A stretch of 64,000 bases of DNA from Nocardioides scoriae (lineage in GTDB: Bacteria; Actinomycetota; Actinomycetes; Propionibacteriales; Nocardioidaceae): positions 1,798,001 through 1,862,000 of the forward strand of contig NZ_LT629757.1 in assembly GCF_900104965.1 (NCBI RefSeq), written 5' to 3'. The notes below the pieces were generated by a model. The model was not told the DNA's origin. It searched no databases and was given only the letters and a program-made list of their open reading frames with translations. The translations under genes were made by a program, and so were the position numbers. How positions within the stretch are numbered: position 1 is the first letter of the stretch; every line of letters begins with the position of its first letter. Below are positions 1 to 64,000 of this stretch, piece by piece.

Positions 1-1
1 C

Positions 2-1111
2 GCGGTGGGCGGCGCGGCCGGGGCGACGCTGACGGCGCTGGGCTTCGCGCTGGTCTCGGTCGTCGGGCTCCCGCTGCTGGTGCTGGCCCTCGTCGGGGGG
101 CTGCTGGCCGCCGCGACCCTGGCGCTGCTGGTCGCGACCCAGGCCGCGGGCGCCCCGGGCGAGCGCACCGCCGCCGCGGGCCAGGCCGTGGTCGCCGCCG
201 GGCTGGTCGGGCTGCTGCTCGCGCTCGCCCTCGGGGTGGTCCCGTCCCTCGAGCCGGTGCGCCGGCTGCCCGGCTGGGCCTGGCCCGCGGTGGTCGCGCT
301 GGCCGTGCTGGCCCTGGCCGCCGCGGGGCGCGCCGTGCGCCGGCTGCCGTCGATGCGGCTGACCGCCCTGGCCCCCGGCGGCAGCCTGGCGCCCGGGCTG
401 TCCGGCGCGCTGGCCAACCTCGACCTGGCCCTGGTGCACGACGTCGTGCTCGGCCACCGCTGGCGTCGCCGCGCCACGGTCGTGCCCCGGCGCGGCGGTC
501 CCAGCGGTCCGCTCGCGCTGGTGCACCGCGACCTGCTGCGGCTGCGGCGCAGCCCGACCTCGCTGCTGCGGGTGGCTGCCGTGGTGGTCGTCCCGTGGGC
601 GGCCGCGGCGTCGGGTGCCGGCCGGCTGACCGTCGTGGTCGCCGTGCTCGTGGGCTTCCTGGTGGCGCTGCCGCTGCTGACCGGGCTGCGGGTGCTGACC
701 CGATCGGTGGCGATGGCGCGGTCGCTGCCGTTCCCGCCGGCCCTGTCGCGGGCGGCCCACCTGGTCGTCCCGCTCGCGGTGCTGACGGCGTACGGCCTGG
801 CGACGGGGCCGGCCACCCACGTGGCCGGCGGCTCCGTGCGCGACACCGTGCTGCTCGGCCTGGCCATCGGCGCCGGCGCCACGGCCGCTGCGGCGCGCTG
901 GGTGACCGGACGGCCGCCCGACTACTCCCGGCCCCTGGTCTCGACGCCGGCCGGGGGCGTGCCGACCAACCTCTACGGCAGCGCGCTGCGCGGCTTCGAC
1001 ATCGTGCTGCTCACCAGCCTGCCGATGCTGGTCGCGCCCGCCCCGACCGGCGAGACGCTGTCGCTGCTCGCCTCGGCGGCGGTGGTCGGCTACCTCGTCG
1101 CCCGTCGCTGA
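2..1111 (+). CDS. Polytopic membrane protein, 5'-truncated by the window edge
   Basis: The reading frame is open from the first bases, so the real start lies upstream and only the C-terminal ~370 residues are seen. The visible part is almost entirely hydrophobic segments separated by short Arg-rich loops, with about 9-10 likely membrane helices. A central cytoplasmic stretch (ALVHRDLLRLRRSP, about residues 170-185) resembles the loop seen in actinobacterial ABC-2-like permeases such as DUF6297 proteins. That assignment is by feel of the sequence, not a search. No catalytic motif is visible. The gene runs toward the minus-strand PPOX gene and ends 39 bases from it. A transporter-associated membrane role is likely; the substrate is unknown. 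Confidence 0.6.
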   Translation, partial: AVGGAAGATLTALGFALVSVVGLPLLVLALVGGLLAAATLALLVATQAAGAPGERTAAAGQAVVAAGLVGLLLALALGVVPSLEPVRRLPGWAWPAVVALAVLALAAAGRAVRRLPSMRLTALAPGGSLAPGLSGALANLDLALVHDVVLGHRWRRRATVVPRRGGPSGPLALVHRDLLRLRRSPTSLLRVAAVVVVPWAAAASGAGRLTVVVAVLVGFLVALPLLTGLRVLTRSVAMARSLPFPPALSRAAHLVVPLAVLTAYGLATGPATHVAGGSVRDTVLLGLAIGAGATAAAARWVTGRPPDYSRPLVSTPAGGVPTNLYGSALRGFDIVLLTSLPMLVAPAPTGETLSLLASAAVVGYLVARR

Positions 1112-1150
1112 GCCGGCCGGCCGCGGGCTCAGCCTCGGACCGGTGGCGGG

Positions 1151-1819
1151 TCAGTCGTAGACGCGCTCGGCGTACGCCGGGCCGTAGTAGGCGTCGAGCT
1201 CGGCGACCGGGGTCTCCGGCCGCTCGAGGGCGTGCGCCACCACGGCGCGGCGCGGCACGACGGCCTCGGGGTCCCAGGTGCTCGGGTCCCACAGCCCGGC
1301 CCGCAGGAAGGACTTGGCGCAGTGGTGGAACAGCTCCTCGACCTCCACGACCAGGGCCAGCCGAGGCCGGTGGCCGCGGACCACCATCTCGTCGAGGAAC
1401 GGCGCCTCGCTGACCAGCCGGGCCCGCCCGTTGACGCGCAGCGTGTCGCCGCGACCGGGGATCATGAACAGCAGCCCGACCTGGGGGTTCTGCAGCACGT
1501 TGCGGTAGCCGTCGACGCGGCGGTTGCCCGGCCGCTCCGCGATCGCGAGGGTGGTCTCGTCGATCACGTGGACCAGGCAGCCGGCCGGGTCGCCCTTCGG
1601 CGAGGCGTCGCACTCGCCCACCGCCGACGACGTCGCCAGCACGCAGAACGGCGCGGCGCGCAGCCAGGCGACGTCGAGGTCGGTCAGCCGCCGGCGGCCC
1701 TTGTGGGCCGCGGCCGGGGTCGGCACGCCCACGATCGCCTCGAGCTCCTCGACGTCGGCGACCTCGGTCCAGGCCGACGTGCGAGGGCGGTGGACGGGCA
1801 GCTCGTGCTCCACGGTCAT
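1151..1819 (-). CDS. Pyridoxamine 5'-phosphate oxidase (PPOX)-family flavoprotein
   Basis: A 222-residue protein with the split-barrel flavin-binding pattern. It contains CVLATSSAVGECDASPKG (about residues 55-72), a central GLLFMIPGRGDTLRVNGRARLV barrel section, and a tail with HHCAKSFLRAGLW near residue 165. This layout matches the MSMEG_1061-type FMN-dependent PPOX proteins, presumed FMN- or F420-linked reductases; the substrate is not deducible. The ATG at 1819 is chosen because it overlaps the upstream regulator's stop by four bases (ATGA), implying translational coupling. The in-frame extension further upstream lies inside the regulator gene. The pairing suggests the enzyme is controlled by, or serves, the neighbouring ArsR-type regulator. 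Confidence 0.8.
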   Translation of the reverse strand: MTVEHELPVHRPRTSAWTEVADVEELEAIVGVPTPAAAHKGRRRLTDLDVAWLRAAPFCVLATSSAVGECDASPKGDPAGCLVHVIDETTLAIAERPGNRRVDGYRNVLQNPQVGLLFMIPGRGDTLRVNGRARLVSEAPFLDEMVVRGHRPRLALVVEVEELFHHCAKSFLRAGLWDPSTWDPEAVVPRRAVVAHALERPETPVAELDAYYGPAYAERVYD

Positions 1820-2448
1820 GGGTCGACGGTAGGTGGTGCACCACCCTGCGCGCCCGCAGAACCGGACATCCCGGGCTCGGGGTGCAGCCCGACGAACAGG
1901 CTCCACGGCTCGCCGTCGGGGTCGCTCGGCGCCGCGGCGACCTCCTCGAGCAGCTCGTGCAGCCGGGCGCGCACCCGCGCCAGGTCCTCGGGCCCCAGCC
2001 GGAACCCCAGCCGGTAGGTCTGCAGGGCGCCCGGCGGCAGCCCGGCCACCTCCTGCAGGAAGGTCGTCACGAGCAGGTCCTGGCCGCCGGTCCGCAGGTC
2101 GTGGTCGCCTGTGTCGACGTAGAACGACTTGCCCGAGGCGAGGTAGGGGCGGGTCCGCGAGCCGCGGGCCCCGCGGCGCACCTCCTGGGCGACGAGGAAA
2201 CCGGTGTCGACCAGCGTCCGGACGTGGTGCAGCACCGAGGCGGGGTGCATCCCCAGCGCCTCGGCGAGCTCGGCGTTGGTGCGCGGCTCGTGCAGCGCCA
2301 GGCGCAGGATCCGCAGCCGCAGCGGCGAGGCCAGCGCCCGGCTCTCGGCCTCGTCGGCGGGCCGTCGTCCCCAGGCCTGGCGGGGCGTCCCGACCGGCAG
2401 CCGGCCGTGGGGCGCGGGTGGCGGGTCCGGACGCGGCGCGGGCTCCAT
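1816..2448 (-). CDS. ArsR/HTH_20-type transcriptional regulator
   Basis: A 210-residue DNA-binding protein. A winged-helix domain covers about residues 35-105: LASPLRLRILRLALHEPRTNAELAEALGMHPASVLHHVRTL is a typical ArsR-like helix-turn-helix, followed by a wing with RRGARGSRTRPY. The C-terminal half probably dimerises or binds a ligand; no Cys metal-binding motif of classical ArsR is visible, so metal sensing is unlikely. ATG at 2448 is preferred over an upstream in-frame start at 2499 because that extension would cover the intergenic operator. It is divergent from the MFS exporter and overlaps the PPOX gene by four bases. It probably represses itself and the exporter. Confidence 0.85.
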   Translation of the reverse strand: MEPAPRPDPPPAPHGRLPVGTPRQAWGRRPADEAESRALASPLRLRILRLALHEPRTNAELAEALGMHPASVLHHVRTLVDTGFLVAQEVRRGARGSRTRPYLASGKSFYVDTGDHDLRTGGQDLLVTTFLQEVAGLPPGALQTYRLGFRLGPEDLARVRARLHELLEEVAAAPSDPDGEPWSLFVGLHPEPGMSGSAGAQGGAPPTVDP

Positions 2449-2463
2449 GACGCGAAGGCTAAC

Positions 2464-2483
2464 TGATTGACTTTTCCCAATCA
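2464..2483. promoter_or_regulatory. Candidate operator between regulator and MFS exporter
   Basis: A perfect inverted repeat, TGATTG at 2464-2469 and CAATCA at 2478-2483, is separated by eight bases. It lies in the 53-base gap between the divergent ArsR-type gene and the exporter, in an island distinctly more AT-rich than its surroundings. Size and position suit a winged-helix dimer controlling both promoters. No binding data exist here. Confidence 0.55.
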
Positions 2484-2501
2484 CTTCCGCACGATGCACC
2501 G

Positions 2502-3773
2502 GTGAGCCTCACGAGCGCGACCCGGCGCGCCAGCCTGTTCCGCCAGCACGACTTCCGCCAGCTCTTCCTCGCCGACGCCATCAGCCAGGTCGGGACCCAG
2601 CTGAGCGTGCTGGCACTGCCGGTGCTCGCGGTCAAGGTGCTCGGCGCCAGCGCCTTCGAGATGGGGCTGCTGGCGACCTGCGAGTTCCTGGCGTTCCTCG
2701 TGATCGGGCTGCCCGCCGGCGCCTGGGTCGACCGCTGGCGCAAGCAGCGGGTGCTGGTCGCCGCCGACGTCACCCGGGCGCTGGCCCTCGGCTCGCTGCC
2801 GCTGGCCTGGTGGGCCGGGGTGCTGACGCTGCCGCAGATGTTCGTGGTCGCGCTGGTGGTCGGCACGGCGACGCTGTTCTTCGACGTGACCTACCAGAGC
2901 TACCTGCCCGACCTGGTCGAGCCCGACGACATCGGGCCGGGCAACGCCCGCCTGCAGGCGGTGCAGTCGGTGGCGCAGATCGGCGGGCCCGGCCTCGGCG
3001 GTCTGCTCATCCGGGCCGTGGGCGCGCCCGTCACCGTCGCGGTCGACGCGGTGAGCTTCCTCGGCTCCGCGCTGTTCGTGCGGCGCATCCGCCACGTCGA
3101 CACGCCTCCGCCCCGCGCCGACCGGCGCCCGCTGGTCGTCGAGGTGCGCGAGGGCCTGGCGTTCGTGTTCTCGCACCCGCTGCTGTGGCGGATCACGGCG
3201 TGCACCAGCACGAGCAACCTGTTCTCCTCGATGAGCGGCGCCCTGCTCGTGCTGTTCTGCCTGCGCGAGCTCGACCTCGACGAGGGCCACATCGGCCTGG
3301 CCATGGGTCTCGGTGCGGCCGGCGGGCTGCTCGGGGCGCTGGCCACGCCCACCATCAACCGGGTCGTCGGCGAGGGCCGCACCATCCCCCTCAGCACGCT
3401 GTTCTGGCTGCCGGCCGGGGCGCTGATGCCGCTCGCCGGCACGGTGATCCCGCCGATGGTCGCCCTGACGCTGTCGAGCCTCGTGCTGACCTTCGTCGTG
3501 GTCGTCTACAACGTCACCCAGGTCAGCTTCCGCCAGCGGCTGTGCCCGCGGCCGCTCCTGGGCCGGATGAACGCCTCCATCCGGTTCCTCGTCTGGGGCG
3601 TGATGCCGGTCGGCGCCTTCGTCGGCGGCGTCCTCGGCGAGGCCGTCGGCGTGCGGGCGGTGTTTTGGATCTCGCTCGCCGGCAGCGCGCTGTCCGCGGC
3701 CATCGTGGTGTTCTCCCCGCTCATGGGAATGCGCGACCTGCCACGCGAGCTCGACCGGCTCAGCGGGACCTGA
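2502..3773 (+). CDS. MFS transporter (EntS-like efflux family)
   Basis: A 423-residue major facilitator protein with about 12 hydrophobic segments. The N-terminal FRQHDFRQLFLADAISQVGTQLSVLALPVLAV and the motif-A-like loop GLPAGAWVDRWRKQRVLVAADVTRA (about residues 72-96) are characteristic of the MFS_3/EntS branch that exports siderophores or drugs. GTG at 2502 follows the intergenic operator directly; no strong Shine-Dalgarno sequence is visible. The divergent ArsR-type regulator is its likely controller. Its last 14 bases overlap the 3' end of convergent miaA. Substrate unknown. Confidence 0.85.
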   Translation: MSLTSATRRASLFRQHDFRQLFLADAISQVGTQLSVLALPVLAVKVLGASAFEMGLLATCEFLAFLVIGLPAGAWVDRWRKQRVLVAADVTRALALGSLPLAWWAGVLTLPQMFVVALVVGTATLFFDVTYQSYLPDLVEPDDIGPGNARLQAVQSVAQIGGPGLGGLLIRAVGAPVTVAVDAVSFLGSALFVRRIRHVDTPPPRADRRPLVVEVREGLAFVFSHPLLWRITACTSTSNLFSSMSGALLVLFCLRELDLDEGHIGLAMGLGAAGGLLGALATPTINRVVGEGRTIPLSTLFWLPAGALMPLAGTVIPPMVALTLSSLVLTFVVVVYNVTQVSFRQRLCPRPLLGRMNASIRFLVWGVMPVGAFVGGVLGEAVGVRAVFWISLAGSALSAAIVVFSPLMGMRDLPRELDRLSGT

Positions 3774-4722
3774 GCGCGCCCGTCGCGGCGACCGCGTCCA
3801 GCGCCCGGTCGACGCGCTCGGGGTCGTCGTGGGCGACCCAGGCGACCCGGTCGTCCTTGCGGAACCAGCTGTCCTGGCGGCGGGCGAAGCGCCGGGTCCC
3901 GGTCACCGTCTGCTCGCGGGCCTGCGCCTCGGTCAGCTCGCCGTCGAGCAGGTCCAGCACCTGTCGGTAGCCGATCGCGCGGCCCGCCGTACGCCCCTCG
4001 CGCAGGCCGTGGCCCACCAGCCGCTGCACCTCCTCGACCAGTCCGGCCTCCCACATCGCGTCCACCCGGGCCCCGATCCGCCGGTCCAGCACCGCGCGGC
4101 CGGCGTCGACCCCGACCTGGACGCTGCGCGGGTCGACGTACGCCTGGACGGGGAGGGTGGCGGTGAACGACCGGCCGGTGATCTCCACGACCTCCAGCGC
4201 GCGCACGACGCGACGTCCGTTGCTCGCCATCACCTGGGCCGCCGCGGCGGGGTCGACCTCGGCCAGCCGTCGGTGCAGCGCCTGCGCCCCCTCGGCCTCG
4301 AGCTCGGCCTCGAGCCGCGCCCGGACGTCCGGGTCGGTGCCCGGGAACTCGAACCGGTCGAGCACGGCCCGGGTGTAGAGCGCCGAGCCGCCGACCAGCA
4401 CCGGCACCACGCCCCGGCTGCGGCAGTCCGCGATCGCCGCGCGCGCCCAGCCCTGGAACTCCGCCACGCTCGCCGGCTCGGTCACCTCGAGCACGTCGAG
4501 CAGGTGGTGGGCGATCCCCCGCCGCTCGGCCGCGGGCAGCTTGGCGGTGCCGATGTCCATGCCGCGGTAGAGCTGCATCGAGTCGGTGTTGACCACCTCG
4601 CCGCCCAGCCGCTCGGCGAGGTCGAGCGCGAGGTCGCTCTTGCCCGCCGCCGTGGCCCCCACGACCGCCACCACGGGCAGGCCGGCGCCCGGCGCGGCGG
4701 GAGGCGGGGCGGAGGGGGTCAC
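3760..4722 (-). CDS. miaA: tRNA dimethylallyltransferase MiaA
   Basis: Transfers a dimethylallyl group to N6 of A37 in tRNAs reading UNN codons; MiaB then acts on the product. The 320-residue protein has the P-loop GATAAGKS at about residues 21-28, the substrate motif NTDSMQLYRGMDIGTAK, then HHLLDVL, LVGGSALYTRAVLD and the C-terminal GTRRFARRQDSWFRKD. The GTG at 4722 gives a length near the family norm; the frame stays open far upstream, but that part overlaps the divergent antitoxin gene. The 14-base 3' overlap with the MFS gene is convergent. miaB lies 1.8 kb upstream on the same strand, so the usual miaB-miaA pair is interrupted here. Confidence 0.95.
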   Translation of the reverse strand: MTPSAPPPAAPGAGLPVVAVVGATAAGKSDLALDLAERLGGEVVNTDSMQLYRGMDIGTAKLPAAERRGIAHHLLDVLEVTEPASVAEFQGWARAAIADCRSRGVVPVLVGGSALYTRAVLDRFEFPGTDPDVRARLEAELEAEGAQALHRRLAEVDPAAAAQVMASNGRRVVRALEVVEITGRSFTATLPVQAYVDPRSVQVGVDAGRAVLDRRIGARVDAMWEAGLVEEVQRLVGHGLREGRTAGRAIGYRQVLDLLDGELTEAQAREQTVTGTRRFARRQDSWFRKDDRVAWVAHDDPERVDRALDAVAATGALRSR

Positions 4723-4753
4723 CCCCCTAGTGTCGACCGCTAGTTTGGGGGGT
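4721..4753. promoter_or_regulatory. Imperfect palindrome in the miaA/antitoxin divergent promoter region
   Basis: ACCCCCC at 4721-4727 and GGGGGGT at 4747-4753 form a 7-bp inverted repeat. It encloses two copies of CTAG (4727-4730 and 4740-4743), a tetranucleotide that is rare in such DNA. The miaA GTG start overlaps its left edge. It may be an operator for the divergent pair; this rests on symmetry and position only. Confidence 0.35.
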
Positions 4754-4804
4754 CCAGCGGCGGGTACGCCGCGCACAGCACTGCCACACACCGGGAGGAT
4801 CGCG

Positions 4805-5185
4805 ATGGGCTTTCTCGACGACGCGAAGAAGAAGCTGAGCGACGCCGTGAACCAGCACGGCGACAAGATCAACCAGGGCCTCGACAAGGCCGCCGACGCC
4901 GTCGACAAGAAGACCGGCGGCAAGCACTCGGACAAGATCCGCCAGGGCGTGGCCAAGGCCAAGCAGGGCCTCGACGGCCTCGACGGCACCAAGGGCGACG
5001 ACCTCGGCACCACGGGCACCGGCGGCACCACCGGCACCGGCTTCACGCCCACCAGCGGCACCGGCACCCAGCACCCCGCCGGCCCTAGCGACCCGGCCAC
5101 GCCGACGTCGGCCAAGGAGCCCAAGGCCCCCACCGGCCCGATGGGCGACGGCACCCCCGGTGGCACCCCGGGGGTCGACCGGTGA
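4805..5185 (+). CDS. Small Lys-rich antitoxin-like protein (MT0933 family)
   Basis: A 126-residue protein starting at ATG 4805 behind a good ribosome site (gggaggat). The first ~60 residues, MGFLDDAKKKLSDAVNQHGDKINQGLDKAADAVDKKTGG-type helical repeats with alternating Lys and Asp, match the MT0933_antitox family (PF14013), named after an M. tuberculosis antitoxin. The rest is a Gly/Thr/Pro-rich, probably disordered tail. In the M. tuberculosis pair the partner is a START-fold toxin; here the next gene is a tiny acidic protein that shows no toxin signature. The gene may be an orphan, or may have a housekeeping role. It overlaps the next gene by four bases. Confidence 0.75.
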   Translation: MGFLDDAKKKLSDAVNQHGDKINQGLDKAADAVDKKTGGKHSDKIRQGVAKAKQGLDGLDGTKGDDLGTTGTGGTTGTGFTPTSGTGTQHPAGPSDPATPTSAKEPKAPTGPMGDGTPGGTPGVDR

Positions 5186-5427
5186 CCAGCACCGGCGACG
5201 AGCTGCCCGAGGCCCCCACCCCCGCGGTCGACCCGGCCCCCGAGCCCGGCCCCGGCGGACCGGCCGACGCCATCCAGCCCGACGTCGACGACTTCCCGCC
5301 CACCACGCCCGACCAGCCCCGGTCGGCCCAGGTGACCGACGGCGAGGTCCCCGACGAGATCGACTACCCCGAGGAGACCGACGAGGGCGAGCGCGACGTC
5401 GACGCCACCGAGGAAGCCCCCGCCTGA
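5182..5427 (+). CDS. Short acidic hypothetical protein
   Basis: An 81-residue protein beginning at GTG 5182, whose first bases overlap the antitoxin-like gene's stop (GTGA), so the two are translationally coupled. It is almost entirely Pro, Asp, Glu and Gly, has no hydrophobic core, and is predicted to be disordered. No family is recognised. The strong acidity contrasts with the basic N-terminal half of its partner, so a charge-based interaction between the two is conceivable. The coupling and GC-rich third codon positions argue that it is a real gene. Confidence 0.6.
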   Translation: MTSTGDELPEAPTPAVDPAPEPGPGGPADAIQPDVDDFPPTTPDQPRSAQVTDGEVPDEIDYPEETDEGERDVDATEEAPA

Positions 5428-5437
5428 CCTCACGCAC

Positions 5438-5488
5438 GACGACGGGGAGGATCACTGTCACCCGGTGGCAGCAGTCCTCCCCGTCGTC
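5438..5488. terminator. Strong bidirectional hairpin between convergent genes
   Basis: Perfect 14-bp arms (5438-5451 and 5475-5488) enclose a second stem: CTGTCACC against GGTGGCAG with one wobble pair. There is no T-run, as is usual for GC-rich terminators. It lies between the small acidic gene and the convergent DUF559-type gene, overlapping the latter's last codons. Confidence 0.7.
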
Positions 5489-6414
5489 GAGCAGCGCGGG
5501 CACGGGGTGACCGAACTGCCGAGGAGGGTGGCCACCAGTCCGGCGGTCGCACACGGCCGACCCAGCACCTGGCCCCACCCGAGGCGCACGGTGCGCAGGT
5601 CGGCACACGCCGCCGCGTCGAGGTCTCGCTGCAGGTCACGGTCGCGGTCGGCCGCCGTCGAGTGCCCCAGCCGGCCGTCGAGCTCCACGACGAGACCCCG
5701 GGTCCGGTAGGTCACGTCCCTGGCCCCTGGCCGCCCGACCACCGTGGGCGCCTGGCGATCGCCACGGGGCAGGCGGTGCGCCCGCTCGACGTCGACCAGG
5801 TAGGCACGCTCCAGGACCGAGCACGCCCCCGTGCCGACGTCGGCGAGGACCTCCCCCACGAAGTGCCGCCGAGCCATCCGCGGCCGACCCGCCAGGGCCT
5901 GCTGCAGCCGGGACGTCGTCGTGACGCGCGACTGGACCGCGTCGGCCAGCACCGCCACGGCGGTGTGGTCGTCGCGGGCCTCCGCGGCCACGTCGAGCAC
6001 CGCCTCCTCCGGGCGCACGCACGGCGGCGAGGCGCTCCACCGCACGCGCCCGCCGAGACCTCGGGTGCGGTGCAGGACCACTCCCTCGGGTGGTCGCACC
6101 CGCCGGTCGTGCTCGACCGCCACGTGGATCGGGCCGTCCTCGCGGCCACCCGGTCGCACGACACCGTGGGCCGCGCGCAGGGCAGACACCCCGTGCAGCG
6201 CGGCCGGCCCCACGGCCAGGGTGGCGGCCCACGCGCGCTGCCGCCACGTCAGCGGGCCGGTGTGGTCGACGTACACGCCGGGATGGACCACCACGAGGTC
6301 ACGCCGGCGCAGCCACCGCCGGATGTCGTGCTCGCCGGCGCCCAGGGCACGCAGCTGCTCGCGCGTGACGACGCCGTCCTGCCGGCACAGCAGGTCGGCA
6401 CGCTCGTCTGGCAC
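5458..6414 (-). CDS. DUF559-type nuclease-fold protein with AbiEi-like N-terminus
   Basis: A 318-residue protein. The N-terminal ~55 residues (DGVVTREQLRALGAGEHDIRRWLRRRDLVVVHPGVY) form the winged-helix start typical of AbiEi-type proteins. The C-terminal part carries RGLVVELDGRLGH then DRDRDLQRDLDAA and LRTVRLGWGQVL, the DUF559/Vsr-like PD-(D/E)XK fold. The motif E-x-D is visible, but catalytic activity is unproven. Such paralogues are abundant in Nocardioides-type genomes without a known function. GTG at 6414 is the first reasonable start. The gene stands alone between two related hairpins (5438-5488 and 6485-6525), separating miaB from downstream genes, and looks like an inserted cassette. 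Confidence 0.65.
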   Translation of the reverse strand: MPDERADLLCRQDGVVTREQLRALGAGEHDIRRWLRRRDLVVVHPGVYVDHTGPLTWRQRAWAATLAVGPAALHGVSALRAAHGVVRPGGREDGPIHVAVEHDRRVRPPEGVVLHRTRGLGGRVRWSASPPCVRPEEAVLDVAAEARDDHTAVAVLADAVQSRVTTTSRLQQALAGRPRMARRHFVGEVLADVGTGACSVLERAYLVDVERAHRLPRGDRQAPTVVGRPGARDVTYRTRGLVVELDGRLGHSTAADRDRDLQRDLDAAACADLRTVRLGWGQVLGRPCATAGLVATLLGSSVTPCPRCSTTGRTAATG

Positions 6415-6484
6415 CCGACCAGCCTGGAACGGGCCACCGTCCCGGACCAGGTCCCATCTGCGACCTGTGGACGCCCGACCACAC

Positions 6485-6525
6485 CGGGGAGCCTGGCTGC
6501 CACCTGGTGGCAGCAGGACTCCCCG
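6485..6525 (-). terminator. Hairpin terminator after miaB
   Basis: CGGGGAG (6485-6491) pairs with CTCCCCG (6519-6525), enclosing GCTGCCACC/GGTGGCAGC (6496-6504 and 6506-6514). It starts two bases after the miaB stop codon on the minus strand. Its right half (6501-6525) repeats 22 of 25 bases of the hairpin at 5459-5483. Confidence 0.7.
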
Positions 6526-6526
6526 A

Positions 6527-8017
6527 TCAGCGTGAGCAGCCGTCGACCACCGGGAGCGGCGCGGGGACGCCGACGGTGGGCAGGCCGAGGGAGACGCCGG
6601 CGGTGGGGGCGGGCGCGGCGGTGCGGGCCTCCCACGCGTCCCCCGAGCGGGTACGCCGCAGCGAGCGGACCGGCCCGTCGGCGACGAGGTGGTGGGGGGC
6701 GCCGTAGGTGACCTCGACCTCGACCACGTCGCCGGGGCGCACGTCGACCGGGGTGCCGTCCGGCGCCAGCGGGGTGAAGTGCACCAGGCGGTTGTCGCGG
6801 GCGCGGCCCGAGAGCCGGCGGGTGGCGGCGTCCTTGCGGCCCTCGCCCTCGGCGACCATCAGCTCGACGACGCGGCCCTCGAGGGCGCGGTTCTCGGCCC
6901 AGGCGATCTCGTCGACCAGGGCGACCAGGCGCTCGTAGCGGTCCTGCACGACGGCCTTGGGCACCTGGTCCTCGAGCACGGCGGCGGGGGTGCCGGGGCG
7001 CTTGGAGTACTGGAAGGTGAAGGCGCTGGCGAACCGCGCGGCCCGCACCACGTCGAGGGTGGCCTCGAAGTCCGCCTCGGTCTCGCCGGGGAAGCCCACG
7101 ATGATGTCGGTGGTGATCGCGGCGTCGGGCATCGCGGCCCGGACCCGCTCGATGATGCCGAGGTAGCGCGACTGGCGGTAGGAGCGCCGCATCGCCTTGA
7201 GCACGGCGTCGGAGCCGGACTGCAGCGGCATGTGCAGCGACGGCACCACGTTGGGGGTCTCGGCCATCGCCTCGATGACGTCGTCGGTGAACTCCGCGGG
7301 GTGCGGCGAGGTGAAGCGCACCCGCTCGAGGCCCTCGATCTCGCCGCAGGCGCGCAGCAGCTTGGAGAAGGCCTGCCGGTCGCCGAACTCCACGCCGTAG
7401 GCGTTGACGTTCTGGCCCAGGAGGGTGACCTCGCTGACGCCCTCGGCCACCAGCGCCTCGATCTCGGCCAGGACGTCGCCGGGCCGGCGGTCCTTCTCCT
7501 TGCCGCGCAGCGCCGGGACGATGCAGAACGTGCAGGTGTTGTTGCACCCGACGGACACCGAGACCCAGGCGGCGTACGCCGACTCGCGCTTGGTCGGCAG
7601 CGTCGAGGGGAAGACGTCGAGCGACTCCAGGATCTCGACCTGGGCCTCCTCGGCCACCCGCGCCCGCTCCAGCAGCACCGGCAGCGAGCCGATGTTGTGG
7701 GTGCCGAAGACGACATCGACCCACGGGGCCCTGTCGGTGATGGTGGTGCGGTCCTTCTGCGCCAGGCAGCCGCCGACCGCGATCTGCATGCCCGGTCGGC
7801 TCTTCTTGACCGACGCCAGGTGGCCGAGGTTGCCGTAGAGCTTGTTGTCGGCGTTCTCCCGGACCGCGCAGGTGTTGAGCACCACGACGTCGGCGGGCTC
7901 GTCGCCGCTCGCCGCGGCGTACCCCGCCGTCTCCAGCAGGCCGGTGAGGCGCTCGGAGTCGTGGACGTTCATCTGGCACCCGTAGGTGCGGACCTGGTAG
8001 GTGCGTTGCTCAGCCAT
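6527..8017 (-). CDS. miaB: tRNA-2-methylthio-N6-dimethylallyladenosine synthase MiaB
   Basis: A radical-SAM methylthiotransferase that adds a methylthio group to i6A37 of tRNA, the step after MiaA. The 496-residue protein shows the N-terminal MTTase domain with three cluster cysteines ([26 protein letters not shown]) and the radical SAM motif CNNTCTFC near residue 155. A C-terminal TRAM domain starts near residue 375. ATG at 8017 is preferred to GTG at 8026 because GGGTGA lies five bases before it. The stop is followed at once by a hairpin terminator. In many actinobacteria recA-recX-miaB are close; here about 6.8 kb separate recX and miaB. Confidence 0.96.
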
Positions 8018-8078
8018 GACAGTCACCCAGGGTACGGCGGCACCGGCGCTGCCCCGAATCGGAGTCGCGGCGGGCGGG

Positions 8079-8660
8079 CTACTCCCCCGGGTTGCGCTCG
8101 GCGCCGCGCTGCAGCGTCTCGGCCTCGGAGAGCACCGCCGCCTCCTCGCCGGGCTCGGGCGTCCCGGTCGTGGAGCCGATCGCGTCGATGGGCGACTCGG
8201 GCTCGCCGGCCTCCATGTCCTCGAGGAACCCCTCGACGGCCTCGCGGTCGCCGGTCGCGGACCCGCCGTGGGCGACGTCGCGGCTGGCGACCTTGGGCTC
8301 GGTCGCGAAGGCCTCGCCTGGCGCGCCCGGCAGCGGACCGGTCGCGCGCACCGCCACCTCGGCCGGCGTGGGGATCGGGGTCCCGTCCTCGAGCCGGGAC
8401 GGGGCGGTCGTGGCGGTCGTGGCGGCCGGCTCCGAGCCGGAGGGCGACGCCTGCCCGGGCTGGTCGGGCCGCTGGGCCGGAGGGCGCGGGGTGCTCGCGG
8501 GCTCGCCGCCCGGGATCCGGCCGTGCACGACGCCCAGGCCGAGGCGGACCGCGCTGTGCGCCAGGCCGACCGCCTGGGTCGCGGTGGAGACGGGGTGGCG
8601 CGCCGCGCCGTACGCCGTGGAGATCGTGCCGCGGACCAGGGTGCCCACCAGGCTGCTCAT
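8079..8660 (-). CDS. Hypothetical protein, Pro/Ala/Gly-rich
   Basis: A 193-residue protein of unknown function starting at ATG 8660. The first ~45 residues ([43 protein letters not shown]) form an amphipathic or weakly hydrophobic segment that may associate with membranes. The remainder is Pro/Thr/Ala/Glu-rich and probably disordered. No signal peptide cleavage site, repeat or known domain is visible. It lies upstream of miaB on the same strand, 61 bases away, and is divergent from gluA. Codon use matches the neighbours, so it is probably a real gene. Confidence 0.6.
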
Positions 8661-8849
8661 CGTGTCGTGCTCCTCGTGTCGGGGGATCGTCGGCTCCCCT
8701 GCCAGTGCCCGGGGGTCGCGCGGACAAACCCACCTCGGTGGGACACCGGGGCGACACGCGTCACGCCGCAGGTCACCACCCGGTCACGATCGACCCCACC
8801 ACCCCGGCTCACCTCGACTCCCGACGCCCCGCCCCCCTAGGGTCACCGG

Positions 8850-9656
<807 letters not shown>

Positions 9657-9754
9657 GCGGCGCCACGGGCGTCCCCCACTTCTCTCGGGACAGCAGCACT
9701 GCCACCACCACCGGACAGGGATCGGGTCACCGGCCCGGACAGAAGGAGACAGCA

Positions 9755-10645
9755 ATGCGATTCACCAGGACCAGGGCGGTGCTCGCCACCGCCGGGCTCG
9801 CCCTCGCGCTCAGCGCCTGCGGCGGCAACGCCGGACAGTCCTCGCAGGGGGGTGCGGACGTCGAGGTCGACAAGGACGCCGCCTCCAGCTTCGAGGCCGG
9901 CACCAAGATGAAGGAGCTCGCCGACGCCGGCAAGATCACCATCGGCGTCAAGTTCGACCAGCCCGGGCTCGGCTTCAAGGGCGCGGCGGACGACGTGCCG
10001 ACCGGCTTCGACGTCGAGATGGGCAAGATCTTCGCCGGCTCCCTCGGCATCCCCGAGGACGGCATCACCTGGAAGGAGACCATCTCCGACAACCGGGAGC
10101 CCTACCTCCAGGCGGGCGAGGTCGACCTGGTCATCGCGACGTACTCCATCACCGACGAGCGTCGTCAGGTGGTCGGTCAGGCCGGGCCCTACTACGTGAC
10201 CGGCCAGCAGCTGCTCGTCAAGAAGGGCAGCGACATCCAGGACGTGGCCGACATCAAGGGCAAGGAGGTCTGCTCGGTGACCGGGTCGACCTCCCTCGAC
10301 AACGCCGAGGCCGAGGGCGCCAAGCCGCGCGGCTTCGACACCTACTCCGAGTGCCGCGACCAGGTGCTCGACGGCACCGTCGAGGCGATGACCACCGACG
10401 GCTCGATCCTGCTCGGCTACGCCGCCCAGAACCCCGACGAGCTCGAGGTCGTCGGCGAGCCCTTCTCCGAGGAGCGCTACGGGGTGGGCTACAGCAAGGA
10501 CAGCTCCGAGATGTGCCAGTGGATCAACGACACGATCGAGACCTCGTTCGAGGACGGCAACTGGGAGAAGGCGTTCGACGCCACGCTCGGCAAGTCGGGC
10601 GCCGAGGCGCCCGAGCAGCCGAAGCTCGACGCCTGCGACGCCTGA
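9755..10645 (+). CDS. gluB: Glutamate-type ABC importer, solute-binding lipoprotein
   Basis: A 296-residue extracellular binding protein anchored as a lipoprotein: signal peptide with lipobox LALSAC and Cys near residue 22. The SBP_bac_3 fold follows, with the entry motif [17 protein letters not shown], then [11 protein letters not shown], the ligand-loop [17 protein letters not shown] and [11 protein letters not shown]. Preference for acidic amino acids is inferred from family and operon order. ATG 9755 is preceded by AAGGAG at ideal spacing; the open frame upstream is a shadow through gluA. A strong hairpin follows the stop, probably keeping this mRNA segment more abundant than the permease part. 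Confidence 0.93.
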
Positions 10646-10662
10646 CACGCACCGCACGAGGT

Positions 10663-10691
10663 GACGGGGCGGTCCGCGTGACCGCCCCGTC
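10663..10691 (+). terminator. Intra-operon GC hairpin between gluB and gluC
   Basis: A perfect 12-bp stem, GACGGGGCGGTC at 10663-10674 and its complement at 10680-10691, with a five-base loop, begins 17 bases after the gluB stop. There is no T-run. It may partially terminate transcription or protect the gluAB messenger from 3' decay, giving more binding protein than permease. Confidence 0.65.
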
Positions 10692-10766
10692 GCCGAGTCC
10701 GGACCGTCGGGGCGGCCCCGCCGTCCCCCGCCCCACCCACCGACCGAGGAAGGAGGTCCGCCCCGC

Positions 10767-11417
10767 ATGGACGACGTCTTCAGCAACTTCGACCTGGTGC
10801 TCCGCGCCTTCTGGCTGACCCTCCAGCTGTTCCTGCTCTCCGGCCTGATCTCGCTGGTGCTGGGCACCCTGCTCGGCGCGCTGCGCGTGGGACCCGTCGC
10901 GATCCTGAGGGGGGCGGTGTCGACCTACGTCACGGTGGTGCGCAACACGCCCCTGCTGATCGTCTTCATCTTCGTCTTCATCGCGCTGCCGCGCATCGAC
11001 GTCAACTTCCCGTTCCTCGTCAAGGGCGTCATCGCGCTCAGCTTCTACACCTCGACGTTCGTGTGCGAGGCCATCCGCTCGGGCGTCAACGCCGTCCCCC
11101 TCGGACAAGCCGAGGCAGCCCGCGCCATCGGGCTCACCTTCGCCGGCACCATGCGCGAGGTCATCCTCCCGCAGGCCTTCCGCGCGACCGTCCCGCCGCT
11201 GGCCAGCGTCATGATCGCGCTGCTGAAGAACACCTCGGTCGCCGCCGCCTTCGGGCTGCTCGAGGCCACCGCCCGGATGCGCTACTTCACCAACAACAAC
11301 GCCGACGCGCGCGAGGCGATCTTCCTGCTCTTCGCGATCGGCTACGTCGTGCTCGTCGAGGTCGTGTCCTTCGGGGCCTCCCGGCTCGAGCGTCGCTGGA
11401 AGGTGGCCCACGCATGA
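10767..11417 (+). CDS. gluC: Glutamate-type ABC importer, permease subunit
   Basis: A 216-residue polar amino-acid permease of the HisMQ type with about five membrane helices. Family hallmarks are [14 protein letters not shown] and the EAA loop [33 protein letters not shown] (about residues 128-160), which contacts the ATPase. ATG 10767 follows a good GGAAGGAGG ribosome site. Its stop overlaps the start of gluD by four bases (ATGA), so the two permeases are produced in step and form the transmembrane heterodimer. Confidence 0.93.
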
Positions 11418-12289
11418 GCGCCAACGTCCTGTTCGACTCCCCCGGCCCCCGCACCCGGCGACGCCACCGGATCTACTCGGTCGTCACGGTCCTCGCCCTG
11501 CTCGGCCTGCTCGCGCTCGTGGTGCTGCGCCTCGACGCCAAGGGACAGCTCGCCTACGTCCTGTGGGAGCCGTTCATCACCCCGGCCTACCTCCAGGCCC
11601 TCCTCGACGGCCTGCTGCGCACCCTGCAGATGGCCGCGCTGGCCGTGGTCTTCTCGGTGGTGTTCGGCGTGGTCCTCGGCGTCGCGAAGCTCTCGGACCG
11701 GCGCTGGGTCCGCGGACCGGCCTGGTTGGTCGTGGAGTTCTTCCGGGCCGTCCCGGTGCTGCTGCTGATGGTCTTCCTCTACTTCAGCTACGGCGTCGGC
11801 GCCGACGGCATCGGCGCGCTGTGGTGCGTCGTGATCGCGCTGACGCTCTACAACGGCTCGGTGCTGGCCGAGGTGTTCCGCGCGGGCATCAACGCCGTCC
11901 CTGCCGGGCAGGCGGAGGCGGCGTACGCCCTGGGGATGCGCAAGTCGCAGGTGATGTCGCTGGTCCTGCTGCCGCAGGCGGTGAAGATCATGCTGCCCTC
12001 GATCATCAGCCAGTGCGTGGTGGCCCTCAAGGACACCAGCCTCGGCTTCTACATCGCCGCACCGGGCCTGACGGCGGTGGGCAAGGCGATCTACACCGAG
12101 TTCCAGAACCAGGTGCAGACCGCGCTCGTGCTCGCCGCGATGTACGTCGCGGTCAACCTCGTCCTGACCGCCATCGCCACCTGGGTCCAGCGCCGCTACG
12201 TCGGCGAGCGCGCCACCCTGGACACCACCAGCGTCGGGCCCAACGCCCTGGCGTCCGGAGGCGCGCAGGGCACCCCCAGCGGGGTCTGA
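11414..12289 (+). CDS. gluD: Glutamate-type ABC importer, second permease subunit
   Basis: A 291-residue permease of the same family as gluC, longer through an N-terminal arm rich in Arg and an extra helix. The motifs FFRAVPVLLLMVFLYFSYG and the EAA loop KSQVMSLVLLPQAVKIMLPSIISQCVVALKDTSLGFYI are clear. ATG 11414 overlaps the gluC stop by four bases; a much longer open frame upstream runs through gluC in another frame and is not coding. It closes the transporter operon, ending nine bases from a convergent gene. Confidence 0.92.
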   Translation: MSANVLFDSPGPRTRRRHRIYSVVTVLALLGLLALVVLRLDAKGQLAYVLWEPFITPAYLQALLDGLLRTLQMAALAVVFSVVFGVVLGVAKLSDRRWVRGPAWLVVEFFRAVPVLLLMVFLYFSYGVGADGIGALWCVVIALTLYNGSVLAEVFRAGINAVPAGQAEAAYALGMRKSQVMSLVLLPQAVKIMLPSIISQCVVALKDTSLGFYIAAPGLTAVGKAIYTEFQNQVQTALVLAAMYVAVNLVLTAIATWVQRRYVGERATLDTTSVGPNALASGGAQGTPSGV

Positions 12290-12298
12290 GCAGGCGGC

Positions 12299-12775
12299 TC
12301 AGCGCTTGGGGGTCACCCACAGCCGGATGACGCCCTCGATGACGACGGTGCCGTCCGAGCGCACTCCCTTGACGCGCACGGGCACGTCCGGGTCGGTGCC
12401 GGTCCACTGCTCGGGGTCGGTGTCGGCGTGGCAGGTGATGTCGCTGGTGGCCTTGGCGGTGTAGGCGACCTCCATCCCCTTGGGGATCCAGCGCTTGTCG
12501 GCCGGGATGCTGGCCTCGGCGAGCACGCCCATCGCCGCCTCCAGGCCGTTGCACAGCGCGATGGCGTGGACCGTCCCGATGTGGTTCTTCACCGCCCGCC
12601 GCTTGGGGATGACGACCTCGGCGTGGTTGGGCTCGATCACGGTGAAGCGCGGCCGGATGCTCCAGAAGTACGGCGCGACCTGCGAGAACGCGAACGAGAA
12701 CAGCCGCTCCCCCAGCAGCGGGCCCACCACGGGCAGGGAGGTGCTCTTGCGGTGCAGGTCCAGGACGCGGCTCAT
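12299..12775 (-). CDS. DUF4442/hotdog-fold thioesterase-like protein
   Basis: A 158-residue cytoplasmic protein with the DUF4442 pattern. It has an N-terminal helix (LGERLFSFAFSQVAPYFWSIRPRFTVIEPNHAEV) and the hotdog helix HIGTVHAIALCNGLEAAMGVLAEASIPADKRWIPKGMEVAYTAKA. Relatives are related to PaaI-type acyl-CoA thioesterases; the substrate is unknown. ATG 12775 is chosen because the 17-residue extension upstream has no family similarity and reaches into the gap to the next gene. It ends nine bases from gluD, so the two are convergent. Confidence 0.8.
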   Translation of the reverse strand: MSRVLDLHRKSTSLPVVGPLLGERLFSFAFSQVAPYFWSIRPRFTVIEPNHAEVVIPKRRAVKNHIGTVHAIALCNGLEAAMGVLAEASIPADKRWIPKGMEVAYTAKATSDITCHADTDPEQWTGTDPDVPVRVKGVRSDGTVVIEGVIRLWVTPKR

Positions 12776-12918
12776 GCCGGCCGACTCTAGGACCCCTCGT
12801 GGCCCCGCTGTCGCAGGGGTCGCCATGGGCCCCGGGGCCGGCTCGGCCCTCTGGCGAGGAACCGCCAGAAAGGGACAAAACGGTCGCCACGGGCCGACCG
12901 CCCTGGTTGGATGGGGCC

Positions 12919-13443
12919 GTGCACAACCGGCGGGAGCTCGAGCAGGCGTGGCAGCACTACCTTCGCGAGGTCGCCGAGATCAACCGCAGCGGCGAGTGGG
13001 GCGCCTATGCCGACCTGTTCCGCGAGGACGTCGTCTACCGCCGCCACGGTCACGCGCCCTGCCACGGCCGCGAGCCCTTCCGGGCCTGGATCACGACCGG
13101 CACCAGCACGCTGCCGGGGTCGCTCATCACCAGCGTGGATCCCGTCTGGCACCGCCTCGACCTCACCGAGGGCCGGGTGCTGATGGAGACCCGTCACACG
13201 CTGCGCGACCCCGGTGACGGGTCGATGCACTTCGCCCTGAGCACCACCCTGCTGACCTACGGCGGCGAGGGCCTGTGGGCCTCGGGCGACGACGTCCACA
13301 ACGCGCTCTCCTACACCACGATGTACCGCAGCTGGGCCCGCGCCGCCGACGCGTGCGGCACGCTCGGCGAGGACGAGGCCGAGCTGTTCGCCGCCATGGG
13401 GCTGCACCGCCGGCCGGAGCCGATGCTCGGCTCGGGGTCCTAG
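12919..13443 (+). CDS. NTF2-like (SnoaL-type) protein
   Basis: A 174-residue protein with the nuclear-transport-factor-2 cone fold. The helix RRELEQAWQHYLREVAEINRSGEWGAYADLFREDVVYRRHGHAPCHGREPFRAWI is the typical start of this fold, followed by beta strands such as RVLMETRHTLRDPGDGSMHFALSTTLLTYGG. Family members include isomerases, dehydratases and ligand binders; no catalytic Asp/His pair can be assigned with certainty. GTG 12919 is preferred because the 40 residues encoded upstream are low-complexity and unlike the family. It stands alone, divergent from the DUF4442 gene. Confidence 0.72.
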   Translation: MHNRRELEQAWQHYLREVAEINRSGEWGAYADLFREDVVYRRHGHAPCHGREPFRAWITTGTSTLPGSLITSVDPVWHRLDLTEGRVLMETRHTLRDPGDGSMHFALSTTLLTYGGEGLWASGDDVHNALSYTTMYRSWARAADACGTLGEDEAELFAAMGLHRRPEPMLGSGS

Positions 13444-13543
13444 CTCTACCGCGCCGGTCGGCTCCGGGCTGGTGCCCCGGCCCGACCGGCCATCGTGTGC
13501 CTGTCCGCGCCGCGCCGCTGCACGAGGTCTAGACGGAAGGACA

Positions 13544-13565
13544 CGACCCCTCCCCGGGAGGGTCG
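13544..13565. terminator. Hairpin in the gap before the acyltransferase gene
   Basis: CGACCC-TCCC pairs with GGGAGGGTCG (13544-13565, one bulged C), about 100 bases after the NTF2-like gene, a plausible terminator. The rest of this 233-base gap holds a second stem, GCGTGGT/ACCACGC at 13635-13653, shortly before the acyltransferase start. No promoter could be assigned with confidence. Confidence 0.5.
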
Positions 13566-13676
13566 CATCGTGGGACCGACACGCCGCGGGCCGCACCGGC
13601 ACAGCCCTGACCTGCCCACACTCGCGAGACCTCAGCGTGGTCGCCCACCACGCGCTCGGGACCTCGGGGGGAACCA

Positions 13677-14765
13677 GTGGCTGTCAGGAACATCCAGGGA
13701 CTTCGTGCGGTGGCGGCCTTCATGGTCGTCCTCGCCCACGTCGGCGGCACCAGCGGCGTGCACGCCACGCTCTTCGGGGGCGGACCCGGCTGGGTCCGTC
13801 TCGAGGAGGTGGGACGGACGGGCGTCGACCTGTTCTTCGTGATCAGCGGCTTCATCATGCTCGTCACCACCGCCCGCGTGCCCCACGGCGTCGCGGGAGC
13901 GCGCCACTTCCTGTGGCGGCGTGTCACCCGGATCTACCCGCCCTACCTCGTGGTGACCTCGGCCGTCCTCGCGGTCTACCTGCTGCGGCCGGACCTGGTC
14001 AACGACAGCCAGGAGCACCGGCCCGACGTGCTCGCGTCCTTCCTGCTGCTGCCCCAGGACGGGCTGCCGCTGCTGCTCGTCGGGTGGACGCTGGTGTTCG
14101 AGATGTACTTCTACGTCGTCCTCGCCCTCACCCTGCTGCTCCCCCGTGCGGCGCTGCTGCCCGCTCTGGCCGTCTGGGGCATGGTCACCGTGGCGGCGGG
14201 CCAGGTGCCGTCCACGCACCCGTGGGTGCAGCTCGTGGCCAGTCCCCTCAACGTCGAGTTCATGCTCGGCGCGGTCATCGGCGGGCTGTTCGCCGCGGGC
14301 CACCGCCGGGCGCCCCTGGCGCTCTCGCTCCTCGGTGCCGGCGGCGCGGTCCTCCTGGCGGCGCTGGTCATGCTCGGGGCCGACCCCTACCCCGGCGACG
14401 GGGACTGGCCCGTGGTGATCGTCACGGTGGTCCCGTTCACGCTGCTCGTCTACGGGCTGGCCTGCCTGGAGGCCGGCTCCGGCTGGGTGGTGCCGGGCGT
14501 GCTCGTGGGCCTCGGGGACGTGTCGTACTCGCTTTACCTGACCCACGTCGCGGTCTTCAAGGTGCTGACGGTGGGGCTGGCCGGTCTGACGCTGGGCGGT
14601 ACTGCGTCCCAGGTCGCGGTGGTGCTGCTGGCGCTGGTGGCAGCCGTCGCGGGGGCGCTGGTGTTCTACGTGCTCGTCGAGAAGCGACTGCTGCGGACGT
14701 TGCACGCCGGGACGGTCGCCGACCGGTGGCGCCGCCGCGCCTCGCCGGCCCGGCAGCCGGCCTGA
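13677..14765 (+). CDS. Acyltransferase 3 family membrane protein
   Basis: A 362-residue integral membrane O-acyltransferase-like protein with about ten helices. Diagnostic are the start NIQGLRAVAAFMVVLAHVGG, containing the conserved R...H pair (about residues 10-22), then GRTGVDLFFVISGFIML and RRVTRIYPPYLV. These proteins acetylate or succinylate sugars, polysaccharides or antibiotics on the membrane; the acceptor is unknown. GTG 13677 sits directly before the family's canonical start. It is convergent with recX, only 16 bases apart. It belongs to no obvious operon. Confidence 0.85.
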   Translation: MAVRNIQGLRAVAAFMVVLAHVGGTSGVHATLFGGGPGWVRLEEVGRTGVDLFFVISGFIMLVTTARVPHGVAGARHFLWRRVTRIYPPYLVVTSAVLAVYLLRPDLVNDSQEHRPDVLASFLLLPQDGLPLLLVGWTLVFEMYFYVVLALTLLLPRAALLPALAVWGMVTVAAGQVPSTHPWVQLVASPLNVEFMLGAVIGGLFAAGHRRAPLALSLLGAGGAVLLAALVMLGADPYPGDGDWPVVIVTVVPFTLLVYGLACLEAGSGWVVPGVLVGLGDVSYSLYLTHVAVFKVLTVGLAGLTLGGTASQVAVVLLALVAAVAGALVFYVLVEKRLLRTLHAGTVADRWRRRASPARQPA

Positions 14766-14781
14766 ACGCCGACGCTGCTCG

Positions 14782-15372
14782 TCACGGACCGTCGAGGCCC
14801 TCGTCGGCGGTCTCGACGCCGTGGGCAGCGAGCTCCTCCTTGACGACGCGGAAGGCGACCCCGCTGGAGTGGCCCTTGCGGGCCAGCATGCCCACCATGC
14901 GACGTACGGCCTTGTCGTGCTCGAGACGGCCCACCGTGCGCATCCGGCCACGCACGAGCTGGCGGGCCGCCTGCTCCTCGTCGTCGTCGTCGACCTCGTC
15001 GAGCGCCTCGCGGGCGACCTCGTCGTCGATGCCCTTGCGGCGCAGCTCCTGGGCCAGCGCCCGGCGGGCCAGGCCTCGCCCCGACTGCCGCTGCTCGACC
15101 CAGTCGCGGGCGAAGGCGGCGTCGTCGATGAGCCCGACCTCGGTGAAGCGGTCGAGCAGCCGACCGGCGACGTCGTCGGGGACCTCGCGGTCGGCCAGCT
15201 TGGTCGCCAGCTCGGCCCGGGTGCGGGCCCGGCCCGTCAGCTGGTTGAGCAGGATCGTCCGGGCGACCGACTCGGGGTCGGCCTCCGGACCGGTGTCCAG
15301 CCCGGGGGACGGCTCACGTGGGGTCCGCCCCCGGGAGCGGGAGGCCCGCCGAGAGCCGTGCTCCCCCACCAC
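14782..15372 (-). CDS. recX: Regulatory protein RecX
   Basis: Modulates RecA filament growth and activity. The 196-residue protein has a disordered basic N-terminus (~30 residues) followed by tandem three-helix RecX repeats: ARTILLNQLTGRARTRAELATKLADREVP, then GLIDDAAFARDWVEQRQS-GRGLARRALAQELRRKGI, and a third with RRMVGMLARKGHSSGVAFRVVKEEL. GTG 15372 lies two bases after the recA stop, the usual tight coupling. It shares the recA transcript and therefore the SOS control. Confidence 0.93.
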   Translation of the reverse strand: MVGEHGSRRASRSRGRTPREPSPGLDTGPEADPESVARTILLNQLTGRARTRAELATKLADREVPDDVAGRLLDRFTEVGLIDDAAFARDWVEQRQSGRGLARRALAQELRRKGIDDEVAREALDEVDDDDEEQAARQLVRGRMRTVGRLEHDKAVRRMVGMLARKGHSSGVAFRVVKEELAAHGVETADEGLDGP

Positions 15373-15374
15373 GA

Positions 15375-16442
<1,068 letters not shown>

Positions 16443-16591
16443 GGGACTTCCTCGTTTCTCGTGCGCCGGTCGGCGCGGGTCTGACCTCGTGTCCTGCCAG
16501 ACGTTAGGGGCCGGCACCGACAGTCCTCGGTGCTGCTGGCCGTGCTGTGGAGAACCACGTCCCGACCCCTGCCTGTGGACACGACGGTAGT

Positions 16592-16607
16592 ACGAACACG
16601 TGTTCGA
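16592..16607 (-). promoter_or_regulatory. LexA (SOS) box of recA
   Basis: The palindrome CGAACACGTGTTCG at 16593-16606, with A and A at the outer positions, matches the mycobacterial/Bacillus-type LexA consensus TCGAAC-N4-GTTCGA except for one outermost base. TACTAC immediately downstream on the minus strand could be the -10 element. It is 150 bases before the recA start. Confidence 0.85.
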
Positions 16608-16619
16608 CCGCCAACGTGA

Positions 16620-16653
16620 CACGCCGACCCACCGAGATCGGTGGGCCGGCGTG
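16620..16653 (-). terminator. Terminator hairpin after the 5'-nucleotidase gene
   Basis: CACGCCG-CCCACCGA pairs with TCGGTGGG-CGGCGTG around a two-base centre with one mismatched position, 27 bases after the nucleotidase stop. It also separates that transcript from the recA promoter, whose LexA box begins 12 bases further on. Confidence 0.75.
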
Positions 16654-16679
16654 CGAGGTGCTGCGTGGAGCGGGTGGGG

Positions 16680-18596
16680 CTACTGCGTGATCCGGTCCAG
16701 CGGCCCCGGGGTGTACGGCGAGACCGACTGCAGGTGGTCGGCGAACGCGTCGATGTCGAGGCCGCCGTAGTACTTGCCCGTGCCGTCCTTGAACGCCGGG
16801 AACCCGTCACCCCCGTCGGAGAGGAAGTTGTTGGTCACGATGCGATAGGTCGCCGCCTTGTCGATCGGCGTGCCGTCCAGGGTCACGCTGCCCTCGGCCG
16901 CCCCGGTCGGGGTCAGCCGGTAGGAGAAGCCCTCGCTGACCTGCAGCACCTTGCGGCTGGCCGCGTTGGCGCCGGTCACCTGCTGGGCCAGGAGGTCGTA
17001 GACCTGCTGGCCGGTGAGGCTCATCGAGACCAGGAAGTTGTTGAACGGCTGCACCGCGAAGGCCTCGGAGTAGGTGACCTCGCCGACCTGCTCGTCGTAC
17101 GCCTGGTTGGCGCGGACCAGGTTGGTGCGGATGCCACCGGGGTTCATGAAGGCGATCACCGGCTCCTCGCCGCCCGTGACGACCGAGTCGTCGGCGAGCT
17201 GGGCGTCGGCGATCAGGTCGCCCAGGGCGCTCTCCCCCGTGGCCGAGGGGGTGGTGGTGACGTCGGCCCCGATGGTGCCGAGCACCTTGCTGGCGATGGG
17301 GCGCACCAGCTCCTTGTAGCGGGCGATCAGGGCGGTCTGCGCCGGGTCCTTGGGCACCGTGCGGGTGACCTGCAGGTTGGAGCCCTCGACGCTCGCCCGG
17401 ACGATGTCGCGGGTGGCCTTGTCGTAGGTCAGGTTGGTCTCGGTGACCAGGCGGCCGAACGACGAGGCGGAGGTGACGAGCCGGGGGTTGCCGGCGGGGT
17501 CCGCGACGTCGCAGACGTAGGGCTGGTGGGTGTGGCCCGAGACGACCATGTCGATGGCGGGGTCGAGACCCTCGGCGATCGGCAGGATCGGCGAGATCGG
17601 GTCGAGGGAGCCACCCTTGCCGCAGGTGTAGTCGTACGCCGGGGCGACCGTGTAGGGCTTGCCGGTCGCCGGGTCGGTGCCGAGCTGGACGTTCTTCGGG
17701 GTGCCGCCCTGGTGCACCAGCACCACGATGGCGTTGACGCCCTTGCGGCGCAGCACCGGCACCAGCGCGTTGGCGGTCTGCACCTCGTCGTGGAACTCCA
17801 GGCCGGCCACGCCGCTGGCCGTGACGATGTCGGGGGTCTCCTCGAGCGTCATGCCGATGAAGCCGATCTTGGCCTTGCCGACCTGCTCGATGGCGTACGG
17901 CGGCAGGATCGTCTGCCCGGTGCCGGCGTACGTCACGTTGGCGGCCAGCCAGTCGAAGTCGGCTCCGGCGAAGGTGCCGTCGGGGCAGGAGTCCTGGTTG
18001 TTGGCGCCGTCGCCGTCGTCGAGGCAGCCGCCGGCCGCCATCCGCTGGAGCTCCTGGTAGCCCTCGTCGAACTCGTGGTTGCCCACGGCGCTGACGTCGA
18101 GGCCCAGCTGGTTGAGCGACTCGACCGCGGGCTCGTCGTGGAACGCCGCCGAGAGCAGCGGCGAGGCGCCGATGAGGTCGCCGGCCGCCACGGTGAGGCT
18201 GTTCGGGTGGCCCTGGCGGGCCTGCTCGAGCGTAGTGGCGAGGTACTCCGCGCCGCCCGCGTCGGTGGTCGTGGCCACCGGGGGCTTGCCGTCGGCCACG
18301 GTGTAGCCGGTGGTGTTGCGACCGCTCGACCCGGCCGGGGGCTCGAGGTTGCCGTGGAAGTCGTTGAACGACAGCAGCTGCACCTTCTCGTAGCGGCCGG
18401 GCTGACCGGGCCACCCGGGGCCGGGCTTGGGCTTGCCGGGCTTCGGCTTGCCCGGCTTGGGCTTGGCGGGCTTGGCCGTCGCCTGGCTCGCGGCGTCGGC
18501 CGTGGTCGCGCCGAGCGTCGAGAGCGTGGCCAGGGTCGACAGGGCCAGGGCCCCGGCGGCGAGGACGCCGGTGAGGCGTCGCGTGCGGTGCGGCAT
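16680..18596 (-). CDS. Secreted 5'-nucleotidase / UDP-sugar hydrolase family protein
   Basis: A 638-residue exported phosphoesterase that probably releases phosphate from extracellular nucleotides. After a Sec signal peptide (residues ~1-36, cleavage near ADA-AS) comes a linker with three tandem PKPGK units, perhaps wall-spanning. The metallophosphatase domain has LLSFNDFHGNLEP, GDLIGASPLLS, VGNHEFDEGY and VVSGHTHQPYVC. The C-terminal 5_nucleotid_C domain has IAFMNPGGIRTNL and RIVTNNFLSDGGDGF. ATG 18596 follows AGGAG. The gene lies between DUF3046 and recA, which are usually adjacent in actinobacteria, and has its own terminator, so it looks inserted into that pair. Confidence 0.93.
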   Translation of the reverse strand: MPHRTRRLTGVLAAGALALSTLATLSTLGATTADAASQATAKPAKPKPGKPKPGKPKPGPGWPGQPGRYEKVQLLSFNDFHGNLEPPAGSSGRNTTGYTVADGKPPVATTTDAGGAEYLATTLEQARQGHPNSLTVAAGDLIGASPLLSAAFHDEPAVESLNQLGLDVSAVGNHEFDEGYQELQRMAAGGCLDDGDGANNQDSCPDGTFAGADFDWLAANVTYAGTGQTILPPYAIEQVGKAKIGFIGMTLEETPDIVTASGVAGLEFHDEVQTANALVPVLRRKGVNAIVVLVHQGGTPKNVQLGTDPATGKPYTVAPAYDYTCGKGGSLDPISPILPIAEGLDPAIDMVVSGHTHQPYVCDVADPAGNPRLVTSASSFGRLVTETNLTYDKATRDIVRASVEGSNLQVTRTVPKDPAQTALIARYKELVRPIASKVLGTIGADVTTTPSATGESALGDLIADAQLADDSVVTGGEEPVIAFMNPGGIRTNLVRANQAYDEQVGEVTYSEAFAVQPFNNFLVSMSLTGQQVYDLLAQQVTGANAASRKVLQVSEGFSYRLTPTGAAEGSVTLDGTPIDKAATYRIVTNNFLSDGGDGFPAFKDGTGKYYGGLDIDAFADHLQSVSPYTPGPLDRITQ

Positions 18597-18720
18597 GGAC
18601 TGGTTCTCCTGATCCTCCGAGTGGGATCCCCGAGCGGGACCCGGTGACCCTAACCGCGCCGTCGCCCCGCCCGGGAGGCCTGGCGGATCACGGTTGCGTG
18701 ACGGCTGGGTGGACGCCCGC

Positions 18721-18915
18721 CTAGCGGTCGGTGGACGGCAGCCCGAGCTCGGCCCACACCGCGCGCCACACCACCTTGGGCGCCTCCCCCGCGTCCAGCG
18801 CCTCGGTCGCGCTGCGGCCACCGAGCGAGGCCAGCACGTGCGACTCGGCCCACAGCCGGGCGTAGCCGTCGCCGAGGGCGGCGTCCATGCGCGTCCAGAA
18901 CTCGGTGTGCCTCAC
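18721..18915 (-). CDS. DUF3046 protein
   Basis: A 64-residue protein starting at GTG 18915: RHTEFWTRMDAALGDGYARLWAESHVLASLGGRSATEALDAGEAPKVVWRAVWAELGLP. The HTEFW start, the H-V-L-x-x-L-G-G-R motif and the VWRA end are the hallmarks of DUF3046. This small helical family, of unknown function, is restricted to actinobacteria and typically encoded just upstream of recA. The longer open frame upstream lacks family similarity. Here a nucleotidase gene separates it from recA. Confidence 0.88.
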   Translation of the reverse strand: MRHTEFWTRMDAALGDGYARLWAESHVLASLGGRSATEALDAGEAPKVVWRAVWAELGLPSTDR

Positions 18916-19042
18916 CCTGGTGATGCTGCCAGAGCGCCCCCACCGCCCCGACCGGAGGCACCGGTGGTCGTGCCGCCACCCCCGATCGTGTAGACCATGG
19001 GCAGGCCGGACGCCGGGTCCGGCCACTGCCGGGAGGAGCACG

Positions 19043-19396
19043 ATGGGGTCGCTGGGAACGGTCGTGGTGGTGCTCGTCGCCGTCGCGCTGCTGGTCGCCG
19101 CCTTCCTGCAGCTGCGGTCCGGACCGCTCCCCTTCCCGGCCATCATCACCGCCGCGCTCACCTGCGCGGTCTGCTACACCGTCGCCGGCACCGTCAGCAG
19201 CTCCGGCTCGGGACCCAGCGTCCCGACGGTGGTCGGGTCCCTGGTGGGCGTGCTCGCCCTGGTCGCGATGGTGGTCTCGCTGGTGCCCCGACGTCCCCAG
19301 GCCGAGGCCGGGCGCGACCGGCGCAGCCCGATCGTGATCGCCGTGGCCGGCACGGTCATCGGCGCCGTGGGGCTCCTGGTCCACCAGCTGCTCTGA
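19043..19396 (+). CDS. Small membrane protein, function unknown
   Basis: A 117-residue protein with four hydrophobic segments (about residues 3-23, 30-50, 60-82 and 94-115) separated by short polar loops, one with PRRPQAEAGRDRRSP. ATG 19043 is preceded by GGGAGGAG at good distance, which decides the start against the longer open frame. No family recognised. Its last 41 bases overlap the 3' end of the convergent membrane-protein gene at 19356, so transcripts from the two genes would be complementary at their ends. Confidence 0.65.
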   Translation: MGSLGTVVVVLVAVALLVAAFLQLRSGPLPFPAIITAALTCAVCYTVAGTVSSSGSGPSVPTVVGSLVGVLALVAMVVSLVPRRPQAEAGRDRRSPIVIAVAGTVIGAVGLLVHQLL

Positions 19397-19823
19397 CCCG
19401 GCGCGCGACGACCGGCACCACCAGCGCGAGCAGCAGCACCGCCGCGGCCAGCAGCAGCCAGCCCCCGGTGTAGTCACGGTCGAGCAGGGTCGGGTTGTCC
19501 GACCGGGCGCCGAAGCGGCCCAGCACCGGCACCGCCGTCGCCGTGACCCCCAGCAGGACCACCAGCCCGACGGTGAGCGAGGTCCGCCAGGACGCCGGCA
19601 CCACCCGCACCAGCAGCACGGTCGCGAGCACCGTCAGCGGGGCGACGACCGCGTCGTGGAGCACGACCCCGCCCGCCATCCACAGCACGGTGTCGAGCAG
19701 GTCGGCGCCGTCCAGCCCGAGCAGCAGCACCGCGCCGTACGCCGCCGCGGCCAGGCCCAGCAGGCCCACGACGGCCCGCACGGCCACCTCGGGCCGCACC
19801 CGGCGCGAGGCGCTGCCGCTCAC
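19356..19823 (-). CDS. Four-helix membrane protein at the end of the MTX-like gene train
   Basis: A 155-residue protein with four predicted membrane helices (VVGLLGLAAAAYGAVLLLGL, the LDTVLWMAGGVVLHDAVVAPLTVLATVLLV region, TVGLVVLLGVTATAVPVLG, GGWLLLAAAVLLLALVVPVVA). One charged His-Asp pair (LHDAVV) lies in the second hydrophobic region and could bind a cofactor. GTG 19823 overlaps the stop of the molybdoenzyme gene by four bases (GTGA), so it is translationally coupled to it. It may be an electron-transfer or assembly partner. It is far too short to be the GT-C transferase expected of an MTX pathway. Confidence 0.7.
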   Translation of the reverse strand: MSGSASRRVRPEVAVRAVVGLLGLAAAAYGAVLLLGLDGADLLDTVLWMAGGVVLHDAVVAPLTVLATVLLVRVVPASWRTSLTVGLVVLLGVTATAVPVLGRFGARSDNPTLLDRDYTGGWLLLAAAVLLLALVVPVVARRVRAAGGPGAPRRR

Positions 19824-20974
19824 GCGACCACCTCCACGCGGGTGACCCATTTGGTCTGCATCACGCCGGGGCGGTTGGGTGCGATCAGGCGGCAGGGGTA
19901 GCCGTGGTCCAGGCTCAGCTCCTCGCCGTGCAGCCGCAGCGCCAGCAGGGTGTGCGGGTGCCGGGCGAACGACGGCGGCAGCTCCGAGGACCCGAAGGAC
20001 CCCCGCGTCTGCAGCGAGCGCACCCGCACCACGGCGTCGGCCGGGGCGTCGACGAGGTCCAGCAGGTCCCCCAGGCGTACGCCGGTCCAGGTCGCCCCGG
20101 CGCTCCACCCCTCGACGCAGGCGATCGGCAGGTCGTGGGTGCGCTGCTCCATCGCCTCGAGCTCGGCCCGGGTGAGCTCGACCTCGCCGCCGGGACCCGC
20201 GACCGTGAGCCGGTAGTCCTCGGCCCGCGCGGTCGTGGTCACCCCCGCGGCCTGGGCCGAGCGGTTGACCGGCACGCCCTGGGGGCCCTCACCGGACCGG
20301 ACGGCCAGCACCGAGACCCGGCGCAGCAGCGGCACCGTGCCGCCCGCGTTGGCGAGCACGGCGACCGCGGAGGCCAGCAGCGCGGCCCGCACGACGGTGC
20401 GGCGGCTCGGACCGGTGGTGCCCGAGGGCGGCTCGGCGTCGAGCCGTGCGGCGTACCCCTCGCGGATGGCCGGCAGCTTGACCGCGACGTGGACCAGCAG
20501 CGCGCCGATCGCCACCCAGGCGCCGGCGTAGTGGCTGGCGCGGAAGGAGAACGACCAGGGGTACCACTGCGCGGAGTTGGCCAGGCCGACGACGAGCTGG
20601 AAGACCGAGGCCGCGACCAGCACCGCGATCGAGAGCCGTTCCAGGGCGCTGAGCACGACCGCGCGCACGTCGCGCAGCGGCGGCAGCGCCACGAACAGCT
20701 TCGGGTAGACCGACCACAGCTTGACCAGCAGCAGCGGGATCGCCGCGATGCCGGTCAGCACGTGCAGCCCCTGGGTGACGCGGTAGCCCCAGGTGGGGCC
20801 GGTCGGCGGCACGAGGCCGCCGGCGCCCAGGTAGTACCAGTGGCTGTAGAGGCCGGTGAGGAAGCAGACGCCGAAGCACAGGCCGAGCCAGCTGCCGACC
20901 CGGGCCGTGACGGAGGTGTCACGCAGCCGGGAGCTGAACGACTCCTCGCGCGGGATCGGCACCATCGATGGCAT
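19820..20974 (-). CDS. Membrane-fused molybdopterin oxidoreductase, MsrP(YedY)-like
   Basis: A 384-residue protein. Residues ~25-185 hold four or five membrane helices with several His residues (TGLYSHWYYLG, VTQGLHVLTGIAAIPLLLVKLW, FRASHYAGAWVAIGALLVHVAVKL), resembling a cytochrome-b membrane anchor. The C-terminal ~190 residues form a sulfite-oxidase-fold molybdopterin domain. The motif LPIACVEGWSAGATWTGVRL carries the presumed Mo-ligand Cys and closely resembles the CVEAWS motif I recall from E. coli MsrP/YedY. It then ends with LDHGYPCRLIAPNRPG. MsrP reduces methionine sulfoxide with a separate heme membrane subunit (MsrQ); here the two roles look fused. ATG 20974 or 20965. It lies in a methylthiosugar-type gene train. 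Confidence 0.82.
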   Translation of the reverse strand: MPSMVPIPREESFSSRLRDTSVTARVGSWLGLCFGVCFLTGLYSHWYYLGAGGLVPPTGPTWGYRVTQGLHVLTGIAAIPLLLVKLWSVYPKLFVALPPLRDVRAVVLSALERLSIAVLVAASVFQLVVGLANSAQWYPWSFSFRASHYAGAWVAIGALLVHVAVKLPAIREGYAARLDAEPPSGTTGPSRRTVVRAALLASAVAVLANAGGTVPLLRRVSVLAVRSGEGPQGVPVNRSAQAAGVTTTARAEDYRLTVAGPGGEVELTRAELEAMEQRTHDLPIACVEGWSAGATWTGVRLGDLLDLVDAPADAVVRVRSLQTRGSFGSSELPPSFARHPHTLLALRLHGEELSLDHGYPCRLIAPNRPGVMQTKWVTRVEVVA

Positions 20975-20985
20975 GGTCCGGGGTC

Positions 20986-21675
20986 CTAGTGGGTGAGCAC
21001 GGCGAACCAGCGTCCGTGGTGCTCACCGAGCCGCTCGACGACGAGGTGCGCGGAGGCCGCCACGTGCTCGATGGCGTCGGTGCCCACCTGGGCCCAGGGG
21101 AACAGCGAGGTGCGGCGACCCTGGCTCACCAGGCGCGCCTCGTGGGTGCGCAGGCCGGTGCCCGGGGCCTCGAGGTCGACCACGACGCGGCCGGACCGGT
21201 GGACCAGCTCGCCGCAGCGGCGCAGCAGCTCGATCGGGGAGCCGCCGATGCCGATGTTGCCGTCGGCGAGCAGCACGCTGTCCCAGTGGCCCTCGCCGGG
21301 CATCGGGTCGAAGACGTTGCGCCGCAGGGCCGGGACTCCGCGACGACGCGCCTGCTCGACGGCCTCGCGGACGATGTCGACGGCGAGCACGTGGTTGCCG
21401 AGCTCGCGCAGGTAGGCGCTCATCCGGCCGGGTCCGCACCCGACGTCCATCGTGGCGCCCTCGCACAGCTGCAGCAGGGCGCGGTCGGAGCGGTCGGCGG
21501 GACGCAGCCAGTGGTGGACGGGGAGGAGCTCCTCGTCGGCGTACACCCCGCGCACGCTGCACGGCACGCCGCGCAGGGCGTCGGCGAAGAGCTCGCTGAA
21601 GGTGGCGTGGACGTGGGGCTCCTCGGCCCGCAGCGACCGGGTCTCGGACTCCGGGAGGAACTCGGCGGTGCTCAT
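20986..21675 (-). CDS. Class I SAM-dependent methyltransferase
   Basis: A 229-residue protein with the Rossmann methyltransferase core. Motif I GATMDVGCGPGRMSAYL is at about residue 80, followed by the acidic strand VLAVDIVREAVEQARRRGVPAL and motif WDSVLLADGNIGIGGSPIELLRRC. The N-terminal ~70 residues are helical and specific to this group. ATG 21675 overlaps the DUF2064 gene's stop (ATGA). Placed between DUF2064 and the molybdoenzyme, it probably modifies a glycolipid or sugar intermediate; the acceptor is unknown. Confidence 0.85.
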   Translation of the reverse strand: MSTAEFLPESETRSLRAEEPHVHATFSELFADALRGVPCSVRGVYADEELLPVHHWLRPADRSDRALLQLCEGATMDVGCGPGRMSAYLRELGNHVLAVDIVREAVEQARRRGVPALRRNVFDPMPGEGHWDSVLLADGNIGIGGSPIELLRRCGELVHRSGRVVVDLEAPGTGLRTHEARLVSQGRRTSLFPWAQVGTDAIEHVAASAHLVVERLGEHHGRWFAVLTH

Positions 21676-22364
21676 CGGGCCACCCCGCCCCGGCTGTGCG
21701 CCAGCGCACGGGCGAACCGGCTGTCGGGCGCGGCAGCCGCCGCCGCGAGGGCGTCGGCCTCCTCGTCGACGTCGCGCAGGGGGTCGACCTGCTGGACCCG
21801 GGCGCCGGCGCGCTCGAGCGCGGCGCGGGTCAGCACGCCGGTGGCGTCGGTGGACATGGGGACCTCCGGGAGGTGGGCGACGAGGTGGGGGCCGGCTACG
21901 CCGAGCAACCACCAGCCGCCGTCGAGGGCAGGACCGAGGACCGCGTCGTCCTGGTGGGTCATCATCTCCCCCGCGCCGCGGAGCACCGCAGCCGGGGCGT
22001 GCGGGGTGTCCATGCCGACCTGCACCACGGGGGCGCCGGCCGAGGACGCGACGTCGCGGTGGGCCGCGGCGAGACGCTCGGCGAGACCCTCGCCGCGCTG
22101 GGGATGGACCGTCCAGGCAGCCGTGGCGGCGAGCAGGTCCTCGGAGCGGAGCCCCTCGGCCAGGTCACCGTCGAGCGCGAGGTGGCAGCGCCCCGCGCCG
22201 TACGCCGTCCAGCAGGCCTCGAGCGTGTCGAGCAGCGCGGCGGCGGCGAGGTCGGCGGCCGCCTCCATGCCGACGACGGCGCCCAGGCGCGTCTTGACGC
22301 GGCCGGGCACCGGGGCCTTGGCCACGACCAGCACGACCGCCGGCGGACAGTGGCCGCCGGTCAC
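21672..22364 (-). CDS. DUF2064/TIGR04282-family glycosyltransferase-like protein
   Basis: A 230-residue GT-A-like nucleotidyl/glycosyltransferase. It has the start VVLVVAKAPVPGRVKTRLGAVVG, characteristic of DUF2064, and the metal-binding-like region VVQVGMDTPHAPAAVL, then LGPALDGGWWLLGV. The family was named for arsenosugar clusters, but in M. tuberculosis the DUF2064 gene Rv0540 lies in the methylthioxylose (MTX) locus. GTG 22364 overlaps the GT2 gene's stop by four bases (GTGA). Its precise reaction is unknown; it may activate or transfer a modified pentose. Confidence 0.85.
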   Translation of the reverse strand: MTGGHCPPAVVLVVAKAPVPGRVKTRLGAVVGMEAAADLAAAALLDTLEACWTAYGAGRCHLALDGDLAEGLRSEDLLAATAAWTVHPQRGEGLAERLAAAHRDVASSAGAPVVQVGMDTPHAPAAVLRGAGEMMTHQDDAVLGPALDGGWWLLGVAGPHLVAHLPEVPMSTDATGVLTRAALERAGARVQQVDPLRDVDEEADALAAAAAAPDSRFARALAHSRGGVAR

Positions 22365-23029
22365 GAGAGCACCCGGGCGAAGTCGCGCGCGGTGCGCACC
22401 GTGCCGACGACGGAGCCGGAGACCTTGGACTTCGTGCCCTCGGCGCGGGGGTGGTAGTCGATGTCCTGCTCGACGAAGCGCCAGTGCGCCTGCCCGGCAC
22501 GCTGCAGCAGCTCGACGGGGTAGCCGAAGCGGCGGTCCTCGATGCCGAGGTCGAGCATGGCCTGGCGGCCGGAGACGCGCATCGGGGCGATGTCGTGCAG
22601 CGGCAGCCCGATCTTGCGACGCAGCCACCACAGCACGAGGCTGTTGCCGAGGCGGGCGTGCCAGGGCCAGACGCCGGCCCGGACGGGGCGGCGGCGGCCC
22701 ACGGCGAGGTCGGCGCGGCCGCTGCGGACCTCCTCCAGCAGCCCCTGCAGCTGGGCAGGGTCCATCGATCCGTCGCCGTCCATGACGGCCACGTACCCCG
22801 CGGTCGCGGCTTCGATGCCCGCGTGGACCGCCGCGCCGTAGCCGGGGCGCGGCTCGACCACCACCAGCGCCCCCAGCCGGCGGGCGACCTCGGCGGTGTC
22901 GTCCCGCGACCCGTTGTCCACCACGATGGGCCGGAAGCCGGCCGGCACCTTGGCCAGCAGGTCCGGCAGCGCGGGGGCCTCGTCGCGGCAGGGGATCACC
23001 ACGTCACAGACCACGTCAGGGGTAGCCAC
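22361..23029 (-). CDS. GT2 glycosyltransferase (polyprenyl-phosphate sugar synthase type)
   Basis: A 222-residue GT-A enzyme without membrane helices. VVIPCRDEAPALPDLLAKVP, IVVDNGSRDDTAEVARRLGA and the metal-binding YVAVMDGDGSMDP (about residue 90) are clear; later HDIAPMRVSGRQAMLDLGI is typical of dolichyl/polyprenyl-phosphate sugar synthases. The mycobacterial counterpart by position would be Rv0539, reported to make a polyprenyl-phosphate-linked MTX donor. GTG 23029 is preferred to TTG 23038; no strong ribosome site decides it. It is 68 bases from the epimerase gene and overlaps DUF2064. Confidence 0.85.
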   Translation of the reverse strand: MATPDVVCDVVIPCRDEAPALPDLLAKVPAGFRPIVVDNGSRDDTAEVARRLGALVVVEPRPGYGAAVHAGIEAATAGYVAVMDGDGSMDPAQLQGLLEEVRSGRADLAVGRRRPVRAGVWPWHARLGNSLVLWWLRRKIGLPLHDIAPMRVSGRQAMLDLGIEDRRFGYPVELLQRAGQAHWRFVEQDIDYHPRAEGTKSKVSGSVVGTVRTARDFARVLS

Positions 23030-23097
23030 GACGACCAACGTAGTGGGACGCCCCCAGCCGCGTGGCTCTTCGCGCCGACCAGCGCGCCGCCGACGCC

Positions 23098-24138
23098 TCA
23101 GCGCAGCGGGGCGGACGCGAACTCCTCGATGCCCTGCTCAGGGGTGACCTGGGCGCGGAAGCCGAGCTCGGCCGCCGCCAGCTCGGGCGAGGCCACCACG
23201 TGGCGCACGTCACCGGGCCGGTAGTCGCCGGTCACCTGCGGAGCTGCTCCCCCGGCGGCCTGCGAGAGCAGCTCGGCGACCCGCAGGATCGGCACGGGCG
23301 TGCCGGAGCTGACGTTGTACGCCGACCACGACTCGGGCTCGCGGCCCACCACGGCGTCGATCGACGCGAGGTTGGCCCGGGCGACGTCGTCGACGTGGAC
23401 GAAGTCACGCATCTGGCCGCCGTCCTCGAAGACCTTCGGGGCCTGGCCGGCCTCGAGCGAGGAGCGGAAGATCGCCGCCACCCCGCTGTAGGGGGTGTCG
23501 CGGGGCATCCCGGGGCCGTAGACGTTGTGGTAGCGCAGCCCGATGGCCCGCGCCCCGGCCTGGCGCACCCAGGCGTAGGCGTAGTGCTCCTGGGCGAGCT
23601 TGCTGGCGGCGTAGCTGCTGCGGGGGTCCAGCCGCGCGTCCTCGGGGACCAGCTCCCAGCCGAGCGCCCGCCCGCAGTGCGGGCAGTGGTTGTCGAAGTC
23701 GCCGGCGTCCAGCGCAGCCCGACGGCGTACGCCGGGCGCCTGGCGGCCGTGCTCCTCGCAGGTGTAGCGGCCCTCGCCGTAGACGACCATCGAGCTGGCC
23801 ATCACGAGCGCGTCGACGCCGCGGTCGTGCATCGCGGCCAGCAGGGCGGCCGTGCCGAGGTCGTTGTGGCCGGCGTACAGCGGCATGTCGGCGACGGTGA
23901 CGCCCGCGCCGACCATGGCCGCCTGGTGGCAGACCACGTCGACCCCGTCGAGCAGCGAGGCCCACTCGACGGCGTCGCGCACGTCGAGCCGGTGGACGTC
24001 GTCGGGCACCTCCGCGGTGCCGTCGTGCGCCTGGGGGATGACGGCGTCGACCCGGACGACCTCGTCGCCGCGCTCGGTGAGCTGGCGGTCGATGGCGGCG
24101 CCGATGAAGCCGAAGGAGCCGGTCAGCAGGACCTTCAC
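23098..24138 (-). CDS. NAD-dependent sugar epimerase/dehydratase with Cys-rich insert
   Basis: A 346-residue extended SDR protein. It has NAD motif GSFGFIGAA (residues 7-15), the active-site Ser region VMASSMVVYGEG, and YAASK as the catalytic Tyr-x3-Lys. Between the Ser and the Tyr lies an insert with YTCEEHG and CPHCG, three or four metal-ligand candidates that look like a zinc knuckle. This insert is absent from standard GalE. By position it corresponds to mycobacterial galE3 (Rv0536) of the MTX locus and could invert the C3 hydroxyl of a 5-methylthio-pentose. GTG 24138 is one base after the MTAP stop, so translation is coupled. Confidence 0.87.
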   Translation of the reverse strand: MKVLLTGSFGFIGAAIDRQLTERGDEVVRVDAVIPQAHDGTAEVPDDVHRLDVRDAVEWASLLDGVDVVCHQAAMVGAGVTVADMPLYAGHNDLGTAALLAAMHDRGVDALVMASSMVVYGEGRYTCEEHGRQAPGVRRRAALDAGDFDNHCPHCGRALGWELVPEDARLDPRSSYAASKLAQEHYAYAWVRQAGARAIGLRYHNVYGPGMPRDTPYSGVAAIFRSSLEAGQAPKVFEDGGQMRDFVHVDDVARANLASIDAVVGREPESWSAYNVSSGTPVPILRVAELLSQAAGGAAPQVTGDYRPGDVRHVVASPELAAAELGFRAQVTPEQGIEEFASAPLR

Positions 24139-24139
24139 C

Positions 24140-24973
24140 TCAGACCTCCGTCCGTGCGTCGGGACCGGGGAGCTCGAAGGGCAGGTCCACGTCGGCCAGC
24201 CAGTCGGCGCACCCGCAGGACCCGACCGGGGGCAGCTCGGCCACGACCTGTCCGAGCATCTCCTTCAGGCGCCCGATGTGGCGCTCGAACAGCGCGAACA
24301 CCTGCGCCTGGTCGACCGACTCCTCGGCGCTGACCCCGGCGTCCATGTCGGTGACCAGCGCGATCGTGGCGTAGCAGAGGCCCAGCTCGCGGGCCAGGAC
24401 GGCCTCGGGGTGACCGGTCATGTTCACGATGGTCCAGCCCTCGCGGGCGTAGCTCTGCGACTCGGCCCGGGTCGAGAAGCGCGGGCCCTCGATCACGACC
24501 ATGGCGCCCTCGGTGAGGGTGCCCTCCCCCGCCGCCGCGACCAGCGCGCCCCGCAGGTCGGGGCAGTAGGGGTCGGCGAAGGGCGCGTGGCAGGCCCCGG
24601 TCTCGACGTAGGTCTGCACCCGCCGGGTGGTGCGGTCGACCAGCTGGTCGGGCACCACGAGCGTCCCCGGCTGGGTCTCGGGCTGCAGGCCGCCGACGGC
24701 GCAGGGCGCCAGCACCTGCTCGACACCGAGGGACTTCAGCGCCCACAGGTTGGCCCGGTAGGGGATCTGGGTGGGCGGGTGCTGGTGGCCCTTCCCGTGG
24801 CGGGGCAGGAACGCCACCGGGCGACCCGCCACCTCGCCGACCGCGATCGGGGCGGAGGGGGCGCCGTACGGCGTCTCGACGGTGACGGTGGTGGGGTTCT
24901 CGAGGAACTCGTAGAACCCGCTGCCACCGATCACGGCGACGCGGGGGGTCGGGCTCGTGGGCCGGTCAGTCAT
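24140..24973 (-). CDS. mtnP: S-methyl-5'-thioadenosine phosphorylase
   Basis: Splits methylthioadenosine with phosphate into adenine and 5-methylthioribose-1-phosphate. The 277-residue protein shows VAVIGGSGFYEF (phosphate loop), LPRHGKGHQHPPTQIPYRANLWALKSLGV, VIEGPRFSTRAES, the purine/ribose region NMTGHPEAVLARELGLCYATIALVTDMDAG and a short C-terminal extension with CGCADW. No mtnA or other methionine-salvage gene is adjacent. Instead the next gene overlaps the MTX-locus pattern (epimerase, GT2, DUF2064), suggesting that the product feeds glycan modification rather than salvage. ATG 24973. Confidence 0.93.
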   Translation of the reverse strand: MTDRPTSPTPRVAVIGGSGFYEFLENPTTVTVETPYGAPSAPIAVGEVAGRPVAFLPRHGKGHQHPPTQIPYRANLWALKSLGVEQVLAPCAVGGLQPETQPGTLVVPDQLVDRTTRRVQTYVETGACHAPFADPYCPDLRGALVAAAGEGTLTEGAMVVIEGPRFSTRAESQSYAREGWTIVNMTGHPEAVLARELGLCYATIALVTDMDAGVSAEESVDQAQVFALFERHIGRLKEMLGQVVAELPPVGSCGCADWLADVDLPFELPGPDARTEV

Positions 24974-24997
24974 GGCCGCAGTCTGCCAACCCCGCGG

Positions 24998-25579
24998 TCA
25001 CCCGTCGCTGCTGCCCTCGGCGAGCCCGCGCAGGCGGTGCAGCTGGTGGCGCATCATCACCAGGTCCCCGGCCCCCAGCAGCCGCTGCCAGGCGAGGTCG
25101 GCCGCGCGCAGCGGCGCGCGCGGCGGTCCCACCGCCAGGCAGACCAGGATCCGGCTGCGGGTGAGGCGTCCCGGCACCACCTCGTAGCTCATCGCCACCG
25201 GACCGCACACCCGCCGGCCCAGGCCCCGGGCGGCGGTGACGACCCGCTGGCCCACCTCGAGCTCGACGACCGGGCCGATGAGGAAGTGCTGGCCGAGCTC
25301 GAGCCGCTCCGCCCCGGGCGTGAGGCTCGAGGGACTGAGGCGGCCGAGGTTGTCGACGAGGTCGTAGCTGTAGGGAGCCACGCTGAGCTGGCACAGCCAG
25401 CGCCAGGTCGTCGCCGGGTCGGCGTCGACGTCGACGGCCCGCACGAAGTGGGCACCCCCGGGCGGCACGTGGCGGTCGGCGGGGTGGTGGTCGTGCGCCT
25501 CCCGGGCGGTGACGTTCCAGGCGCGCACCTCGGCGCGCACGGCGCGCACGCGGGCCAGGAGCGGGTCGAGCAGCGGCAC
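24998..25579 (-). CDS. START/SRPBCC-fold protein (probable)
   Basis: A 193-residue protein. FVRAVDVDADPATTWRWLCQLSVAPYSYDLVDNLGR (about residues 45-80) looks like the first strand and helices of an SRPBCC ligand-binding domain. Later strands are FLIGPVVELEVGQRVVTAARG and VAMSYEVVPG-RLTRSRILVCLAVG. No catalytic residue is recognised. It sits nine bases after the upstream ABC permease stop and 24 bases before mtnP, so it may connect the exporter genes with the methylthiosugar genes in one transcript. It could bind a lipid or glycolipid. Function unproven. Confidence 0.6.
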   Translation of the reverse strand: MPLLDPLLARVRAVRAEVRAWNVTAREAHDHHPADRHVPPGGAHFVRAVDVDADPATTWRWLCQLSVAPYSYDLVDNLGRLSPSSLTPGAERLELGQHFLIGPVVELEVGQRVVTAARGLGRRVCGPVAMSYEVVPGRLTRSRILVCLAVGPPRAPLRAADLAWQRLLGAGDLVMMRHQLHRLRGLAEGSSDG

Positions 25580-25588
25580 GCCCCCTCC

Positions 25589-26401
25589 TCAGCCGAGGAG
25601 CAGGCGGTCGAGGCGGCGCGAGACCACGAGCATGCCGGCGAGGGTCATCAGGCCGAGGTAGACCACCGAGACGAGCGAGTCGACCGTCAGCACGCCGGTG
25701 GTCAGCTCGCGCACCAGCACCACGCCCCGGTAGAGCGGTGTCGCCTCGATCACCCACTGCAGCCAGGCCGGGAAGGCCGTCACCGGGAAGAAGGTCGCCG
25801 AGAACAGGAAGAGCGGCAGCGTCGCGAGGGTGACGTACTCGAAGTCCTGCCAGGACCGCATGTAGGTCGTCAGCGCCATCCCGACCGCCCCGAACGCGAC
25901 CCCGATGAGCAGCGCGGCCGGCAGCACCAGCACCGCCCACCACGAGCCGACCAGGCCCATCGCCACCATGATCAGCAGGAACGCCAGCGAGTAGGCGCCG
26001 CCGCGCAGCAGCGACCACGCCAGCTCGCCGCGGGCGATGTCGCGGGTCGACAGCGGCGTGGCCAGCATCTGCTCGAAGGTCTTGGCGTACTTCAGCTTGA
26101 AGAAGAAGTTGAACGTCGAGTCGAGCAGCGCGCCGTTCATCGCCGACGCCGCGAGCATCCCCGGCGCGACGAACGCGGCGTAGCCGATGACCTCGCCGTG
26201 GAAGGTGAAGCCCTGCACCAGCTGGCCGACGCCGACGCCGATGGAGAACAGGTAGAAGACCGGCTCCAGGAAGCCGGACAGGAAGATCCACCAGGCCCCG
26301 CGGTAGACGACGTAGTTGCGCTGGACCAGCAGCCCGACCGCCCCCAGGGAGGTCAGCCGGTGGCCCTGTGCGGTCGCCGCGGCGCGCGTCACCGGCGTCA
26401 C
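25589..26401 (-). CDS. ABC-2 type exporter permease (NodJ-like), second of a pair
   Basis: A 270-residue permease with six predicted helices and the ABC-2 signature region FVAPGMLAASAMNGALLDSTFNFFFKLKYAKTFEQMLATPLSTRDIARGEL (about residues 75-125). It is similar in layout to the preceding permease, forming a likely heterodimer. GTG 26401 overlaps that gene's stop by four bases (GTGA). NodJ/lipooligosaccharide-type exporters move glycolipids, antibiotics or polysaccharides; here the substrate could be a product of the downstream glycan genes, which is inference from position. Confidence 0.87.
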   Translation of the reverse strand: MTPVTRAAATAQGHRLTSLGAVGLLVQRNYVVYRGAWWIFLSGFLEPVFYLFSIGVGVGQLVQGFTFHGEVIGYAAFVAPGMLAASAMNGALLDSTFNFFFKLKYAKTFEQMLATPLSTRDIARGELAWSLLRGGAYSLAFLLIMVAMGLVGSWWAVLVLPAALLIGVAFGAVGMALTTYMRSWQDFEYVTLATLPLFLFSATFFPVTAFPAWLQWVIEATPLYRGVVLVRELTTGVLTVDSLVSVVYLGLMTLAGMLVVSRRLDRLLLG

Positions 26402-27222
26402 GAGGCGAGCCTGCGTCCGAGGAAGCGCAGCACCAGGACGTAGCCGAGGGCGGCCAGGCCGACCAGGTAGGCGACGTGGACGAGCGCCAGCAGCGGGTCG
26501 AACCGGTCGACGGTCAGCATCCGGGTCAGGTCGACGCCGTGCCACAGCGGCGTGAGCCGGGCCAGGACCTCCAGCACGGGCGAGAGGTTGGCGACCGGGA
26601 AGAAGGCGCCGGAGAACAGGAACATCGGGATCATGCCGAGCCGGAACACCAGCGAGAACCCGGTCTCGTCCTTGAGGTGGGCCGAGAGCGCGAACACCGG
26701 CGTCGCGAAGGCCAGCGCCACCAGCGGCTGCACCAGGAAGGCCAGCAGCGCGCCCCACCAGGTCGCGAACACCCCGAACGGCGCCACCACGAGGCAGAAG
26801 ACGGCCGACGTCAGCGCCACCCGGAACAGCACGAACGCGACCTGCGACTGCACCACGTCGCGCACCGCCAGCGGCGTGGCCGTCATCGCGAAGTAGGTCT
26901 TGTGCCACTTCACCCCCGACATCACGGGGTAGGTCAGCTCGCCGAAGACCAGCTGCATCGACTGGGCGGCGAGCATGCCGGGGACCACGAAGGCCAGGTA
27001 GGTCGTCGCCCCCTCGAGCTGGTCGGGGTCGCCCTGGATGAACCCACCCAGCAGCACCCCCATCGCGACGACGTAGAGCAGCGGCGTCACGAACGACGAG
27101 ACGACGCTGCCCTTCCAGGTGCGCTTGTAGACCGTCCACCAGTAGTCGGCCATGCGGGGGGCCAGGGTGCGGGAGGACGCGGTGCGGGGGGCCGGCGTGC
27201 GGGGCGGCGTGCGGGTGCTCAT
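26398..27222 (-). CDS. ABC-2 type exporter permease, first of a pair
   Basis: A 274-residue permease with a ~25-residue Pro/Arg/Thr-rich cytoplasmic N-terminus and six helices. The family region YLAFVVPGMLAAQSMQLVFGELTYPVMSGVKWHKTYFAMTATPLAVRDVV is clear (about residues 75-123). The ATG at 27222 shares one base with the stop of the ATPase gene (TGATG), and its own stop overlaps the next permease. The three genes form one transporter: ATPase, permease, permease. Confidence 0.88.
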   Translation of the reverse strand: MSTRTPPRTPAPRTASSRTLAPRMADYWWTVYKRTWKGSVVSSFVTPLLYVVAMGVLLGGFIQGDPDQLEGATTYLAFVVPGMLAAQSMQLVFGELTYPVMSGVKWHKTYFAMTATPLAVRDVVQSQVAFVLFRVALTSAVFCLVVAPFGVFATWWGALLAFLVQPLVALAFATPVFALSAHLKDETGFSLVFRLGMIPMFLFSGAFFPVANLSPVLEVLARLTPLWHGVDLTRMLTVDRFDPLLALVHVAYLVGLAALGYVLVLRFLGRRLAS

Positions 27223-28169
27223 CAGTCGACCAGGGTCCGTCCGGTGAGGCGCAGGAAGACGTCCTCGAGCGAGGAGCGCCGCACCAGCGACATCACGGGG
27301 TCGAGCCCGCGGCGGTGGACCGCGGCGATGGCGGCCTCACCGTCCGCGGCGTAGAGCAGGATCCGGTCGGGCAGCACCTCCACGCGCTCGGCGAGGTCCG
27401 CGATCCTCGGTGCGACCTCCTCGTGCTCGCCGGTGCCGAAGCGGAGCTCGGCGACCTCGCGGGTGGAGTGCTCCTTGATCAGCTGCAGCGGCGACCCCTC
27501 CGCCACGATCCGGCCCTTGTCCATCACCACGAGGCGGTCGCAGAGCTGCTCGGCCTCGTCCATGTAGTGCGTGGTCAGCACCAGCGTCACGCCCTGCTGC
27601 TTGAGCCGGAACAACCGGTCCCACACGACGTGGCGGGCCTGCGGGTCCAGGCCGGTGGTCGGCTCGTCGAGCAGGAGCACCTCGGGCCGGTTGACCAGGG
27701 AGCGGGCGATGGTGAGGCGCCGCTTCATGCCGCCCGAGAGGTCCTCGACCTTGGCGCGCGCCTTCTCGGTGAGCTGCACGAACTCGAGCAGCTCGTCGCA
27801 CCGCCGCCGCACCTCGGCGCGCGGGATGCCGAAGTAGCGGCCGTAGATGTAGAGGTTGTCGTAGACGTTGAGCTCGTTGTCGAGCGTGTCCTCCTGCGGG
27901 CACACCCCGATCCGCGAGCGGATCTCGGGGCCGTCGGTCGCCGGGTCCAGGCCCAGGATCCGCAGCTCGCCACCGCTGACGGGCGAGACGGCCGCGACCA
28001 TGCGCATCGTCGAGGACTTGCCCGCCCCGTTGGGCCCGAGGAAGCCGAACGCCTCGCCGCGGGTGACGTCGACGTCGATGCCGGTCACCGCCTCGAAGTC
28101 GCCGAACGACTTGCGCAGCCCGCGGGCCCGGATCATGGCGTCGCCCGCGACGGCGTGGGAGTCAGTCAC
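27222..28169 (-). CDS. ABC exporter ATP-binding protein (NodI/DrrA-like)
   Basis: A 315-residue ATPase: Walker A GPNGAGKSS near residue 46, Q-loop CPQEDTLDNELNVYDNL, signature LSGGMKRR, Walker B VLLLDEPTTGLDP, switch LTTHYMDEA. A ~75-residue C-terminal extension (VLPDRILLYAADGEAAIA ... RRSSLEDVFLRLTGRTL) is typical of the NodI/DrrA group. The CPQ variant of the Q-loop is frequent in NodI-like proteins. It drives the two permeases encoded immediately downstream. An 81-base gap separates it from the first exporter's genes. Confidence 0.92.
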   Translation of the reverse strand: MTDSHAVAGDAMIRARGLRKSFGDFEAVTGIDVDVTRGEAFGFLGPNGAGKSSTMRMVAAVSPVSGGELRILGLDPATDGPEIRSRIGVCPQEDTLDNELNVYDNLYIYGRYFGIPRAEVRRRCDELLEFVQLTEKARAKVEDLSGGMKRRLTIARSLVNRPEVLLLDEPTTGLDPQARHVVWDRLFRLKQQGVTLVLTTHYMDEAEQLCDRLVVMDKGRIVAEGSPLQLIKEHSTREVAELRFGTGEHEEVAPRIADLAERVEVLPDRILLYAADGEAAIAAVHRRGLDPVMSLVRRSSLEDVFLRLTGRTLVD

Positions 28170-28250
28170 GCCGACCGACCCTAGCCACGCCCACCGACAG
28201 CCCGCACCGGCTTTTCCGCCGCCCCCGGCGCCCGCTCGCGCCCACCGGCG

Positions 28251-29060
28251 TCAGCGGCTGGTCGCGCGCTGGTAGCGGCGCGAGGTGAGCGGGACGAAGA
28301 CGAGCAGCACGACGGCCGACCAGATCAGGGTGTAGAGCTCGGGGTTCTGCAGCGCCCACGACGGGGTCGAGAGCCCTCCCCCGGGCGGCACGTTGCCGAA
28401 GTTCTCCCGCGCCGCCTGCGTCACCGCCGAGATCGGGTTCCACTCGGCGAAGGTGCGCAGCGGCCCGGGGAGGGTCTCCAGCTGCACGAAGGTGTTGGCG
28501 ATGAAGGTGAGCGGGAAGATGATGATGAACGAGGCGTTGTTGACGACCTCGGGGCTGGGGACCAGCAGCCCGACCAGCGCCATGATCCACGAGATGGCGT
28601 AGGCGAAGACGAGCAGCAGCAGGTAGCCGACCAGGGCGTGCCAGAACCCGTCGCGGATCCGCCAGCCGACCAGCAGGCCGGTCGCCGACATCACCACCAG
28701 CACGATGACGTTGTTGACGACGTCGGACAGGGTGCGGCCGAAGAGCACGGCCGAGGGCGACATCGGCAGCGTGCGGAAGCGGTCGATGATGCCCTTCTGG
28801 ACGTCCTCGGCGATGCCCGCGCCGGTGATCGTCGAGCCGAACACGACGGTCTGGGCGAAGATGCCGGCGATGAGGAACTCGCGGTAGCCGCTGCCGTCGC
28901 CGCCCTGGTCGATCGCGCCGCCGAAGACGTAGGCGAAGAGCAGCACGAACATGATCGGCGACAGGGTCGTGAAGACCAGCAGGTCGGGGACCCGCTTGAC
29001 CTTGATGAGGTTGCGCTTGGCGACGACGAGGCCGTCGGAGAAGGCGGTCAGGGCGCTCAT
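28251..29060 (-). CDS. ABC-2 type exporter permease (DrrB-like)
   Basis: A 269-residue membrane protein with six helices. The region FLIAGIFAQTVVFGSTITGAGIAEDVQKGIIDRFRTLPMSPSAVLFGRTLSDVV (about residues 62-115) is typical of daunorubicin-resistance DrrB permeases. ATG 29060 overlaps the partner ATPase's stop by four bases (ATGA). The longer open frame upstream runs through the ATPase gene and is not coding. With the ATPase it forms a complete two-gene exporter, distinct from the NodIJ-type system downstream. Confidence 0.9.
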   Translation of the reverse strand: MSALTAFSDGLVVAKRNLIKVKRVPDLLVFTTLSPIMFVLLFAYVFGGAIDQGGDGSGYREFLIAGIFAQTVVFGSTITGAGIAEDVQKGIIDRFRTLPMSPSAVLFGRTLSDVVNNVIVLVVMSATGLLVGWRIRDGFWHALVGYLLLLVFAYAISWIMALVGLLVPSPEVVNNASFIIIFPLTFIANTFVQLETLPGPLRTFAEWNPISAVTQAARENFGNVPPGGGLSTPSWALQNPELYTLIWSAVVLLVFVPLTSRRYQRATSR

Positions 29061-30043
29061 GCGGAGGCCTCCGTGTCGGAGTGGTGGCCGGGCTCGGTGG
29101 CGGCCGCTGAGTCGCGGCCGGTGAGGCTGAGGAAGACGTCGTCGAGGGTGGGGCGACGCAGCCCGACGTCGTCCACGGCGACGGACTCGGTGTCGAGCAG
29201 CCGCAGGGCGTCGGCCAGCCGGCTGGCGCCCCCGCTGACGGGGACCAGCAGGCTGCGGCGCTCGTCCTCCCGCACGACCGGTCCCACGGCCAGGGGCGTG
29301 AGCAGCTCCTCGGCCCGGGCCAGCCGGTCGGGGTCGCTGACGGTGATCTGCAGCCGCTCTCCCCCGACCTGCGCCTTGAGCTCGTCGGCGCTGCCCTCGG
29401 CGATGACGCGGCCGTGGTCGACCACGACGATGTTGTCGGCGAGCAGGTCGGCCTCCTCGAGGTACTGCGTCGTCAGCAGCAGCGAGGTGCCGCCCGCGAC
29501 GAGGCCTCGGATCACCTCCCACATCGAGGTGCGGCTGCGCGGGTCGAGGCCGGTGGTGGGCTCGTCGAGGAACAGCACCGGCGGCCGCGCGACCAGCGCT
29601 CCCGCGAGGTCGAGGCGGCGCCGCATGCCGCCGGAGTAGCCCTTGGCGACGCGGTCGCCCGCGTCGGCGAGGTCGAACTGCTCGAGCAGCTCGCGGGCCC
29701 GGGCGCGGCTGGCCCGGGCGCCGAGGTGGTAGAGCCGGCCGATCATGTCGAGGTTCTCGAAGCCGGTGAGGTACTCGTCGACGGCGGCGTACTGGCCCGA
29801 GACGCCGATCAGGCCCCGCACCCCCGCCGGGTCGGCCAGCACGTCGATCCCGGCCACGCTGGCCCGGCCCGCGTCGGGCCGCACCAGGGTGGTGAGCACC
29901 TTGACGGCGGTCGTCTTGCCCGCCCCGTTGGGGCCGAGCACGCCCAGCACCGTGCCCTCGGGCACCACCAGGTCCAGCCCGGCCAGCGCCGAGACCTTGC
30001 CGTAGGTCTTGACCAGGCCCTCTGCACGCACCGCGTCCGTCAT
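29057..30043 (-). CDS. ABC exporter ATP-binding protein (DrrA-like)
   Basis: A 328-residue ATPase: Walker A GPNGAGKTT near residue 38, Q-loop SGQYAAVDEYLTGFENL, signature YSGGMRRR, Walker B VLFLDEPTTGLDPRS, switch TTQYLEEA. The TTQY variant of the H-loop (Gln for His) is characteristic of DrrA drug exporters. A ~90-residue C-terminal domain ends in PTLDDVFLSLTG. It heads the minus-strand gene train; the ICL-family gene starts 150 bases away in the opposite direction, so the promoters lie between 30044 and 30193. Confidence 0.92.
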   Translation of the reverse strand: MTDAVRAEGLVKTYGKVSALAGLDLVVPEGTVLGVLGPNGAGKTTAVKVLTTLVRPDAGRASVAGIDVLADPAGVRGLIGVSGQYAAVDEYLTGFENLDMIGRLYHLGARASRARARELLEQFDLADAGDRVAKGYSGGMRRRLDLAGALVARPPVLFLDEPTTGLDPRSRTSMWEVIRGLVAGGTSLLLTTQYLEEADLLADNIVVVDHGRVIAEGSADELKAQVGGERLQITVSDPDRLARAEELLTPLAVGPVVREDERRSLLVPVSGGASRLADALRLLDTESVAVDDVGLRRPTLDDVFLSLTGRDSAAATEPGHHSDTEASA

Positions 30044-30193
30044 GCGACCACCTTCCCACCGGGCGCCGACGGCCCGTGCGTCACCTCAGACCGGTCCCGG
30101 CCGCCGAAGTCATCGGAAGGTCTGACAGTGCCCGCACTAGGTTGGCCCGGTGCGGGGCGGGGCCGCGCGTCGCGCTCGTCGAGAGGAACCGTC

Positions 30194-31099
30194 GTGGGAG
30201 ACCTGGTCAGCACCTCCGAGACCCCGTCCGGCACGCCGCGCGCGCGGCTGCGCGAGCTGCTCGCCGGCCCCGAGCCCCTGATCGCGCCCGGGGCGTACGA
30301 CGCCCTGTCGGCGCGGCTGGTCGAGCAGGCCGGCTTCGACGCGGTCTACATGACCGGCTTCGGCACCAGCGCCTCGCGGATCGGGCGCCCCGACGTCGGG
30401 CTGCTCTCCGCCGGCGACATGGTCGACCAGGTGCGGCGCCTCGTCGACGCCGTCGACCGGCCGGTCATCGCCGACGCCGACACCGGCTACGGCAACGCCA
30501 TCAACGTGATCCACACCGTGCGCGCCTACGAGCAGGCCGGCGTGGCCGCGCTGCACCTCGAGGACCAGGTGATGCCCAAGAAGTGCGGCCACATGAGCGG
30601 CAAGGTGGTGGTCCCGCGCGAGGAGATGGTCGGCAAGATCCGGGCCGCCGTCGAGGCCCGCCGCGACCCCGACCTGGTGCTCGTCGCCCGCACCGACGCC
30701 GCTGCGGTCCACGGCCTCGACGACGCCATCGAGCGGGCGCGGGCCTTCGCCGACGCCGGCGCCGACGTGCTGTTCGTGGAGGCCCCGACCAGCGAGGACG
30801 ACATCGCCACGGTCGCCCGCGAGCTCCACGGCGTCGCCCCGCTCGTGTTCAACTGGGCCGAGGGCGGCCGCACGCCCCCGCTGCCCTTCGAGCGGGTCCG
30901 CGAGCTCGGCTTCTCGCTCGTGCTCTACCCGATCGCCACCCTGCTCGCGGCCACCGCGGCCGTCCAGGGCGTGCTGCGCACCATCGCCGAGGAGCGCTCG
31001 CCGCTCTCGGTGATGGACACCCTGCCCACCTTCGACGACTTCACCGACCTGATCGGCCTGCCGGAGGTCCGCGCGCTCGAGCAGCGCTTCGCCGACTGA
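30194..31099 (+). CDS. Isocitrate lyase/PEP mutase superfamily enzyme
   Basis: A 301-residue TIM-barrel enzyme. Motifs: PGAYDALSARLVEQAGFDAVYMTGFGTSAS, the metal site VIADADTGYGNA, HLEDQVMPKKCGHMSGK (the KKCGH loop with catalytic Cys), VARTDA and VLFVEAPTSEDD. The set fits the 2-methylisocitrate lyase/oxaloacetate decarboxylase/PEP mutase group. The KKCGH Cys favours a C-C lyase acting on a 2-substituted malate or citrate rather than a phosphonomutase. GTG 30194 follows GAGAGGA. It stands alone, divergent from the exporters and 46 bases before lhr; exact substrate not determinable. Confidence 0.85.
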   Translation: MGDLVSTSETPSGTPRARLRELLAGPEPLIAPGAYDALSARLVEQAGFDAVYMTGFGTSASRIGRPDVGLLSAGDMVDQVRRLVDAVDRPVIADADTGYGNAINVIHTVRAYEQAGVAALHLEDQVMPKKCGHMSGKVVVPREEMVGKIRAAVEARRDPDLVLVARTDAAAVHGLDDAIERARAFADAGADVLFVEAPTSEDDIATVARELHGVAPLVFNWAEGGRTPPLPFERVRELGFSLVLYPIATLLAATAAVQGVLRTIAEERSPLSVMDTLPTFDDFTDLIGLPEVRALEQRFAD

Positions 31100-31145
31100 C
31101 CCGTCCTCGCCCGGGGCTGTCGGTGCCCTCCGGCAGGATGGGCAG

Positions 31146-34100
31146 GTGCACCAGTTCAGCGAGTCGACCCAGGCGTGGTTCGGCGCGGCCTTCGCCGCAC
31201 CCACACCGGCCCAGCTGGGTGCCTGGGAGGCGATCTCGCAGGGCCGGCACGCGCTGGTGGTGGCCCCCACGGGCTCGGGCAAGACGCTCTCGGCCTTCCT
31301 CTGGTCGATCGACCGGCTCGCGACCACGCCGCCCCCCGAGGACAAGCAGCACCGCTGCCGGGTGCTCTACGTCTCGCCCCTCAAGGCGCTGGCCGTCGAC
31401 GTCGAGCGCAACCTGCGCGCCCCGCTCGTCGGCATCCGCCAGACCGCCGAGCGGCTCGGCGCCGAGGTGCCCGAGATCCGGGTCGGCGTGCGCTCCGGCG
31501 ACACCCCGGCGCAGGAGCGCCGCCGGATCCAGACCTCGCCGCCCGACATCCTCATCACCACCCCCGAGTCGCTGTTCCTGATGCTCACCTCGCAGGCCCG
31601 CGAGGCGCTGCGCGGGGTCGAGACCGTCATCCTCGACGAGGTCCACGCGGTGGCCGGCACCAAGCGCGGCGCCCACCTCGCGCTCTCCCTGGAGCGCCTC
31701 GACGAGCTGCTCGACAAGCCGGCCCAGCGGGTGGGTCTCTCGGCCACCGTGCGCCCGATCGACGAGGTGGCGCGCTTCCTGGGTGGCTCGGCCCCGGTCG
31801 AGGTGGTGGCACCGCCGTCGCAGAAGCAGTGGGACCTCACGGTCGTGGTGCCGGTCGAGGACATGACCCAGCTCGGCGACGAGGGCGGCGACGACGGCCC
31901 GCGGGCCGGGTCGCTGTGGCCCCACGTCGAGGCGCGCGTGCTCGACCTGGTCGAGCAGCACACCTCCACCATCGTGTTCGCCAACTCCCGCCGGCTGGCC
32001 GAGCGGCTCACGGCGCGGCTCAACGAGCTGGCCGCCGAGCGGGCCGGCCTCGACCCCGAGGACGCCGCCGACCCGACCCGCACCCCCGCGGACACGATGG
32101 CCCAGTCGGGCCAATCCGAGGGCGCCGCTCCCCTGGTCGCACGCGCCCACCACGGCTCGGTCTCCAAGGAGCAGCGGGCGATCATCGAGGACGACCTCAA
32201 GCGCGGGCGGCTGCCCTGCGTCGTGGCGACCAGCAGCCTCGAGCTCGGCATCGACATGGGTGCGGTCGACCTCGTGGTCCAGATCGAGTCGCCGCCCTCG
32301 GTCGCGAGCGCGCTGCAGCGGGTCGGCCGCGCCGGCCACCAGGTGGGCGAGGTCTCCCGGGGCGTGCTGTTCCCCAAGCACCGCGGCGACCTGGTCCCCT
32401 CCGCCGTGGCGGTCGAGCGGATGCGCTCGGGCGGCATCGAGGCGCTCCACGTGCCGGCCAGCCCGCTCGACGTGCTCGCGCAGCAGGTCGTGGCGGCGAC
32501 CTCCATGGACGCGTGGTCGGCCGACGACCTGTTCGACGTCGTGCGCCGCTCCGCGCCGTTCACCACGCTGCCCCGCAGCGCCTACGACGCGACGCTCGAC
32601 CTGCTCTCGGGCCGCTACCCCAGCGACGAGTTCGCCGAGCTGCGCCCGCGCCTGGTGTGGGACCGGGTCAGCGGCGAGCTGACCGGCCGGCCCGGGGCGC
32701 AGCGGCTGGCCGTCACCAGCGGCGGCACCATCCCCGACCGCGGCCTGTTCGGCGTCTTCCTGGTCGGCGAGAAGGCCTCGCGGGTGGGCGAGCTCGACGA
32801 GGAGATGGTCTATGAGTCCCGCATCGGCGACGTCTTCACCCTGGGCACGACCAGCTGGCGCATCGAGGACATCACCCACGACCGGGTGCTGGTGGCGCCG
32901 GCGCCCGGCCAGCCCGGGCGGCTGCCCTTCTGGACCGGCGACACCCTCGGCCGTCCCGCCGAGCTGGGCGCGGCCATCGGCGCCTTCACGCGCGAGCTGT
33001 CGGCGCTGCCCCGCGAGCAGGCGCTCGACCGGGTCCGGTCGTCGGGGCTCGACGAGTGGGCCGCCCAGAACCTCGTCGCGCTGATCCAGGAGCAGATGGA
33101 GGTCACCAACGCGGTGCCCCACGACCAGCAGCTGCTCGTCGAGCGGTTCCGCGACGAGCTGGGTGACTGGCGCCTGGTGGTCCACTCCCCCTACGGCACC
33201 CCGGTCCACGCGCCCTGGGCGCTGGCCATCAACGCGCGCCTGCGCGAGCGCTACGGCCTCGACGCCCAGGCGATGGCGACCGACGACGGCATCGTGCTGC
33301 GCATCCCCGAGACCGACCAGGAGCCGCCGGGGGCCGAGCTGGTCGCCTTCGAGCCCGACGAGCTCGAGCCGCTGGTGACCAACGAGGTGGGCGGCTCGGC
33401 CCTGTTCGCCTCGCGCTTCCGCGAGTGCGCCGCCCGCGCCCTGCTGCTCCCCCGACGCGACCCCGGCCGGCGCGCCCCGCTGTGGCAGCAGCGGCAGCGA
33501 TCGGCGCAGCTGCTCGAGGTGGCCGCGCGCTACCCGTCGTTCCCGATCATCCTCGAGACGGTCCGCGAGGTGCTCCAGGACGTCTACGACCTGCCGTCCC
33601 TGGTGGCCCTGCACCAGCGCATCGCCGACCGGCGGCTGCGGCTGGTCGACGTGCAGACCCAGCGACCCTCCCCCTTCGCGCAGTCGCTGCTGTTCGGCTA
33701 CGTCGCGGCGTTCATGTACGAGGGCGACTCGCCCCTGGCCGAGCGCCGCGCCGCGGCCCTCACCCTCGACCAGGGACTGCTGGCCGAGCTGCTCGGCCGC
33801 GCCGAGCTGCGCGAGCTCCTCGACCCCGAGGTGCTGGCCGAGGTCGAGGCCGAGGTGCAGCGGCTGGCGCCCCACCGGCAGGCCAAGGACGCCGAGGGCA
33901 TCGCCGACCTGCTGCGGCTGCTCGGCCCGCTCACCACCGACGAGGTCAGGGCCCGGTGCTCGGACCCCGACCAGGTGCCCACCTGGATCGGGTCGCTGGT
34001 CTCCGCCCGCCGGGTCGTTCCCGTGCTGATGTCGGGCGAGCAGCGCCACGCGGTGGTCGAGGACGTCGCCCGGCTGCGCGACGGCCTCGGCGTCCCGGTG

Positions 34101-35702
34101 CCCCCGGGGGTGCCCGACGTCTTCACCGAGCCGGTCGAGGACCCGCTGGCCGACCTGGTCGGCCGCTACGCCCGCACCCACGGCCCCTTCACCGCCGCCG
34201 AGGTCGCGGCCCGCCTGGGCCTCGGCGTCGCGGTCTGCCACCAGACCCTGGCCCGGCTCGCCGCCCAGGGCCGCGTCATGGAGGGCGAGTTCCGCCCCCA
34301 GGGCAGCGGCGCCGAGTGGTGCGACGCCGAGGTGCTGCGGCTGCTGCGGCGCCGCTCGCTCGCCCGGCTGCGCCAGGAGGTCGAGCCCGTCGAGCCAGCC
34401 GCGCTCGCCCGCTTCACCCCCGCCTGGCAGCACGTCGTGTCCCCCCAGGCCACCGGCCGGACCAGCCGGCTGCGCGGCATCGACGGCGTCGTGACCGTGG
34501 TCGAGCAGCTCGCGGGCTGCGCGGTGCCGGCCAGCGCGCTCGAGACCCTGGTGCTGCCGGCCCGGGTCTCGGACTACCAGCCGGCCATGCTCGACGAGCT
34601 GACCTCCACCGGCGAGGTGGTGTGGGCCGGCCACGGCGACCTGCCCGGCGCCGACGGCTGGGTCTCGCTGCACCTGGCCGACTCCTCGCCGCTGACCCTG
34701 CCCGACGTGGGCGAGCTGGAGCTCACCCCCGGCCACGAGGCCGTGCTCGACGCGCTGGAGGGCGGCGGCGCGTTCTTCTTCCGCCAGCTGGCCACGGCGG
34801 CCGGGAGCTCGGACGACAAGGCGCTCTCCGCCGCGATCTGGGACCTGGTCTGGTCGGGCCGGCTGGGCAACGACACCCTGGCCCCCCTGCGGCTGCTGAC
34901 CCGCAGCGGTCGCAGCGCCCACCAGGTCCGTCGTACGCCGCCCCGCACCCGTGGCGCCCGCCCCGGACGGCCCCGCCTCAGCTCGGCCGCCCTGCGCGCG
35001 GCCCCGCCCGACATGGCCGGGCGCTGGTTCGTGCTGCCCGAGCGCGAGACGGACCCCACGCTGCGGATGCACGCCATCGCCGAGAGCCTGCTGGAGCGCC
35101 ACGGCGTCGTGACGCGCGGTGCCGTGATGAGCGAGCGGACCCCGGGCGGGTTCGCCGCGGCGTACAAGGTGCTGGCGGCGTTCGAGGACAGCGGCCGCTG
35201 CCGCCGCGGCTACTTCGTGGAGGGGCTGGGCGCGGCCCAGTTCGGCACCTCCGGGGCGATCGACCGGCTCCGCACCCACGGCGACACCCAGCGCGACCGC
35301 GACACCGTGCCGCCCCAGGCGGTGGCGCTCGCCGCCACCGATCCGGCCAACCCCTACGGCGCGGCGCTGCCCTGGCCGCCCCAGGAGTCGGGCCACCGGC
35401 CCGGACGCAAGGCCGGCGCGGTCGTGGTGCTGGTCGACGGCGAGCTGACCCTCTACGTCGAGCGCGGCGGCAAGACGCTGCTCACCTTCGCCACCGACGG
35501 GGCCGACCGCACCGACGAGCAGCTGCTGGCCCTGGCCATCGAGGCCCTCGGGCGGGCGGTGCGTGACGGTGCGCTGGGCCGCCTGGTGGTCGAGAAGGCC
35601 GACGGCGCGAGCATCCTGGGCGACGACTCCGAGCCGGTCCGCCGGGCGATGGAGCTGGCCGGGTTCATCGCCACCCCGCGCGGCCTGCGCGTGCGGGGCT
35701 GA
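31146..35702 (+). CDS. lhr: ATP-dependent DNA helicase Lhr
   Basis: A 1518-residue superfamily-2 helicase that unwinds 3'-tailed DNA and RNA:DNA hybrids. The N-terminal core has Walker A APTGSGKT (about residue 40), SPLKALAVDVERNL, TTPESLFLML, DEVH box VILDEVHAVAGTKRG and SATV. The second RecA domain has ATSSLELGIDMGAVDLVVQIESPPSVASALQRVGRAGHQVG. Winged-helix and the large Lhr C-terminal domains fill the rest, the usual length for actinobacterial Lhr. GTG 31146 is used. The nei-type glycosylase starts two bases after the stop, the common actinobacterial Lhr-Nei repair pair, which is transcriptionally induced by DNA damage in mycobacteria. Confidence 0.96.
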   Translation: MHQFSESTQAWFGAAFAAPTPAQLGAWEAISQGRHALVVAPTGSGKTLSAFLWSIDRLATTPPPEDKQHRCRVLYVSPLKALAVDVERNLRAPLVGIRQTAERLGAEVPEIRVGVRSGDTPAQERRRIQTSPPDILITTPESLFLMLTSQAREALRGVETVILDEVHAVAGTKRGAHLALSLERLDELLDKPAQRVGLSATVRPIDEVARFLGGSAPVEVVAPPSQKQWDLTVVVPVEDMTQLGDEGGDDGPRAGSLWPHVEARVLDLVEQHTSTIVFANSRRLAERLTARLNELAAERAGLDPEDAADPTRTPADTMAQSGQSEGAAPLVARAHHGSVSKEQRAIIEDDLKRGRLPCVVATSSLELGIDMGAVDLVVQIESPPSVASALQRVGRAGHQVGEVSRGVLFPKHRGDLVPSAVAVERMRSGGIEALHVPASPLDVLAQQVVAATSMDAWSADDLFDVVRRSAPFTTLPRSAYDATLDLLSGRYPSDEFAELRPRLVWDRVSGELTGRPGAQRLAVTSGGTIPDRGLFGVFLVGEKASRVGELDEEMVYESRIGDVFTLGTTSWRIEDITHDRVLVAPAPGQPGRLPFWTGDTLGRPAELGAAIGAFTRELSALPREQALDRVRSSGLDEWAAQNLVALIQEQMEVTNAVPHDQQLLVERFRDELGDWRLVVHSPYGTPVHAPWALAINARLRERYGLDAQAMATDDGIVLRIPETDQEPPGAELVAFEPDELEPLVTNEVGGSALFASRFRECAARALLLPRRDPGRRAPLWQQRQRSAQLLEVAARYPSFPIILETVREVLQDVYDLPSLVALHQRIADRRLRLVDVQTQRPSPFAQSLLFGYVAAFMYEGDSPLAERRAAALTLDQGLLAELLGRAELRELLDPEVLAEVEAEVQRLAPHRQAKDAEGIADLLRLLGPLTTDEVRARCSDPDQVPTWIGSLVSARRVVPVLMSGEQRHAVVEDVARLRDGLGVPVPPGVPDVFTEPVEDPLADLVGRYARTHGPFTAAEVAARLGLGVAVCHQTLARLAAQGRVMEGEFRPQGSGAEWCDAEVLRLLRRRSLARLRQEVEPVEPAALARFTPAWQHVVSPQATGRTSRLRGIDGVVTVVEQLAGCAVPASALETLVLPARVSDYQPAMLDELTSTGEVVWAGHGDLPGADGWVSLHLADSSPLTLPDVGELELTPGHEAVLDALEGGGAFFFRQLATAAGSSDDKALSAAIWDLVWSGRLGNDTLAPLRLLTRSGRSAHQVRRTPPRTRGARPGRPRLSSAALRAAPPDMAGRWFVLPERETDPTLRMHAIAESLLERHGVVTRGAVMSERTPGGFAAAYKVLAAFEDSGRCRRGYFVEGLGAAQFGTSGAIDRLRTHGDTQRDRDTVPPQAVALAATDPANPYGAALPWPPQESGHRPGRKAGAVVVLVDGELTLYVERGGKTLLTFATDGADRTDEQLLALAIEALGRAVRDGALGRLVVEKADGASILGDDSEPVRRAMELAGFIATPRGLRVRG

Positions 35703-35704
35703 GG

Positions 35705-36598
35705 ATGCCCGAGGGCGACAGCATCGTGCGCGCCGCGCGCAAGCTGCAGGTGCTGAGCGGGCAGCAGCTGGTCCGCAGCGACCTGCGGATCCCGTCGCTG
35801 GCGACCGTCGACCTGCGGGGCGCGACCGTGCTCGAGACGGTGCCGCGCGGGAAGCACCTCCTGGTGCGCCTCGACACCGGGCTGACGCTGCACAGCCACC
35901 TCAAGATGGAGGGCTCCTGGTCGGTGCACCCGGTCGGCGCCCGCTGGCGCAAGCCGTGGCACACCGCCCGGGTCGTGCTGCGCACCCGCGGGACGGAGGC
36001 GGTCGGGTTCTCGCTGCTGCTCGACCTGGTCCGCACGGAGGCCGAGGACCGGCTGGTCGGGCACCTGGGGCCGGACCTGCTCGGCCCCGACTGGGACGCC
36101 GAGGCCGCCGTGGCGCGCCTGGCCGCCCGTCCCGACCGGCCGCTCGGGGAGGCCCTGCTCGACCAGCGGCTGCTCGCCGGGATCGGCAACGTGTTCAAGT
36201 CCGAGGTCTGCTTCGCGGCGGGCGTCGACCCGGCCGACCCCGTGGGCGTGGTCCCCGACCTGGCGGCCGTGGTGGCGGTGGCCAAGCAGCAGCTCGAGGC
36301 CAACCGCGACCGCCCCTTCCGGGTGACGACCGAGGACCCCGTGGCCCTGCGCTCGCGCCCCGGCGCCCGGGGCCGCCGCGACGGGGGACCCGGCGGCGCC
36401 GCCACCACCCAGGGCCGCCGCTACTGGGTCTACGGCCACCGCGGGCCCTGCGCCCGCTGCGGCACCACCGTGCGCCGCAGCGACCAGGGGCCGCGCGGGC
36501 AGGAGCGCTCGACCTACTGGTGCCCGCGCTGCCAGCCCGCCCGTCGGGTCGATCCGGGGCCGGTCGCGACGGGCTCGGCGTCACCGCCGCCCAGGTAG
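35705..36598 (+). CDS. nei: Endonuclease VIII-like DNA glycosylase/AP lyase (Nei2)
   Basis: Removes oxidised pyrimidines and cleaves at abasic sites. The 297-residue protein starts PEGDSIVRAA (catalytic Pro after Met removal, Glu3). It has RGKHLLVRLDTGLTLHSHLKMEGSW, the helix-two-turn-helix LGEALLDQRLLAGIGNVFKSEVCF and a zinc finger CARCGTT...CPRCQ near the C-terminus. A Gly/Arg-rich stretch of ~20 residues (RPGARGRRDGGPGGAA) before the finger is an actinobacterial insertion. ATG 35705 is two bases after lhr. A nine-base gap leads to the next gene. Confidence 0.93.
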   Translation: MPEGDSIVRAARKLQVLSGQQLVRSDLRIPSLATVDLRGATVLETVPRGKHLLVRLDTGLTLHSHLKMEGSWSVHPVGARWRKPWHTARVVLRTRGTEAVGFSLLLDLVRTEAEDRLVGHLGPDLLGPDWDAEAAVARLAARPDRPLGEALLDQRLLAGIGNVFKSEVCFAAGVDPADPVGVVPDLAAVVAVAKQQLEANRDRPFRVTTEDPVALRSRPGARGRRDGGPGGAATTQGRRYWVYGHRGPCARCGTTVRRSDQGPRGQERSTYWCPRCQPARRVDPGPVATGSASPPPR

Positions 36599-36607
36599 GT
36601 TGCCCGC

Positions 36608-38155
36608 GTGACGGCGACCAGCGCGACCAGGACCGACGCGGGCACCACCCCGCACCGACCTCCCCGCGGGCTGCTGGAGCTGATCGTCTTCGTGGTCGGC
36701 ACCGCGAGCCTCGGCGCCGAGATCGCCGCCGCCCGGCTGCTCGCCCCGTGGTTCGGGGCCAGCACCATCGTGTGGGCCAACACCATCGCCATCACCCTGG
36801 TCTCGCTCTCGGTGGGCTACGCCCTCGGCGGCCGGCTGGCCGACCGCAACCCCACCCTGTCGGGCCTGGCCCGCTGGGTGCTGGCCTCCAGCGTCTTCTT
36901 CGCGGCCGTCCCCTTCCTGGCCGCACCCTTCCTCCGGCAGTCGGTGCGCGCCTTCGCGGAGTACTCCGGCGGGCTGTTCCTCGGCTCGCTGGTCGGCGTC
37001 GGCGCCATGATCGCCGTGCCGGTGCTGATGCTCGGCGTGGTCTCGCCGTACGCCGTGCGGCTGAAGGTCGACGCCGTCGAGGACACCGGCAAGACCGCGG
37101 GCCGGCTCTACGCCATCGGCACCATCGGCAGCCTCACCGGCACCTTCGGCGCCACCCTGGTCCTGATCCCCCTGGTCGGCAGCCAGCGGACCTTCCTCGT
37201 GTTCTCGCTGCTGCTGGCGCTGGTCTCCGTGCCGGCGCTGCGTGGCCCCGCCCGGGTGCTCGGCATCGTGGTCACCACCGCCATCGCGCTGCTGATCGTG
37301 GTGCCCCCGGGCACGACCAAGACCGTCACCGACGCCGGCCGCGTGATCGACGAGGCCGAGACGGAGTACCAGTACGCCCGCGTCATCGAGTCCGACACCG
37401 GCACCCGGGTGCTCGAGCTCAACGAGGGCCAGGCCATCCACTCCATCTACCGGCCTGACGACTACCTGTTCGGCGGCTACTGGGACGCCATGCTCGTGGC
37501 CGGGTTCGCCAGCGACACCCGCCCGACCGACGTCGCGATCCTCGGCAACGCCGGCGGCACCGTGGCCCGCGGGCTGACCCACTACTTCCCCGACGTCCGG
37601 GTCGACGGCGTCGAGCTCGACGACAAGGTGAGCGAGATCGGCCGCGAGTACTTCGGGATGACCAGCGACCGGATCACCACCCACACCGCCGACGCACGGC
37701 CGTGGCTGCAGCAGAGCGACCGCACCTTCGACAACATCATGCTCGACGCCTACCGGCAGCCCTACATCCCGGCGTACCTGACCACCCGGGAGTTCTTCGA
37801 GGTCACCCGGGCCCGCCTGAACCCCGGCGGCACCGTCACCGTCAACGTCGGGCACGTGCCCGGCAACGACCGCCTCGAGAAGGTCCTGACCGCCACCATG
37901 CGCGCGGTCTACGGCGAGGCCAACGTGTGGCGCGACCCGGTCGACGACACCAACACCGTGCTGCTGGCCACCACCTCCGACGCCGACCCCCGCGAGCAGC
38001 TGCGGGAGGCGGACCTGCCCGCCGACGTCCGGCCGGTGGCCGACACCGCCGCCGACCGGCTCGAGCCCGGCCTCGACGGCGGCCCCGTCTACACCGACGA
38101 CCGCGCCCCGGTGGAGTGGCTGATCGACGCGTCGTTCGCCGCCGTGGCGGAGTAG
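36608..38155 (+). CDS. Membrane-fused spermidine synthase-like protein
   Basis: A 515-residue protein. About seven helices (residues ~20-235), beginning GLLELIVFVVGTASLGAEIAAARLLAPWFGAS, are followed by an aminopropyltransferase-like domain. That domain has LELNEGQAIHSIYRPDDYLFGGYWDAML, nucleotide site VAILGNAGGTVARGL, the acidic strand VDGVELDDKVSEIGREYFGM, then FDNIMLDAYRQPYIPAYLTTREFF. The canonical GGGDG motif is altered to GNAGGT, so polyamine synthesis is uncertain. Such fused proteins are widespread in actinobacteria and of unproven function. GTG 36608, nine bases after nei, probably within the lhr-nei transcript. Confidence 0.82.
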   Translation: MTATSATRTDAGTTPHRPPRGLLELIVFVVGTASLGAEIAAARLLAPWFGASTIVWANTIAITLVSLSVGYALGGRLADRNPTLSGLARWVLASSVFFAAVPFLAAPFLRQSVRAFAEYSGGLFLGSLVGVGAMIAVPVLMLGVVSPYAVRLKVDAVEDTGKTAGRLYAIGTIGSLTGTFGATLVLIPLVGSQRTFLVFSLLLALVSVPALRGPARVLGIVVTTAIALLIVVPPGTTKTVTDAGRVIDEAETEYQYARVIESDTGTRVLELNEGQAIHSIYRPDDYLFGGYWDAMLVAGFASDTRPTDVAILGNAGGTVARGLTHYFPDVRVDGVELDDKVSEIGREYFGMTSDRITTHTADARPWLQQSDRTFDNIMLDAYRQPYIPAYLTTREFFEVTRARLNPGGTVTVNVGHVPGNDRLEKVLTATMRAVYGEANVWRDPVDDTNTVLLATTSDADPREQLREADLPADVRPVADTAADRLEPGLDGGPVYTDDRAPVEWLIDASFAAVAE

Positions 38156-38237
38156 GACTTCCGGACCCGACGGCCCGGTGCGGTCTCGCTCCGCGGCGGG
38201 TCGTGACGCGGGGCCCCGGGGTGCGCACAATGTCCCC

Positions 38238-39302
38238 GTGGATCCCGAGCGCCTCCCCGAGCCCGACGACCTGTGGTGGTCGTGGGTCGCGCTCGCCGTC
38301 CTCCAGCGCGCCCTCGGCCCGACCCCTCCCGACGGGTCACGCTGCGGGTTCGACCCCGAGCACCGCGTCGTGCGCCTCGACCTGGCCGACGGCTCCTGGC
38401 TCCGGCTGCAGCGCTCGCTGCGGCGGCACGTGCTGTGGGGCCGGTCGGCCGACGCTCCCCCGGCCCCGCCCGACGCCCGCCGCGACGCCCCCGCCTGGGC
38501 GCTGAGCGGCGCGACCGAGGAGGGCCGCCCGACCTTCCTGGCCTGGCACGCCCACGGCGAGTGGGACTCCGCGGTGACCGTGGCCGACCCGGGCGTCGAG
38601 CAGCTGCTGCGGCCGCTGCTCAGCGTCGACCCCCGGCTGGCCTCCCGGGTGGCCGCCGGCACGCTGTCGGCCGACGGCCTCGAGGCGCACCTGTCGCGCC
38701 CGGCCCGGCCCCGCGACGTGCGCGCGGCGCTCGACCTGGCCCGCGCTGCCGCCTCGCCGGCCCCGCTGCTGGCGCCGGGCGCCGTCGCGGTGCGGCTGCG
38801 CGACCAGGTCCACCGCCAGATGCGAGAGGCCCCCGAGGCCGACCGGATGCTGATGCAGCGGCCGCCGTCGGTGGTCCGTTGGGCCGCCGTCCACGGCCCC
38901 GCCACCCCCTACGAGTACGCCGTGATGGTGCGCCGGGAGCAGCTGGTCCCGGCCGTCGACAGCACCCGCCTGCCCGCCACCGCCCGGCGCTCGCTGATGA
39001 CCGTGCTGCAGCTGCTGCGCGGCGAGGAGTCGGCCGCCGACCACGGCGCCTGGCTGTTCGCCCGGGTCGTCTCCGACGGCGTCGTGGTCGACTTCGACCG
39101 GTGCTTCGACGGCTGGCCGTCGTGGTGGCGCGCGACCCACCCCTCGCAGGGCCCGGCCCTCGGCGACCTCACCTGGGAGATGCAGCAGCGCACCCCCGCC
39201 TGGCGCCCGACCTGGGCCTCGCTGCTGCCCGCCGGCGAGACCGCCGACCCGGCGGCCTCCGCCGACGCCACCTCGGCGTCGGGCCGCGGCCACGACTCCT
39301 GA
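38238..39302 (+). CDS. Hypothetical protein, no recognised family
   Basis: A 354-residue soluble protein beginning at GTG 38238 (DPERLPEPDDLWWSWVALAVLQRALG). It has no signal peptide or membrane helix. Noticeable are an HAHGEWDS segment near residue 110, a helical Arg-rich middle (ARPRDVRAALDLARAA), WAAVHGPATPYEYAVMVRREQLVP, and a Trp-rich region CFDGWPSWWRATHPSQGPALGDLTWEMQQRTPAW. The C-terminal 20 residues are low complexity. The WW/YE pattern is reminiscent of proteins with a globular ligand-binding fold, but nothing can be named. It converges with the response regulator gene, six bases between stops. Confidence 0.65.
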   Translation: MDPERLPEPDDLWWSWVALAVLQRALGPTPPDGSRCGFDPEHRVVRLDLADGSWLRLQRSLRRHVLWGRSADAPPAPPDARRDAPAWALSGATEEGRPTFLAWHAHGEWDSAVTVADPGVEQLLRPLLSVDPRLASRVAAGTLSADGLEAHLSRPARPRDVRAALDLARAAASPAPLLAPGAVAVRLRDQVHRQMREAPEADRMLMQRPPSVVRWAAVHGPATPYEYAVMVRREQLVPAVDSTRLPATARRSLMTVLQLLRGEESAADHGAWLFARVVSDGVVVDFDRCFDGWPSWWRATHPSQGPALGDLTWEMQQRTPAWRPTWASLLPAGETADPAASADATSASGRGHDS

Positions 39303-39308
39303 GGCCCG

Positions 39309-39965
39309 CTAGAGCAGGCGGCGGTCGGAGGCCCAGCGGGTGAGCTCGTGGCGCGAGGAGAGCTGGAGCTTGCGCAGCACCGACGACATGTGGGTCTCGA
39401 CGGTCTTGGTGGAGATGAACAGCTCGGCGCCGACCTCCTTGTAGGAGTAGCCCCGGGCGATCAGGCGCATCACCTCGCGCTCGCGCTCGGTGAGCCGGTC
39501 GAGGTCGGTGTCGACCGCGGCGACCTCGATGGTGCCGGCGAAGGCGTCGAGGACGAACCCGGCCAGGCGGGGCGAGAACACCGCGTCCCCCGAGGCCACC
39601 CGGTCGATGGCCGCCACCAGCTCGGGCCCGGTGATCGTCTTGGTGACGTAGCCGCGCGCGCCGGCGCGGATGGTGCCGATCACGTCCTCGGCCGCGTCGG
39701 AGACCGACAGCGCCAGGAAGCGGGTGGTGGTCTCCCCGTCGGGGTGCGGCGCCAGGGCCGCGCGCCGCATCACCTCGGCCCCGCCGCCGCCCGGCAGGTG
39801 CACGTCGAGCAGCACCACGTCGGGGCGGTGGGCGAGCACGGCGGCGACCGCCTCGTCGACGTCGGCCGCCTCGGCCACCACGGTGACGCTGGCGCCCAGC
39901 TCGGCGCGCACGCCCGAGCGGAACATGGCGTGGTCGTCGACGATCACGACGGTGCGGGTGCTCAC
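39309..39965 (-). CDS. NarL/LuxR-type response regulator
   Basis: A 218-residue two-component regulator. The receiver domain has VVIVDDHAMFRSGV (acidic pair), the phosphorylation site VVLLDVHLPGGGG with Asp near residue 54, and RGYVTKTI with the conserved Lys. The C-terminal LuxR DNA-binding domain starts LDRLTEREREVMRLIARGYSYKEVGAELFISTKTVETHMSSVLRKLQ. ATG 39965 overlaps the kinase gene's stop by four bases (ATGA). The kinase and two divergent PspC genes suggest control of envelope stress genes. Confidence 0.95.
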   Translation of the reverse strand: MSTRTVVIVDDHAMFRSGVRAELGASVTVVAEAADVDEAVAAVLAHRPDVVLLDVHLPGGGGAEVMRRAALAPHPDGETTTRFLALSVSDAAEDVIGTIRAGARGYVTKTITGPELVAAIDRVASGDAVFSPRLAGFVLDAFAGTIEVAAVDTDLDRLTEREREVMRLIARGYSYKEVGAELFISTKTVETHMSSVLRKLQLSSRHELTRWASDRRLL

Positions 39966-41299
39966 GAGCCCTCCTGGGGCGTACGACGGGCCTCGGGGCC
40001 GGTGGGACCGGTCGGGGACGACCGGGGCATGGACAGCCGGACCTCGGTGCCGCGGCCGGGGGTGCTGCGGACCTCGGCGTCGCCGCCGTGGCGGGTCATC
40101 CGGCCCACGATGCTGCTGCGCAGGCCCTGCCGGTCCTCGGGGACGCGGTCGGGGTCGAACCCCTGGCCGCGGTCGCGCACGAACACCTCGAGGGCGGCGG
40201 GCGTGGCCTCGGCGTAGACGTCGACGGCACCGGCGCCCGAGTGCCGGGCCGCGTTGACCATCGCCTCGCGGGCGGCCAGCACCAGCGGCCGGTCGCGCTC
40301 GGTCAGCTCGACGTCACCGACGCAGACCACGTCGACGGGCACGCCGTGGGCGTCCTCGACCTCGGCAGCGACCTCGCGCACGGCGCTGGTCAGGGTGGTG
40401 GGGCCGACCTCGTCGCTGGAGAACAGCCACGACCGCAGGTCCCGCTCCTGGGCGCGGGCGAGCCGGGCGACAGTGGCGGGGTCCGACGCCGAGCGCTGGA
40501 TCAGGGCGAGCGTCTGCAGCACCGAGTCGTGCAGGTGGGCGGCCACGTCGGAGCGCTCCTCCGAGCGCACCCGGGCCTCGCGCTCCTCGCTGAGGTCGGA
40601 GGACAGCCGCAGCAGCCACGGCCCGAGCATCAGCCCGATGCCGACGATGGCGACCGCGGCGGCCACCCCGACGTCGAGCGCGACCGAGAGGCTGCCCGAG
40701 CGGAGCCCGAACACGACGACGGCCGAGATCAGCAGCAGCACCCCGACCGCGATCCGCAGCCAGGCCGTCCAGCCGCCGTCGCCGACCAGGGCCCGCACCG
40801 GGTTGATCCGCGCGCCCTCGTGGCGCCACCGGTCGCGCTGCGCCCGGTCGGCCTGCACCCACAGCACGGCGATGCCGCCGGCGCCGATCACCAGCGGCGC
40901 GACGGCCAGCGTGCGCCCCGTCAGCAGCGTGATCGCCAGCAGCACGCCCAGGGCGATCGCGCCCACCGCCACGAGCGGGCCGTGGTCGACCAGGCGGCGG
41001 GCCCGGCTCGTCGTACGACGTCCCTGGCGGGTGGCCGCGTCGCCCCCGGGGGTGCCGGGGGCGGCGAACCGCTGGGCCGGCAGCACCAGCCACAGGCCGG
41101 CGTACAGCACCGCGCCGAAGCCGCCGCACGCGACGAGCACGAGCAGCGCCGCCCGCACCCCCACGGTCGGCAGGCCCAGGTGGCGGGCCAGGCCGGAGGC
41201 GACACCGCCCAGGACGGCGTCCTCGGTGGCGCGGTGCGCCCGCCGCGGGACGTACGCCGCCGGGCCGGGCGCGGCGACGGGGGGTGGAGGACTCGTCAT
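39962..41299 (-). CDS. Sensor histidine kinase with N-terminal PspC domain
   Basis: A 445-residue membrane kinase. Residues ~20-77 are a PspC domain ([49 protein letters not shown]), followed by about four more helices and a short coiled segment (SEEREARVRSEERSDVAAHLHDSVLQTLALIQRSA) holding the phospho-His of the NarX-type kinases near residue 250. The HATPase has VLAAREAMVNAARHSGAG and RDRGQGFD. The PspC domain directly fused to a kinase suggests that membrane perturbation is sensed by PspC. ATG 41299; the frame is open further upstream without family similarity. Confidence 0.93.
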   Translation of the reverse strand: MTSPPPPVAAPGPAAYVPRRAHRATEDAVLGGVASGLARHLGLPTVGVRAALLVLVACGGFGAVLYAGLWLVLPAQRFAAPGTPGGDAATRQGRRTTSRARRLVDHGPLVAVGAIALGVLLAITLLTGRTLAVAPLVIGAGGIAVLWVQADRAQRDRWRHEGARINPVRALVGDGGWTAWLRIAVGVLLLISAVVVFGLRSGSLSVALDVGVAAAVAIVGIGLMLGPWLLRLSSDLSEEREARVRSEERSDVAAHLHDSVLQTLALIQRSASDPATVARLARAQERDLRSWLFSSDEVGPTTLTSAVREVAAEVEDAHGVPVDVVCVGDVELTERDRPLVLAAREAMVNAARHSGAGAVDVYAEATPAALEVFVRDRGQGFDPDRVPEDRQGLRSSIVGRMTRHGGDAEVRSTPGRGTEVRLSMPRSSPTGPTGPEARRTPQEGS

Positions 41300-41413
41300 G
41301 GCACCCCCATCGTGGCACCCCACGACCCCGAGGCGCCTCAGGCGGGACCCCGACCCCGACCCCGGCAGGACCAGGGTCGTCCCCGATACCGCGACGGGCC
41401 CCGCGCGACCACG

Positions 41414-42700
41414 ATGGTGGACATGGACGAGCAGACGAGCACCACCACGACCCCCCCGGACCAGCCCCCGGCCACCGGCGAGCACCGCCACGTCGGCAGC
41501 GACCGGGTCCGCGACCTCGGGCAGCTGCGCCGCACGACCGGCGACCGCTACCTCGGCGGCGTCGCCGGCGGCATCGGCCGCCACTTCGACGTCGACCCCA
41601 CCGTGGTCCGCGTGGTGCTCGCCGTCGCCGCCCTGTTCGGCGGCGCCGGGCTGATCGTCTACGTCGCGGCGTGGATCTTCGTCCCCGAGGACGGCCGCGA
41701 CCGAGCGGCGCTCGAGATCGGCCCCGACGGCCGCCGGGCGATGCTGCTCGCGGCCGGCCTGCTGGCCGTGCTGATCGTGCTGGGCACGCCCTTCGCCGAC
41801 AACGGCTGGGGCCTGACCTTCCCGCTGCCCCTCATCGTGGTCGGGCTGGTCGTGGTGGCCCTGGTGAGCGCCTACCGGCAGCGCAGCGACCGCGGCGCCC
41901 CGGTGCCGCCCGCGCCGTGGCCGGCCGCCCCGGTCGCCGGGCAGCCCGGCCCCACCCAGTCGTCCACCCAGGCCTCCACCCAGGCCTCCGCCCGGGCGTC
42001 GGGCGCCTCGTGGACCCCGCCGCCCGCACGGCCCACCCCGCCCCAGCCCTTCGTCGCACCCCCGCCGCCGCGCGCCCGCCGCACCGGCCCGCTGCTGTTC
42101 TGGCCCACCGTGGCGCTGGTGGCGATCGCGCTCGGCGTCCTCGGCATCGTCGACGTCGACGGGTCGGTCCTGGTCTCGGCGTACGCCGCCCTGGCGCTCG
42201 GCGTCGTTGCCGTGATGCTGCTGGTCGGCGCCTTCGTCGGCCGGCCCGGCGGCCTCGTCGCCCTCGGCCTGGCGGCGACCCTGGCGCTCGGGGTCACCAG
42301 CATCGTCGACGCCGCCGGCGGCTCGACGGTCCGCTCGGACGAGACCTACGTGGCGCCGACCGACGGGGGCGCCGTGCGATCGGCGTACACCGACGGCAAC
42401 GGCCGCTTCACCCTCGACCTGCGTGACCTGCCCGACCCCGCCGCCCTCGACGGCCGCACCGTCCGCGTCGACGTCGGCGTCGGCGAGGCCCGGGTGCTGC
42501 TCCCCGAGGGCGTGGTCGCCCGCGTCGACGCCGAGGTGGCGTACGCCGGCAGCATCTCGGTCGACGGCCAGCTCGCCGAGGGCGTCAACCCCACCCTGCG
42601 GCGCACCCTGGGCGGGAGCGGCGCGACCGGTGACGGCGCCCCGGTGATGGACCTCGAGGTCGACGCGCGCGCCGGCCAGATCACGGTCGAGAACGGCTGA
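41414..42700 (+). CDS. PspC-domain membrane protein with C-terminal LiaF/DUF-type domain
   Basis: A 428-residue protein. PspC domain (residues ~35-90): TGDRYLGGVAGGIGRHFDVDPTVVRVVLAVAALFGGAGLIVYVAAWIFVPEDGR. Two more helices, a Pro/Ser/Thr/Gln linker with STQAS repeats, three helices, then a ~125-residue outer beta domain (RTVRVDVGVGEARVLLPEGVVARVDAEVAYAGSISVDG) like those of LiaF-type and adhesin-like DUF proteins. ATG 41414 or 41423. It is divergent from the PspC kinase and shares the 114-base promoter region, which holds the palindrome GAGGCGCCTC (41330-41339). Probably an envelope stress partner of the kinase. Confidence 0.85.
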   Translation: MVDMDEQTSTTTTPPDQPPATGEHRHVGSDRVRDLGQLRRTTGDRYLGGVAGGIGRHFDVDPTVVRVVLAVAALFGGAGLIVYVAAWIFVPEDGRDRAALEIGPDGRRAMLLAAGLLAVLIVLGTPFADNGWGLTFPLPLIVVGLVVVALVSAYRQRSDRGAPVPPAPWPAAPVAGQPGPTQSSTQASTQASARASGASWTPPPARPTPPQPFVAPPPPRARRTGPLLFWPTVALVAIALGVLGIVDVDGSVLVSAYAALALGVVAVMLLVGAFVGRPGGLVALGLAATLALGVTSIVDAAGGSTVRSDETYVAPTDGGAVRSAYTDGNGRFTLDLRDLPDPAALDGRTVRVDVGVGEARVLLPEGVVARVDAEVAYAGSISVDGQLAEGVNPTLRRTLGGSGATGDGAPVMDLEVDARAGQITVENG

Positions 42701-42762
42701 GCACCGTGACCTCGACGAGCCCCACGAGCCCGACCCACCCCACCACCCCGAGGAGCACCCCC

Positions 42763-43164
42763 ATGGACGAGCGCACGGACCGGCCCCCGCAGGACCGCAC
42801 GGTCAAGGTCCCCCACCTGGTGATGGCGCTGCTCTTCCTCGGCACCGTCGCCGTGTGGGCCCTGGTCGCCGGCGACGCCATCGGCGCCGACGAGGTCGCC
42901 TTCCTGGTGCCCGGCGTCCTGGTCGCCGCCGGCGTCCTGGGCCTGCTGGCCAGCCTCGCCAGCGGCCGCAACCGGCGCCGCCGCCAGGCGCTGCCCCCCA
43001 CCCCCGCCGCCCCGGCCACCGAGGACCGGCGCGACGACGACCCGTGGGACGAGCCCGACCGGCACGACGACCTGCACGACGACCTGCACGACGACCTGGA
43101 GCACACCGCTCCCCTGACCCCCACGCGCACCCTCCCCACCCAGCAGCCCGAGGAGCACCGATGA
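42763..43164 (+). CDS. Two-helix membrane protein with acidic tail
   Basis: A 133-residue protein. Two hydrophobic segments (VPHLVMALLFLGTVAVWALVA and AFLVPGVLVAAGVLGLLASLA) are followed by an Arg cluster and an Asp/His-rich tail with three tandem HDDL units. ATG 42763 is chosen because GAGGAGCACC precedes it at ideal spacing; the alternative GTG at 42706 adds only a Thr/Pro/Ser-rich segment. Its stop overlaps the following PspC gene by four bases (ATGA), and that gene uses the same GAGGAGCACC ribosome site. No family is recognised; position places it in the PspC module. Confidence 0.72.
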   Translation: MDERTDRPPQDRTVKVPHLVMALLFLGTVAVWALVAGDAIGADEVAFLVPGVLVAAGVLGLLASLASGRNRRRRQALPPTPAAPATEDRRDDDPWDEPDRHDDLHDDLHDDLEHTAPLTPTRTLPTQQPEEHR

Positions 43165-43379
43165 CCGAGCCGTTCCAGACCCAGCCCCAGCAGCCCTCCT
43201 ACCGCCGCCTCACCCGCGCCCCGGGCGGCCCCGTCTCCGGGGTGTGCGGCGGCGTCGCGGCGTACGCCGGCATCGACCCGCTGGTGGTCCGCGTGCTGAC
43301 GGCGATCGCCGTCCTGGTCACCTTCCCGGTGGGCGCGATCGTCTACGTCGTGCTCTGGGCGGTGCTGCCCCGCTCCTGA
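43161..43379 (+). CDS. Small PspC-domain protein
   Basis: A 72-residue protein consisting almost only of a PspC domain: YRRLTRAPGGPVSGVCGGVAAYAGIDPLVVRVLTAIAVLVTFPVGAIVYVVLWAVLPRS. It has one long or two short membrane helices. PspC proteins act at the inner membrane in phage-shock/envelope stress responses. ATG 43161 overlaps the preceding stop. It is the third PspC copy in this locus (kinase, large protein, small protein) and is only one base from the convergent MerR gene's stop. Confidence 0.88.
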   Translation: MTEPFQTQPQQPSYRRLTRAPGGPVSGVCGGVAAYAGIDPLVVRVLTAIAVLVTFPVGAIVYVVLWAVLPRS

Positions 43380-43380
43380 G

Positions 43381-44166
43381 TCAGTCGCGGCCGTCGGGTG
43401 CGCCCGACGTGCGGGACAGCGACCGGGTGATGACGTCGTTGGCCGCCCGCTGGAAGCCCGCCACCACCGCCTCGAGGGTCAGCTGGCGCAGCCGCGCCAT
43501 GGTCTGCTCGAAGGCGGCGGTGTCGGCCCCGGTGTGCTCGCGGCCGCGGAACGGCTTGAGCACCCGCTGGCGCAGGATCAGGGTGAGCTCGTCGGCCAGC
43601 GACTCCATGTGGCGGTTGATGGCCTCGGAGGCCTCCTCCATCGAGTCGGTGGGCAGGTCGAGGTCGGCCATCTGCAGCACCACGTCGAAGGCCGGGAGCA
43701 GCTCGAAGTGGTCTCCCGAGGCCCGGACGGCGTAGATCTTCTGGAGCCGGGTCAGGTCCTCGTCGCTGAGCGACCGCCCCGCACGCGCCTCGAGCTGGCG
43801 CCGGGTCAGCACCTCGTGGGCGCCACCGCCCCACGAGGTGAGCATCGCCCGCTGCAGCGCGAGGTCCTCGACGCCGGCGTCGGCCGGCAGCCCGCCGAGG
43901 TACTTCTCGATCGCCGACAGCGTGAACCCGTGGTCCTGGAGGGCACGGATCAGCTCGAGCCGGGCGCGGTGCTCCTGGGTGTAGTAAGCCATCCGGCCGC
44001 GACGCGTCGGGGCCGGGAGCAGCCCGAGGCCGGCGTAGTAGCGCGTGGTCCGCACGGTCAGCCCGGTCGCGGCCGCCAGCTCGTCCACCGTGTAGACGGC
44101 GTCGGCCGTCGCGGTGGGACCGCCCTGCTCGGCCGGACCGGCGGGATCGGGGGCTGCTGCGCTCAC
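43381..44166 (-). CDS. MerR-family transcriptional regulator
   Basis: A 261-residue regulator. The MerR winged helix occupies about residues 22-92 (YTVDELAAATGLTVRTTRYYAGLGLLPAPTRRGRMAYYTQEHRARLELIRALQDHGFTLSAIEKYLG). A ~165-residue helical effector domain is much larger than in metal-sensing MerR proteins and without Cys motifs, suggesting an organic ligand such as an acyl-CoA. GTG 44166 is chosen because the upstream in-frame stretch lies over the palindromic operator. It is divergent from the acyl-CoA dehydrogenase gene, its likely target. Confidence 0.88.
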   Translation of the reverse strand: MSAAAPDPAGPAEQGGPTATADAVYTVDELAAATGLTVRTTRYYAGLGLLPAPTRRGRMAYYTQEHRARLELIRALQDHGFTLSAIEKYLGGLPADAGVEDLALQRAMLTSWGGGAHEVLTRRQLEARAGRSLSDEDLTRLQKIYAVRASGDHFELLPAFDVVLQMADLDLPTDSMEEASEAINRHMESLADELTLILRQRVLKPFRGREHTGADTAAFEQTMARLRQLTLEAVVAGFQRAANDVITRSLSRTSGAPDGRD

Positions 44167-44176
44167 CGCACCACTG

Positions 44177-44249
44177 TGCCAGTGGCACTGGCAGCATCGC
44201 GACCCGGCTCGCTGAGGCTTGTTCGATGCCACATCTGCTGTAACAGTAG
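44177..44249. promoter_or_regulatory. Palindromic sites between MerR regulator and acyl-CoA dehydrogenase
   Basis: TGCCAGTG-G-CACTGGCA (44177-44193) is a perfect 8-1-8 palindrome ten bases from the regulator start. CTGCTGTAACAGTAG (44235-44249) is a near-palindrome nearer the dehydrogenase, in an AT-richer island. Both are plausible binding sites for the MerR-type dimer in a shared promoter region. Confidence 0.5.
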
Positions 44250-44293
44250 GGCTGTCAGTGATCGAGCTCCCCCGTCCCACCTGCGAGGACCCC

Positions 44294-45445
44294 ATGGCCG
44301 AGACCTTCCCCCGCCTCTACACCGCCGAGCACGAGGACTTCCGCAAGACGGCGCGCACCTTCTACGAGCGCGAGGTCGTCCCCCACCACGACCAGTGGGA
44401 GCGCGACGGCATCGTGCCGCGCGAGCTGTGGACCAAGGCCGGCGAGGCCGGCCTGCTGTGCTTCGACGTCCCGGAGGAGTACGACGGGCCGGGCGTGGCC
44501 GACTTCCGCTACAACGTGATCCTCTCCGAGGAGCAGGCCCGGGCCAACGTGAGCGGCCCGGGGTTCTCGGTGCACACCGACATCATCGTCCCCTACCTGA
44601 CCAGCCTGGGCACCGACGAGCAGAAGCGGCGCTGGCTGCCCGGGTGCGTGTCGGGCGAGATCATCACCTCGATCGCGATGACCGAGCCCGTGGCCGGCAG
44701 CGACCTGCAGGGCGTGCGCACCACCGCGGTCGACCAGGGCGACCACTACCTGGTCAACGGCTCGAAGACCTTCATCAGCAACGGCATCAACTCCGACCTG
44801 GTGATCGTGGTGGCGCGCACCGACCCCGACGCCGGCCACAAGGGCATCAGCCTGCTGGTGCTCGAGCGCGGCATGGAGGGCTTCGAGCGCGGCCGCAACC
44901 TCGACAAGATCGGACTCCACGCGCAGGACACCGCCGAGCTGTCGTTCACCGACGTGCGCGTGCCCAAGGAGAACCTCCTCGGCGAGGAGGGCCAGGGCTT
45001 CATCTACCTGATGATGAACCTGCCCCAGGAGCGCCTCATCATCGCGGCGCAGGCGGTGGCGGCGTGCGAGGCGATCGTCGAGATGTGCCTGTCCTACGCC
45101 CGCACCCGCGAGGCGTTCGGCAAGCCCATCGGCAAGTTCCAGCACAACCGCTTCCTGGTCGCCGAGATGGCCACCGAGACCAGGGTCGCGCGGGCCTTCC
45201 TCGAGGACTGCCTGCGCCGCCACATCACCGGCGAGCTGACCGCGGTCGACGCCGCGATGGCGAAGTACTGGACCACCGAGCTGCAGAACAAGCTGGTCAA
45301 CCAGGGCGTCCAGCTCCACGGCGGCTACGGCTACATGATGGAGTTCCCGATCGCCAAGGCCTACCTCGACAGCCGGATCTCGACGATCTACGGCGGCACG
45401 ACCGAGATCCAGAAGGAGATCATCGGGCGCTCGCTGGGCCTGTGA
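44294..45445 (+). CDS. Acyl-CoA dehydrogenase (LCAD/isovaleryl type)
   Basis: A 383-residue FAD-dependent dehydrogenase introducing a 2,3-double bond into an acyl-CoA. Motifs are AMTEPVAGSDLQGVRTTA (flavin/substrate), NGSKTFISNG, LPQERLIIAAQAVAACEAIVEM and QLHGGYGYMMEFPIAKAYLDSRISTIYGGTTEIQKEIIGR. The usual MCAD base in YEGT is Gly here (YGGT), and Glu259 in AACEAIV takes the helix-G position of LCAD/isovaleryl-CoA dehydrogenases, so the enzyme is probably active. ATG 44294 follows GCGAGGA. Single gene, divergent from a MerR regulator; preferred acyl chain unknown. Confidence 0.93.
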   Translation: MAETFPRLYTAEHEDFRKTARTFYEREVVPHHDQWERDGIVPRELWTKAGEAGLLCFDVPEEYDGPGVADFRYNVILSEEQARANVSGPGFSVHTDIIVPYLTSLGTDEQKRRWLPGCVSGEIITSIAMTEPVAGSDLQGVRTTAVDQGDHYLVNGSKTFISNGINSDLVIVVARTDPDAGHKGISLLVLERGMEGFERGRNLDKIGLHAQDTAELSFTDVRVPKENLLGEEGQGFIYLMMNLPQERLIIAAQAVAACEAIVEMCLSYARTREAFGKPIGKFQHNRFLVAEMATETRVARAFLEDCLRRHITGELTAVDAAMAKYWTTELQNKLVNQGVQLHGGYGYMMEFPIAKAYLDSRISTIYGGTTEIQKEIIGRSLGL

Positions 45446-45501
45446 GTCCACGCCTCGACACGGCCGCACCGGTCCAGACCGGGAAAGTCGCGCGATGCGG
45501 G

Positions 45502-45529
45502 TTGTCTTGACGGGCTGGTGGGTTACGCT
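45502..45529 (+). promoter_or_regulatory. Candidate promoter of the sigma-factor gene
   Basis: TTGTCT (45502-45507) and TACGCT (45524-45529) are spaced 16 bases, resembling a housekeeping-type actinobacterial promoter. Transcription starting near 45536 would include the whole structured leader that follows. An alternative reading uses TTGACG (45507-45512) with TATGAC. Confidence 0.4.
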
Positions 45530-45540
45530 GCTATGACGCG

Positions 45541-45646
45541 TTGTCGTATCGACAAAGGGCGTGGGGTTGAAACCAACGACCTGACACCTGGGTGCTCGCA
45601 CCCGCGGACCCTGTCTCCCGTTCGGGAGAGCTAGGTCGGTGGGCGG
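45541..45646 (+). promoter_or_regulatory. Structured 5' leader (candidate RNA switch) of the sigma gene
   Basis: Five complementary pairings occur in 102 bases: TTGTCG/CGACAA (45541-45555), GGTTG/CCAAC (45565-45577), GGGTGC/GCACCC (45590-45603), TCTCCCG/CGGGAGA (45614-45629), and a long-range stem of 45573-45582 with 45633-45642 (nine pairs, one A-G mismatch). The long stem encloses the third and fourth hairpins as a three-way junction and ends four bases before the ATG. Its 5' strand shares CCAAC with the second hairpin, so the two folds exclude each other, a typical on/off arrangement. No known RNA class is recognised. Confidence 0.6.
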
Positions 45647-46708
45647 ATGACCGCCACAGTTCCCTCGTCGTCGGGCCCCCCGCTCACGACGTCTCCTCCT
45701 CGATCCCCCTCCCACGAGGCGCACAGCTTCGACGCCTCCGACGTGGTCGACCTCGTCGACGCCCAGGACGCCGACGCCCAGGACCTCCAGTCCCGGGCGG
45801 CGTCCGAGCAGCAGCTGGACACCCCCGGCTCGGAGCCGACGGCCACCGCGGCCGACGACGTCGACGCCACCCCCGGTGACGGCGCCGGGCCCACACCTGC
45901 GACGTCCGGCCGCAGCAGCCGCATCTCGGCCGCGCGCAGCTCGGCCAGCGCCGCCCGCACCGAGCGCACCCGCGAGCTGTTCACCCGGGCGCTGGAGCCG
46001 ATGTCCGAGGCCGAGCGGCAGGTGCTGCTCGACGAGGTGATCGTGCTGCACCTCGACCTGGCCCACTCCGAGGCCAAGCGCTACCGCTCGCGCGGCGTGC
46101 CCCTCGACGACCTGCAGCAGGTGGCGGCGCTCGCGCTGACGAAGGCCACCAACGGCTACGACGTCACGACCGGCCACAACTTCCTGTCGTACGCCGTGCC
46201 CACCATCCGCGGCGAGCTGCGCAAGCACTTCCGCGACCACGGCTGGATGATCCGGCCGCCGCGCCGCATCCAGGAGCTGCAGGCCCGGATCAACGTCGCC
46301 GACGCCGAGCTGGCCAACGAGCTCGGCCGCTCGCCGCAGCCCCAGGAGATCGCCGACCGGCTCGGCGACGACGTCGAGCAGGTCATCGAGGCGCTCTCCA
46401 GCGACGGGTGCTTCGTGCCGGCCTCCCTCGACCACCCCGCCGGCGGCGACGGCCTCACCAGCCTGGGTGACCTGCTCCCCCTCGACGACCTGGACCACCA
46501 GGCCTCCGAGGCCCGCATGGTGCTCCAGCCCGTGCTCCAGCACCTCTCCGAGCGCGACCGCCAGATCCTCGCGCTGCGGTTCTACGACGGCCTCACCCAG
46601 CGCGAGATCGCCGGCCGCATCGGCGTCACCCAGATGCAGGTGTCACGACTGCTGACCCGGATCCTCGGCCAGCTGCGCAACGACGTCGGCGAGCTCCGGG
46701 ACGAGTAG
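45647..46708 (+). CDS. SigB/SigF/SigG-family RNA polymerase sigma factor
   Basis: A 353-residue group 3 sigma factor. An unusually long, low-complexity acidic/Ser/Ala N-terminus (~100 residues) precedes region 2 (HLDLAHSEAKRYRSRGVPLDDLQQVAALALTKATNGYDVTTGHNFLSYAVPTIRGELRKHFRDHGWMIRPPRRIQEL). Region 3 (ANELGRSPQPQEIADRLGDDVEQVIEAL) and region 4 (LSERDRQILALRFYDGLTQREIAGRIGVTQMQVSRLL) follow. The family directs general stress or developmental genes. No anti-sigma factor gene is adjacent, so control may instead occur at the structured leader just upstream. ATG 45647. Confidence 0.93.
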   Translation: MTATVPSSSGPPLTTSPPRSPSHEAHSFDASDVVDLVDAQDADAQDLQSRAASEQQLDTPGSEPTATAADDVDATPGDGAGPTPATSGRSSRISAARSSASAARTERTRELFTRALEPMSEAERQVLLDEVIVLHLDLAHSEAKRYRSRGVPLDDLQQVAALALTKATNGYDVTTGHNFLSYAVPTIRGELRKHFRDHGWMIRPPRRIQELQARINVADAELANELGRSPQPQEIADRLGDDVEQVIEALSSDGCFVPASLDHPAGGDGLTSLGDLLPLDDLDHQASEARMVLQPVLQHLSERDRQILALRFYDGLTQREIAGRIGVTQMQVSRLLTRILGQLRNDVGELRDE

Positions 46709-46785
46709 CCCGACCCCTTGCCTCCCCTGGCCCCGCGCCGGCACCTGCCGGGCGGGGCCGACGTGTGTTCGGGGGCGGGGAGGGT

Positions 46786-46870
46786 GCTGATTACCCGGAC
46801 GTCCGGGTAATCAGCTACTGGACGTCTGTTGCAACAGACGTCCAGTAGCCGAAAAGGCCGTCCAGTGGCC
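46786..46870. repeat. Composite double-palindrome element, copy 1
   Basis: Two perfect palindromes abut and share two bases: 30 bp at 46786-46815, centred on CCCGGACGTCCGGG, and 36 bp at 46814-46849, centred on GTCTGTTGCAACAGAC. A CCGAAAA spacer and the single arm GTCCAGTGGCC follow. It begins 78 bases after the sigma gene stop. With copy 2 it fills most of the 340-base gap (46709-47048) between the convergent sigma and glpQ genes; the remainder is a degenerate copy of the glpQ 3' end. Confidence 0.85.
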
Positions 46871-46950
46871 GCTGCGGCTGGGGGTCAGGCCAGCCGGGCG
46901 GTTGGTGCCCGCGGGCGCGGGCGCGGCGTACGCCGGGGCCGGGAGCGGCG

Positions 46951-47035
46951 CTGATCACCCGGACGTCCGGGTGATCAGTGACTGGACGTCTGTTGCAACA
47001 GACGTCCAGTCACCGAAAACGACGTCCAGTGGCTG
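46951..47035. repeat. Composite double-palindrome element, copy 2
   Basis: The same architecture as copy 1, offset by 164 bases: a 28-bp palindrome at 46951-46978 and a 36-bp palindrome at 46978-47013, then CGAAAAC and GACGTCCAGTGGC. Where it differs from copy 1, both arms change together (GATTACC/GGTAATC to GATCACC/GGTGATC; GCTA/TAGC to GTGA/TCAC), so pairing is preserved. It ends 14 bases before the glpQ stop. Confidence 0.85.
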
Positions 47036-47048
47036 CTGCGGCGGGGGG

Positions 47049-48032
47049 TCAGGCCAGCTGGGCGGGACGGGCGACGCCCAGGCCGCGGGCGCGGCGTACG
47101 CCGTGGGCGAGCTCGGGGAAGTCCGTCAGCAGGCCGTCGACGCCGAGGCCGAGGAGGCGCTCGACCTCCACGTCGGCGCGGCCGTGGGTGCGGCCCCGAC
47201 CGGGGACCTGGAGGTCGGTGGAGAGGTGGCGGTTCTCGCTGCGCAGGGTCCAGACCAGGACGTCGAGGCCGGCGGCGACCGCCTTGTCGAGGGCGGCGCC
47301 GGGGCCGTCGTAGCGACCCTGCTCGTCGCGCCGCAGCACGTGGTCCTTGTGCAGGCCCACGCCGGTGACGGTGCCGGCGAGCTTGTGCAGCCCGCGCCGG
47401 CGCAGCTTGACGCCGGCGTCCACGAGCTGCACCAGGTCGAGGTCGGCCCGGGCACGCAGCTGCTTGAGCAGGTGGGTCTCGAAGGCCATCACCGTGACGG
47501 GCGACAGCGCCGAGGTCAGGTGGCGCTCGCGCAGCAGGTCGAGCAGCAGCTCGTCGACCGGGAGGCCGAGGCGCGCCTGGTGGGCGCCGTGCTTGAGCTC
47601 GACGTGGAGGCCGAGGCGACGACCGAGGCGGGCCGACTCCTGGGCGCGCAGGTCGAGCAGCTCGGCCAGGGTGAGGATCCCGACCTGGTCGTCGTAGCGC
47701 GCGCTCGTGGGGCGGCGCCGGGGCCAGCGCTCGCGGGCGCGCAGCGTGCGCAGCTCGGCGAGGTCGAAGTCGTGGACGAACCAGCCCGTGACCCGCGCGC
47801 CGTCGACGACCTGCTCGCGCCGCAGGTGGGCGAACTCCGGCCGGTCGGCCACGTCGGTGGTCTTCTCCAGGTCGAGGTCGTGACGGCACACCAGCACGCC
47901 GTCGCGGGTGGCGACCACGTCGGGCTCCACCGAGTCGGCGCCGCTGCGCCACGCGAGGCGGTAGGCCAGCGCCGTGTGCTCGGGGCGGTGACCGCTCGCT
48001 CCGCGGTGGCCGATGACCAGGGGTGAGTCCAC
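47049..48032 (-). CDS. glpQ: Glycerophosphodiester phosphodiesterase family protein
   Basis: A 327-residue cytoplasmic GDPD TIM barrel: VIGHRGASGHRPEHTALAYRLAWRSGADSVEPDVVATRDGVLVCRHDLDLEKTTDVADR contains the catalytic HRG...H and the metal-binding E-x-D and HD. GLHVELKHG, VMAFETHLLKQLR and VDGLLTDFPELAHGV follow. It hydrolyses glycerophosphodiesters to an alcohol and glycerol-3-phosphate. There is no signal peptide. GTG 48032 sits directly before the barrel; the upstream frame overlaps the divergent YbaK gene. Its last ~50 bases are duplicated, in degenerate form, 164 bases downstream. Confidence 0.9.
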   Translation of the reverse strand: MDSPLVIGHRGASGHRPEHTALAYRLAWRSGADSVEPDVVATRDGVLVCRHDLDLEKTTDVADRPEFAHLRREQVVDGARVTGWFVHDFDLAELRTLRARERWPRRRPTSARYDDQVGILTLAELLDLRAQESARLGRRLGLHVELKHGAHQARLGLPVDELLLDLLRERHLTSALSPVTVMAFETHLLKQLRARADLDLVQLVDAGVKLRRRGLHKLAGTVTGVGLHKDHVLRRDEQGRYDGPGAALDKAVAAGLDVLVWTLRSENRHLSTDLQVPGRGRTHGRADVEVERLLGLGVDGLLTDFPELAHGVRRARGLGVARPAQLA

Positions 48033-48104
48033 GCCCCCGAGCGTGCGCGGGCGAGGTGTACGGCCGGTGACGACGGGGAGAACGTCCTCGTTACGGTGCA
48101 GGGC

Positions 48105-48641
48105 GTGCCCGCATCCCTGGACCTCGTCCCCGCCCTGAGCCGCCCCGACCTGCTCGGGCCGCCCGTGGCGCAGGCGCTCGCCGCCTTCGCCCACGCCGAC
48201 CGCGTCCGCGTCGCCGCCATCGACCCCGCGCTGGCCGACACCGCCGCCATGACCGAGGCGTACGCCGTGCCGCTCGCGGCCAGCGCCAACTGCGTGGTCG
48301 TGATGGGCCGCCGCGACGGCCAGGAGCGGATCGCCGCCTGCCTGGTGCGCGCCGACACCCGCGCCGACGTCAACACCGTGGTCAAGCGGCTGCTCGACGT
48401 CCGCAAGGCGTCCTTCCTCGACCACGACCGCGCGGTGGCCGAGACGGGCATGGAGCACGGCGGCATCACGCCCGTCGGCCTGCCCGACGGCTGGCGGCTG
48501 CTGGTCGACGCGCGCGTCGTCGAGATCCCCGACGCGGTCATCGGCAGCGGCATCCGCGGCTCGAAGCTGGCGCTGCCCGGCAGCGTCGTGGCCCAGCTGC
48601 CCGGCGCCGAGGTCGTGGAGGGCCTCGCCCGCGAGGGGTGA
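48105..48641 (+). CDS. YbaK/EbsC-family (aminoacyl-tRNA deacylase-like) protein
   Basis: A 178-residue single-domain protein of the Cys-tRNA(Pro)/prolyl-tRNA editing superfamily: AAMTEAYAVPLAASANCVVVMGRRDGQERIAACLVRADTRADVNTVVKRLLDVRKASFLDHDRAVAETGMEHGGITPVGLP. The invariant Lys region (VRKASF) and the GGITPVGLP loop (about residue 122) are present. It probably hydrolyses misacylated tRNA in trans. GTG 48105 (or 48096) starts it; neither has a clear ribosome site. It is divergent from glpQ and 19 bases before the F420 oxidoreductase gene. Confidence 0.85.
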   Translation: MPASLDLVPALSRPDLLGPPVAQALAAFAHADRVRVAAIDPALADTAAMTEAYAVPLAASANCVVVMGRRDGQERIAACLVRADTRADVNTVVKRLLDVRKASFLDHDRAVAETGMEHGGITPVGLPDGWRLLVDARVVEIPDAVIGSGIRGSKLALPGSVVAQLPGAEVVEGLAREG

Positions 48642-48660
48642 GGCACTAGCCTCACGCCCC

Positions 48661-49692
48661 ATGCAGCTCTCGACGATCCTGTCCTACTCCGGCGACCCCC
48701 GCGCCGCCGCCGACCAGGTGGCCGCGCTCGAGGCGGCGGGCCTGGACACCATCTGGGTCGCCGAGGCCTACGGCTTCGACTCGCCCACCCTGATGGGCTA
48801 CCTCGCGGCGCGCACCGAGCGGGTGCGGATCGGCTCGGCCATCCTCAACGTCTACTCCCGCACGCCGACCCTGCTCGCCCAGACCGCGGCGGGCCTCGAC
48901 AACGTCTCGGGCGGCCGCGCCGTCCTCGGCCTCGGTGCGTCCGGGCCGCAGGTCGTCGAGGGCTGGCACGGCATGCCGTACGACCGCCCCCTGGGCCGCA
49001 CCCGCGAGGCGATCGAGATCGTCCGCTCCGCCCTGCGCCGCGAGGTGGTGCGCCACGACGGCCGCAGCTTCACGCTGCCGCTGCCGGCCGACCAGGGCAC
49101 CGGGCTCGGCAAGCCGCTGAAGATGCTCACCCACCCCGAGCGCAGCAGCGTGCCCGTCTACGTCGCGGCGCTGGGGCCGAGGTCGGTCGAGAGCACCGCC
49201 GAGATCGCCGACGGCTGGCTGCCGTTCCTCTTCAGCCCCGAGGGCGCGGCCGGTGTCTGGGGCGACGCCCTGGCCGCCGGGTTCGCCCGCCGCTCGGCCG
49301 ACCTCGGGCCGCTCCAGGTCGTCGGCGGTGGCCTGGTCGCGGTCGGCGACGACGTCGAGGACCGGCTCGACCTGGCCCGCCCGCACGCCGCGCTCTACAT
49401 CGGCGGCATGGGCGCGAAGGGCAAGAACTTCTACCACCAGCTGGCCTGCCAGTACGGCTTCGAGGCCGAGGCCGACCAGGTCCAGGAGCTGTTCCTGGCC
49501 GGGAAGAAGCGCGAGGCCGAGGCAGCCGTGCCGCGGGCCCTGCTCGAGCAGACCAACCTGGTCGGCCCGGAGGGCCACGTCCGCGAGCGCATCGAGGCCT
49601 ACCGCGAGGCCGGGGTGACCGACCTGCAGGTGCTCCCCGTCGACGAGGACCCCGTGGGGCTGGTGCGCCGGCTCAAGGAGTGGGTGGCCTGA
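48661..49692 (+). CDS. F420-dependent LLM-class oxidoreductase
   Basis: A 343-residue luciferase-like TIM barrel. [98 protein letters not shown] is typical of the F420-binding subgroup (start of the family near methylenetetrahydromethanopterin reductase). [10 protein letters not shown] insertion follows, and a [16 protein letters not shown] helix lies near residue 245. The substrate is unknown. ATG 48661. It is 35 bases upstream of fbiC, the gene for its cofactor's deazaflavin, on the same strand. Confidence 0.9.
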
Positions 49693-49727
49693 CCCTCCGG
49701 GGGTGGCCGCGACTAGCCTGGGAGGCG

Positions 49728-52292
49728 ATGGCAACCCAGCAGTCCGACCCGGCCTCCTCGCCGGCACCGACGCCGCAGCAGCTGCGGCGGGCCCTGGCCC
49801 GCGCCGAGCGCGGGGCTGCGCTCGACCCGGCCGAGGCCACGGTGCTGCTCTCCGCCCGGGGCGACGACCTCGAGCGGCTGTGCGCCGTCGCGGCGCGGGT
49901 GCGCGACGCCGGCCTGGTCGCGGCGGGCCGGCCGGGCGTGGTGACGTACTCCCCCAAGGTCTTCGTGCCCGTCACGCGGCTGTGCCGCGACCGCTGCCAC
50001 TACTGCACCTTCGTCACCACCCCGGGTCACCTCGAGCGCGAGGGCCAGGCGCCGTACCTCTCCCCCGACGAGATCCTCGACATCGCCCGCCGGGGCGCCG
50101 AGCTGGGCTGCGCCGAGGCGCTGTTCACCCTCGGCGACCGGCCCGAGGACCGGTGGCCCGAGGCCCGGACCTGGCTCGACGAGCAGGGCTACGACTCGAC
50201 GCTGGCCTACGTGCGGGCGATGGCCGTGCGGGTGCTGGAGGAGACCGGGCTGCTGCCCCACCTCAACCCCGGGGTGATGTCGTGGGAGGAGATCAACCGG
50301 CTCAAGCCGGTCTCCCCCTCGATGGGGATGATGCTCGAGACCACCTCGCGGCGGCTCTTCGAGACCAAGGGCCTGGCCCACTTTGGCTCGCCCGACAAGG
50401 ACCCCGACGTGCGCCTGCGGGTGCTCGAGGACGCCGGCCGGCTGTCCGTGCCGTTCACGACCGGCGTGCTGGTCGGCATCGGCGAGACCCTGGAGGAGCG
50501 CGCCGACTCGCTGTTCGCCGTACGCCGCGTGGCCCGGCAGTTCGGCCACGTGCAGGAGGTGATCGTCCAGAACTTCCGCGCCAAGCCCGACACCGCGATG
50601 CGCCACCGCGACGACCTGCCGCTCGACGACTACCTCGCCACGCTGGCGGTGGCCCGCGTCGTGCTCGGCCCGCAGGTCCGGCTGCAGGCGCCGCCCAACC
50701 TGGTCGACCTCGCGGAGTGCCGCGCGCTGCTGGGCGCCGGCGTCGACGACTGGGGCGGCGTCTCCCCGCTCACGCCCGACCACGTCAACCCCGAGCGGCC
50801 CTGGCCCAGCCTCGACCGGCTCCGCCAGGTCACCGCCGACTCCGGCTTCGAGCTGCGGGCCCGGCTAACCGTGCACCCGTCGTACGCCCTGACCGGCGAG
50901 CCGTGGATCGACCCCCGGGTCTCGGGCCACGTCGCGGCCCTGGCCGGCGACGACGGCCTGCTCCACGACGACGTCGTCGAGCGGCGTCGGCAGCCGGTCG
51001 GACTGCCCTGGCAGGAGCCGGACGGCGGGTTCGCCCACACCGGCGCCGGCACCGGCCGCATCGACCTGCACGCCTCGGTCGACACCACCGGCCGCTCCGA
51101 GGACCGCCGCTCCGACTTCGACGAGGTCTACGGCGACTGGGAGTCGCTGCGCGAGCAGGCCGGCTCCCCCGTCGCCGCCCCGGCGGGGGCCACCTCCGAC
51201 GGCGTGGCTGCGCTCCGGGCCGCCGAGCGCGACCCGGGCAACCTGTCCGACGAGCACGCGCTGACCCTGATGACCGCCGAGGGCGACCTGCTCGACCAGG
51301 TCTGCCGCCTCGCCGACGACCTGCGCCGCGAGACCGTCGGCGACGACGTCACCTACGTGGTGAACCGCAACATCAACTTCACCAACGTCTGCTACGTCGG
51401 CTGCCGGTTCTGCGCCTTCGCCCAGCGGCGCACCGACGCCGACGCCTACTCGCTCTCGCTCGACCAGGTCGCCGACCGGGCCGAGGAGGCCTGGGGCCTG
51501 GGCGCCACCGAGGTCTGCATGCAGGGCGGCATCGACCCCGAGCTGCCCGGCACGGCGTACTTCGACCTCGCCGCGGCGGTGAAGAAGCGCGTCCCCCAGA
51601 TGCACGTGCACGCCTTCTCGCCCATGGAGATCGTCAACGGCTCCAGCCGCACCGGCCTGTCGTTCGAGGACTTCCTCATCAAGGCCCGCGAGTCCGGCCT
51701 CGACACCATCCCCGGCACCGCCGCCGAGATCCTCGACGACGACGTCCGCTGGGTGCTGACCAAGGGCAAGCTGCCGACCCGCACCTGGATCGACGTCATC
51801 AGCACCGCGCACCGCGTCGGCATCCCGACGACCAGCACGATGATGTACGGCCACGTCGACAACCCCCGCCACTGGGTCAACCACCTGCGCGTGCTCTCGA
51901 GGATCCAGGACGAGTCGCTGGCCGCCGGGGACGTCGGGTTCACCGAGTTCGTGCCGCTGCCGTTCGTGCACACCAGCGCGCCCATCTACCTCGCCGGCGT
52001 CGCGCGCCCCGGACCCTCGCTGCGCGACAACCTCGCCGTCCACGCGATGGCCCGGATCCTGCTCCACGGCCGGATCCGCAACATCCAGACCAGCTGGGTC
52101 AAGCTCGGCACCGACGGCACCCGCGCCATGCTCCGGGCCGGCGCCAACGACCTCGGCGGCACCCTGATGGAGGAGACCATCTCCCGGATGGCCGGTTCCC
52201 AGCACGGCTCCGCCAAGACCGTCGAGGAGCTCGAGGCCATCGGCGCCGGCATCGGGCGGCCCGTGCGGCGGCGCACGACCACCTACGCCTGA
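49728..52292 (+). CDS. fbiC: FO synthase FbiC (fused CofG/CofH)
   Basis: Makes the deazaflavin FO, the chromophore of coenzyme F420, from tyrosine and a flavin pathway intermediate. The 854-residue protein carries two radical SAM domains. The CofG half has CRDRCHYC at about residue 87, with [10 protein letters not shown] and [11 protein letters not shown]; the CofH half has CYVGCRFC at about residue 555, with [25 protein letters not shown] and [13 protein letters not shown]. About 90 residues of variable linker separate them. ATG 49728 follows GGGAGG; the 16-residue upstream extension overlaps the oxidoreductase gene. It is followed by a perfect inverted repeat. Confidence 0.97.
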
Positions 52293-52326
52293 GGGTCGGC
52301 CGGGGTGGGCGTCTCCTGCCCGTGGC

Positions 52327-52393
52327 GGGGTAGTCCGAGACGTTCGGCATCTCGAATCGGACCTTTCACCTGCCGAACGTCTCGGACTACCCC
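52327..52393. terminator. Perfect 23-bp inverted repeat after fbiC
   Basis: Arms 52327-52349 and 52371-52393 are exact complements, starting GGGGTAGTCCGAGACG and ending with its complement, around a 21-base loop. It lies 35 bases after the fbiC stop and just upstream of the xylB promoter. It probably terminates fbiC transcription, but the arm length and perfection exceed ordinary terminators; no flanking target duplication or transposase is visible. Confidence 0.65.
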
Positions 52394-52410
52394 TCCAACC
52401 CCCACCCACG

Positions 52411-52439
52411 CTTGACTTAGTTCAAGACTCGTATAAATT
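52411..52439 (+). promoter_or_regulatory. xylB promoter with overlapping operator
   Basis: TTGACT (52412-52417) and TAAATT (52434-52439), 16 bases apart, form a consensus-like promoter in the most AT-rich stretch of the region. The -35 box overlaps the inverted repeat CTTGA-N6-TCAAG (52411-52426), a probable repressor site, most likely for one of the two ROK proteins nearby. The transcript would start at or within a base or two of the xylB ATG. Confidence 0.65.
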
Positions 52440-52446
52440 ACCGACC

Positions 52447-53841
52447 ATGGCTCTCGTGCTCGGTGTGGACTCCTCGACCCAGTCGACCAAGGCGCTGCTG
52501 GTGGATGCCGAGGACGGCACCGTCGTCGAGCAGCGCACGGCCCGCCACCCCGAGGGGACGGCCGTCGACCCGCGGGCCTGGCTGGCGGCGTTCGACGAGG
52601 CGGCCGGGCCGCTGCTCGACCGCGCCGAGGCCGTCGCGATCGGGGGCCAGCAGCACGGGTCGGTCGTGCTGGACGCCGAGGGCGAGCCGGTCCACGACGC
52701 GCTGCTGTGGAACGACATGCGCAGCGCCGGGGCCGCGGCCGACCTCGTCGAGGAGCTCGGCGGGGCCCAGGCCAGCGCCGACCTGACCGGCACGGTCCTC
52801 AACGCCTCGATCACCATCGCCAAGCTCCGCTGGATGCGCGACCACGCGGGCGACGCGCTGGCCCGCGCCCACCGGGTGCTGCTGCCCCACGACTACCTGA
52901 CCTGGCACCTCGCCGGCCGTCCCGACGAGGCCACCACGGACCGCGGCGACGCGTCGGGCACCGGCTACTTCTCCCCCGCCCAGGACGCCTGGCTGCCCGA
53001 GCTGCTCGAGCAGGCCGCCGGCCGCTCGCTCGCGCTGCCCCGGGTCGCGGAGCCGGCGGAGGTCGTCGGCCACCACGGCTCGGTGGCCATCGCCCCCGGC
53101 ACCGGCGACAACATGGCCGCCGCCCTCGGGCTGGGCCTGCGCCCCGGCGACGCCGCGGTCTCGATCGGCACCTCCGGCGTGGTCTCGATGGTGGCGTCCG
53201 GCCCCTCGGCCGACGGCACCGGCATGGTGGCCGGGTTCGCCGACGCGACCGGCCGGTTCCTGCCGCTCGCCTGCACCGTCAACGCCGCGCGCATCCTCGA
53301 CCTCGCCGCCCGGCTGCTCGGCACCGACCACGCCGGCCTGGCCGAGCTGGCCCTGGCCTCGGTCCCCGGCGCCCACGGCCTGACGCTGCTGCCCTACCTC
53401 GACGGCGAGCGCACCCCGGCCCGCCCCGACGCGACCGGCACCCTGCACGGCCTCACCAGCAGCACCACCCGCGAGGACCTCGCCCGGGCCCACGTCGAGG
53501 GCCTGCTGCTGAGCCTGGCCGACGCGCTGGCCGCCATGGACGCCATGTCCGACGCCTCCCCCGCCCGCGCACTGCTCATCGGCGGCGCCGCCCGCAACCC
53601 GGCGGTCCGGGCGCTGGCCCCCGCCGTGCTCGGCGTGCCCGTGGCGCTGCCCGAGCCCGGCGAGTACGTCGCCCTCGGCGCCGCCCGCCAGGCCGCCTGG
53701 GCCCTGCTCGGCACCGAGGCGCCCCCGCAGTGGCCGGTCCCGGCCACCGAGCTGGCCGACCCGTCGGCCGGCCCCGACGCCGGCGAGCTCACCGCGGCGT
53801 ACGCCCGGCTGCGCGAGCGCACCACCGACTGGCACGCCTGA
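52447..53841 (+). CDS. xylB: Xylulokinase
   Basis: Phosphorylates D-xylulose to xylulose-5-phosphate. The 464-residue FGGY kinase has GVDSSTQSTKALLVD (phosphate 1), GGQQHGSVVLD with the substrate-binding QHG, WNDMRS, ATTDRGDASGTGYFSP, GTGDNMAAALGLGL, SIGTSGVVS and LLIGGAARNPAVR. The ATG at 52447 has no Shine-Dalgarno sequence and lies only seven bases after the -10 element, indicating a leaderless mRNA. xylA follows after 72 bases, giving the isomerase-kinase pair of xylose catabolism. Confidence 0.95.
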   Translation: MALVLGVDSSTQSTKALLVDAEDGTVVEQRTARHPEGTAVDPRAWLAAFDEAAGPLLDRAEAVAIGGQQHGSVVLDAEGEPVHDALLWNDMRSAGAAADLVEELGGAQASADLTGTVLNASITIAKLRWMRDHAGDALARAHRVLLPHDYLTWHLAGRPDEATTDRGDASGTGYFSPAQDAWLPELLEQAAGRSLALPRVAEPAEVVGHHGSVAIAPGTGDNMAAALGLGLRPGDAAVSIGTSGVVSMVASGPSADGTGMVAGFADATGRFLPLACTVNAARILDLAARLLGTDHAGLAELALASVPGAHGLTLLPYLDGERTPARPDATGTLHGLTSSTTREDLARAHVEGLLLSLADALAAMDAMSDASPARALLIGGAARNPAVRALAPAVLGVPVALPEPGEYVALGAARQAAWALLGTEAPPQWPVPATELADPSAGPDAGELTAAYARLRERTTDWHA

Positions 53842-53913
53842 CCCGCCGCCTGCACCCCACGCCCCACCCGTCCCTCACCCCACCGCCCCGCACGACCCAC
53901 CGAAAGGCACCCC

Positions 53914-55074
53914 ATGACCTACACGCCCGTCCCCGAGGACAAGTTCTCCTTCGGCCTCTGGACCGTGCAGTACCCCGGCCGCGACCCGTTCGGCGAGCCC
54001 ACCCGCCCCGCCATGGACCCCGTGCGCGCGGTCGAGAAGCTGGCCGAGATCGGCGCGTACGGCGTCAACTTCCACGACGACGACGTGGTGCCCTTCGGGT
54101 CCTCGGACGCCGAGCGCGAGAAGATCCTCGACGCCTTCAAGAAGTCGCTCACCGACACCGGCATGGTCGTCACGACCGCCACCACCAACCTCTTCGGCCA
54201 CCCGGTCTTCAAGGACGGCGCCTTCACCTCCAACCTGCGCGACGTGCGCCGGTTCGCGCTGAAGAAGACCATGCGCAACATCGACCTCGCCGCCGAGCTC
54301 GGCGCCAAGGTGTACGTCGCGTGGGGCGGCCGCGAGGGCGCCGAGTCGCAGGCCTCCAAGGACGTGATGGTCGCGCTCGACCGCTACAAGGAGGCCTTTG
54401 ACGTCCTGGGCGACTACGTCACCGAGAAGGGCTACGACCTCCGCTTCGCCATCGAGCCCAAGCCCAACGAGCCCCGCGGCGACATCCTGCTGCCGACGAT
54501 TGGCCACGCCCTGGCCTTCATCGAGCGCCTCGAGCGGCCCGAGCTGGTCGGCGTGAACCCCGAGATCGGCCACGAGGAGATGGCGGGCATGAACGCCGCC
54601 GCCGGTTACGCCCAGGCCATGTGGCAGGGCAAGCTCTACCACATCGACCTCAACGGCCAGAACGGTCCGAAGTACGACCAGGACCTGCGCTTCGGCGCCG
54701 GCAACGTGCGTGGCGCCTTCTGGATCGTCGACACCCTGCTCGCCGGCGGGTACGACGGCCCGGTGCACTTCGACTTCAAGACCCCGCGCACCGAGGACGA
54801 CAACGGCGTGTGGGTCTCGGCCGAGGCCTGCATGCGCAACTACCTGATTCTGCGCGAGAAGGCCCAGGCGTTCCGGGCCGACCCGGAGGTCCAGGCCGCG
54901 CTCGAGGCCTCGCACCTGCCCGAGCTGTCGGTGCCGACGCTGGCCGAGGGCGAGACCTGGCAGACCCTGGTCGACGCCGCCGACCCCGACGTCGAGACCA
55001 TCGGCGCCCGCGGGATGGCCTTCGAGCGCCTCGACCAGCTGGCGCTCGAGCACCTGTACGGCATCCGCTCCTGA
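53914..55074 (+). CDS. xylA: Xylose isomerase
   Basis: Converts D-xylose to D-xylulose (and glucose to fructose). The 386-residue protein is a class I, actinobacterial-length enzyme: [30 protein letters not shown] with catalytic His54-type residue, [56 protein letters not shown], and [14 protein letters not shown] supplying metal ligands. ATG 53914 follows GAAAGGCACC. It is co-oriented with xylB and followed 20 bases later by a ROK regulator gene, a probable xylBA-ROK operon. Confidence 0.97.
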
Positions 55075-55094
55075 GCGGCACCGGGCTGCGGCTG

Positions 55095-56276
55095 GTGGAC
55101 GCGGCTCCCGCGGCCACCGAGGACGTGCGGCGCCGCAACACCGCCGCGGTGCTGCGGCTGCTGCGCGACTCCGGTCCCGCGAGCCGGGCCGACCTGGCCC
55201 GGCTCTCGGGGCTGGCCAAGGCCACGGTCGGCACCATCGTCGGCCACCTGCAGCAGCTGGGCGCGGTGGCCGAGGCCACCGCGTCCCCCGCGGCCGGCCG
55301 GGGCCGACCGAGCACCCCGGTCGAGCTCGACGGGCGCTCGCACGCCGGCCTCGGGATCGAGGTGAACGTCGACTACGTCGCCGTCACCGCGCTCGACCTC
55401 GCGGGCCGCGAGCTGTGGTTCGAGGAGCGCCCCCGCACCTCGGCCACGATGCCCGTCGAGCAGGTCGTCGCCCTCGCCCGCGAGCAGCTCGACCGGGCGC
55501 GCGGGCAGGGGCTGGCTCCGCTGGGCCTGACCGTCGCCGTGCCCGGCCTCATCGACCGGGCCGCCGGCCGGGTCGTGCAGGCACCCAACCTGGGCTGGGA
55601 CGACGTGCCCCTGGCGGCGCTGCTCACCGACGCGCTCGGGGACGACCCGGGGTCCGCCGAGGTGGCGGTCAGCGTCGACAACGACGCCAACTGCGCCGTG
55701 CGCGCCGAGAGCCTGCGCGGCGTCGCCGCCGGCACCCGCGACCTCGTCTACCTGACCGGCACCGTCGGCCTCGGCGCCGGCATCCTGGCCGAGGGCCGGG
55801 TGCTGCGCGGCTCCCGCGGGCTGGCCGGCGAGGTCGGCCACCTGCGCGTCGGCACCACCCAGCCGTGCGCCTGCGGCCGCGAGGGCTGCTGGGAGGCCCT
55901 GGCCGGGCAGCGGGCCCTGGTCGCCGCGAGCGGGCTGGAGGTCGATCCGGGCGAGGACCCCGTCGGGTACGCCCGCCGCCTCGCCGGCCTCCCCGACGCC
56001 GAGACCCTGCTGCGGCCGGTCACCGAGGCCATGGAGCGCGGCGTCGCCGCCCTGGTGCTCGGGCTCGACCCGTCGGTGGTCGTCCTCGGTGGCGCCTTCG
56101 TGCCGCTCGGCGACGTGCTCGTCCCCGCGCTCGAGCGCTCCCTGGCCCGCGGCTTCACCGGCCCCGGCGTGCGGGTGGCGCTCAGCAGCCTCGGCCTCCA
56201 CGCCGCTTCGGTCGGTGCCGCCCTGGACGCGCTCGACGACGTGTACGCCGGGCGGCGGTCGCTGCCGGCGCGCTGA
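55095..56276 (+). CDS. ROK-family transcriptional regulator (XylR-like)
   Basis: A 393-residue protein with an N-terminal winged helix (RRRNTAAVLRLLRDSGPASRADLARLSGLAKATVGTIVGHLQQLG, residues ~10-55) and a ROK sugar-binding domain. The latter includes the zinc motif EVGHLRVGTTQPCACGREGCWE, DNDANCAVRAE and LTGTVGLGAGILAEGRV. GTG 55095 is the first reasonable start after the xylA stop; its ribosome site is weak. Probably a xylose-responsive repressor of xylBA and perhaps of the transporter. Its stop codon lies inside copy 3 of the palindromic repeat. Confidence 0.9.
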   Translation: MDAAPAATEDVRRRNTAAVLRLLRDSGPASRADLARLSGLAKATVGTIVGHLQQLGAVAEATASPAAGRGRPSTPVELDGRSHAGLGIEVNVDYVAVTALDLAGRELWFEERPRTSATMPVEQVVALAREQLDRARGQGLAPLGLTVAVPGLIDRAAGRVVQAPNLGWDDVPLAALLTDALGDDPGSAEVAVSVDNDANCAVRAESLRGVAAGTRDLVYLTGTVGLGAGILAEGRVLRGSRGLAGEVGHLRVGTTQPCACGREGCWEALAGQRALVAASGLEVDPGEDPVGYARRLAGLPDAETLLRPVTEAMERGVAALVLGLDPSVVVLGGAFVPLGDVLVPALERSLARGFTGPGVRVALSSLGLHAASVGAALDALDDVYAGRRSLPAR

Positions 56277-56356
56277 TCACCCGGACGTCCGGGTAATCGG
56301 TGACTGGACGGGTGTTGCAACGGACGTCCAGTCACCGAAAAGGACGTCCAGTGACC
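56273..56356. repeat. Composite double-palindrome element, copy 3 (degenerate)
   Basis: The same order as copies 1 and 2: CTGATCACCCGGAC-type palindrome (56273-56300), the GTGACTGGACG...CGTCCAGTCAC palindrome (56300-56335), CGAAAAG, and GACGTCCAGTGACC. Both palindromes carry mismatches (at least three in the second). It fills the 88-base gap between two convergent ROK genes and includes the first gene's stop codon. Confidence 0.8.
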
Positions 56357-56364
56357 CCGCCGAC

Positions 56365-57606
56365 CTAGGCGCCCATCACGGTCGAGAGCGCACCCTCGGC
56401 ACGGGCCAGCACCCCGACGGGGTCGGCGAGCAGGTCGGTGAAGGCCAGCTCGGCGGCGCCGACGATGACCGAGTCGCCGCCGAGCCACGGGAGCACGATC
56501 TGGGCCTCCCGGGCCGGGGCCTCGAGGGCCCAGGCGTCGAGGGCGTCCAGGACGTCGTCGCGCACCAGCGGGAAGACCCAGCGCAGCACGCCGCCGAGGA
56601 TGACGACCTCGGGGTTGAAGACGTTGACCAGGCCGCCGAGGCCGACGCCGAGGGAGCGGCCCAGGCGGCGCAGCTCCGGGGGGACGCGGGTGCCGGGCTG
56701 GAGGTACTCCGGCAGCCGGTCGATCTCGTCGTCGGGGCAGCCGACCGCCGCGGCGACGGCGTGGGAGCCGATCTCGGTCTCCCAGCAGCCGGTGTTGCCG
56801 CAGCGGCACCGGGCGCCGCCGTTGTCGAAGCGCTGGTGGCCGACCTCGCCGGCGTACCCGCTCGCCCCGCGCATCGGCAGGCCCTCGACGATGACGCCGC
56901 CGCCGACGCCGACGTCGCACGAGAGGAAGATCAGGTGCGACTTGTGGCGGCCGGCGCCGCGGATGTGCTCGGCCAGGGCCCCGAGCTCGGCGTCGTTGCC
57001 CAGCCGCACGGGGACCCGCAGGCCGATCCGGCTGGCCAGCAGCGGCGAGAACGACACGTCGCTCCAGCCCAGGTTGGGCGCGAAGCGGACCAGGCCGGTG
57101 GCGTCGTTGACCACGCCCGGGACGGCCGCGGCGATGCCGACCAGCCGCGAGCCCGGCTCGGCCGAGCGCAGCAGCTGGCGCAGCATCTCCACGACCACGT
57201 CGACCACGACCTCCGGGTCGCGGTCCGACGGGGTCGGGCGCGAGATCCGCTCCAGCACGCCGCCGCCGAGCCCGACCCGGGCGACGTCCATCGAGTCGAC
57301 GCCCAGCTGGACGGCGAGGACGAAGACGGAGTCCGGGTCGGGGTTGACGTCGAGGGAGGGGCGGCCGGCGCCGGCGCGGGGGTGTAGCCCCGCCTCCGGC
57401 ACCGACTGGCTGACGACCGCGAGCTCGTCCAGCTCGCGCACCAGGTCACCGATGGTGGAGCGGTTGAGCCCCATCCGCTCGGTGAGCTGGGCGCGGGAGA
57501 CACCACCGGAGTGGTGCACGTGCCCGAGGAGCGTGGCCAGGTTGTGCCGTCGCACAGCCTCCTGGTTGGTGCCCGTCCCGCGCCGCCTCGTGGCGGCCAC
57601 GCTCAC
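56365..57606 (-). CDS. ROK-family transcriptional regulator linked to the sugar importer
   Basis: A 413-residue ROK repressor: winged helix RRHNLATLLGHVHHSGGVSRAQLTERMGLNRSTIGDLVRELDEL (residues ~20-62), ROK core with VRLGNDAELGAL, VGVGGGVIVEG and zinc motif EVGHQRFDNGGARCRCGNTGCWE. GTG 57606 overlaps the permease gene's stop by four bases (GTGA), so it is the last gene of the importer operon. It presumably senses the imported sugar and represses this operon. The two ROK proteins of the locus differ substantially, so they may respond to different sugars. Confidence 0.9.
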   Translation of the reverse strand: MSVAATRRRGTGTNQEAVRRHNLATLLGHVHHSGGVSRAQLTERMGLNRSTIGDLVRELDELAVVSQSVPEAGLHPRAGAGRPSLDVNPDPDSVFVLAVQLGVDSMDVARVGLGGGVLERISRPTPSDRDPEVVVDVVVEMLRQLLRSAEPGSRLVGIAAAVPGVVNDATGLVRFAPNLGWSDVSFSPLLASRIGLRVPVRLGNDAELGALAEHIRGAGRHKSHLIFLSCDVGVGGGVIVEGLPMRGASGYAGEVGHQRFDNGGARCRCGNTGCWETEIGSHAVAAAVGCPDDEIDRLPEYLQPGTRVPPELRRLGRSLGVGLGGLVNVFNPEVVILGGVLRWVFPLVRDDVLDALDAWALEAPAREAQIVLPWLGGDSVIVGAAELAFTDLLADPVGVLARAEGALSTVMGA

Positions 57607-58931
57607 GTCCCCGTGGCGGAGCGGCGACGACGCGAGACCGCGTCGACGGAGGCGGCGAGCAGCAGCACGCTGCCGGTGATGATGTAGTTGATGTACGCCG
57701 CCTGGTTGAGCAGGCCGAGCCCGTTGTCGATCGTGGCGATCACGAGGCCGCCGATGACGGCGTCGCGGATCAGGCCCTTGCCGCCGAAGAGGCTGGTGCC
57801 ACCGATGACCGCCGCGCCCACGGCGTACAGCAGCACGTTGCCTCCACCGGAGCCGGGCGAGACCTTGCCGTCGTACGACGCGGTGATGATGCCGCTGATC
57901 GCCGCCATCGAGGAGCAGATGACGAAGGCGGACATCCGCAGCCGGTCGACGTTGATGCCGGCACGACGCGCGGCCTCGGTGTTGCCGCCGACGGCGTACA
58001 TGTGGCGGCCGTAGGCGGTGCGCCCGAACACGAAGGTCCAGAAGATCAGCAGGGCGCCCACGACGAACACGGCGTAGGGGATGCCGGCGATCTGGAAGGT
58101 GGGCACGCGGCTGCGGTTCTGCGACAGGATCACGGTCACCACGACGACGACCAGGGCGAGCCCGCCGAACTTGACCGCCACCAGCGAGGCCGGAGGACGC
58201 TGCAGGTTCTTCTGGGTGAGCCGGCGCTGGCGCCAGAACAGCAGGCCGCCGTAGAGCGCGAGCAGCGCCACCACGACGATCCAGCCGGCGACCGGGGGCA
58301 TCGACTTGATGGTGATGCCGCGCAGCACGCCGTCGCGCACCGGGACGGTGCCGCCGAGGCCGATCAGCTTGAGGATGACGCCCTGCAGGCCGAGGAAGAA
58401 GGCCAGCGTGACGACGAACGACGGGATCCCCAGCTTGGAGACCAGCAGGCCGATCGCGAGGCCGACCAGGGCGCCCACGGCGATGCCGATGAGCACGGCC
58501 AGCGGCCAGGAGATGCCGTTGCGGTCGATGGCCACGGCCGTGAAGCCGGCCGCCATGCCGCCCGCGACACCGGCCGAGAGGTCGATGTCGCCCAGGAGCA
58601 GCACCGGGATCAGGCCCATGGCCAGGACCGAGATCGCCGAGGCCTGGGTCATCAGGTTGGCGATGTTGAGCGCGCTGGTGAAGGAGTCGGGGCGCAGCGC
58701 GGAGAACACGATGAACAGCGCGACGAGGCCGAGGACGGCGGGCAGGGCGCCCATGTCGCCGCCGCGGAGGCGGTCGCGGTAGTCGCGGAAGGACTCCCCC
58801 AGCGACGCGCTGGCCTTGTCGTTGGCGAAGTCGGCGGCCGCGAGGGTGGGGGCGGTGCCGGTGGCGGAGGGTGCGGTGCCGGCGGCGCCGGGAGCGCCGG
58901 GGTCCGCGGTCTTGTCCGAGTGGGTGGTCAT
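57603..58931 (-). CDS. xylH: Sugar ABC importer permease (XylH-like)
   Basis: A 442-residue permease of the ribose/xylose/galactose (BPD_transp_2) family with about 10-12 helices after a ~60-residue cytoplasmic N-terminus rich in Ala/Gly/Thr. NIANLMTQASAISVLAMGLIPVLLLGDIDLSAGVAGGMAA and FGRTAYGRHMYAVGGNTEAARRAGINVDRLRMSAFVICSSMAAISGII are diagnostic. The total length and late position of the EAA-like loop match XylH/GguB more than RbsC. ATG 58931, ten bases after the ATPase stop. Xylose specificity is inferred from the neighbouring xylBA. Confidence 0.87.
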   Translation of the reverse strand: MTTHSDKTADPGAPGAAGTAPSATGTAPTLAAADFANDKASASLGESFRDYRDRLRGGDMGALPAVLGLVALFIVFSALRPDSFTSALNIANLMTQASAISVLAMGLIPVLLLGDIDLSAGVAGGMAAGFTAVAIDRNGISWPLAVLIGIAVGALVGLAIGLLVSKLGIPSFVVTLAFFLGLQGVILKLIGLGGTVPVRDGVLRGITIKSMPPVAGWIVVVALLALYGGLLFWRQRRLTQKNLQRPPASLVAVKFGGLALVVVVVTVILSQNRSRVPTFQIAGIPYAVFVVGALLIFWTFVFGRTAYGRHMYAVGGNTEAARRAGINVDRLRMSAFVICSSMAAISGIITASYDGKVSPGSGGGNVLLYAVGAAVIGGTSLFGGKGLIRDAVIGGLVIATIDNGLGLLNQAAYINYIITGSVLLLAASVDAVSRRRRSATGT

Positions 58932-58941
58932 GTCTGCCTCC

Positions 58942-59721
<780 letters not shown>

Positions 59722-59840
59722 CACGCCTCCGGGGCGGTGGGACCGTCGGTCCGCGGGAGGGGCGGGACGGACGGGCGGGACGGGTGGCTCACGGCGCCGG
59801 GGGCGCGGTGCGGGTGGTGCGGGGTGGTGCGGCGGACAGA

Positions 59841-59876
59841 GGGCGGGCCCGGCCCCGGTGGGGACCGGGCCCGCCC
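59841..59876 (-). terminator. Intra-operon GC hairpin between binding-protein and ATPase genes
   Basis: GGGCGGGCCCGG (59841-59852) pairs perfectly with 59865-59876 and can extend into the loop. It lies 27 bases after the binding-protein stop on the minus strand, with no T-run. It is analogous in position to the hairpin after gluB and probably sets a high ratio of binding protein to membrane components. Confidence 0.65.
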
Positions 59877-59902
59877 AGCGTCAGCTGGTGAGGATCACTG
59901 GA

Positions 59903-60994
59903 TCACTTGATCCCGGCGTCCGTGCACTCCTTCTCGAAGCCCTTGCAGACGTCGGCGGCCGTGGCGCCACCGTCGTCGATGACGGCCTTGACGTTGTCCT
60001 TGGTGACCGCGACCGGGTCGAGCAGCACGGCGGGGACGTCGCGCTTGCCCTCGGAGTCGGTGACCGACCCGTCGGCCTTGGGCTCGTCGCCCTTGGCCAG
60101 GCCGATGGCGAGGTCGGCCAGCGCGCCGGCCTCCTGCTTGGCGGACTTGTAGACCGTCATGCACTGGGTGCCGGCGAGGATGTCCTGCAGGCCCTGGACG
60201 GTGGCGTCCTGACCGGTCACCGGGACCTTGCCGGCGACACCGTTCTTCTGCAGGATCGAGATCGCCGAGCCGCCGAGACCGTCGTTGGCGGCGAGGACGC
60301 CGTCGATCTTGCCGTTGTTCTCGGTGTACATCTGCTCGAAGATCTTGGTGGCCTGGGTGTTGTCCCAGCCCGGGACGGCCTGCTCGGCGACGACCTTGTA
60401 GTTGCTGTTGGCGTCGAGGACCGTGTGGGCACCCTTGGCGAACGCCGTCGCGTTGGAGTCGTCGGGCGAGCCGTTGAGGTAGACGATGTTGGCCTTGGTG
60501 TCCTGGCCGAGGCAGTTCTGCAGCCCCTCGCCCTGGAGCTCGCCGACCTTCTCGTTGTCGTAGGAGACGTAGTACGACGCGGAGCCGCCGAGGGTGAGGC
60601 GGTCGTAGTCGATCGTGGCGATGCCCTGGTTCTTGGCCTTCTCCTCGATGGCCGCACCGGACGCGTTGTCGAGGTTGACGATCGCCAGGACGGTCACGCC
60701 GCTGGTGATCATCGAGTCGGCGATCTTCTGCATCTGGGTGGCGTCGCCCTGCGCGTTCTGGATGTCGTAGTCCACGCCGGCGTCCTTGAAGGCCGCCTCG
60801 AGGGCGGGACGGTCCGCGGTCTCCCAGCGCACCGAGGACTCGGTGTCGGGGAGGATGACGCCGATCTTGGCGTCGGCGGCGGCACCGCTGCCGCCGCTGC
60901 CGCTGTCACCGCTGTCGCTGCTGCTGCCACAGCCGGTCAGGGTGAGCGCGAGCCCGAGGGACCCGGCGGCGAGAACTACAGGCATCCGCTTCAC
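59903..60994 (-). CDS. xylF: Sugar-binding lipoprotein (XylF/ChvE-like)
   Basis: A 363-residue periplasmic-binding-protein-type lipoprotein. The signal peptide ends in the lipobox LTLTGC (Cys near residue 22), followed by a Ser/Gly/Asp linker. The Peripla_BP_4 fold shows KIGVILPDTESSVRWETADRPALEAAFKDAGVD, IVNLDNASGAAIEEKAKNQGIATIDYDRL, YVSYDNEKVGELQGEGL (very XylF-like), LNGSPDDSNATAFAKGAH and GVLAANDGLGGSAISILQ. GTG 60994 follows AAGGAGG at good spacing. First gene of the importer operon; xylose or a related pentose is the likely ligand. Confidence 0.9.
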   Translation of the reverse strand: MKRMPVVLAAGSLGLALTLTGCGSSSDSGDSGSGGSGAAADAKIGVILPDTESSVRWETADRPALEAAFKDAGVDYDIQNAQGDATQMQKIADSMITSGVTVLAIVNLDNASGAAIEEKAKNQGIATIDYDRLTLGGSASYYVSYDNEKVGELQGEGLQNCLGQDTKANIVYLNGSPDDSNATAFAKGAHTVLDANSNYKVVAEQAVPGWDNTQATKIFEQMYTENNGKIDGVLAANDGLGGSAISILQKNGVAGKVPVTGQDATVQGLQDILAGTQCMTVYKSAKQEAGALADLAIGLAKGDEPKADGSVTDSEGKRDVPAVLLDPVAVTKDNVKAVIDDGGATAADVCKGFEKECTDAGIK

Positions 60995-61024
60995 GCAGAT
61001 CGCCTCCTTCGATGAGGGAGAGGG

Positions 61025-61097
61025 GCACCGGACCGGTGCGCGCCGCGGGGTGACTCCGAGGTGACCGTTGCGCTACCGACCGGTAAATGTTGGTCGG
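61025..61097. promoter_or_regulatory. Palindromes in the divergent xylF/lipoprotein region
   Basis: GCACCGG-A-CCGGTGC (61025-61039) is a perfect palindrome in the xylF leader. TACCG-AC-CGGTA (61074-61085) and CCGACC-N10-GGTCGG (61076-61097) overlap further out and are candidate operators for the ROK repressor. The remaining part of the 246-base gap contains a direct repeat GCGGTCTAG (61122-61130 and 61165-61173). Confidence 0.45.
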
Positions 61098-61240
61098 CAC
61101 AACGTAACCGCCGTCACATCTGCGGTCTAGTAGGAACGAACAACAAATCGACGGGCGTGTCGTCGCGGTCTAGACAAGTCGCCGATTGGACTGCACCGAA
61201 CCCCGTTCACACCCGGACAAAACCACTTAAAGTTGGCGCC

Positions 61241-63358
61241 ATGACGCGCTTTCCGAGACCCAGGCACCCACCCGGGACCCGGTGGCGTCGACCCCGCGCG
61301 GGTGCCGTGGGTGCAGCCGGCGTGGCGGGGCTGCTCCTCGCTCCCCTGCTGGCCGCCTGCGGGGCCGCCGGCCCCGGCGACGACGCCCCGTCCGCGGGGT
61401 CCGTCGGGGCCGCGCCCGCGGCCACCAGCTGGGCGCCGGCACCGCGGCGCGCCCAGGGCCTGCGGGTGCTGGCCGAGTCCGGTCCACGGGGGTTCGCGCT
61501 GCACACCCGCTCGGGCGCCAAGACCTTCCTGCCGGGCATCAACCTGGGCAGCTCCACCCCCGGTCACCAGCCCGGCGAGGTCCAGCACATCGACGCCGCG
61601 ACCTACCGCGGCTGGTTCGCCCAGATGCACGCGCTCCACATCCGGGTGGTGCGCAGCTACACGCTGCACCCGCCGGCCTTCTACGACGAGCTGGCCCGCT
61701 TCAACCGGGCCCACCCCAGCAGCCCGCTCTACCTGGTGCAGGGCGTCTACCTGCCGCTCGAGGACTACAACCAGCCCGGCCGCACGCTCTACACCCGCGC
61801 GATCGACACCGCCTTCACCCGCGAGCTGCGGCAGGTCTCCGACGCCGTCCACGGCGACCTGGTCCGACCGGCCGTCCCGGGGGCCGCCGGCGGCACCTAC
61901 CGCACCGACGTCTCCCCCTGGGTGGCGTCGTGGATCGTGGGCGTCGAGTGGGACCCGGTCGGGGTGGCCCAGACCGACCGCGCGATGAAGCGCGCGGCGT
62001 ACCGCCCGGGGCGCTACTTCGCCGCCCCGCGCGGCGCCACCGCCACCGAGCGCTGGATCGCGCGCCACATGGACCAGCTCGCCACCGCCGAGGCGAAGCG
62101 GGGCGTCTCCGTCCCGATCGCCGCCGCCAACTGGCCGACCGCCGACCCGCTGCGGCACCCGACCGAGCCGCTGGCCAGCGAGGACGCCGTCTCGGTCGAC
62201 GCCATGCACCTGCTGCCGACGCGGGCGTGGCCCGGCGGCACCTTCGCCAGCTTCCACGCCTACCCCTACTACCCCGACTTCCAGCGCTCCGAGAAGGGGC
62301 TCGACGCCACCCGCTGGGAGGGCGAGCCCGACCGGTACGCCGGCTACCTGCGCTCGCTGCAGCGCCACTTCGCCTCGCGGATGCCGCTGGTCGTCAGCGA
62401 GTTCGGCGTGCCGTCCTCGATCGGCAGCGCCCACGACGGCACCCGCGGCCGCGACCAGGGGTCGCACTCCGAGCAGGAGGCGATGGCCATGGACGCCTCG
62501 ATGCTGCGGATGATGAGGTCGCTGAAGCTGGCGGGCGGGTTCGTCTTCTCCTGGGAGGACGAGTGGTTCAAGCGGACCTGGAACACGATGGAGCACACCG
62601 ACCCCGAGCGTCGGCAGCTGTGGCACGACCCGCTCACCAACGAGCAGTGGTTCGGCGTGGTCGCCACCGACACCGAGCAGGTGCCCGACGCCGCGGCCGA
62701 GCTGGTGCCGACCGACGGCGAGGTGGAGTACGTCCACGTGTGGGGCGACCACTCCTTCGTGCACCTCGAGGTCACCGGTCGCGAGCGCACCCCGACCCGC
62801 CTGGCCCTCGACGCCGACGTGGTGCCCGGCCCCGAGCGGGCCGACTACCGGCTGCGCCTGGACCGCGAGGCCGACACCGCCCAGGTGCAGGTCCGCAAGG
62901 CCCTGGACCCGATCCGGCTCGACACCCCCGGGGTGCCGTACCGCCCCGACGCCGACGCGGAGTGGCACGACTACGCCCTCATCACCAACCGGTCGCTGCA
63001 GGGCCGGCCCGCCGAGTTCGACCAGGTCGGACGGCTGGTGCGCGGCAGCTGGGACCCCGAGGACCCCGACTACGACTCGATGGCCACCTGGACGGTCGAC
63101 GACGCGCACCGCACGGTGAAGGTGCGGCTGCCGTGGTCGATGCTGGGCCTGGCCGACCCGTCGGCGCGACTGGCGCTCGGCGAGGGCAGCCCGGCGGAGC
63201 GGGTCACCATCGACGGCATCGACCTGTCGCTCGACGTCGACGGCACCCCGGCCCAGCTGGACTTCACCTGGCCGACCTGGACCCGCGTCGGTTACACGAC
63301 CCGCCTCAAGGCCGGCACCGACGGGCTGGCGGAGGCCTACCGCGACCTGGCGCCCTAG
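61241..63358 (+). CDS. Glycoside-hydrolase-like lipoprotein
   Basis: A 705-residue exported protein: Arg-rich N-terminus, signal helix and lipobox LLAAC (Cys near residue 40). A TIM-barrel part (~90-480) has FLPGINLGSSTPGHQPG, IRVVRSYTLHPPAFYDELARFN, WIVGVEWDPVGVAQ, FASFHAYPYYPDF and VVSEFGVPSSIG. The Glu residues in GVEWD and SEFG could be the acid/base and nucleophile of a clan GH-A enzyme; substrate unknown. A ~190-residue beta-rich C-terminus (EYVHVWGDHSFVHLEVTGRERTP) resembles a carbohydrate-binding or surface domain. ATG 61241; the upstream in-frame extension covers the promoter region. Its position beside the xylose importer is suggestive only. Confidence 0.72.
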   Translation: MTRFPRPRHPPGTRWRRPRAGAVGAAGVAGLLLAPLLAACGAAGPGDDAPSAGSVGAAPAATSWAPAPRRAQGLRVLAESGPRGFALHTRSGAKTFLPGINLGSSTPGHQPGEVQHIDAATYRGWFAQMHALHIRVVRSYTLHPPAFYDELARFNRAHPSSPLYLVQGVYLPLEDYNQPGRTLYTRAIDTAFTRELRQVSDAVHGDLVRPAVPGAAGGTYRTDVSPWVASWIVGVEWDPVGVAQTDRAMKRAAYRPGRYFAAPRGATATERWIARHMDQLATAEAKRGVSVPIAAANWPTADPLRHPTEPLASEDAVSVDAMHLLPTRAWPGGTFASFHAYPYYPDFQRSEKGLDATRWEGEPDRYAGYLRSLQRHFASRMPLVVSEFGVPSSIGSAHDGTRGRDQGSHSEQEAMAMDASMLRMMRSLKLAGGFVFSWEDEWFKRTWNTMEHTDPERRQLWHDPLTNEQWFGVVATDTEQVPDAAAELVPTDGEVEYVHVWGDHSFVHLEVTGRERTPTRLALDADVVPGPERADYRLRLDREADTAQVQVRKALDPIRLDTPGVPYRPDADAEWHDYALITNRSLQGRPAEFDQVGRLVRGSWDPEDPDYDSMATWTVDDAHRTVKVRLPWSMLGLADPSARLALGEGSPAERVTIDGIDLSLDVDGTPAQLDFTWPTWTRVGYTTRLKAGTDGLAEAYRDLAP

Positions 63359-63370
63359 GGCCGGCGCCGG

Positions 63371-64000
63371 TCAGCCGAGGGTGACGGGCACCGAGTCGAC
63401 GCCGTAGACGATCGACAGCGCGCGGTAGTCGAGCTCGCTCGCGGGCACCGCGAGGGCCAGGTCGGGGAAGCGCCGGGCGAGCGCGGGGAAGGCCACGTTG
63501 AGCTCCATCCGGGCCAGCTCGGCGCCCACGCAGCGGTGGAAGCCGTAGCCGAAGGCCAGGTGTGACGTCGAGGCCGACCCCAGGTCGAGGTCGTCGCCCC
63601 GCCCGACGTGGGGGTCGCGGTTGGCCGCCGGGAGCGAGCACAGCACGACCGAGCCGGGGCGGATGGTCTTGCCGCCCACCTCGACCCGCTCCTTGACGAA
63701 GCGCGGGAAGGCGACCTGCACGACCGAGAGCAGCCGCAGCAGCTCGTCGACCAGCGGCCCCGGCAGCGCGGGGTCCTCCCCCAGCCGGTCCCACAGGTCG
63801 CGGCGCTCGAGCAGGTGCGCGGTGCCGAGGGCCAGCATCGAGGCGCTCGTCTCGAGGCCGCCGGTGAAGACGCCGTCGGCCAGCCCGCCGAGCTCGAAGT
63901 CGGAGATCTCGTCGCCGTGCTCGCGGATCAGCTGGCCGATCAGGCCCGGGCCGGGCTCGTGGCGCTGCCGGGCGGCCTCGGCCAGCAGGAACTCGCGCGA
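63371..64000 (-). CDS. Cytochrome P450, 5' part outside the window
   Basis: The C-terminal 209 residues of a P450. The frame is open to the window edge, so the gene starts beyond it. Visible are the I-helix oxygen-binding region FTGGLETSAS (Gly/Glu-Thr in place of the more usual A-G-x-D-T), the K-helix ELLRLL in place of a canonical E-x-x-R, a PERF-region variant, and the heme-binding loop FGYGFHRCVGAELARMEL with the axial Cys. The K-helix reads DELLRLLSVVQVAFPRFV, with E-x-x-R as ELLR. Family resemblance is to bacterial CYP105/107-type enzymes. It ends 12 bases after the convergent lipoprotein gene. Confidence 0.9.
   Translation of the reverse strand, partial: SREFLLAEAARQRHEPGPGLIGQLIREHGDEISDFELGGLADGVFTGGLETSASMLALGTAHLLERRDLWDRLGEDPALPGPLVDELLRLLSVVQVAFPRFVKERVEVGGKTIRPGSVVLCSLPAANRDPHVGRGDDLDLGSASTSHLAFGYGFHRCVGAELARMELNVAFPALARRFPDLALAVPASELDYRALSIVYGVDSVPVTLG

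Follow-up and report, generated by a model that had tools for sequence, protein, structure and literature searches.

Candidate two-state RNA leaders with a U.G hairpin upstream of SigB/SigF-type sigma factor genes in Nocardioidaceae, and ANTAR proteins as putative partners

The sigma factor gene and its leader

The window, a 64-kb stretch of DNA from a genome of 4.06 Mb on a single contig whose named relatives are Nocardioides and Marmoricola, carries a gene for a SigB/SigF/SigG-type sigma factor preceded by a structured leader (Table 1). The predicted protein matches TIGR02980 with 223.3 bits, slightly under the cut-off of 234.35 for this family, and Pfam sigma-70 regions 2, 3 and 4 all score over their cut-offs. 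An acyl-CoA dehydrogenase gene lies upstream on the same strand, and Pfam identified further neighbours as a MerR regulator, a GDPD phosphodiesterase, a protein with a tRNA-editing domain and a luciferase-like protein. The usual explanation for the control of stress-type sigma factors is partner switching with an anti-sigma factor. A preliminary description of this DNA had stated that no anti-sigma gene is adjacent and, in agreement with this, the neighbouring frames that were tested (five with domain matches and three without an informative match) contained no anti-sigma domain. Elsewhere in the window, an 870 amino acid frame (49680-52292, + strand) with two Radical_SAM stretches and a CofH_C domain resembles a fused CofG/CofH (FbiC-type) F420 synthase.

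A promoter-like pair precedes the leader and would place the transcription start near 45536; a start downstream of 45600 had been named in advance as evidence against the proposed switch. A TAnnnT sequence is present at the place equivalent to its -10 element in relatives, as aligned by eye; a consensus promoter scan found no promoter at 45502-45529.

Table 1. Features of the sigma factor gene and its leader in the window. In an xAR loop, position 2 is A and position 3 is A or G.
Feature	Coordinates	Strand	Basis or remark
Promoter-like pair: -35 TTGTCT (45502-45507), -10 TACGCT (45524-45529), 16-nt spacer	45502..45529	+	predicted
P1 hairpin, TTGTCG-TAT-CGACAA, at 5' end of leader	45541..45555	+	6-8-pair stem nearby in 8 of 9 leaders
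P2 plus outer stem (45558-45563 with 45583-45588; 4 of 6 pairs in the window)	45558..45588	+	conservation, covariation
P2 core hairpin, GUUG-AAACCAA-CGAC; U.G second pair, 7-nt xAR loop	45566..45580	+	wider motif
P4 5' strand, CCAACGACCT, overlapping P2 loop and 3' arm	45573..45582	+	
Hairpin A, GGGTGCTCGCACCC (GGGTG-CTCG-CACCC)	45590..45603	+	96% of cells paired; 3 of 7 pairs with double changes
Hairpin B, TCTCCCGTTCGGGAGA (TCTCCC-GTTC-GGGAGA)	45614..45629	+	72% of cells paired; alignment poor here
P4 3' strand, AGGTCGGTGG, covering the ribosome-binding region	45633..45642	+	absent in 1 of 8 distinct leaders (L005)
SigB/SigF/SigG-type sigma factor gene, 353 amino acids	45647..46708	+	TIGR02980 and Pfam matches

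The preliminary description had proposed that a long stem, here termed P4, encloses two hairpins and ends four bases before the ATG. All three elements of this proposal were recovered from the DNA: CCAACGACCT pairs with AGGTCGGTGG at nine of ten positions, with one A.G; hairpins GGGTGCTCGCACCC and TCTCCCGTTCGGGAGA lie between the two strands; and bases 45643-45646 form the gap before the ATG at 45647. The same description had set against P4 an alternative hairpin between GGTTG (45565-45569) and CCAAC (45573-45577). Both of these sequences are present but their register is not conserved, an equivalent 4-bp pairing being seen by eye in three of the eight distinct leaders. The conserved competitor of P4 is P2, in which GUUG (45566-45569) pairs with CGAC (45577-45580) around AAACCAA; since P2 and P4 use CGACC in common, the two are mutually exclusive. 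The leader as first described therefore stands with respect to P4 and both hairpins, and is amended with respect to the competing hairpin, of which another register is conserved.

Judged from the sequence of the window alone, the evidence for P4 and for a switch is weak. When the leader was shuffled with its dinucleotides preserved, a complement of nine in ten to the region before the ATG arose in 247 of 500 cases, and the fold energy of 45535-45660 was moderately below that of shuffled sequences (z -2.16; 4 of 200 equally good). The minimum free energy fold of the leader in the window contains the P2 core hairpin; all folds were computed at 37°C only. P1 stems differ in sequence between leaders, and L022 has a poor 5-bp stem only.

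Six other genomes of the genus were found by protein searches to carry, between them, eight close relatives of the sigma gene, with leaders alignable with that of the window, giving an alignment of nine leaders of which eight are distinct. P4 is kept in seven of the eight, its 3' strand being lost in the remaining one; across the nine leaders 82% of its cells are paired and two of its ten pairs are changed on both sides, while slid versions of the whole structure of P4 with hairpins A and B gave 37-51% paired. The P2 core is present in all eight distinct leaders (one with a G.U closing pair), and with the outer stem 92.3% of 78 cells are paired, compared with 23-58% in slid versions; double changes occur in five cells belonging to two pairs. 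Covariation moderately exceeded that of shuffles in these few sequences, the score for P4 with hairpins A and B being reached by 7 of 500 and that for P2 by 48 of 500. Compensatory changes, the lack of which in orthologous leaders had been named in advance as evidence against the proposal, were thus found in both P2 and P4, and we regard the leader observation as real because relatives keep P4 with such changes.

A covariance model of the whole leader (R1) gave nine sound matches in seven of 341 genomes of the family, all of them known sigma leaders, and nine weaker matches besides (E 0.009-0.096). Two simple patterns were discarded as leader detectors: GTTGWARMCNNCGACC matched in 300 of the 341 genomes and was useless, and GYTGNARMNNNCGRC matched 95 sites in the window's own genome, the one checked (at 3001062) lying inside a reading frame. 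Rfam gave no match at the gathering score for the window and its leader, with two sub-threshold matches, and none at E up to 0.1 for 20 related loci. This accords with the earlier statement that the leader belongs to no recognized RNA family, and a known terminator-type element, which had been cited as potential counter-evidence, was likewise not among the Rfam results. A resemblance to whalefall-1 on the - strand at 45587-45629 (antisense of hairpins A and B; 18 bits against a cut-off of 37) was taken as chance, a likeness of the loop to the L11 region of rRNA was considered and dropped, and no large metabolite aptamer was seen in the leader.

Energies computed with each state forced favour P2 in the window (-63.1 versus -57.1) and P4 in L008 (-80.6 versus -72.8). 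The two states lie within 2 kcal/mol of each other in five of the eight leaders compared (L003, L004, L006, L007 and L021), a comparison that excludes L005 as it is without P4; both states have probabilities below 0.02 in L006 and L022. The calculations therefore point to no single default state.

A hairpin motif in paralogous sigma leaders

The P2 core is one instance of a wider motif, a hairpin with a U.G second pair counted from the loop and a 7-nt xAR loop, which occurs ahead of SigB/F-like sigma genes in the Nocardioidaceae, mostly at a distance of 43-105 nt, and has GCUG-(7 nt)-CGGC as its commonest form in paralogous leaders. In a discovery set of 85 leaders, which excluded the leader family of the window and from which the pattern itself was derived, an xAR loop was present in 13 of 18 stems with a 7-nt loop compared with 29 of 499 in the remainder of this DNA (p 6e-12). 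In a second set of 78 further leaders (102 new loci, less four without a sigma match and 20 already in the first set; near-identical pairs such as L211/L213 were kept) the corresponding counts were 23 of 24 and 3 of 107 (p 2e-21). The leaders include many relatives and a few near-duplicates, so that these p-values overstate independence, yet ten different loops occur among the 23. Loops of 5, 6 and 9 nt showed no enrichment in either set, and the signal for 8-nt loops was weaker than that for 7-nt loops. No second pair other than U.G was clearly enriched for xAR loops (for U.G, 44 of 92 in leaders versus 127 of 1805 elsewhere).

The four outer pairs, which were not used for selection, are 73% paired in an alignment of 54 hairpins that were chosen for their 7-nt xAR loops and include two, L031 and L073, that are probably chance. 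Double changes at these pairs occupy 60 cells, compared with 23.7 in shuffled alignments, none of 500 of which reached 60, and with 9-31 when the structure was slid, and on this pattern we take the motif to be an RNA hairpin. Of 109 distinct sigma loci, 33 carry a strict form of the hairpin, with a loop of 7 or 8 nt, and most of the paralogues examined are without it. A covariance model of the hairpin (R2) was too short for genome-wide use, with matches in 208 of 293 genomes at E 0.3. Thirteen of the 30 loci listed for this model are sigma leaders, ten of these being in or identical to training rows; nine of the other 17 were inspected and comprised one leader of an ANTAR gene (L309) and eight chance-like matches in or near long open frames. 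At L099 (2894-2952) tandem copies of the hairpin, with loops AAGCCAA and GAGACCA, precede a single sigma gene.

The pairing of the hairpin with the start region was compared between clades. In the leader family of the window the loop and 3' arm of P2 pair with the ribosome-binding region; the corresponding parts of the hairpin in a second clade, whose loop is GAGACCA, are complementary to the start codon region, the best duplexes reaching -20 to -23 kcal/mol (L207, L211, L245 and L259). No counterpart of P4 or complement to the start region was evident in many other paralogue leaders. Permutation tests of loop-arm against start-region pairing gave no significant result within the window family, in which one member can be exchanged for another (2807 of 5000); the signal among the other leaders was weak (164 of 5000).

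ANTAR genes near sigma loci and known ANTAR targets

Genes for ANTAR proteins, as called by tblastn similarity to GAF-ANTAR and other ANTAR proteins, were found within 1.4 kb of 24 of the 109 distinct sigma loci, against about 1.0 expected from 176 ANTAR matches in 16 genomes that were chosen by hand and are not a random sample. One of these loci, L022, belongs to the window's own leader family. The strong hairpin-model match at L309 lies before a GAF-ANTAR gene, and in the stretch around it (L334) a sigma gene with a hairpin leader is overlapped by a GAF-ANTAR gene, which is followed by a second GAF-ANTAR gene with a hairpin leader of its own. Pfam found both GAF and ANTAR domains in the two L334 proteins and in the neighbours of L022 and L027.

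The presence of the hairpin and ANTAR adjacency are loosely linked at 1.4 kb (11 of 33 loci with the hairpin versus 13 of 76 without; p 0.08). Within 3 kb, in 15 genomes and among the matches listed, the counts were 11 of 20 and 2 of 17 (p 0.014); this comparison used 37 sigma places picked from the listing, with five loci added by hand to the hairpin-bearing set, and related loci within it are not independent. Sigma genes of the GAGACCA type were also seen about 1.5 kb from clusters of ANTAR genes, with at least two to three genes each, in five genomes (G202, G151, G128, G249 and G220).

The genome of the window has eight matches to the ANTAR domain (PF03861), seven of them over the cut-off. 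None is near the sigma gene at 45647-46708; all eight lie elsewhere, and control by an ANTAR protein at this locus would therefore be in trans. No strict hairpin was found in those leaders of the ANTAR genes of this genome that were scanned; looser rules gave one stem, ACTC-(8 nt)-GGGT at L162, which lies some 98 nt before the first start of that gene. Across 34 ANTAR genes examined a strict hairpin was present in the leader of only one (at L334), a second match (L206) being the sigma leader itself.

Published descriptions of ANTAR targets are of dual hairpins whose hexaloops have A at position 1 and G at position 4 (PMC3369931, PMC8934654, PMC8164766). The leaders studied here resemble the RNAs described for EutV, NasR and AmiR and in an actinobacterial set (PMC8164766) in that these are small leader hairpins, recognized through their loops, in which binding shifts a mutually exclusive fold; many of the actinobacterial targets are, as here, described as overlapping the ribosome-binding site (PMC8164766). 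The leaders studied here differ in that there is usually a single hairpin, whose loop has 7 nt, whose second pair is U.G and in which G at position 4 is not conserved. The loop in the window is AAACCAA, and no conserved G4 was present in the 54 aligned hairpins. Nor did we find in the leader in the window the second hexaloop hairpin that follows the first by a linker of 2-25 nt in dual targets, the next hairpin having a CTCG tetraloop. Among 52 leader rows a tandem pair occurs at L099 only, while an A1/G4 hexaloop is possible by eye in hairpin A of L006, L007 and L021. An ANTAR protein is encoded in the same genome, as expected of an ANTAR target. The main text of PMC8164766 contains no word beginning with sigma or Nocardioid.

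A close parallel in form is offered by NmPAL, a PAS-ANTAR-LOV protein from Nakamurella that is described as binding short hairpins which occur singly, contain a U-G wobble and carry AGCAGC in the loop; an A-to-U change in the loop of its aptamer 58 weakened binding 83-fold, and the natural RNA target of NmPAL was unknown to the authors (PMC10966536). Like the hairpin described here, the aptamers of motifs 2 and 3 are single and short, and they are bound by an actinobacterial ANTAR protein. The U-G wobble with a 9-nt loop that these authors used as a search pattern is present in the window, where 9 nt lie inward from the U.G pair; their 9-nt loop corresponds here to the 7-nt loop plus its closing pair, beside the U.G pair (PMC10966536). 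The exact SELEX loop AGCAGC was not enriched in the leaders (one in 33 kb compared with 52 in 1.25 Mb; 1.7-fold only for the looser ARCAG), being found in one leader, L063, whereas the window has AAACCAA. NmPAL has also been used in an engineered riboptoregulator, in which it holds a hairpin against a fold that masks the Shine-Dalgarno sequence and so turns translation on (PMC11381354). The logic proposed below is the same, an ANTAR-binding hairpin within an exclusive masking fold that is opened by protein; the riboptoregulator is synthetic and driven by light, whereas the leader here is natural and precedes a sigma gene. No title on this motif or on ANTAR control of sigma leaders was among the literature matches listed, supplements and most subscription papers lying outside the search.

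A proposed translational switch and its alternatives

The conservation of two exclusive folds, with compensatory changes on both sides, makes it very probable that the leader is a conserved two-state RNA. The switch logic of the preliminary description, in which one fold covers the ribosome-binding region, is retained with P2 in place of the hairpin originally drawn. In the first state P2 and its outer stem would be formed and the ribosome-binding region free; in the second the loop and 3' arm of P2 would pair with the 3' strand of P4 and the ribosome-binding region would be covered. That there may be no switching at all, the hairpin being a structural or stability element and P4 a lineage-specific by-product, has some appeal in that P4 is within chance when the window is taken alone, is absent in L005 and is without an evident counterpart in many paralogues. 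The compensatory changes in P4 within the window leader family, and the second clade with its start-codon complementarity, argue against it and we consider it improbable.

Among the three kinds of leader that had been put forward, namely a riboswitch, an RNA thermometer or a protein-sensed leader, the last fits best, because a small hairpin with a restricted loop is common to many sigma paralogues and adjoining ANTAR genes are in excess. A direct response of the two folds to temperature or a ligand, with no protein involved, would be in keeping with a sequestered ribosome-binding region and with the close predicted energies of the two folds in several relatives, and stress sigma genes would be plausible targets of such control. 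The conserved sequence is concentrated, however, in a hairpin of 15 nt, which recurs by itself in the leaders of paralogues, Rfam gave no match, and in a thermometer a restricted loop with a fixed U.G pair would be needless; the chance of a metabolite riboswitch or thermometer is accordingly rated as small.

The short P2 hairpin, in which the U.G pair is fixed and the 7-nt loop is of the xAR type, has the form expected of a target of an RNA-binding protein, and its likeliest partner would be an ANTAR-domain sensor protein, of the GAF-ANTAR type in relatives. Once activated, such a protein may bind and hold P2, so that P4 is broken and translation of the SigB/F-type sigma factor is turned on. 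A translational switch activated by an ANTAR protein is the best available mechanism, and genome neighbourhood and architecture together give it about an even chance of being correct; from these we infer both the binding of an ANTAR protein to P2 and the direction of its effect, activation instead of repression. Our confidence in ANTAR activation is slightly reduced by the lack of a strict hairpin at the genome's own ANTAR genes and of a permutation signal in the window family.

The same switch might instead answer to another trans-acting factor, either a different RNA-binding protein or a small RNA acting on the loop, with ANTAR genes merely sharing signalling neighbourhoods with sigma genes. 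The hairpin is found at sigma genes with no ANTAR gene within 1.4 kb in the DNA covered (22 of 33), the window's own sigma gene has no adjoining ANTAR gene, and the leaders depart from the ANTAR loop consensus and show no enrichment of the exact NmPAL loop, all of which count in favour of another factor. Against such a factor stand an ANTAR adjacency far above chance, the ANTAR gene at L334 that carries the hairpin in its own leader, and the resemblance of the architecture to NmPAL aptamers. We judge another factor to be unlikely, though the most probable of the alternatives to an ANTAR protein.

Extended beyond the window, ANTAR activation would suggest a system across Nocardioidaceae in which GAF-ANTAR sensors govern how numerous SigB/F-type sigma paralogues are translated. 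Their targets would form a new class of ANTAR-bound RNA, each with one U.G hairpin and a 7-nt xAR loop; in the other state, the ribosome site or start codon would be masked by the loop and 3' arm of this hairpin. We put this forward tentatively, at slightly less than even probability, with the leader in the window as one member. If true, the synthetic NmPAL riboptoregulator would have its natural equivalent in these leaders, which could replace anti-sigma control at these genes. A hairpin common to many sigma leaders, together with its candidate partner, would put a family of RNA-binding sensors directly over sigma synthesis; it would also supply natural targets for actinobacterial ANTAR proteins, and would open the question to direct tests on reporter leaders and RNAs of 20 nt.

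Another style of hairpin, approximately GGUC-(7-8 nt rich in A)-GGCC or GNGCC and again with U.G as the second pair, was noticed by eye in several members of a further group of sigma leaders (L044, L050, L054-L059, L061 and L063).
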